Positions 1 through 24,613 of a stretch of 24,613 nt of DNA are shown here, in pieces. Source of the stretch: a virus; IMG/VR virus record IMGVR_UViG_3300045971_000411, positions 1 to 24,613 of that record; one strand, written 5' to 3'. Under the pieces are notes generated by a model. The model did no database searches. It saw nothing but the letters and a program-made list of their open reading frames with translations, and was not told where the DNA came from. A program made the translations under genes and the position numbers. Every line of letters starts with the position of its first letter. Positions within the stretch are counted from its first letter, which is position 1.

Positions 1-68
1 GTACTTAAATTAGGCGTTAACAACTCATTTATTGAATTGAATTTGCCCAGTCATTCTTTTAAGATAAG

Positions 69-115
69 TGGTAGGACGAGCGAGATTCGAACTCGCGACC
101 AACGGATTAAAAGTC
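69..115. repeat. Left attachment-site repeat (partial tRNA-Lys 3' end)
   Basis: A 47-bp stretch identical to 24487-24533. On the minus strand it reads as the 3' part of tRNA-Lys: anticodon loop from the TTT side, variable loop, T arm, acceptor strand and CCA. The flanking bases differ on both sides (68 vs 24486, 116 vs 24534), so the repeat ends are sharp. It is not a tRNA gene because the 5' half is absent. This is the host-side remnant left when the element entered the tRNA gene and supplied a new 3' end. Confidence 0.95.
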
Positions 116-223
116 GCACATTTCGCATATTTAACAACACGTTAGAATAAACTAGCGCACTCAAAACAACATGTTAGCATAAATATTGTATTCCTGTGTG
201 TTTTGGTCTGTGCCTGTTTTTTG

Positions 224-252
224 CTGCCCAATGTCCCGCCAGTGTCCCTTTG
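224..252. promoter_or_regulatory. Putative integrase arm-type sites, left end
   Basis: The ten bases TGTCCCGCCA at 232-241 recur exactly at 24420-24429 near the right att site, and a second TGTCCC follows at 243-248. Tyrosine integrases that use tRNA genes bind short repeats of this kind on both attP arms. The match is seen directly; the binding role is inferred from position. Confidence 0.45.
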
Positions 253-259
253 GCTGGAT

Positions 260-288
260 AGCACTCCTAAAATTAAGGAGTGCTTTTA
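260..288 (+). terminator. Terminator-like hairpin at the left end
   Basis: A 9-bp perfect stem (260-268 with 276-284) with a 7-nt loop is followed by TTTTA on the plus strand. It lies just past the 3' end of the long minus-strand operon. On the minus strand there is no T run, so it may mainly stop transcription coming from the left flank, or act weakly in both directions. Confidence 0.5.
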
Positions 289-334
289 GCGAGGGGGATC
301 CCTATTGAAATGCAGTCGTGTCAAAGGAAGCGAG

Positions 335-1120
335 TTAGCGCATCTCTGCCAGCAATTCACTCAAGATGTTTCCGGTATCTGCCTGAATGAAGGTTGCAAC
401 ATCGCGCAAAAGGAACAATCCCGGCTTGGCTGGCTGTATCCATCCGCTGCTTGATTCCGTCATGGTGCGCATAGTGAGATAACCGCCTGATTTGTTTTTT
501 CCGGTGCTGTCTTTCATGCGCACCATTCCGGCGTATGGGTCGGTCTTGTGATGTGGCTGCAGTCTGGGCACAAGGCCGGACTTAAGCCTTGCCATCGGGT
601 CGTTGTTTCCATTCCCCCATCGATACTGGTTGCGCGGTACCAGCCGCCCGTTGGCATTGGCTCCCATGAAAGAACCAGTGATTTGGCTCATGTTCAATTT
701 TTGCGCATGGGCATAAATCGCCGGAGGCATTGCGGGCGCGTTTACGCCGCTTCCGGGTGTGTTGTGTCGAATGGGGATGGTGAGGTACCGCTTACCTTCC
801 TTGGTCAGCTTCGTGCGCACACTGGTTTGAAGCATTTGCTTCATGTCGTAAGCTGGGCGGCCTTCCTCAATCTGGCGGGCGTTCTTGAAAGACGAATGCA
901 CCACTGCGCTCGCATCGCCGTCGAAGTCCCAGTTGATTGAGCCGACATACTCGCTGCGTTCATCTGGCCTGATACCTGGTGCAAGCTTCACTGAGTTTCG
1001 CCAGCACTGCGCCAATTGCTCGGAAACACGCCCAACGGCCGCATTGGCGAACTCGTTGGTTTTGATGCCTGCATCTTCAAGCGCGGCGGCGAGTGGCGAA
1101 AGATCAATAATGAGGTTCAT
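335..1120 (-). CDS. Putative neck/tail-completion-type structural protein
   Basis: 261 residues. A segment around residues 95-135 resembles phage proteins of the HK97 gp10/tail-completion kind: a GKRYLTIPIRH stretch followed by NTPGSG and a proline-rich stretch, then a conserved-looking RNQYRWG near residue 162. The C-terminal half is rich in Gly and Ser with no membrane segment. It is the last gene of the minus-strand virion module and overlaps the upstream gene by 17 nt. The Shine-Dalgarno is weak, so translation may depend on coupling. The family call comes from pattern recall only; a minor capsid or tail-terminator role is equally possible. Confidence 0.5.
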   Translation of the reverse strand: MNLIIDLSPLAAALEDAGIKTNEFANAAVGRVSEQLAQCWRNSVKLAPGIRPDERSEYVGSINWDFDGDASAVVHSSFKNARQIEEGRPAYDMKQMLQTSVRTKLTKEGKRYLTIPIRHNTPGSGVNAPAMPPAIYAHAQKLNMSQITGSFMGANANGRLVPRNQYRWGNGNNDPMARLKSGLVPRLQPHHKTDPYAGMVRMKDSTGKNKSGGYLTMRTMTESSSGWIQPAKPGLFLLRDVATFIQADTGNILSELLAEMR

Positions 1121-1430
1121 GTGATTGTTTCAAATTGAGGTCAGAAAATAATGGTGTCTGCATGAGGGTGTTTGGCTTGCGCAGTCTGACCGCTTCTACC
1201 ACGGCCTGAATGCTTCCATCGCGAAACATTGAAGACAAGCTCTGTGTCAACACTCTGTTGAAAGTGTGCTCGTCTCGCTCTTCATAACTCAAGTAAGGGT
1301 GTGCAACAATCTCAACATCTGGAAAATTCTTCACCAGTTTTGATACTCGTTGCTGGTACCCGTCTGGTGATTCGGTTTCCCAAGATTGAACGTGTAGTCT
1401 AAGGCCGGATGGTTCAGTAGCTGTTTGCAT
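1104..1430 (-). CDS. Hypothetical protein (108 aa)
   Basis: The frame is open to 1502, but the start at 1430 is chosen because an AAGGAG lies about 10 nt upstream and the longer version would overlap the zinc-ribbon gene by almost 90 nt. A TTG at 1433 is an alternative start. The product is mixed helix and strand with charged residues and no membrane segment or signal peptide. I do not recognise a family. It is coupled on both sides (16-17 nt overlaps) inside the run of small genes that ends the virion operon. Confidence 0.6.
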   Translation of the reverse strand: MQTATEPSGLRLHVQSWETESPDGYQQRVSKLVKNFPDVEIVAHPYLSYEERDEHTFNRVLTQSLSSMFRDGSIQAVVEAVRLRKPNTLMQTPLFSDLNLKQSHEPHY

Positions 1431-1743
1431 CAATGCGACTCTCCTTCGGAAGTGTGGCCATGTGGATTTTGTTGCTGTAGTTTCTTGATCCTTCATCATC
1501 AATCATGACTACGACGTGATGAGCGTTCTGAGGCGATAGGTCAGGATTCTTAACGCATTTGATGAGTGATTTCACGCCGGAAGGGAAGGTGTGCCCGCAA
1601 AAGCACATTTGCAAATGATCCTCTGCGGAACGCTCGCAATTCGGGCACCAGATAACGATGTCGCCATCATCATTCTCAACCTTCAATAATCGCCCGCTTC
1701 CACAATGTCGGCATAGGTGGTGCAGCGGTTTTATGATTTCCAT
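1414..1743 (-). CDS. Small zinc-ribbon protein
   Basis: 110 residues from the ATG at 1743, which has a GGAG seven nt upstream; the frame extends to 1881 but that would run through the gene before it. The N-terminal half has CRHCG and then CPNC about 20 residues on, a classic C-x2-C / C-x2-C zinc ribbon, plus a further CFCG. Such proteins are common near phage packaging and regulatory genes and often bind nucleic acid. The C-terminal half has no recognised domain. The substrate or partner is unknown. Confidence 0.65.
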   Translation of the reverse strand: MEIIKPLHHLCRHCGSGRLLKVENDDGDIVIWCPNCERSAEDHLQMCFCGHTFPSGVKSLIKCVKNPDLSPQNAHHVVVMIDDEGSRNYSNKIHMATLPKESRIDANSY

Positions 1744-1765
1744 GCGAAGGCTCCAGTTTGCGTAA

Positions 1766-1993
1766 TTAGCAGGCGGCTTCCAGCTCGGTGTAAATGTCAA
1801 AGGTGCTTTGATCTTCAAGGGATAGTGTCTCGCGACCGTCGCCCCTTTCGATTGCAGCTTTGACTCGGGTAATCGATTCATTTATGGTTTTGATTTCTTC
1901 GGGTGTCAGTCGTACACATTTTGAGCCGGGCCCGGTTGGGCTGAGGTGTAGCCTACTTTCGATCTTGGATAGTCGGCGTTTAAGCGTTTTCAT
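1766..1993 (-). CDS. Small helical protein with RRLxKxE start, copy 2
   Basis: 75 residues, largely charged helix. The beginning MKTLKRRLSKIESRLH closely parallels the start of the gene before it (MSILDRRLGKLEQQIF), so the two look like paralogues or share an interaction motif. It overlaps that gene by 14 nt, which points to translational coupling; its own Shine-Dalgarno is weak. No known domain. A structural adaptor or scaffold role is only a guess from the location. Confidence 0.6.
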   Translation of the reverse strand: MKTLKRRLSKIESRLHLSPTGPGSKCVRLTPEEIKTINESITRVKAAIERGDGRETLSLEDQSTFDIYTELEAAC

Positions 1994-2171
1994 GATTTCT
2001 CATTTCATCCATGAACAAAGCTTCTATTTGCTCGTTTGTCGCGTCCACTGGCAACCCCATAACCTCGAATAGCTGCTCTTCTGTCCAGTCGCGAATGTCT
2101 TTTGGATAAACCTTATTCTTTGGGAAAATCTGTTGCTCAAGTTTTCCCAGTCGCCTATCTAAAATGCTCAT
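1980..2171 (-). CDS. Small helical protein with RRLxKxE start, copy 1
   Basis: 63 residues from the ATG at 2171. The frame is open to 2282, but the longer form would overlap the preceding gene by 100 nt. The start MSILDRRLGKLEQQIF resembles the start of the next gene. The rest is acidic and helical (WTEEQLFEV...). A GAG about 12 nt upstream is a modest ribosome site. Function unknown. Confidence 0.6.
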   Translation of the reverse strand: MSILDRRLGKLEQQIFPKNKVYPKDIRDWTEEQLFEVMGLPVDATNEQIEALFMDEMRNHENA

Positions 2172-2181
2172 TTCACAATTC

Positions 2182-2412
2182 TCACTTTTCTTTACCTCGC
2201 GCTGCGGCTTCCGCTTCCGCTTTGTGCAACTTAGCGTAAAGGGCTGGTGATGCTCGTTCGGCGATAAGCAAATCAATCTCATGTATGGAAAAGTCCGTGA
2301 AGTCGATCACTGGCTCGCCTGCGCACAGGAGTTCCAATTCCTCAGTACTCATAGCCGCGATGAGGGCGTCCTGCGCACCTATCAGCGAGCGGCGTTGTGC
2401 TCTTGTAGCCAT
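2182..2412 (-). CDS. Hypothetical small helical protein
   Basis: 76 residues. The N-terminus is basic (MATRAQRRS), the middle is acidic and ends in an Ala/Glu/Lys-rich helix. The gene overlaps the end of the DUF5681-like gene by 31 nt and is followed 10 nt later by the next start. It is a convincing member of the operon by spacing and frame use, but I recognise no family. Confidence 0.6.
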   Translation of the reverse strand: MATRAQRRSLIGAQDALIAAMSTEELELLCAGEPVIDFTDFSIHEIDLLIAERASPALYAKLHKAEAEAAARGKEK

Positions 2413-2804
2413 TTTTCGATTGTCTCCAGTCTCTCGGTGATTTCGGATTGTTCTACCAGCTTGCTTTGTGCCATGAGTACATCAAGCGCCGATTTGGCTT
2501 GGTCTGGCGAACATTCCCCTTTGTTCATAGCGGTGATGAGGCGTTCGCCGCGTTCTGCCAGTGTGCCGGTCGTTGCAATCTTTATGTTGTCACTGGTCGG
2601 CCTCAAAGCAGGTACGCAGCGGTCAATGATGATCTTGGCCGCTTGCATGTCTCCGTTCTTGGCCGCTTCCACTAGTTTCTTTACGATCTCAGGTAAAGAC
2701 TTTTCAGCCAGAAAGCGAAAACGCGCCCGGGACGTTTTCCCCACAGGCTTGCCGCGTGTATTGCCGCTCCGGCCCTTGGTGAACGATGTCGATGATTTCG
2801 CCAT
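2382..2804 (-). CDS. DUF5681-like phage protein
   Basis: 140 residues. The N-terminus, F-x-K-G-R-S-G-N-T-R-G-K-P-V-G at about residues 8-22, matches the short Gly/Asn/Arg/Pro-rich motif typical of the DUF5681 family, which is frequent in phage and mobile-element small proteins, often close to packaging genes. The rest is helical with a Glu-rich C-terminal coiled coil. It begins in a TAATG overlap with the tape-measure stop codon, so the two are coupled. A small-terminase-like role has to be considered because no terminase is otherwise visible, but nothing in the sequence proves it. Confidence 0.6.
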   Translation of the reverse strand: MAKSSTSFTKGRSGNTRGKPVGKTSRARFRFLAEKSLPEIVKKLVEAAKNGDMQAAKIIIDRCVPALRPTSDNIKIATTGTLAERGERLITAMNKGECSPDQAKSALDVLMAQSKLVEQSEITERLETIEKWLQEHNAAR

Positions 2805-5614
2805 TATTGTTGCTTGCCTGTTGCGACCTTGAAGCCCGCTGGTGTCGCCGGTTCAACAAAAAAGCTGAATGGCTCTGCCACTTGCTTGCCTTTGGAATCG
2901 AATAGCATGACTCTATGTTCAACCACGGAGTTTCCAGAGCCGCCATTGCCAGCCCCAGCGTTACGCCGTGCGCCGATGTGCATCGGGTCGTTTGGAATAT
3001 CGCCAGTGAATCCTTCATTGACTGCGAACTTATTGAACGCGATTACGTCATCCCTGCGACCATTTTTTGAACGCACGTCAGCTGCATTGCCAGTGAAATG
3101 ATCGGAGTGTTCAGCAACGGGAATGTTAATACCGCGCCGCTTGTAATCCTCGCGGATTGCGTCTTGTTCCTCTTTTGTCCGGGCACCGCTTTCCAGCTCA
3201 ATTTGCCTGTTCGGGTTTGCCAAGTTCCATTTTTCCAACAGTGGAGAAAATTCTCCTCTGAATGACGACGAAAGGCTTCCCATCATTTGATCTTGAGTTT
3301 TTGCCAGCGGTAAGAAACTTGATCGCGCTTGTGACAGTTGGGCAGCCCTTCTATCGGCTTCCTCTTTCTTTCCTTGCTCGATTAATCTCTTACCCTCTTT
3401 GTAGTCAGCAGGGTTTCCGCTTCGCAATAATGCGAATCCACTCGCCAATGATTGGTTGGCCTCATCGGGTGTCACTATTGATGCGTGTGTATTAGGCTTT
3501 TTAGCTACCAACTCCTTGTCGTATTTTGCATCTGCCTCTTCGGTTAGCTGCCTACGTAAAGCATTGGCTCTAGCCGCATCGCGACCAAATTTGATGTCGC
3601 CATTCTTATCACCAAATTTAGCTCTAACCTCTGTGTCGATTTCTGCATATCTGGGGGCCAAAGCAACATCTTTTTCGTGTTTTGCCCACTCGTCCCCTTT
3701 TCCGAATCCCATCAGCATAACTTCGCGCAAAGCATCAACCTTTGGCAGCAATGCACTTGCCAGCTTAGTGATTTCATTTTTCATGTCTGCGGTATTTTGG
3801 CGCACCGCCTTGCCGTCATCGATCAGGCTTCTATCCTCGTTGAGTTTGATGATCGCCTGCCGAAGTTGCTCTTCGTTGTCGGATTTCAATGCACCATGGA
3901 GGCTTGCTTTTTCCTTGTCTGAAAGCGCCTTGTCGTACCCCTCACCTCTGATTAGCTTTTCGGCCTCGGCTTGCAGTTCGTCCTTGTTGCTACCCAGTAG
4001 CGCGCCCATGTGCATGAACTTGCCGGAATCGAGTTTGCCAACCTTGACCCCCATCCCTTGAAGCCGATCTTGCATTGCTGGAGAGCCGCCCGCGCCGTTC
4101 GCGTAGTAAGCTTTATCGAACTTGCGGAATTCCGTTTGCTCCATGCCAAAGACGCGCGCACCGGACAATTCATATTCGCTCGTGCCTCGCTGAAATCGGC
4201 CAAGCTGCTGCATCATTATGTCTTGGTTGGGTCGGTCTGCATTCCCACTTGCCAGCACTCTCCTGGCACTGGCTTTGCGTTCTTCTGTTGCGCGGGGGTC
4301 ATCGAGAATTTCCTGCGCAGTTTTGCGAGAGGTACCCATCGCTCCACCGGCGGTATAAAGCTGCATATCGGCTGCGCTAAACTCATTTCCGAAGGCAGAC
4401 ATGTACGCCCCAAGCTTGAAGGTATCCGTGGCTGCATCGCCGTGCGCCCTAATGCTTGAATCCGCCTTGCCCATGAGTGATGCGGATCCTTGCACGTCCA
4501 ATCCGGGAACTCTCATGCTCGCAAGGTTCGAGAGGAAATCGGTGTAGCCCACAACGTTTGGCGCTTGCAGCGAGGCACGCGCCGTGGCTTGAGCAAAGTT
4601 GGCAATGGCGCTCAACACCTCGTCACCCTTACTGCTCATGCCCCCCTTGTTGATCCCGTCGGCAATCGTCATCGCCAACTTGCGCGAATCTGCTTCGTTT
4701 GCGGTAGCGTGAGTATTGCGCAGCGTGCTCATCGCCTCCACGCCCTGTGTCGGGTCTAAGCCCAGCGAACGCGAAAAACCAGATGCAAGCCGGACTTCGG
4801 CAGCAAGTGATCCTGCGTCCTTGCCTAGCATGTTGGCATTGTGTGAGAAATGCTTGGCAAGCTTTACGGACTCTTGATAGGTAATTCCCATGCCTGAAGC
4901 TGCAGCTCGAGTCGATTCGCGTAGTAAATTGAAATCGGTTCTCGTGGCCCCAAGGCTATGGCGCAAGTCGGTTACGCCTATCGCCTCTTCTTTTGCATCG
5001 CCCAATCCATTGCCGACAACACCGCCGACCAAGCCGCCCAGCGCGCCGCCGATCATTGCACCCGGTAAGCCAAATGCACCGCCAACCATGCCACCAAATG
5101 CGCTACCAGCTGTCGCCAAGCCATTGCCACCAGAGCCGCCCGTCATCAGGCCGCCGGCCATACCAGCGACTGCACTGGCAAGATTACCGCTATATTTTGA
5201 TTTTGTTGGTGTCAGAAGCGATGCTTCGCGGTGTTGTTTCTTCAGCGTCTGCGTGGTCTCTTCAATCGCTTTCTGATTGATTTCCTCTGTTTCCTGGATA
5301 TGAGTTTTCCCGCTACTGCTAAGTAGCAACTTCGATGCGTCTGACCTTTTCTGCGTTAATTCTTTGAGCGCCGATTCGGCTTCTTCAGTTCCAATCCCGA
5401 GTTGCTTCTTCTCTTGAATCTTCTTGTGCAATACATTCAGCGCCGCCGTGGTTTGGTTAATCTGCTGATTGAACTTGTCTGTGTCTACCTTGAGTACGCC
5501 GCCGCTCATGCTTTGGGATAGCACTTCGGCACTCTTCGCGGCATCAGCCAGCGCGGCATTCAGTCCGCCAAGGTCGGCATCGGCCTTGACGTTGATCTTT
5601 ATATTTTCAGTCAT
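2804..5614 (-). CDS. Tail tape-measure protein with C-terminal M15-type peptidase
   Basis: 936 residues. The N-terminal 130 residues are coiled coil with heptads, followed at about 145-205 by Gly/Ala-rich hydrophobic stretches (repeated AGGL, GGAFG, GGLVGG) typical of tape measures that enter the membrane during DNA ejection. Long helical stretches follow. Near the C-terminus is a peptidase M15-like site: HFTGNAAD (H839, D846) and DPMH (H879), matching the H-x6-D ... H zinc ligands of D-Ala-D-Ala peptidases and endolysins. The protein would set tail length and locally cut peptidoglycan. An AAGGAG sits 7 nt before the start. Upstream is the probable tail chaperone, the usual order in phages. 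It is intact over its full length. Confidence 0.85.
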   Translation of the reverse strand: MTENIKINVKADADLGGLNAALADAAKSAEVLSQSMSGGVLKVDTDKFNQQINQTTAALNVLHKKIQEKKQLGIGTEEAESALKELTQKRSDASKLLLSSSGKTHIQETEEINQKAIEETTQTLKKQHREASLLTPTKSKYSGNLASAVAGMAGGLMTGGSGGNGLATAGSAFGGMVGGAFGLPGAMIGGALGGLVGGVVGNGLGDAKEEAIGVTDLRHSLGATRTDFNLLRESTRAAASGMGITYQESVKLAKHFSHNANMLGKDAGSLAAEVRLASGFSRSLGLDPTQGVEAMSTLRNTHATANEADSRKLAMTIADGINKGGMSSKGDEVLSAIANFAQATARASLQAPNVVGYTDFLSNLASMRVPGLDVQGSASLMGKADSSIRAHGDAATDTFKLGAYMSAFGNEFSAADMQLYTAGGAMGTSRKTAQEILDDPRATEERKASARRVLASGNADRPNQDIMMQQLGRFQRGTSEYELSGARVFGMEQTEFRKFDKAYYANGAGGSPAMQDRLQGMGVKVGKLDSGKFMHMGALLGSNKDELQAEAEKLIRGEGYDKALSDKEKASLHGALKSDNEEQLRQAIIKLNEDRSLIDDGKAVRQNTADMKNEITKLASALLPKVDALREVMLMGFGKGDEWAKHEKDVALAPRYAEIDTEVRAKFGDKNGDIKFGRDAARANALRRQLTEEADAKYDKELVAKKPNTHASIVTPDEANQSLASGFALLRSGNPADYKEGKRLIEQGKKEEADRRAAQLSQARSSFLPLAKTQDQMMGSLSSSFRGEFSPLLEKWNLANPNRQIELESGARTKEEQDAIREDYKRRGINIPVAEHSDHFTGNAADVRSKNGRRDDVIAFNKFAVNEGFTGDIPNDPMHIGARRNAGAGNGGSGNSVVEHRVMLFDSKGKQVAEPFSFFVEPATPAGFKVATGKQQ

Positions 5615-5644
5615 TGATGATCTCCTTCCACACGATTACTTGAA

Positions 5645-5974
5645 TTACTTGTTAGGTTGGCGGCGAAAAGAGAATTCCTTTTCTGATAGCAGATTAGCCA
5701 GCTCTAGGATTTTCTCTTTATTGGAGTTCCAGTCAATCGCAGATGCGTCCTCCCATCCTTTCGGACAAGAGACAATCAGTATTTGATAGGCCGCCGTAAA
5801 CCCACACATTTTGTCCAACTCATAATCTCCTTCACCATCACCACTTAGCTTTCGCATAGCCACCAGAAAAGTAGCACGAATTTTTATCATGTCGCCCATC
5901 TTGCGACGGGCAAAAACGAATTCCCCTACTTCAGGAAGCGGGATGCTGAAATCTGTTTCTGCTGCTGCTCTCAT
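5645..5974 (-). CDS. Putative tail assembly chaperone
   Basis: 109 residues from the ATG at 5974, preceded by a purine-rich ribosome site; the frame is open to 6025 but that overlaps the spike gene. The start AAAETDFSIPLPEVGEF and the compact helical body resemble the small proteins encoded just before tape measures, which hold the tape measure during tail assembly. The position, directly before a tape-measure gene with a 30-nt gap, is the main evidence. I see no second frame that would mark a -1 frameshift product. Confidence 0.55.
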   Translation of the reverse strand: MRAAAETDFSIPLPEVGEFVFARRKMGDMIKIRATFLVAMRKLSGDGEGDYELDKMCGFTAAYQILIVSCPKGWEDASAIDWNSNKEKILELANLLSEKEFSFRRQPNK

Positions 5975-6017
5975 GTTTTCTTTCTTTCGATTTAAGAATT
6001 GATACTTCCAGTTGCTT

Positions 6018-6823
6018 TCATACACACGCTTTTACTGTTGCCGATACGTTCCCGTGTGGCGCACCTGTGAATGCGCAAATACAATCACCGTTCACTACGC
6101 CCTTCATTTGTCCACCAGTGTCCAAGTCAATTGCAGACGCTTTAACTGTTGCCTTGCCGCCCGCAATAACCTTTGCCGTGCCCGCTGCATTTACTTCGAC
6201 ATTAGCCCCGGACGTTACTGTGGCATTGCCCGTTGCATTGACTGACACGGTTGTCGCAGTAGTGATGGTGATCGCGCCGTCTGGCGCAATATCCAATGTG
6301 GCTTTACCGCCGGCCTGCTCGATGTGCAGATGAACCGGCTTGTCAGTGTTGCGCTTGATCTGCCACTTCTCGCCGTGGCTCTTCGGTGCCAAGTCTTCGT
6401 GGGCTGTGTCTGTGGCGATGCGGATGAACAGGCCGGACGGATGGCGCAGTTCCATGTTCCCGTCTTTGTCGATAGTGTGGTACACGTCGGAGGCGTGCCG
6501 ATTCATCATTCGCTCGTCATCTTTCAAACGAAGCTGCGAGGTTTGCGGATGAAGGAAGCCGATGACAACAGGGAGGTCGCTATAAAACGCCACGACCGCG
6601 ATAACGCCACGACCGCGATAACGCCACGGTCGCTATTTGTTTTCGGCAGTCCGGTAACGCTGTCCACCGCCCCCGGCTTTGGCAGATCGCTCAAGCCGCT
6701 ATCGGAAGACGCGGATGAGGACATGACGCGCACCGCCCGAAACAAGCGCCCATCCCCAGACATTTTTAAATCAACGGTGTGGCTCTTCCAGTCCACCGCT
6801 ACGACTCGTGCAAAATCAATCAT
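6018..6823 (-). pseudogene. Baseplate/tail spike protein, gpV-like, frameshifted
   Basis: Two overlapping frames belong to one gene. The first (6823 to 6524) has an OB-fold-like start (MIDFARVVAVDW..., then LPKPGAVDSV); the second (6593 to 6018) continues with DLPVVIGFLHPQTSQL and a beta-helix of Thr/Val/Ala repeats (about residues 100-165 of that frame), ending in a Cys-rich tip. Phage P2 gpV and Mu gp45 have this layout and form the membrane-piercing spike. A 17-bp direct duplication lies at the junction. Removing one copy restores a single 262-residue frame that reads GVIAVVAFYSDLPVVIGFL, just what the family requires. As it stands, the first frame ends after 99 residues. The start overlaps the hub gene by ATGA. 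Confidence 0.8.
6586..6628. repeat. 17-bp tandem duplication in the spike gene
   Basis: Two full copies of the 17-bp unit AACGCCACGACCGCGAT (6586-6602 and 6603-6619) are followed by a 9-nt partial third copy (6620-6628). The unit is not a multiple of three, so gaining or losing one copy changes the reading frame of the spike gene. Confidence 0.95.
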
Positions 6824-8319
6824 CGAATACCTCCTACATTCAGTTCTTTCAAGTACGGGCTGACACTGTTGCTTGCGCGGTTGATGAAGTCTGTTCCGCG
6901 CTCGTAATTGATCGTGGTGAAATATCCTTGGAATGGCACAAAGTCATGGTCAACGCTGACCACATAGAACCAGCTTTCATTTACGCCACCGCGCGTGGAA
7001 GTGATGAATCGCCCCGCCTTAATCTTCTCGTTTCCACGTACACGCATCGTGCCCGACTCAAACACCACGTTATCCTTGTTTAAGTCGGCAAGGAGATTGC
7101 GGCGCTTTTTTGCCCACTCAATCGGTGTCATTTTGTTTTTGGCGATTACTTCAGGCGTGCCGGTATCTGAATCGGGAACTTCGGACTCGGCACCCAGTTT
7201 GTATTCGATGTGCATCTTCCTGAAGCCGTACCGATCCATTCCGCTGTTGGGATATAGCCGCTTGTCTTCGGTCAAGGCTTGCTGGGCTTGCAGCATCTGC
7301 ACGCCGTCATTGGTCAGCACCCATTTGGTGTTGGCCGACCAATACCAATTCGCTACGCCCTTGTCAGAGCGCATGGAGGTGATGTTTTGAATATCCTCTC
7401 CGGGAATATCCAGAGCCGGAGTGTCATGGCCTGGTGAAGGTGTGACGATGCCCATGATGGATTTGCCGCTTACGTCATGGAACGGCAGCGGACGCAGGAT
7501 CAATGAAACCTCATCCTCGTTGTCTTCGATGAACATTTCGTTGTACGGGCCCACATCGAACAACGTGGACATCATGGAATACAACGACACATCACTAAAT
7601 GCGTTCAGGGTGTATGGAGATATTGAGCCTTCTATTGTCACGTAGGGCACAAACCCCTTGGAGATAACAGGCTCGCCACTGGTATTTTGCAGACGTGCCA
7701 AAAATGGATTGAGCACTTCGGCCACAATCTCTTTGAAAAAGGTCTTCGCAAACTGCGTGACCATCTTCTTGTCTTGTAGGTATTTATCGAAGAACCGGAA
7801 TTCAGTCAGCGTCGATTCACCAGTTGCAGCAACTTGAAGGTAGTAAATGATGAAAATCTGCCAGAGCTTTCCAAGGTCTTGCCCGGTGATGACAACCTTG
7901 CGGACTGGCTTGCCATCATTCCCCATTGATTCATCGCGGCGGATCTCTGACACCAGCCCGCGCATCACGATAGGCGGGCGGCCACCATTCTTGTCTTTGT
8001 AGAGCTTGTCCGCCGCATCGTGACAAAACCGAATCTCTACCAAGTCCATCGGTTCAATCAGTGCGTAGAGCGATTCCATAAGCTCCGGGTGCATCTTGTC
8101 AGCAAGGGTGATAGCGAAGGCACCAGCGGGTTCGCGCACGCTCTTGCTGGTACGCACACCGCCAGCCTCCCCCAAGTATGGCTTGAGGTCTATGCGCTGT
8201 ACTTTGTATCGCTCATCAACCTTTGCACCTTGTCGATTGCCGTCATTGTCAAAGCTCATGCCTGTGCGGTTGATTGTCTTGATGAGCGTGACTTCGATTT
8301 GTGGGTGATAGACTTTCAT
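6820..8319 (-). CDS. Tail hub / gpD-like baseplate protein
   Basis: 499 residues, close to the size of tail hub proteins that join the tube to the spike (Mu gp44, T4 gp27, P2 gpD classes). Visible features are a beta-rich N-terminus, a VMRGLVSEIRRDE segment, a VVITGQDLGKLW segment near residue 145, typical of hub proteins, and a C-terminal half ending in FYVVSVDHDFVPFQGYFTTI, a common beta-hairpin ending of the family. The neighbour is the spike gene, starting in an ATGA overlap, as expected for a hub-spike pair. AAAGGG precedes the start. The frame is intact. Confidence 0.75.
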   Translation of the reverse strand: MKVYHPQIEVTLIKTINRTGMSFDNDGNRQGAKVDERYKVQRIDLKPYLGEAGGVRTSKSVREPAGAFAITLADKMHPELMESLYALIEPMDLVEIRFCHDAADKLYKDKNGGRPPIVMRGLVSEIRRDESMGNDGKPVRKVVITGQDLGKLWQIFIIYYLQVAATGESTLTEFRFFDKYLQDKKMVTQFAKTFFKEIVAEVLNPFLARLQNTSGEPVISKGFVPYVTIEGSISPYTLNAFSDVSLYSMMSTLFDVGPYNEMFIEDNEDEVSLILRPLPFHDVSGKSIMGIVTPSPGHDTPALDIPGEDIQNITSMRSDKGVANWYWSANTKWVLTNDGVQMLQAQQALTEDKRLYPNSGMDRYGFRKMHIEYKLGAESEVPDSDTGTPEVIAKNKMTPIEWAKKRRNLLADLNKDNVVFESGTMRVRGNEKIKAGRFITSTRGGVNESWFYVVSVDHDFVPFQGYFTTINYERGTDFINRASNSVSPYLKELNVGGIR

Positions 8320-8418
8320 GTATTCCCTTTAAGTATCTGGTTGAGCCCTGTTTTCGAACGGTGATAAATCAGGGCTGCTTGCCGTCAGTACCGTAATGCA
8401 CCGCTGGGTGTTGGCGGT

Positions 8419-8601
8419 TCATTTATGCGGTTGCGGATTCGCGGCCAGTAGAAGAGTTGTCGCTGCCAGCATTGCTGTGCTGTCACCTGATAACGCTTTG
8501 GCTATAATCTTTTCCGCGATAGCTGCTCCGTGGTGATTCATCTTCCTACGAATCTCTCGATGGATTGTTGCGGTTGATTTGGCTCGGCCTACTGTACTCA
8601 T
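8419..8601 (-). CDS. Small basic helical protein
   Basis: 60 residues, basic in the first half (REIRRKMNHH) and Ala-rich in the second. It starts in an ATGA overlap with the upstream gene, which strongly supports expression. No family recognised. After it come about 100 nt without a gene before the hub gene; these hold a 7-bp inverted repeat (8344-8350 with 8370-8376) with a 19-nt loop and no T run. Confidence 0.55.
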   Translation of the reverse strand: MSTVGRAKSTATIHREIRRKMNHHGAAIAEKIIAKALSGDSTAMLAATTLLLAANPQPHK

Positions 8602-9104
8602 ATAACCTCCGGCGGTACATTTAGACGCATCGCCTTATCAAGCGGTGCGCTTGGTTTCCAAGACTGGAAAAGGCTGAAATGCCCAAGCTTCTTACCTGCT
8701 GCGTGCGTCAGTGCAATTGCCCTGACAAATACCGCCTCAAGCTCTTGAGTTTTCAGGCTCAGAGCGGTGAACTCAATGCCAGCCTGTTCAAGCGCGTGCG
8801 CCTTCTCCGCTTCCGTTAACTCTTGAGTTTTGCTAATCACTAAGGCATGGCGTTCTTGAACGGTTTGCTGTGCCGCCGTCAACATTGATGCCAGCAACTC
8901 AGAATCGGCGTTCAACAGCACAAACTCATCTGCATCTTTTCCGGTCGCTGTCCCTGCAATGCGGGCAGAAGTGATTTCTGCCAATCGACTGCGAATTGTT
9001 CCGATACGGTAGACGATTGAATTTAGCTTTTCATGTGATTCACGGTGAAGCTCTGTCGCTTCTCCGTGTTCACGTCTTGCTGCGGCTACTTGATCTGCGC
9101 TCAT
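8598..9104 (-). CDS. Coiled-coil protein, function unknown
   Basis: 168 residues, predicted almost wholly helical and rich in Glu, Ala and Gln, with heptad-like stretches through residues 1-120. There is no signal peptide or membrane segment. It is coupled to the next gene by ATGA and to the previous gene by a 4-nt overlap. Position between the InPase-like gene and the tail module would suit a virion assembly or scaffold component, but that is inference only. Confidence 0.6.
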   Translation of the reverse strand: MSADQVAAARREHGEATELHRESHEKLNSIVYRIGTIRSRLAEITSARIAGTATGKDADEFVLLNADSELLASMLTAAQQTVQERHALVISKTQELTEAEKAHALEQAGIEFTALSLKTQELEAVFVRAIALTHAAGKKLGHFSLFQSWKPSAPLDKAMRLNVPPEVI

Positions 9105-9505
9105 GCTTGATGCTCCTTTAGGGTGTTGTTGAACGGGGTAATTAGCTGGTTAAGGCGGTCTTTGTCAGCTTGGCGGATTGTTGCTGCTGCGTGTTGGTCA
9201 ATCAGACTTCGCGCCTCGATCATGCCGGAATGTGCTTCTCGAATGTCGCGCTCGTGATTGGCTATCTCGGCACGGATGGCGAGTAACTCAGAGCGGTGAG
9301 GGCTCGCATCAACTAAATTCAGCACGGCTCCCTCACTTTGTTTCTGAGCGTCCTGCTCGGCGCTGCGTAGGCCGTTGATGACCCGATTCGCTGCCCGGAT
9401 TATCTGGTGCGCGTCATTCATCAGGTCGGCAAGGGTTTGGATGGTTTCGCGCTTGCCATTGCGTGTGGCTATGAACGGTTGTCCGTCGATTAGCTGGATC
9501 TTCAT
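9101..9505 (-). CDS. Helical protein with N-terminal beta segment
   Basis: 134 residues. The first 20 residues (MKIQLIDGQPFIATRNGKRE) look like a beta-hairpin; the rest is helical with heptads, rather like its downstream neighbour. It starts in a TAATG overlap with the InPase/M41 gene and overlaps the next gene by 4 nt. Function unknown; the three genes look like one assembly unit. Confidence 0.6.
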   Translation of the reverse strand: MKIQLIDGQPFIATRNGKRETIQTLADLMNDAHQIIRAANRVINGLRSAEQDAQKQSEGAVLNLVDASPHRSELLAIRAEIANHERDIREAHSGMIEARSLIDQHAAATIRQADKDRLNQLITPFNNTLKEHQA

Positions 9506-10917
9506 TATTGATGTCCTTTGTTAAGTGTTTTAGTTTTTTGCCCATGTTGTCCAGAGGCGAGAGGGCGCATGTTCAACAAGATTAATTTTTTCCCATGTCC
9601 CGGGCGGATTGTTCGCCTGTCCTCCAGCTTGTTGGCCGGATTGTTCGATATGGCCTTGGCAAGCACGGCCTGAGCGTATCCCATGATTTCCCCAATTTGG
9701 TCAGCGTTTAGCCATTGCCGTTTGTATACCTGTAGGGACAGCTCACGAATAGCCTTTAGCCATCGTGCGGCAAATTCATCTGTCATTGCTGCCGTGTCTT
9801 GGGCTATGCGTAAAACTATCTCATCCTCGCTGCTATCGCCTCCCGCCCTGAGCTCGTCGCGGGCTAGTTGAAAATCGCTAGAATTGAATGTGAGATACGA
9901 TCTGTCATAGCCCAGCGCTTCAGCGGCAGCGCCAGCAATGGCTACTTGATAACGAGAGCCGGTTTCATTCGCCCGGTCGTAGCAAATACCTACCCATTCA
10001 CCGCCCAGCCGATCAATACCCATTCCGCCTACACCGCAACACAGTTGTGCTGATACAGCGTGACCAGCCTCGTGCAGTGCCAATGCCCAGCGTTCTGATA
10101 GTTCGTCTTCATTCGCATATTCAAGCGGAACCTCTATAGCGAGGCGTGGACTGAATTCAATGCAGTCGGATTCTATTTTGAAGAGTGGCTCGGGGTCATC
10201 GGCGGGCAAGATAGGGGTAATTGCTTTAACCATGCACCCGTCAGCCTTGCGCGCCTTCTCGACAAATTCAGCAACTGGCATAGCAGTGATTGGGCCAAGG
10301 AAACGCGGGTCGTCGTAATGTTTCAGGTATGCGGCACGGGCGTCAGCTTCACTGGAAAAATTTAGTAAACATTTGTCTTCGTCGTACCGCTCCCAATCGC
10401 CATATTTGCGTTGATGCACCACGTAGACGGTATCGGAATCCTCATCGGGCCCAACGTACACATCAACCTGATCACCGTCGCTTCCTTCGGTTGAGTTGAT
10501 ATACCCGTATGGAAAAAGCATCTTGGTTTGCCAGCCTTTGCCCTTTCGAATTGAGCCAGCCTCATTCTCAATTGAAATAATCAGGCCGTGCCATGCAAGC
10601 TTGCGTTTCTTGTAGTTTCCGGCTTCGGCTTGGGCGGGCGTGGGGGTGTTCAAAGGCTGTTGCGGTTTGATTACATTCCTGAGGAATAAAATCTTGGGAA
10701 AGGCTTTCACAATCAGATTGCTGTTGGCCTCAATCACATGTGACCACAGAACGTTGTGTTTTTTTCCGTCTGAATCCTCGCCGACAAAGCCGTCTGCTCC
10801 ATGCGTTACAACCTTCAATGAAGTTGTTCCAACACAGCTAAGATTGGCCTTAAGCGTATCGCCATTTTTAATGCCATGCCGCGTAGCAAAATCGTCTTCT
10901 TTGTTTTTTTGTATCAC
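9505..10917 (-). CDS. InPase-like / M41-like metallopeptidase fusion (polyvalent-type protein)
   Basis: 470 residues from a GTG start with GAGAGG 7 nt upstream. Residues 1-65 look like a small SH3/KOW-type barrel. Residues 105-225 carry the phage inorganic-pyrophosphatase-like domain: WHGLIISIENEAGS, FPYGYINSTEGSDGDQVDVYVG, then a DWERYDEDKCLLNF stretch. Residues 275-400 are like the FtsH (M41) peptidase: HEAGH at 282-286, AGAAAEAL at 328-335, and SSD (D348) as the likely third zinc ligand. InPase domains are known in polyvalent proteins of phages and conjugative elements (Iyer, Aravind and colleagues), where they travel with the DNA. The role is unproven; an injected protein acting early in the host is plausible. 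Catalytic residues look intact. Confidence 0.75.
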   Translation of the reverse strand: MIQKNKEDDFATRHGIKNGDTLKANLSCVGTTSLKVVTHGADGFVGEDSDGKKHNVLWSHVIEANSNLIVKAFPKILFLRNVIKPQQPLNTPTPAQAEAGNYKKRKLAWHGLIISIENEAGSIRKGKGWQTKMLFPYGYINSTEGSDGDQVDVYVGPDEDSDTVYVVHQRKYGDWERYDEDKCLLNFSSEADARAAYLKHYDDPRFLGPITAMPVAEFVEKARKADGCMVKAITPILPADDPEPLFKIESDCIEFSPRLAIEVPLEYANEDELSERWALALHEAGHAVSAQLCCGVGGMGIDRLGGEWVGICYDRANETGSRYQVAIAGAAAEALGYDRSYLTFNSSDFQLARDELRAGGDSSEDEIVLRIAQDTAAMTDEFAARWLKAIRELSLQVYKRQWLNADQIGEIMGYAQAVLAKAISNNPANKLEDRRTIRPGHGKKLILLNMRPLASGQHGQKTKTLNKGHQ

Positions 10918-10944
10918 GGTTCGCCTCTCGTTGAAATAATTCGC

Positions 10945-11319
10945 TTACTGCCTCTGGTGTATCGGTTCATCGGTGCATAGGAAAAGTGCCTCAATGGGCA
11001 ATCCAATTGAAGCGCGTAACCCTGCAATGTGCCTAACAGCCGCATCGCACTCTTCTTCGCTCATTCCTGATCGCGCAGCCAAGGCATCAAAGTCAACCAA
11101 CATACAGCCATTCTCAAGATAGCAGTCAGCTTGTGGCAGCAAGCCAAGCTCATCAGCCCGTTGGAGCAACTGCCCCTGTAGCTCGCCTGGAACAAAGGCA
11201 AGCAGGGTTATCAGGGCAAGCAAACTTTTTGGGTGTTTCTCCCCGTTCTCCTTAACGGCTTGTTCATACTCGTCATCGGCAATCTTAAAAGCCGCTCTAA
11301 ATTCAGGTGTCTGGTTCAT
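10945..11319 (-). CDS. Hypothetical helical protein
   Basis: 124 residues, mostly helical, with several Leu/Ala stretches (LLALITLLAF at about 33-42) too polar around them to be a clear membrane segment, and three scattered Cys. It is the first gene of the left minus-strand operon, 27 nt before the InPase/M41 fusion. The ribosome site is weak. No family recognised. Confidence 0.5.
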   Translation of the reverse strand: MNQTPEFRAAFKIADDEYEQAVKENGEKHPKSLLALITLLAFVPGELQGQLLQRADELGLLPQADCYLENGCMLVDFDALAARSGMSEEECDAAVRHIAGLRASIGLPIEALFLCTDEPIHQRQ

Positions 11320-11396
11320 TTGGTGTGATAAACGCTCATATTAAAAATCTATTTCATGCCGCTGACGTGGTTAAAAACGGGTATTTCACTGTATTG

Positions 11397-11421
11397 TCAC
11401 GACTAGCCGCCTGTGTCGTGA
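11397..11421. promoter_or_regulatory. Inverted repeat in a divergent intergenic region
   Basis: TCACGAC and GTCGTGA, a 7-bp perfect inverted repeat with an 11-nt loop, lie just upstream of the gpF-like gene in the 117-bp region between divergent genes. It is a candidate operator. No strong -35/-10 pair is visible in either direction. Confidence 0.3.
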
Positions 11422-11436
11422 TGTCACAATAAATCC

Positions 11437-12612
11437 ATGAAAAAACCATCCCTGATTGTTGATATTGGCCCGCTGTCTTGCTGCGGCACTGACCACGTTC
11501 TGGAACTCATGAGCAAGGCATTGCATGACGACGACAAGGACATTTGGCGACCGCATGAGTCTCCGCATGTTCGCGACCTCATCGAAAATTGGACGAAGAA
11601 CGGGATTGATCGGCTGGGGAATATCCGCGATGAGTTTATGAGGCTGGTAGGTGTGACGCTGCGTAAGCAACCACCTGAGCCAGTACCTAAGCCCAAGCTG
11701 TACTCCGGACGCTGGAATGCCGAAGAGATGGCCTCGGTAAAGCTGTACCTCGAATCACTCCCCGAAGAAGCCTTCGCGCTGGACGACTGGATGATGGTGG
11801 TGGACTACCTCGTGCAGAAACATCTTCCCCTGGACGTGATGATGGACGATGCCAAGTTGCAGGTAATGCGCGCCTCCATGATGGGCAGAGTTCAGGCACA
11901 CATGCCGGACATGTCAGCCAAAGATGCCCTAAAGATCGCGATGGAATTGCCGCTCAGCGTCGTTGCTCTTGAGTGGGAGTTCGGCATGAGCGCTGCGCAA
12001 AGGGCCGCTATCGAGTTCGGGCAGGCGCGTTGCTGCCAGTACGTCACCAACGTTACCGAAGCGGCGCGCGACACGATGAAGCACACCATCTTGAACTGGC
12101 AGCAAGAAAAGTACAGCGGATCTCCTTCGTTGATCGCGAAGCGTGATCTGCAAGGCAAGTTGTTGGATGATTTCGCGGTGCTGAATCGGGATTGGAGGCG
12201 AGTTGCTCTGACTGAACTGGCTGACAACTCCATGAACGGCTTCATTGCCTCGCTGCCGATTGGTGCGAAGATCAAGCGTCAGGAGATGTACCACGGATCG
12301 TGCGCCTACTGTAAATCAATCGACGGGCGCGTGTTCACTAAGGTTCCATCGGATAAGAAAGAGAAAAACGGGGAAACAGAAATATGGGTTGGAAAGGACA
12401 ACCACGGGCGTTCAGCTTCGCCTAGGAAGAAGTCAGCAGATGGCATCGGCCTTGTCGCCAGGACGGAGGCTGAAATGTATTGGGTACCGGCTGGTCCGGT
12501 TCATCCGCACTGTCGTGGCAGCTGGTCGATCATAAAAAATGACATGCCAGTTAATGATCCAAGGTTTGCTGCGCATCTGGCAAAGCGATTTAAGTTTGAG
12601 TCGTCCAGATAG
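11437..12612 (+). CDS. Phage head morphogenesis protein, Mu gpF-like (SPP1 gp7 family)
   Basis: 391 residues. The C-terminal part (about 275-375) has the hallmark of the family: [12 protein letters not shown], then [12 protein letters not shown] and, near the end, PVHPHCRG, the Cys and His pairs of the minor head protein domain. Such proteins sit inside or at the portal and act in DNA ejection or head assembly. The gene is on the opposite strand from the other virion genes, with no portal or capsid gene near. The start lacks a clear Shine-Dalgarno. The last few codons (from 12602) lie in DNA homologous to the KilA-N gene on the other strand, so the native C-terminus has probably been replaced. 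Confidence 0.8.
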
Positions 12613-12653
12613 AACGACGGGCTAATCCACATGGCGTAGGCGTAGACAAGCTC
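12602..12653. repeat. 52-bp inverted repeat, left copy
   Basis: It matches 16330-16381 in reverse orientation over 52 bp with a single mismatch. It codes on the minus strand for the segment [17 protein letters not shown] of KilA-N. Recombination between the two would invert the intervening 3.7 kb. The gpF stop codon lies inside it. Confidence 0.9.
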
Positions 12654-12705
12654 TAAAACAACGTATGTCCCAACACCTCTACCAGATATAGAAGCAACAG
12701 AAGGC

Positions 12706-12725
12706 TTATCCCGATTTCGGGATAA
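12706..12725. repeat. KilA-N palindrome 1
   Basis: TTATCCCGA pairs with TCGGGATAA across a 2-nt loop. It lies just before the C-terminal-domain segment of the fragment array. Confidence 0.85.
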
Positions 12726-12821
12726 CTCGGCAACTATTCCCTGTAGAAGAGTTGGAAATTACATCAAGCAAATCTTTTGTTTCTGGACGCTTTTTAAATA
12801 TAGCAGGCTGGTGTTTACAGG

Positions 12822-12848
12822 AGTGATACCCAAATTCTGGGTATCACT
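12822..12848. repeat. KilA-N palindrome 2
   Basis: An 11-bp perfect stem AGTGATACCCA / TGGGTATCACT with loop AATTC. In the minus-strand frame it encodes SDTQNLGIT after LVRVL. Confidence 0.9.
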
Positions 12849-12936
12849 TAAAACGCGCACTAATTCAACAGTAGAAGGACTTGATAGAAACTTACTGGGT
12901 TCAGTGGTACGCTCATTCGCCCCATTCTTTACTGGT

Positions 12937-12961
12937 TCGATACCGGAATTCCGGTTATCGA
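12937..12961. repeat. KilA-N palindrome 3
   Basis: TCGATACCGG and CCGGTTATCGA pair with a one-base bulge around a central AATT. In the minus-strand frame it encodes VDNRNSGIE. Confidence 0.9.
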
Positions 12962-13070
12962 CAATCTCGCGTATTAAATTAATTGTTTGCTGATTTTCAA
13001 AAAACTTACTCGGTTCAGATGTGCGCTTGTTTGCCCCTTTTTTTACGGCAGCATCATAAAGGTCATTCAG

Positions 13071-13095
13071 GTAATACGGGAATTCTCCGTATTAC
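13071..13095. repeat. KilA-N palindrome 4
   Basis: GTAATACGG / CCGTATTAC, a 9-bp stem around GAATTCT. In the minus-strand frame it encodes SNTENSRIT after LVREL. Confidence 0.9.
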
Positions 13096-13238
13096 TTAAT
13101 TCGCGCACCAGTTCAATAGTTTGTGGACTTGCAAGGAATTTAGAAGGCTTTGTCGTGTGTTCATTCGCCCCTTTTGCAACAGCAGCATCGTATAAATCAT
13201 TAAGGGAATAACGCCCTTCCTTTGTTGCGACTGGTTCT

Positions 13239-13263
13239 AAACTACCCATTTTCTGGGTAGTTT
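13239..13263. repeat. KilA-N palindrome 5
   Basis: AAACTACCCA / TGGGTAGTTT, a 10-bp perfect stem with a 5-nt loop. It encodes ETTQKMGSL on the minus strand, at the same aligned position as the palindrome in the intact KilA-N gene. Confidence 0.9.
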
Positions 13264-13299
13264 CAATTTCACATACCAATTCAACCGTTTGAGGTGTGT

Positions 13300-13367
13300 C
13301 GAACGATGGGTTCAATGATGGGTATAGTGAATAGATGCCTTGAAAACCACGTAGGTGGCATATACAG
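13300..13367 (-). pseudogene. Decayed KilA-N second-half fragment
   Basis: The minus strand reads ATYVVFKASIHY with a stop and then ACCCATCGTTC, resembling [20 protein letters not shown] of KilA-N at the DNA level (about 14 of the first 20 bases, and the CCCATCGTTC end). It joins directly to the next unit at PQTVELV. It looks like the end of one more copy, now unreadable. Confidence 0.45.
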
Positions 13368-13612
13368 GGCGGATGTTCTCTCCGCCACCTGTAGATGTAC
13401 CCAAACCTACAATTCGGCGGTTTGAAGGCGGTAATGCTTGGTCATACCATTGCAATCAGGGGGGATGGATCTCAAATCTGACCCATGTCGATTTCAAATC
13501 GACTTCGGTCAGCGCAAAATTGCGCTTCCCGAAAGAATCAGGTACTTGCCGCCTGCTCTTTGAAGGGGGCGATGTTTTGCTGCCCCCTTTCAATGCTGCT
13601 TCATGGCGATGA
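13355..13612 (+). CDS. Possible phage leader ORF
   Basis: 85 codons from a GTG, with no good ribosome site. The product has two related pieces, RRFEGGNAWSYHC and LLFEGGDVLLPPF. Small ORFs of this look occur upstream of KilA-N/antirepressor genes in prophages, where they may be RNA leaders rather than proteins. The coding stretch contains four hairpins, which suits an RNA role. It overlaps the decayed KilA-N fragment on the other strand. A shifted frame starting at 13485 runs into the KilA-N-like piece at 13651. Confidence 0.35.
   Translation: MAYTGRMFSPPPVDVPKPTIRRFEGGNAWSYHCNQGGWISNLTHVDFKSTSVSAKLRFPKESGTCRLLFEGGDVLLPPFNAASWR
13368..13589 (+). promoter_or_regulatory. Cluster of hairpins in a leader-like region
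   Basis: Four inverted repeats follow one another: GGCGGA/TCCGCC (13368-13386), GTCGATTT/AAATCGAC (13487-13503), AGCGCAA/TTGCGCT (13511-13526) and AAGGGGGC/GCCCCCTT (13563-13589). They may form a structured RNA or attenuator before the plus-strand KilA-N-like piece. None has a T run. Confidence 0.4.
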
Positions 13613-13665
13613 TGGCTGGGCTTCCTCGGGTCGGTCGCTGCCCATATTTAATTTGTGCGAATTGG

Positions 13666-13690
13666 AAATTACGGAGAATTCCCGTAATTT
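13666..13690. repeat. KilA-N palindrome 6
   Basis: AAATTACGG / CCGTAATTT, 9-bp stem around AGAATTC. The flanks (GAATTGG before, AAGTCC after) match those of the palindrome in the intact KilA-N gene, but the stem sequence differs on both arms together. Confidence 0.9.
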
Positions 13691-13724
13691 AAGTCCAACT
13701 TCAAAAAAATACGGTCGCAATGGT

Positions 13725-13745
13725 GATACCCGGAATCTGGGTATC
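13725..13745. repeat. KilA-N palindrome 7
   Basis: GATACCC / GGGTATC with a 7-nt middle. Encodes DTRNLGI in the plus-strand frame. Confidence 0.85.
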
Positions 13746-13765
13746 GAACCGGTTAAGTTACCTCG

Positions 13766-13787
13766 CGATACAGGAATTCCTGTATCG
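13766..13787. repeat. KilA-N palindrome 8
   Basis: A perfect 22-bp palindrome with no loop: left arm CGATACAGGAA, right arm TTCCTGTATCG. Encodes DTGIPVS. Confidence 0.9.
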
Positions 13788-13804
13788 AACTTGTACGCGA
13801 ATTA

Positions 13805-13831
13805 AGTAATACCCGAAATTCCGGTATTACT
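13805..13831. repeat. KilA-N palindrome 9
   Basis: AGTAATACC / GGTATTACT with a 9-nt middle. In frame it encodes NTRNSGIT. It is followed by CCTGTTAATACC, similar to the flank of palindrome 2. Confidence 0.9.
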
Positions 13832-13922
13832 CCTGTTAATACCCTGCGAGGCAATCGTGCTGCTGAGCTGAATTTTCAGCCCTCGTGTGGATTAAGAATG
13901 ACGCAAAAAGTAACGCCCCTGA

Positions 13923-14342
13923 TTACATGGCAGCCAGTAGTTGTTCACGGCTTATCTGCCCAGCGGCTTCCATTGCCATTAACCTGCGCGCTTTGGGGCA
14001 ATTATTTAATAAGCGTACCCCATAATTGAACGTCTTCGCTCGCTCCCATTCCGTCAGTGATCCGATGTACTCAAGGAAGCGCGCATCTTCCGGGCTTAAC
14101 CCATTGCCGTCAAAAAGCCACCTTGCATTCGCCTCTAAATCTTTAGCCAATGAGAAAAGGCGCGATGAGAAGCCGAGAAAACGAGGAACTGCTGTGGCCT
14201 GCAAATACTTCTGCGCTGTCTTGGTTGTAACCTTGCAAGCCTGTGCAACCTTTTCAACTTGCTGTACCGGATCGGTGATGCCCTGAAACGCCAAGACTTC
14301 AGTCAGCCTTTCGCCAAATGTCTTGCTGGGGGTTTTAAGCAT
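13923..14342 (-). CDS. Phage CI-like HTH regulator
   Basis: 139 residues. The N-terminal 60 residues form a helix-turn-helix of the phage repressor kind (FGERLTEVLAFQG..., VEKVAQACKVTTKTAQKYLQ), and NARWLFDGNG at about 73-82 matches the usual end of CI-type DNA-binding domains. There is no C-terminal LexA-like peptidase, so the protein would not be self-cleaving. It starts in an 8-nt overlap with the upstream small gene and has GGGAGGG before it. The likely role is control of the element's gene expression. Confidence 0.6.
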   Translation of the reverse strand: MLKTPSKTFGERLTEVLAFQGITDPVQQVEKVAQACKVTTKTAQKYLQATAVPRFLGFSSRLFSLAKDLEANARWLFDGNGLSPEDARFLEYIGSLTEWERAKTFNYGVRLLNNCPKARRLMAMEAAGQISREQLLAAM

Positions 14343-14580
14343 GATGCCCTCCCATCGTTGGCTGTTCTGTTATTGAAAACTCTTTCTGGCGTGGCGTGAA
14401 ACGCTTCGAGTTCATCGGGAGTGCATCGCTTGCATCTGCTATCTCGCACAGCGTTTGTGCCAGTGCGCGTAGTTCGGCGGGGGTTAGTTCCGCATCGCCA
14501 CCCGGAAGATTTCTAATCGATGTCAGCGGCTTGCGGTCGCGGGTTTGGGTTAGTGTGGCCGTGATGGTGGTGTTAAGCAT
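14335..14580 (-). CDS. Small phage protein, coupled
   Basis: 81 residues with LTPAELRALAQTLCEIADA at about 33-51, a short helical segment seen in many phage small proteins. It starts MLNTT and ends GGHHA, sharing the CATGCTTAA junction with its neighbours (8-nt overlaps on both sides). Function unknown. Confidence 0.6.
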   Translation of the reverse strand: MLNTTITATLTQTRDRKPLTSIRNLPGGDAELTPAELRALAQTLCEIADASDALPMNSKRFTPRQKEFSITEQPTMGGHHA

Positions 14581-14911
14581 GATAACCCCCCTCTAACTTT
14601 TCCTCTAAGCTTGCACGGTAATCCTTCAATTCAGCTTCTGTTCTGGCTGCGTCTGGTTTCCATACGAACACATCGTAACTACACCCCTCATCAGCACTAA
14701 CAAAATATTGTGCCAGGGTGGATAAAAACCCTTGTATAAACTCTGACTGTAGCCCGGCGGCTTTCAAAAATTCATCTCTTGCATCATCATGGTAATTCAG
14801 GCAATTCTGAATAGTCCCCTCAGATTCTTGGTTATACGGAAGATTCATAACGGCCTGCATTGCATGTAGACAGGCCATAGCGCCTTTGCGGGATTCTTCG
14901 GTGTTAAGCAT
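14573..14911 (-). CDS. Hypothetical protein, coupled
   Basis: 112 residues, acidic and helical, no membrane segment. It has a GGAGG six nt upstream. Start MLNTEES and end GGYHA fit the same CATGCTTAA overlap junction. No known family. Confidence 0.6.
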   Translation of the reverse strand: MLNTEESRKGAMACLHAMQAVMNLPYNQESEGTIQNCLNYHDDARDEFLKAAGLQSEFIQGFLSTLAQYFVSADEGCSYDVFVWKPDAARTEAELKDYRASLEEKLEGGYHA

Positions 14912-15194
14912 GGGACGCCTCCGCTCTGTAGTTGCAGCCTACTCGCTCGGCGGCGGCGTTGATGTCATACATCGTGTCATCGGATCGGGACTCTATCGCG
15001 CCCAAGACGATAATGACGTGGTCGAATCGAGCCCGCGCATCAGGGTTAGCCTTTAAGGCTGCGCTTGCAAGTCGAGAAATAGCCGATATTTCTTCGAGTG
15101 CTTTCTGTGACAATGAATCGCAGTACTCTAAAGTTTGGCGTAACTCGTTTACGCCGGCATTCTTGTTTGATGCGGTAGAATTGGCAGTAGCCAT
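14904..15194 (-). CDS. Hypothetical small helical protein
   Basis: 96 residues, helical, first of the four coupled genes, with an excellent AAGGAGGT 7 nt before the ATG. Ends in ASHA at the shared junction. The segment KALEEISAISRLASAALKA resembles phage small proteins with coiled coil. Function unknown. Confidence 0.65.
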   Translation of the reverse strand: MATANSTASNKNAGVNELRQTLEYCDSLSQKALEEISAISRLASAALKANPDARARFDHVIIVLGAIESRSDDTMYDINAAAERVGCNYRAEASHA

Positions 15195-15229
15195 GATGCT
15201 TACCTCCTTCGTAGGTTGCTATGTGGTTA

Positions 15230-15286
15230 GGCGGGTAGGGTGTTTCGACCACCCTTGCCGCCGCTTTCCCCATGATCCGCATGGGG
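15230..15286. promoter_or_regulatory. Two leader hairpins between higA and the next operon
   Basis: A long hairpin at 15230-15262 (GGCGG and AGGGTG pairing with CACCCT and CCGCC) and a second at 15268-15286 (CCCCAT/ATGGGG) fill the 106-nt gap. They could attenuate or protect the transcript of the coupled genes, or be an operator. No T run follows on either strand, so a simple terminator is unlikely. Confidence 0.45.
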
Positions 15287-15300
15287 TACGGTGAAACTCT

Positions 15301-15618
15301 TTATGCCGCTAACAATTCGGCCTCAATCGGCTTGATGCCAGCCAATGTCGCCGGTTTTTGCGCCACTTCCCAAAGATCGACTGCCTGTTGCATACGTAGC
15401 CAGCTTTCCGGCGTGGTGTTGAGAAGTTTTGCAACTCGTGAAGCCATCTCTGGTGACATGCCACGCTTTTCGTGAAGTAGTTCAGAAACAGACAATCTGG
15501 ATATGCCCAGCCGCTGCGCGAATTCTGTCTGTGTCATTTGAAGGGCAGGTAGCACATCTTCGCGCAGGATTGCACCAGGATGAGTCGGGCGACGTTTTGG
15601 GTCTCGTAAGCTTTTCAT
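15301..15618 (-). CDS. higA: HigA-type antitoxin (XRE family)
   Basis: 105 residues. The pattern RPTHPGAILREDVLPALQMTQTEFAQRLGISRLSVSELL is the standard HigA/VapI start, with the recognition helix at SRLSVSELLHEKR (about 40-52) and MSPEMASRVAKLLNTTPESWL after it. Antitoxins of this kind bind and inhibit the RelE-like toxin and repress their own promoter. The gene follows the toxin gene without a gap, the usual higBA order. Intact. Confidence 0.92.
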   Translation of the reverse strand: MKSLRDPKRRPTHPGAILREDVLPALQMTQTEFAQRLGISRLSVSELLHEKRGMSPEMASRVAKLLNTTPESWLRMQQAVDLWEVAQKPATLAGIKPIEAELLAA

Positions 15619-15897
15619 TTAGTGATAATCCTCCAAATTAACATCAATAGCGTCTTGGTCATCGAATTTAAAAGTAATGCGCCAGTTCTTAGTAACGGTC
15701 ACGGCATACGTTCCCTTAAGCTCACCTTGCAGCGGGTGGAACTTGAAGCCGGGAATATTCATATCTTCCGCCCTGACAACAGTATCAAGACGGTCAAGGA
15801 TTCGATCTGTTCGTTCCTCAGTCTTTGCAATGATGCCACGGTGATCACCTTTTTTGAAGAACCGCTCAAGACCTTTGTGTTTGAATGTGCGTATCAT
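15619..15897 (-). CDS. higB: HigB-type toxin (RelE superfamily mRNA interferase)
   Basis: 92 residues. FKHKGLERFFKKGDHRGI at the start, then LDRLDTV and FHPLQGELKGTYAVTVTKNWRITFKF, ending with DVNLEDYH. This is the HigB/plasmid maintenance killer pattern. Members cut ribosome-bound mRNA. Length is full. A promoter with an overlapping palindrome lies upstream. It probably stabilises the element or gives abortive defence. Confidence 0.92.
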   Translation of the reverse strand: MIRTFKHKGLERFFKKGDHRGIIAKTEERTDRILDRLDTVVRAEDMNIPGFKFHPLQGELKGTYAVTVTKNWRITFKFDDQDAIDVNLEDYH

Positions 15898-15922
15898 GGT
15901 TTGCTGTAATCAGAGTTCATTC

Positions 15923-15950
15923 ATTGTAATATTAACAATTACATTGTCAA
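15923..15950 (-). promoter_or_regulatory. higBA promoter with operator
   Basis: On the minus strand TTGACA (15945-15950) and TACAAT (15923-15928) are 16 nt apart, about 25 nt before the higB start codon. The palindrome TGTAAT-N7-ATTACA (15925-15943) covers the -10 and spacer, as expected for autoregulation by HigA; a further TGTAAT lies at 15905-15910. Confidence 0.75.
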
Positions 15951-15982
15951 GCATTATTTAAAACATCTCGTTGAATTGGCTT

Positions 15983-16051
15983 CACCCGCTTGGGTGGTTT
16001 AACAAGCATATCAAGCCCGCTGTGCATTGCCGCGACATCCTACTGTCGCGG
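15983..16051 (+). promoter_or_regulatory. Leader hairpins upstream of KilA-N
   Basis: CACCC/GGGTG with a GCTT loop (15983-15996) and an 8-bp hairpin CCGCGACA/TGTCGCGG (16030-16051) precede the KilA-N start. The second is 17 nt before the ATG and could control initiation. Comparable hairpins precede the leader ORF at 13368. Confidence 0.45.
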
Positions 16052-16068
16052 GTATGAAAGGCTTGACC

Positions 16069-16569
16069 ATGAATCACAATTCCCAAGTTTCCGTATTTAT
16101 CGCTGGTGTTTCAATTCGTCAGGATGCCGAAGGGCGGTATTGCCTGAATGACCTTCACGATGCGGCGGTAAAGAATGGGGCGGTTAAGCGCACCACTGAA
16201 CCAGCCAGTTTTCTCAGAAGTCCTCAAACAATTGAATTGGTTCGTCAGTTGGAAACTACGTTAATTTCGCGTAGTTTAAGTCCGGTGTCAAAAACAGAAG
16301 GTCGTAACGGAGGAACTTTTGTTGTTCTTGAGCTTGTCTACGCCTACGCCATGTGGATTAGCCCATCGTTCTATCTGGACGTGATTAATACCTACCATGC
16401 GGTTGCAACCGGGAATATAACTCTTGAAAGCCTGCCTCCTGCCATCCTGACTCAAATAGGCGGAGTGATTAAGTCTGTAGTCATCAAGCAGGTCGGTGAA
16501 ATGGTAAAGCTCCAGCATAATTTGCGTTACGGCCATAGGTTCGATACAGGCGGACGATCTCCTGCATAG
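16069..16569 (+). CDS. KilA-N domain protein (putative antirepressor)
   Basis: 166 residues from the ATG at 16069, with AAAGG eight nt upstream; starts at 16027 and 16054 are alternatives. The KilA-N DNA-binding domain covers about residues 5-120: VSIRQDAEGRYCLNDLHDAAVKNG, FLRSPQTIELVRQL, then [29 protein letters not shown] palindrome in the coding DNA forms the loop between the two halves. KilA-N proteins often act as phage antirepressors. After about residue 152 the sequence comes from the reverse strand of an HTH gene fragment (RFDTGGRSPA), so the normal C-terminal domain is missing. It is the only full KilA-N domain in the window. Confidence 0.8.
   Translation: MNHNSQVSVFIAGVSIRQDAEGRYCLNDLHDAAVKNGAVKRTTEPASFLRSPQTIELVRQLETTLISRSLSPVSKTEGRNGGTFVVLELVYAYAMWISPSFYLDVINTYHAVATGNITLESLPPAILTQIGGVIKSVVIKQVGEMVKLQHNLRYGHRFDTGGRSPA
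16253..16277. repeat. KilA-N palindrome 10, in the intact gene
   Basis: AAACTACG / CGTAGTTT, 8-bp stem with a 9-nt middle, encoding ETTLISRSL between the two halves of the KilA-N domain. It aligns with palindromes 5 and 6. Confidence 0.9.
16330..16381. repeat. 52-bp inverted repeat, right copy
   Basis: The KilA-N coding segment [17 protein letters not shown], matched in reverse at 12602-12653 with one mismatch in 52 bp. Confidence 0.9.
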
Positions 16570-16669
16570 CTCCCATATAATCAGCCAGCCAGCGCGGGCT
16601 CGGTTCGCCGGAAGCCCAGCTAGACACGGTGGTGTTGCTTACTTCCAACTTGCGGGCTAGAAAGCTAAC
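16526..16669 (-). pseudogene. Truncated phage HTH regulator fragment
   Basis: The minus strand reads LARKLEVSNTTVSSW, SGEPSPRWLADYMGAMQEI and VRLYRTYGR, a helix-turn-helix of the phage type that recognises a DNA site with NTTVSSW. No start codon lies ahead because an in-frame TGA precedes it, and its other end overlaps the KilA-N gene. It is a fragment left by recombination. It supplied the odd C-terminus of the KilA-N protein. Confidence 0.55.
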
Positions 16670-16681
16670 TCAAAAATGAGT
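16668..16681. promoter_or_regulatory. Small operator-like palindrome
   Basis: ACTCA-AAAA-TGAGT lies upstream of the plus-strand gene at 16720, next to a possible -10 TACAAT (16693-16698) without a good -35. It may be the site once bound by the HTH protein encoded by the fragment next to it. Confidence 0.3.
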
Positions 16682-16719
16682 CGTAGATGCGGTACAATCG
16701 CACCGTGGAGGAAAAGCAA

Positions 16720-17052
16720 ATGACCAACTCAGACAACACCATTCCCGCGCCGCTTACACCTGAACAACTCCCAACTTGGTTCCGAGGGGATCCCGCAGAA
16801 GGCGATGAGCGTGGCCCGTTCTTAGTTATCAACAAAAGTGGCGATGTCCTTGACCGGCGCAACACCGGCGGGAAAGCGCCCGAGTGGGGGGACGGTTATT
16901 ACACCTCACGCCACGATTACGACTTTTCACCTGAGTACCTGGCGGAACAGGAAGCAAACTATCAGGCCATGCTTGAATCAGCCCCGGAACAAATCAAGCA
17001 GGCAATCGCCGAACGCAAACAGAAGCTTCTAGCCGAACAAAGCAAAGCTTAG
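16720..17052 (+). CDS. Hypothetical acidic protein
   Basis: 110 residues from the ATG at 16720, chosen for its GGAGG eight nt upstream. The sequence is acidic with Pro near the start, a central GPFLVINKSGDVLDRRN stretch and a Glu/Gln-rich C-terminal helix (EQIKQAIAERKQKLL). It is the last plus-strand gene in the middle region and converges with the minus-strand operon 13 nt on. I recognise no family. Confidence 0.6.
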   Translation: MTNSDNTIPAPLTPEQLPTWFRGDPAEGDERGPFLVINKSGDVLDRRNTGGKAPEWGDGYYTSRHDYDFSPEYLAEQEANYQAMLESAPEQIKQAIAERKQKLLAEQSKA

Positions 17053-17065
17053 TTATAACGCTGGT

Positions 17066-17383
17066 TTAAGTGGCTCGCCGTTGCTTTAACAGCCAAACGG
17101 TCACGTCGTTCGCAGATTGACTCCCTGCTGGATGTTTATCGGGATGGCACAGGCGGATGATCTGGGCAAGAATCTTCGGCGGTATTGAACCCGGTGTCCG
17201 GCTGGCAATTTCTAACTTCACTCTTAACAAATAATTTTCCTTGCGCAAGCTCTCCAGCGCTCTTGCGTTGGCCGCGAGCTGCTTAATGGTTTGACTACAA
17301 TCCCAGCAGACAGCCACCGGCCGCTTGAGAGGATTCGGCGTTTTCAGGCAACAGGGGCACACCTTGACTTTGCGTTCCGTCAT
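17066..17383 (-). CDS. Zinc-ribbon protein with DnaJ-like HPD motif
   Basis: 105 residues from the ATG at 17383, which forms TGATG with the upstream stop codon; an earlier ATG at 17395 is possible. The N-terminus has C-x2-C (CPCC), then C-x2-C (CWDC) 13 residues on. A helical stretch follows, then IIRLCHPDKHPAGSQSANDVT with the HPD tripeptide of J-domains and TVWLLKQR. Many phages have a short protein of this kind. It might recruit host DnaK for replication, but this is inference; the J-domain is not complete. Confidence 0.6.
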   Translation of the reverse strand: MTERKVKVCPCCLKTPNPLKRPVAVCWDCSQTIKQLAANARALESLRKENYLLRVKLEIASRTPGSIPPKILAQIIRLCHPDKHPAGSQSANDVTVWLLKQRRAT

Positions 17384-17895
17384 CACAATTTCCATTGATC
17401 AAAAAAATAATCTGGCACAGTTGGGTTCGTAAATGTAAGCGCTGCCTTGGGGCTTTTGCGGAGTCCTACCATTGCGCACTCTGCAGCATCTGTAACTAAA
17501 TTAATCTGAGTCTCCCCAGTGCGCGCATTGAAAACATTCACGTTGTAGAGCGGGCGCGCATTAACCGGGAATTTTCCCTTGGAATTTAGCCCTATGACCC
17601 ACTCCCTTTGGCGGTTGTAACAGCTCACGCATATTTTGGCTTGGATCAAGCGCTGATCTGTGCGCCCGCAGCGGCAACACATCTTCTCAGGCAGGCCATA
17701 GACGATCTTCTCACCCGCATGAATTGCACCGATTTCACAGTTGACACATACGGAACCAGAGCAATTGTGCTTATTTTTCTTGTTCTTTTTGAACTGAGCA
17801 GAACAGGTTGATACCGAAATGGTCGCCCTCTGCTTCTCGCAACTGAAATAATTTCCCGGCGCATAATCGACTTCAAAGTAAGCTACTGTTGCCAT
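17383..17895 (-). CDS. Multi-cysteine zinc-binding protein
   Basis: 170 residues. CSGSVCVNC at about 45-53 and CCRCGRTDQRLIQAKICVSC at about 73-92 provide several C-x2-C pairs, the second being a standard zinc ribbon followed by YNRQREW. The C-terminal part lacks a known domain. Good GGAG upstream. It may bind DNA or RNA. Its stop codon overlaps the next start (TGATG). Confidence 0.6.
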   Translation of the reverse strand: MATVAYFEVDYAPGNYFSCEKQRATISVSTCSAQFKKNKKNKHNCSGSVCVNCEIGAIHAGEKIVYGLPEKMCCRCGRTDQRLIQAKICVSCYNRQREWVIGLNSKGKFPVNARPLYNVNVFNARTGETQINLVTDAAECAMVGLRKSPKAALTFTNPTVPDYFFDQWKL

Positions 17896-17907
17896 GACAA
17901 GCCTCTC

Positions 17908-18690
17908 CTATTTGCCTGTTCCACAAACCAGATTGCGGAGAATTTCTGGGTTTGCACTTTTGTCACTATCCTGTTGGAGAACATGTTCCAGCACAGATAG
18001 CGCTTCGTCCCTATCGCGCGGCGGTAGGTGTGCCAGCATATATTCATAAATAAAATTCTCGCGCGCCCAAACTTCTCTACTAAACTCGAATGAGTCAATG
18101 GAACTACGCAAGGAATATAATTCCTCCCAAAAAGCGATTTCATAAAGACAGTCACTCATTGTTGTCGGCACCATCTCGTTGTGTTTCAAAAAGCGCTGGT
18201 TACACTCATCTTGTGGAAGAAAAACACCATCTTTTTCCACCTTGATACCGCGAAGTGCCTTGGTGCAGAATTTTTCCGCCGGTGTTTCGGCAAAGAGGGC
18301 ATCATCTGAACCGAACCGCGAAAGTGCCTCGTTCTTGCGTCCTAGTTTCTTTACAGCATGATTTGCCAATTCGGATAAATCACCAAAATCAATAAACCGA
18401 ATACCAGCAAGGAAGTTGCCCTGATTAGCTTTTATCATGTAGGTGTTGTATCGGCTTCCCAGTTCTTTCATCGGCGTTTTGATAGCTCCAATGGCTTCCA
18501 GTGCCAATTTGATGTGATTGGCATTGCCGGTGTTTACCACTTCCTCAAGCCAAATAACGGCATCAACCTCTTTATCTCCGGTCACTGGTTTCTGGGGTGG
18601 CAACTCCGGTGGTATTGTCAGGGCCGTTAAATCACTGTGTTTGATCGGGGGCAAGGTCATCAAATTGCGGAGAGTTACGTTGTCATGCAT
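17908..18690 (-). CDS. Hypothetical protein (260 aa)
   Basis: 260 residues, Pro-rich near residues 26-36 and helical after, with no membrane segment or recognised motif. An AAGGAAA precedes the ATG. It sits in the operon of the replication genes, 15 nt after the upstream gene and 12 nt before the zinc protein. I do not recognise a function. Confidence 0.65.
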   Translation of the reverse strand: MHDNVTLRNLMTLPPIKHSDLTALTIPPELPPQKPVTGDKEVDAVIWLEEVVNTGNANHIKLALEAIGAIKTPMKELGSRYNTYMIKANQGNFLAGIRFIDFGDLSELANHAVKKLGRKNEALSRFGSDDALFAETPAEKFCTKALRGIKVEKDGVFLPQDECNQRFLKHNEMVPTTMSDCLYEIAFWEELYSLRSSIDSFEFSREVWARENFIYEYMLAHLPPRDRDEALSVLEHVLQQDSDKSANPEILRNLVCGTGK

Positions 18691-18705
18691 GGCAGTTTCC
18701 TTTTG

Positions 18706-19014
18706 TTAGAGTTCGATTTTTGAAGTGCCGATTACTGGATTGCTTAAGTCGGGCAGCAAGCCGTAACCGAAGGGGATTTCCACATGGGCCATTTCTGCCA
18801 AAACGCGTATCTCATCGAGAATGTCTTTGTTTTCCCGGACGACGTTCGCCCAACGATCAATTGCATTAGGCAACAACCTGAAAGCATTTGCCCGGAGGTT
18901 TCCTTCATCGTGCAGATAATTTGCCAGCGCGTTGTTTAGTTCTTTACGCGCGTCGCTGATTCTCTGATCAATGATTTTCGATGCTGTTATGCCGTTTTGT
19001 GTTTCAGTATTCAT
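18706..19014 (-). CDS. Hypothetical helical protein
   Basis: 102 residues, helical (KELNNALANYLHDEGNLRA..., RWANVVRENKDILDEIRVLAEMA), with GGAGG before the ATG. It follows the DGR-like variable gene. I considered the DGR accessory protein Avd, which is also a small helical protein of about 120 residues, but saw no sequence match. No family recognised. Confidence 0.6.
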   Translation of the reverse strand: MNTETQNGITASKIIDQRISDARKELNNALANYLHDEGNLRANAFRLLPNAIDRWANVVRENKDILDEIRVLAEMAHVEIPFGYGLLPDLSNPVIGTSKIEL

Positions 19015-19098
19015 GTTGCCTCCATTGGTAGTTGAGTTGGTTTGTTAAATTTTTCGCTGATTTAGTAGCCAAGATGACGCTTGGTTTGCGGTAATCAT

Positions 19099-19120
19099 GG
19101 TCACGGCTTACGCCGCGACC
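19099..19120 (-). promoter_or_regulatory. DGR-type hairpin downstream of the variable region
   Basis: On the minus strand GGTCGCGGC-GTAA-GCCGTGACC forms a 9-bp stem (one G-T pair) closed by GTAA, a GNRA-type tetraloop. It begins 12 nt after the stop codon of the variable gene. Diversity-generating retroelements carry a hairpin with a GRNA or GNRA-like loop just past the variable repeat, where it raises retrohoming efficiency. Confidence 0.65.
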
Positions 19121-19132
19121 CGTGGCCCGAGA

Positions 19133-19846
19133 TCAGAGACTCTTGGTGCAGCGGACGCCCACGTAGTCGCCGCGATACTCGGGATAGCCGAGGCTGAGAT
19201 AGAACACACCGGCCCCCGAGAGCGAGCCGAAGCAGCCGCCCCGCACGAGCGCATTACCAGACCAATCCCATACTTCGTAGTTGCCCATACCTTTTTCTTC
19301 GCTTGGATATTGGGGTGTGCTAATTGACGGAGAATTACTGTCAAAGTCGCTGTCGATGATTCCGTCCTCGTTGCCTTGAACGTTATCGGAAACCCACTGA
19401 TAGATATTCCCGTTCAGGTCGCAGATTCGCTCGCCATTAGATAGGGTGAGCCAGCGTTGCTCTGTTTCGTCCGGCGATACGAAGTTGCCCGGCTGAGCTT
19501 CATTTACTGTGTCGTTGCGCAAACCTTGGAATAGATCACCTTCACCGACTTTTCCGCCAGTCCAGTTGCAATCCTGATTTGCGACATCGTGCGCAATAGC
19601 AAGCCATTGCGTTTCAGTGATCCGTTCGCCGCCAATAGATTTACAAACTTCCTGTGCCTCGTAGAAGCTAATGTCTACCAAAGGCTTGGCCTCTGCATTG
19701 ATTACTGCTTTGCCATCCGGCCCTTTGCCGCATACGTATTGACCTACTTGAAACGATGGCACCATGGTGCCGTTTGGCAAGGTGACCGCCGGTACGATTA
19801 TGAATATTTCATGTTCAGTGCTGCTTTGTTCGGTTGCGGTGTTCAT
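19133..19846 (-). CDS. FGE-sulfatase-like (C-type-lectin-fold) variable protein of DGR type
   Basis: 237 residues, start supported by AAGGAGG 5 nt upstream. The formylglycine-generating-enzyme-like fold is visible: VPAVTLPNGTMVPSFQVGQY, then KPLVDISFYEAQEVCKSIGGERI, ERICDLNGNIYQWVSD and YEVWDWSGNALVRGG. The last 35 residues, after RGG, read as AGVFYLSLGYPEYRGDYVGVRC, the usual ending of DGR variable proteins. There the ligand-binding residues are Cys, Phe, Gly, Ser, Leu, Tyr, Asp, where templates have AAC/AAT codons. No signal peptide. The gene is in the replication operon, an unusual place. It may be a display or receptor-binding protein. No reverse transcriptase is in the window. Confidence 0.85.
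   Translation of the reverse strand: MNTATEQSSTEHEIFIIVPAVTLPNGTMVPSFQVGQYVCGKGPDGKAVINAEAKPLVDISFYEAQEVCKSIGGERITETQWLAIAHDVANQDCNWTGGKVGEGDLFQGLRNDTVNEAQPGNFVSPDETEQRWLTLSNGERICDLNGNIYQWVSDNVQGNEDGIIDSDFDSNSPSISTPQYPSEEKGMGNYEVWDWSGNALVRGGCFGSLSGAGVFYLSLGYPEYRGDYVGVRCTKSL
19136..19252 (-). other. Candidate DGR variable region (VR) with IMH-like end
   Basis: Codons 199-237. The stretch is GC-rich and low in A against the rest of the gene, with codons ending in C and scattered changes to TGC, TTC, GGC, CTC, TAC where DGR templates have AAC. The 3' end is followed by a GC-rich stretch (IMH-like) and the hairpin at 19099-19120. Borders are approximate because no template repeat is available to compare. 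Confidence 0.7.
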
Positions 19847-20028
19847 TGCTGCCTCCTTCGGTTGGGTTGGTTTGTGGGACTGTTTGAATTAGATTTCATT
19901 ACTTCTATGCGCAATCTTTTGATTTCGGTATTGAGCTTGTTCAGGTGTTTTGTTTTGCCGGACAGGATTGCCATTGCGCGCTCGGCGAGTGTGTTGTCCA
20001 GCATGGTTTCAGGAAGTGAATTTTTCAT
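19843..20028 (-). CDS. Small coiled-coil protein
   Basis: 61 residues, basic, with the heptad-like stretch LNKLNTEIKRLRIEVMKS and a polar Asn/Pro/Arg C-terminus. It overlaps the helicase by 4 nt and the variable gene by 4 nt, so it is in the same translation-coupled chain. Function unknown. Confidence 0.55.
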   Translation of the reverse strand: MKNSLPETMLDNTLAERAMAILSGKTKHLNKLNTEIKRLRIEVMKSNSNSPTNQPNRRRQQ

Positions 20029-20984
20029 GCGTATTCATCCATGGAATAATTCATTGCCCGTGGGCTTTCCATGAATCGCATTGAGTTCACGTCAAACCAC
20101 AGTGCTATGCGGCCTTCCCATTCGCCGTTGCGTTGCTTGTCACAACAAATCATTGCATCAGGCGTTTTTCTGATTTCTTCCGAGGTGTCACCGTCTGCAA
20201 CCTTCTGTTCCTTTTTCTTGTTGCGCCAAACGGTCAGCACGTTGTCAACCTGATCGGTAATTGAACCTGAACCCTTAACGCTCATTTTTCCTGGCATGTT
20301 GAATTCATCTTCTGTTTTCTTTGCGTGGGTGACTAAGTGAACATGGCATTCGGTATCTTTAGCGAAAGCGCACAGACGATCTACAAAACGTTTCTGCCCG
20401 TTGTAGTCATCTTCACCAATACCGCACTTCATTAGCGAGTCAACAACGAAGTGTTCAACTAATAATTTTTCCGCTGCGTAGTACATCACCCCTATTACCT
20501 TGTCAGCAGACACCGTGCCCTGTTGGTCGTACAGCCACAGTTTTCCATCCGCGCGAGACACAAACTTATTGATAAACTCATTGCTTGGATTTCGCCCTCC
20601 AAGGGCTTGGCGGCACATTCTGGCCAGGGTTGTGACAGGTTTCATCTCCAAGCTGGCTATGCAAGCCTTGCGTGTGCGCAGGAGGTGCAAAATAACTTGC
20701 CCGAGGGCGTTGGATTTACCGTGCCCGTTAATTCCATTCCAAACGGTCACTTCGGAATGACGAAAGCGAATAAGGTTTTCAGTCTTTGGCCACGGCATAC
20801 AATCACCAGTTTCGCCTTCGCTGTCGTCGAAGTGGCTAACAAGTTGGTCAAGAAAGCTGCTGGGTACTTTGACATTGACGTGATCTGCTGTGTCACGCTC
20901 AGTCATGTGCCGGTTAATCTCTGCCTCATTGATCATGAGTTTTGCAAAGGCTTGAGCTTGTGCTTCGTTTTGTGGGGCGTTCAA
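20025..20984 (-). CDS. DnaB/Twinkle-like replicative helicase (ATPase domain)
   Basis: 319 residues. Walker A is GINGHGKS (84-91); SLEM (E113) follows; Walker B is HFVVDSL (D182); H220 in VHLVTHAKK and the segment GSGSITDQVDNV (238-249) match the DnaB-family motifs H3-H4; a CDKQRNGEW Arg near residue 285 is typical. The N-terminal DnaB domain is replaced by 75 other residues, as in phage helicases. The start is a TTG that overlaps the upstream stop (TTGA), with GAGGTG ahead. Role: unwinding DNA at the element's replication fork, loaded by the O-type protein two genes upstream. Confidence 0.85.
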   Translation of the reverse strand: MNAPQNEAQAQAFAKLMINEAEINRHMTERDTADHVNVKVPSSFLDQLVSHFDDSEGETGDCMPWPKTENLIRFRHSEVTVWNGINGHGKSNALGQVILHLLRTRKACIASLEMKPVTTLARMCRQALGGRNPSNEFINKFVSRADGKLWLYDQQGTVSADKVIGVMYYAAEKLLVEHFVVDSLMKCGIGEDDYNGQKRFVDRLCAFAKDTECHVHLVTHAKKTEDEFNMPGKMSVKGSGSITDQVDNVLTVWRNKKKEQKVADGDTSEEIRKTPDAMICCDKQRNGEWEGRIALWFDVNSMRFMESPRAMNYSMDEYA

Positions 20985-21322
20985 ATCATCACCTCGCCAT
21001 TTGAATGTTTCAGGATTAGGGTTGTGGGCATGTCGATTGCAAAGGCTTGCAGAATGCGCGGATTCACATTCAGGATTGCTCTTGCCATATCCAGCACACG
21101 GTTTGCGTGTTGATCGCGGTAGGCGATAATCACATCAAGGCCAGCAAGGAAGCGAAGCTCAAGCGTGTCAGCGTCAATTTCGCTATCAACTACAACATGC
21201 GGATACAATCTGCCAGTGTTCCAATCGAATGCAACTACAACGGAATTATTGGGCACCTCTCCGGCAATGCGAGCCTCCATGATGCGTTTGCCAAATGCAG
21301 GGAATCGTTTGAACTTGCTCAT
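20981..21322 (-). CDS. Hypothetical phage protein
   Basis: 113 residues, with VVVAFDWNTGRLYPHVVVDSEIDADTLELRFLAG near the middle, beta-rich. It is coupled by ATGA overlaps to the initiator and to the helicase. Its position between initiator and helicase suggests a replication accessory role, but there is no known motif. Confidence 0.6.
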   Translation of the reverse strand: MSKFKRFPAFGKRIMEARIAGEVPNNSVVVAFDWNTGRLYPHVVVDSEIDADTLELRFLAGLDVIIAYRDQHANRVLDMARAILNVNPRILQAFAIDMPTTLILKHSNGEVMI

Positions 21323-22086
21323 ACGTAATTCCCCAGCTCTGAATTACCATTCGCTGATTCCCCAAGTTGCCCAGCGTAGCTAGAATATTTTCCAGCATTG
21401 AAAAGAGTTGCAGGGCGCAGATATTTATTCATCTCCGGGTTAGATTTCCACTCAGAGGTTTTCTGGTCGATTACCTGTTTCATTTCCTCAACGGTTGCAC
21501 CCTCATTGAAGCGCGCCTGAATTAATTTGGTGTGAGATTCGACCAACTTGAATTTGCTCCCAACCTTTTCGTTTAGGTAGCTCAGTACGGCATCGCATTC
21601 CTTACCGTTGAGTTTGATTTTTTGAATGCCGGTTACCAAGTCGTCGGGTTTGCCCGACAATGTATTTGTATTACTTCTTAAATTCTTTAATTCTTGTTCT
21701 TGTGTTGGAGGTGTGTTGGAGGTGTGTTGCTCGTGTGTTGTTTTGTGTGTTGGCACATCGGGAGAGTTTTGGTATTTATCATAATTAACAATGGTATATA
21801 TTGAATAATTGCGTGTTGATTTGAGTGTTAGTATTTCCATTTTTTTAAGCCGATCCATAGAAGTGCGAATTTCCTGCACGGTTTGTTTGAGTTCATCGGC
21901 CAGCTTACGGACCGCACAAATGCCTTGGCCGCGCTCAAGCAAAATAACTCCATACTTGGTTCCAACTTTAATTTGCTTATGGCTGGCTTGAAGCGTCAGG
22001 AAAAACATGAGCGTAAAAGTGTTTGGCATTTGAAGAAGGCCGCTGTCCGCCACCTTGCGCCATATCCTCAGGTATCCGCGTTGCAC
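21319..22086 (-). CDS. Phage replication initiator, O-like with conserved C-terminal domain
   Basis: 255 residues from the GTG at 22086, one base past the upstream stop and with AGGG six nt ahead; a TTG at 22110 is possible but would overlap. The N-terminal 95 residues have a winged-helix pattern (YLRIWRKVADSGLLQMPNTF, then a helix-turn-helix LADELKQTVQEIRTSMDRLKKM). A linker rich in Thr and Pro follows, and the C-terminus AVLSYLNEKVGSKFKL, RFNEGATVEEMKQVIDQKTSEWKSN, MNKYLRPATLFN is the conserved phage C-terminal domain of DnaD/O-like proteins. It would bind the origin and load the helicase downstream. Confidence 0.8.
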   Translation of the reverse strand: MQRGYLRIWRKVADSGLLQMPNTFTLMFFLTLQASHKQIKVGTKYGVILLERGQGICAVRKLADELKQTVQEIRTSMDRLKKMEILTLKSTRNYSIYTIVNYDKYQNSPDVPTHKTTHEQHTSNTPPTQEQELKNLRSNTNTLSGKPDDLVTGIQKIKLNGKECDAVLSYLNEKVGSKFKLVESHTKLIQARFNEGATVEEMKQVIDQKTSEWKSNPEMNKYLRPATLFNAGKYSSYAGQLGESANGNSELGNYV

Positions 22087-22087
22087 G

Positions 22088-22255
22088 TTACACCCTGCAT
22101 TCTGCGGCAATGCGCCGGCATTCCGCCGTGTACTGCTCTGGCGTGAGATGATTGGGTAGTGCGGATTTCAGCGATTCGTACTTGGCGTATCGAGAATCAC
22201 GCGAACGGCGCTGTATCGCTCGCCGGGGGCGTTGAAGACTGGATTTTTCCTTCAT
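22088..22255 (-). CDS. Small basic protein
   Basis: 55 residues from the ATG at 22255 (GGAG seven nt upstream). Very basic (RPRRAIQRRSRDSRY), ending in two related helices with Cys. It lies between the excisionase-like gene (2 nt) and the initiator (1 nt). Could bind DNA; not recognised. Confidence 0.5.
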   Translation of the reverse strand: MKEKSSLQRPRRAIQRRSRDSRYAKYESLKSALPNHLTPEQYTAECRRIAAECRV

Positions 22256-22257
22256 GA

Positions 22258-22515
22258 TTACGCTCCACCGGATAACCACGAAGCGTACTTATCCACGTCG
22301 ATTAGTACTTTCCGTCCACGGCGGATGATTGCGCCGGTCGCACCTAGACCATTGCCAGGTATCTTGCGGCCTTTAGAATCGAAACGATCTTGTGATTTGA
22401 AAATGTGCCCGTGAATTGCGGCGGGTGTCAATCCAAGCAATGGAAAGCAACTCGGAATGGTTTTTATGGTCGCCAGCTTGGGAAGGGTGTTCGGTATAGC
22501 TTGAGATTCGCTCAT
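22258..22515 (-). CDS. AlpA/excisionase-like DNA-binding protein
   Basis: 85 residues. The segment FPLLGLTPAAIHGHIFKSQDRFDSKG and the ending GAIIRRGRKVLIDVDKYASWL follow the winged-helix MerR/Xis pattern, with a helix, a wing and a final RKVLID-xx-KYxxWL strand and helix. GGAG precedes the ATG. Next to an integrase it may be the excisionase or a transcription regulator. It lies 95 nt after the previous gene; the gap has only a weak CCCAG/CTGGG repeat and no clear promoter. Confidence 0.6.
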   Translation of the reverse strand: MSESQAIPNTLPKLATIKTIPSCFPLLGLTPAAIHGHIFKSQDRFDSKGRKIPGNGLGATGAIIRRGRKVLIDVDKYASWLSGGA

Positions 22516-22610
22516 GTTTTACGCTCCTGTGACCCAGTAAGTTCTGGGGTTCTATGCGTACTTTATGAGTGTTTTTTAGCTATTAGAAGGTGTGGAATTA
22601 TTAGGAATAC

Positions 22611-23075
22611 TCACCCACCCCATTGGATTTTTTTAATCTCTGCATAGTTTTCAGCGCAAACATCGCCCAGCGTATCAGCAATTTCCTTATACCAATTAAA
22701 GTCGCTTGTCCCATCTTTGTATGAGCTTTCAGCGGTATCGCTTGATTTGAATTCGAAGTTACTCATCTCTTTCTCTATTGCAGCATCTTTTTTCATCCCT
22801 TCTTTCATCAACAAAGCAATTTGTTTTCTAAATAAAAAATTGCGCCAACGTTTATTATTCGGGTTCCCCGGTTTTTTCCATGTCAAACAAAATGCAATAT
22901 TGGCGTCCTCTTTCAGTACTTCAATGAAATTGAAGGCCTCAAGCAAATAATTTGCAACATGAGGAGGTAGCGCCTCATTATTCAGCATAGACTTTCTTGC
23001 TTGCGCAAACAGAGAAAGTGCGCCGGCACGATCAATAGGTGAATATTTCTTTTTAGGGTAGTCCTTGTCCATCAT
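22611..23075 (-). CDS. Hypothetical phage protein
   Basis: 154 residues (a second ATG at 23072 would fit the GGGAG spacing better). Helical with Lys-rich segments and no membrane span; WKKPGNPNNKRWRNFLFRKQIAL is the most distinctive part. It overlaps the integrase end by 4 nt (ATGA). Codon use looks more AT-rich than that of its neighbours. Function unknown. Confidence 0.6.
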   Translation of the reverse strand: MMDKDYPKKKYSPIDRAGALSLFAQARKSMLNNEALPPHVANYLLEAFNFIEVLKEDANIAFCLTWKKPGNPNNKRWRNFLFRKQIALLMKEGMKKDAAIEKEMSNFEFKSSDTAESSYKDGTSDFNWYKEIADTLGDVCAENYAEIKKIQWGG

Positions 23076-24178
23076 GCCACTCCCATTTTCTGCGCTAGAG
23101 CATTACCAATATCTGACACACGAGCAGGCGCAAGGTGTGCATATCGACTAACCATCGCCATTGTTTTATGGCCTAGTATCTTGCTCACTTCCAATGCACT
23201 AACCCCGTTCATCATCAAGTAACTCGCGCAGGTATGGCGTAAATCATGCCAGTGAAAATTGGTAATTTCGGCTTCTTTCATAGCGGCAACGAAAGGAGTT
23301 CGCAGCGCAATGAATGTGGACTTTACTGCTTTCTGTGTGGCAGGGAATATCCGATCATCTTTCAGGCTTCGTACCTTGTTGCGTTCCTGTAGCAACGTGA
23401 AGGCTTCACCAACCAGCGGCAATACTCTTGCGTCATCGTTTTTTGTTGTGCCCGCGTAGAGCGTTGCACGGGCGGATTTAAGGTCTATTTGTCCCCAGCG
23501 CAAACCCATTACTTCGGACTGTCTCCCGCCAGTGGTCAGCGACAACAACACGGCAAGATAAAGGTCAGGATGCTTTTTGCAAGCTGTCAGGAAGCGGGGT
23601 AGTTCGGCATCGTCTAGGAAACGAACACGGCCTTTATTTTCTTTTGGCTTTGTGATGCGCTCAACTGGATTGCGTTCAAGCCAGCCCAACTCTTTCACCC
23701 CATAGGTGCAAACACTGGATAGCGCAGCGAGACTGCGATTCGTTGTTGCGCCAGTACGCTTTTTATTAGTAGGGACACGCGACACAGTGCCATCATCACC
23801 ACGGCGGCGAACGGTTACAGGCTCATTCAATAGGGCATCACGGCCTTGAGCAACCAATGGCGGTGTAATGTCCTGTAATAACTTTTCGCCATGGTGTGTA
23901 CGCCACCAAACCAGACGCGCCCGCATATCCTTGGCGGACTTCAACTCTTTGTGTGCTTCACTCTTCTCGTAAGAATCTATCAACTCATTCAATGTGTGGC
24001 GCTTACTAGCTCCACAGTGTCGACCTGCTTTAATATCGGCTTCGGTTTTTTGTACCCACTCCTTGGCATCGGTCAATCGACCAAACGTCGAACTTTCAGG
24101 CAAGTATCCTTTCAGGCGAATCTTTACCCGATAGCTGGTCGTTCCGTCATCGTTTTTGCGCTTTTCAATACTTGCCAT
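23072..24178 (-). CDS. int: Tyrosine-recombinase integrase
   Basis: 368 residues. The N-terminal SAM-like arm and core-binding region (about 60-170) precedes the catalytic domain with R219 (TTGGRQSEVMGLRW), K246, H311-x2-R314 (HDLRHTC), H337 (LGH) and Y346 (SRYAHL). All catalytic residues are present, so it should be active. AAGGAG lies 6 nt before the ATG. It is next to the tRNA-Lys att site, as in most tRNA-targeting elements, and it probably starts the operon that continues to replication genes. It integrates and, with an excisionase, excises the element. Confidence 0.97.
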   Translation of the reverse strand: MASIEKRKNDDGTTSYRVKIRLKGYLPESSTFGRLTDAKEWVQKTEADIKAGRHCGASKRHTLNELIDSYEKSEAHKELKSAKDMRARLVWWRTHHGEKLLQDITPPLVAQGRDALLNEPVTVRRRGDDGTVSRVPTNKKRTGATTNRSLAALSSVCTYGVKELGWLERNPVERITKPKENKGRVRFLDDAELPRFLTACKKHPDLYLAVLLSLTTGGRQSEVMGLRWGQIDLKSARATLYAGTTKNDDARVLPLVGEAFTLLQERNKVRSLKDDRIFPATQKAVKSTFIALRTPFVAAMKEAEITNFHWHDLRHTCASYLMMNGVSALEVSKILGHKTMAMVSRYAHLAPARVSDIGNALAQKMGVA

Positions 24179-24215
24179 GATTCGCTCCTTTTGTGTAACT
24201 GGAATAGGTGGGAAT

Positions 24216-24244
24216 ACTCTACATTAAAACAGAATAAATGACAA
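24216..24244 (-). promoter_or_regulatory. Possible integrase promoter
   Basis: On the minus strand TTGTCA (24239-24244) and TAGAGT (24216-24221) are 17 nt apart and about 38 nt upstream of the integrase start. The -10 is a poor match, so the call is tentative. Confidence 0.35.
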
Positions 24245-24327
24245 CATACGATATATAATCCGTTGCTATGAATTAATAATTACTATATAAACAGACTGTT
24301 AAAATTTCAATGATTACAAAATGGACA

Positions 24328-24441
24328 TTAATGGGGCATTGACGAGCGAAAAAGGGCGTTTCCGGTGCGCTGATATTTGAAAAACTTAGGGAGTTTAATG
24401 CTGGATTGTTCTTTGCTACTGTCCCGCCATTGCCCCATTAA
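24328..24441. promoter_or_regulatory. Putative integrase arm sites, right end
   Basis: TTAATGGGGCA (24328-24338) and TGCCCCATTAA (24431-24441) are an 11-bp perfect inverted pair. TGTCCCGCCA (24420-24429) repeats the left-end site. They lie between the integrase and the tRNA att site. The 300 nt between 24179 and 24486 has no gene. Confidence 0.5.
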
Positions 24442-24486
24442 GGGAAGTTCGATTTAGGATTTGGTTACTAAGTAGTTGAATTTACT

Positions 24487-24533
24487 TGGTAGGACGAGCG
24501 AGATTCGAACTCGCGACCAACGGATTAAAAGTC
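24487..24533. repeat. Right attachment-site repeat (tRNA-Lys 3' end)
   Basis: 47 bp identical to 69-115. The element lies between the two copies, and the intact tRNA here is restored by element-borne sequence. Repeat-to-repeat distance is 24,418 bp, the size of the excised circle. Confidence 0.95.
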
Positions 24534-24562
24534 CGCTGCTCTACCGACTGAGCTATCGTCCC
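24487..24562 (-). tRNA. tRNA-Lys (anticodon TTT)
   Basis: The minus strand folds as a full tRNA: acceptor GGGACGA / TCGTCCT (first pair G-T), D arm GCTC/GAGC, anticodon arm GCGGA-CTTTTAA-TCCGT, T arm GCGAG-TTCGAAT-CTCGC, discriminator A and encoded CCA. Anticodon TTT reads Lys. Its 3' 47 bases are duplicated at 69-115. Confidence 0.97.
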
Positions 24563-24613
24563 TCATCCCAAAATGAAGGGCGCATTATACGGATTTGCCC
24601 CTTGCTGTCAACG

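Follow-up and report, generated by a model that had tools for sequence, protein, structure and literature searches.

A DGR variable region in the early operon of a viral contig that lacks a template repeat and reverse transcriptase

The locus and its variable protein

The window, by which we mean the whole stretch of 24,613 bases analysed here, is a linear viral record (IMGVR_UViG_3300045971_000411) without end repeats, carrying tail and structural genes, replication genes, a regulatory region and, at its right end, an integrase. An 84-kb phage related to it (IMGVR_UViG_3300038704_000019, hereafter G017; locus L105) shares its tape-measure (50% amino acid identity), tail (48%), head (57%) and spike (77%) proteins and a structural domain (84%). 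The scan of the window proteins recognised neither a terminase nor a portal or capsid protein. G017 has terminase and portal, so a part of the window phage's genome is probably missing and the record is probably a fragment. The 470-aa product of positions 9505-10917 contains a 147-aa stretch 84% identical to a G017 protein of about 1700 aa, and a small gene pair at 15301-15897 resembles, by eye, a HigB-HigA toxin-antitoxin module.

The gene under study stands in an early/replication operon with a replicative helicase (Table 1), in agreement with the sequence-only reading, which had set it in the replication operon. Its product matches PF03781 at 28.2 bits (cut-off 23.3). The AlphaFold model of the protein (mean pLDDT 83, with a low-confidence loop in the variable region and residues 206-211 below 50) resembles the DGR variable proteins TaqVP (Z 14.5), TvpA (13.3) and Mtd (12.9), and also FGE/EgtB enzymes, the FGE enzymes reaching Z 13.8; a sequence search of solved structures with the same protein returned nothing at E 0.01. 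The modelled structure is consistent with a DGR target, having a C-type-lectin/FGE-type fold with the variable region (VR) at its C-terminus. Outside the VR, dN/dS is about 0.11 (window against locus L003). A crude hydropathy check gave no clear N-terminal signal in the protein, which is therefore likely to be cytoplasmic.

Table 1. Features of the window around the variable-protein gene
Feature	Positions	Strand	Basis or remark
Hairpin GGTCGCGGC-GTAA-GCCGTGACC, 9-bp stem including one G.T pair	19099-19120	-	12 nt past the stop codon
Stop codon of the variable-protein gene	19133-19135	-	
Variable protein, 237 aa, FGE-sulfatase / C-type-lectin fold	19133-19846	-	PF03781; AlphaFold model
Constant VR 3' end GTGGGCGTCCGCTG, position of the initiation-of-homing segment	19149-19162	-	Alignments; occurs once in the window
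DGR variable region (VR), homologous to template repeats (TR) of relatives	19149-19256	-	Adenine bias against the TR of L105/G017
DnaB-like replicative helicase	20025-20984	-	phrog_239, PF03796; upstream of the variable-protein gene, same operon
Tyrosine integrase	23072-24178	-	PF00589; near the right end of the contig

Variable region, hairpin and homologous cassettes

Homologues of the variable protein were found at 78 viral and 24 genome loci, mostly betaproteobacterial, whose translated C-termini follow the hypervariable pattern RGGxWxSxxxAGVFxLxxxWPxxxxxxVGFRCT, after which comes a hairpin. Many loci hold a second, A-rich copy, the TR, with a reverse transcriptase (RT) gene after it, in the order target gene(s), Avd-like accessory gene, TR, RT. 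The RT of the family matches PF00078. Against the Avd model NF033474 the accessory protein scores weakly over its C-terminal part (28.4 bits, E 1.5e-6, under the model's cut-off); its N-terminus we take to be MutS-like, a likeness for which Pfam gave no confirmation. For 126 VRs accompanied by a TR in their own locus, the distance between the two has a median of 1.9 kb and stays within 7.3 kb in 95% of cases, a survey that under-counts remote cases, its flanks being limited to 10 kb. One cassette (L048:8482-10406) has a tandem pair of accessory genes and two TR-like copies, and in a Rhodocyclaceae MAG (BROCD002, hereafter G004) two prophage regions (L011, L012) with flanks of 80-86% identity share a first target gene that is 98% identical. 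On Massilia and Telluria chromosomes (L021, L023-L027) we find FGE relatives that are not diversified: their C-terminus is nearly fixed, TR and RT are absent nearby, the DGR-type hairpin is absent in those tested, and 22-25 of about 80 non-A sites differ from the TRs. These relatives may be an ancestral or a domesticated form.

The VR of the window lies within the last 40 codons of its gene, where the C-terminal layout of a DGR variable protein had been noticed from the sequence. It was compared with the nearest of 48 distinct TRs by non-A distance, that of G017; this TR comes from a relative and not from the window record. Changes are found at 19 of 28 template A sites and at 8 of 80 other sites (Fisher P=1e-8), and every A of the window VR is an A in this TR; the adenine-directed change read earlier from the codon pattern is borne out by this comparison with a real template. 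The second-closest TR has 16 non-A differences. As a control, 128 VRs whose locus also contains a TR differ from it at 2043 of 3235 template A sites (63%) and at 64 of 10589 non-A sites (0.6%). The 8/80 of the window exceeds what is seen inside complete loci, which indicates that its own template remains unseen, and the searches returned no record near-identical to the window locus. The scaffold codons changed in the window VR are TTC for TGG and GTC for TTC, and both are found in TRs elsewhere (L085, L107).

At the position of the initiation-of-homing segment, the TRs of relatives end in ...CGCTGACCCAA and the VRs in ...CGCTGCACCAA. The hairpin with its GTAA loop, also described in the sequence-only reading, proves to be conserved in the family: a GNNA or GNA loop occupies its position behind 85 of 106 VRs with a same-locus TR, and its core is identical to those behind the VRs of G017 and of L070, L074 and L091. 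Folding of the window hairpin's stretch is only modestly better than that of shuffles (z -1.4). Stem pairs vary compatibly across the family, 82% being Watson-Crick against 69% in shuffles, a figure biased upward because the hairpins were selected for pairing. The published phage consensus consists of GRNA tetraloops on 7-10 bp stems located 4-34 bp from the VR (PMC3240598); the GTAA loop and the triloops of the family lie outside it. The hairpin and the constant 3' end of the VR would together mark the homing site.

These comparisons leave us with little doubt that gene 19133-19846 has a genuine DGR variable region at its 3' end, which appears to have been written in the past by an RT system of the type found in close relatives. 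That the protein might instead be a common FGE-domain protein with an RGG...RC motif that merely resembles a DGR target is very improbable. The motif does belong to the FGE fold, and the Massilia and Telluria proteins show that relatives without diversification exist; those relatives, however, differ from the TRs at 22-25 of about 80 non-A sites, against 8 of 80 for the window, and the strength of the adenine bias and the conserved hairpin speak against this explanation as well.

Where the cassette may lie

Neither a match to an RT nor a second VR or TR copy turned up in the 24,613-base record, nor did any remnant of an accessory gene, TR or RT; as it stands, this probable fragment contains no complete DGR. 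A TR or VR with the window scaffold was absent both from IMG/VR viral contigs (three patterns and one codon-degenerate pattern) and from 399 genomes of one order (one pattern). In a phage collection tblastn gave zero matches, a plasmid search gave two Janthinobacterium plasmids at 37-40% identity, and the flanks of 80 loci with relatives of the helicase contained neither FGE target nor accessory gene, with one weak RT match. The earlier statement that RT and template are missing from the element thus stands for the record; as the window is probably a fragment, 'not in the element' becomes 'not on this contig', and for now the orphan status can be ascribed to the contig only.

Templates do exist in related phages. 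G017 has its TR and RT at 25.2-26.5 kb and another VR some 14 kb away, at 40.6 kb; RT, accessory gene and one target adjoin the integrase, while the other target sits in an early operon with a RecE-like gene. Its TR matches the remote VR of the same phage, and those of L070, L074/L075 and L101, at 80 of 80 non-A sites, and in six of six pairwise comparisons the VRs of this group differ solely at template A, showing that targets remote from the cassette have clearly been diversified in this TR lineage. The two outcomes that the sequence-only reading had named as refuting it, no template in related strains and differences away from template adenines, are thus both contradicted. The part of the window gene just upstream of the VR is closest to L003 (94% identity) and L002 (88%) and distant from the G017 group (56%), whereas in the non-A scaffold of the VR the G017 group is closest (90%, against 80-81% for L003/L002). 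Such discordance between body and VR is what one would expect had homing from a template like that of G017 overwritten the VR; it is modest statistically, and constraint or selection on the VR scaffold may partly account for it. Of six relatives of the spike, G017 alone carries the target or strongly matches the family RT; the record of L203 has a distant RT.

Where, then, is the cassette of the window? Three states are met with among relatives: remote in the same record (G017), deleted or decayed (L004, L019), and carried by a second contig within one MAG (G004). That of the window may lie in the rest of the same phage, may belong to another phage, or may be lost. Our preferred reading, to which we give a probability of only about 0.45 for its parts jointly, is that a G017-like TR wrote the VR, that the cassette sits in the missing part of the same phage genome, and that the VR is still being diversified. 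The target is the VR of a DGR of the type found in mostly betaproteobacterial temperate phages, with the cassette order given above. In a past event, mutagenised cDNA from a G017-like TR would have replaced the VR segment, altering template-A positions; the cassette would act on it from a stretch of that phage's genome lying outside the contig, and ongoing diversification would yield variant forms of an early protein that is probably cytoplasmic and would bind a putative ligand. The window's own TR would match GTGGGCGTCCGCTGACCCAA, with A at the changed sites.

The 8/80 non-A differences from the nearest TR count against this proposal, and so do the 19 kb downstream of the VR that the contig covers without a TR. 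The latter favour instead a target-only phage whose VR is diversified in trans by an RT and TR that a second prophage or the host chromosome supplies. The sequence-only reading held that diversification must take this course, which goes too far, given that the contig is probably incomplete and that the G017 cassette lies about 14 kb from a comparable VR. A trans situation was seen once in the family, in a MAG. In that MAG, G004, contig C29 has a complete DGR, and contig C3 a related prophage region that misses the block of second VR gene, accessory gene, TR and RT and keeps two VR genes, both matching the C29 TR at 85 of 87 non-A sites, the same as the VRs inside the cassette; no further close matches to this RT family were found in the assembly. 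A cassette-less prophage beside a cassette-bearing one makes trans action plausible, also for the window VR, and trans action of DGRs has been inferred for Thiohalocapsa (PMC10907252). The MAG, however, may mix strains (one shared VR gene is 98% identical between the contigs), a template for the window scaffold was found nowhere in our searches, and most long VR-bearing contigs of the family carry the RT themselves, so we hold this course to be possible but rather unlikely for the window. We give no greater weight to a fossil orphan, that is, a gene kept without diversification after loss of its cassette. Loss is known in the family: at L004:8152-8970 the N-terminus of the accessory gene is fused by deletion to the C-terminus of the RT and the TR is gone, so that L004 appears from its sequence to be a decayed DGR with two target genes; L002 retains a weak 40-aa RT-like remnant containing a stop; and in the Herminiimonas genome that holds L019 a VR occurs with no RT or TR matches. 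The L019 VR, with 8 of 79 non-A differences from the TR, is akin to that of the window in this respect, and isolates of T. denticola lacking RT and TR retain target genes (PMC4891356). Against a fossil, the window bears no remains of accessory gene, TR or RT, and its hairpin is intact, with the core of the G017 group, whereas L019 has no GNA/GNNA loop; decay is not required to explain the TTC and GTC codons, since they occur in TRs of other loci.

Known systems and biological meaning

DGR targets that are remote, orphan or diversified in trans have been described before. G017 and the betaproteobacterial prophage DGRs of Aromatoleum (L005) and Gallionella (L006) have the same target family, VR scaffold type and hairpin as the window, and differ from it in possessing accessory gene, TR and RT; G017 is like the window also in having a target in an early operon and in the tail and head genes common to both. 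The DGR of Treponema denticola (TvpA; PMC4891356) likewise has FGE-sulfatase-type targets, several of them remote, and these are bacterial genes scattered over the chromosome, whereas the target of the window belongs to a phage early operon. Thiohalocapsa PB-PSB1 resembles the window in its incomplete loci, the VRs of which agree with a distant TR at every non-A site, read as trans action (PMC10907252), and the targets there belong to bacterial conflict systems rather than to a phage. Bordetella phage BPP-1 (Mtd; PMC3240598) shares the hairpin just downstream of the VR, and the similarity of Mtd to the model has been given above; BPP-1 diversifies a tail protein beside its RT, unlike the early-operon target of the window, and the phage consensus loop in that work is GRNA, against GTAA in the window and GNNA loops or GNA triloops in the family.

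It is conceivable, if doubtful, that phages carry free-standing targets and make use of a DGR belonging to a co-resident prophage, one cassette then diversifying early non-virion genes on several mobile elements of a cell. The family provides a natural setting in which to test whether a DGR acts from one prophage on another, and its GNNA and GNA hairpin loops broaden the published GRNA consensus. What it diversifies is a probably cytoplasmic protein of the early operon, and not a tail protein.
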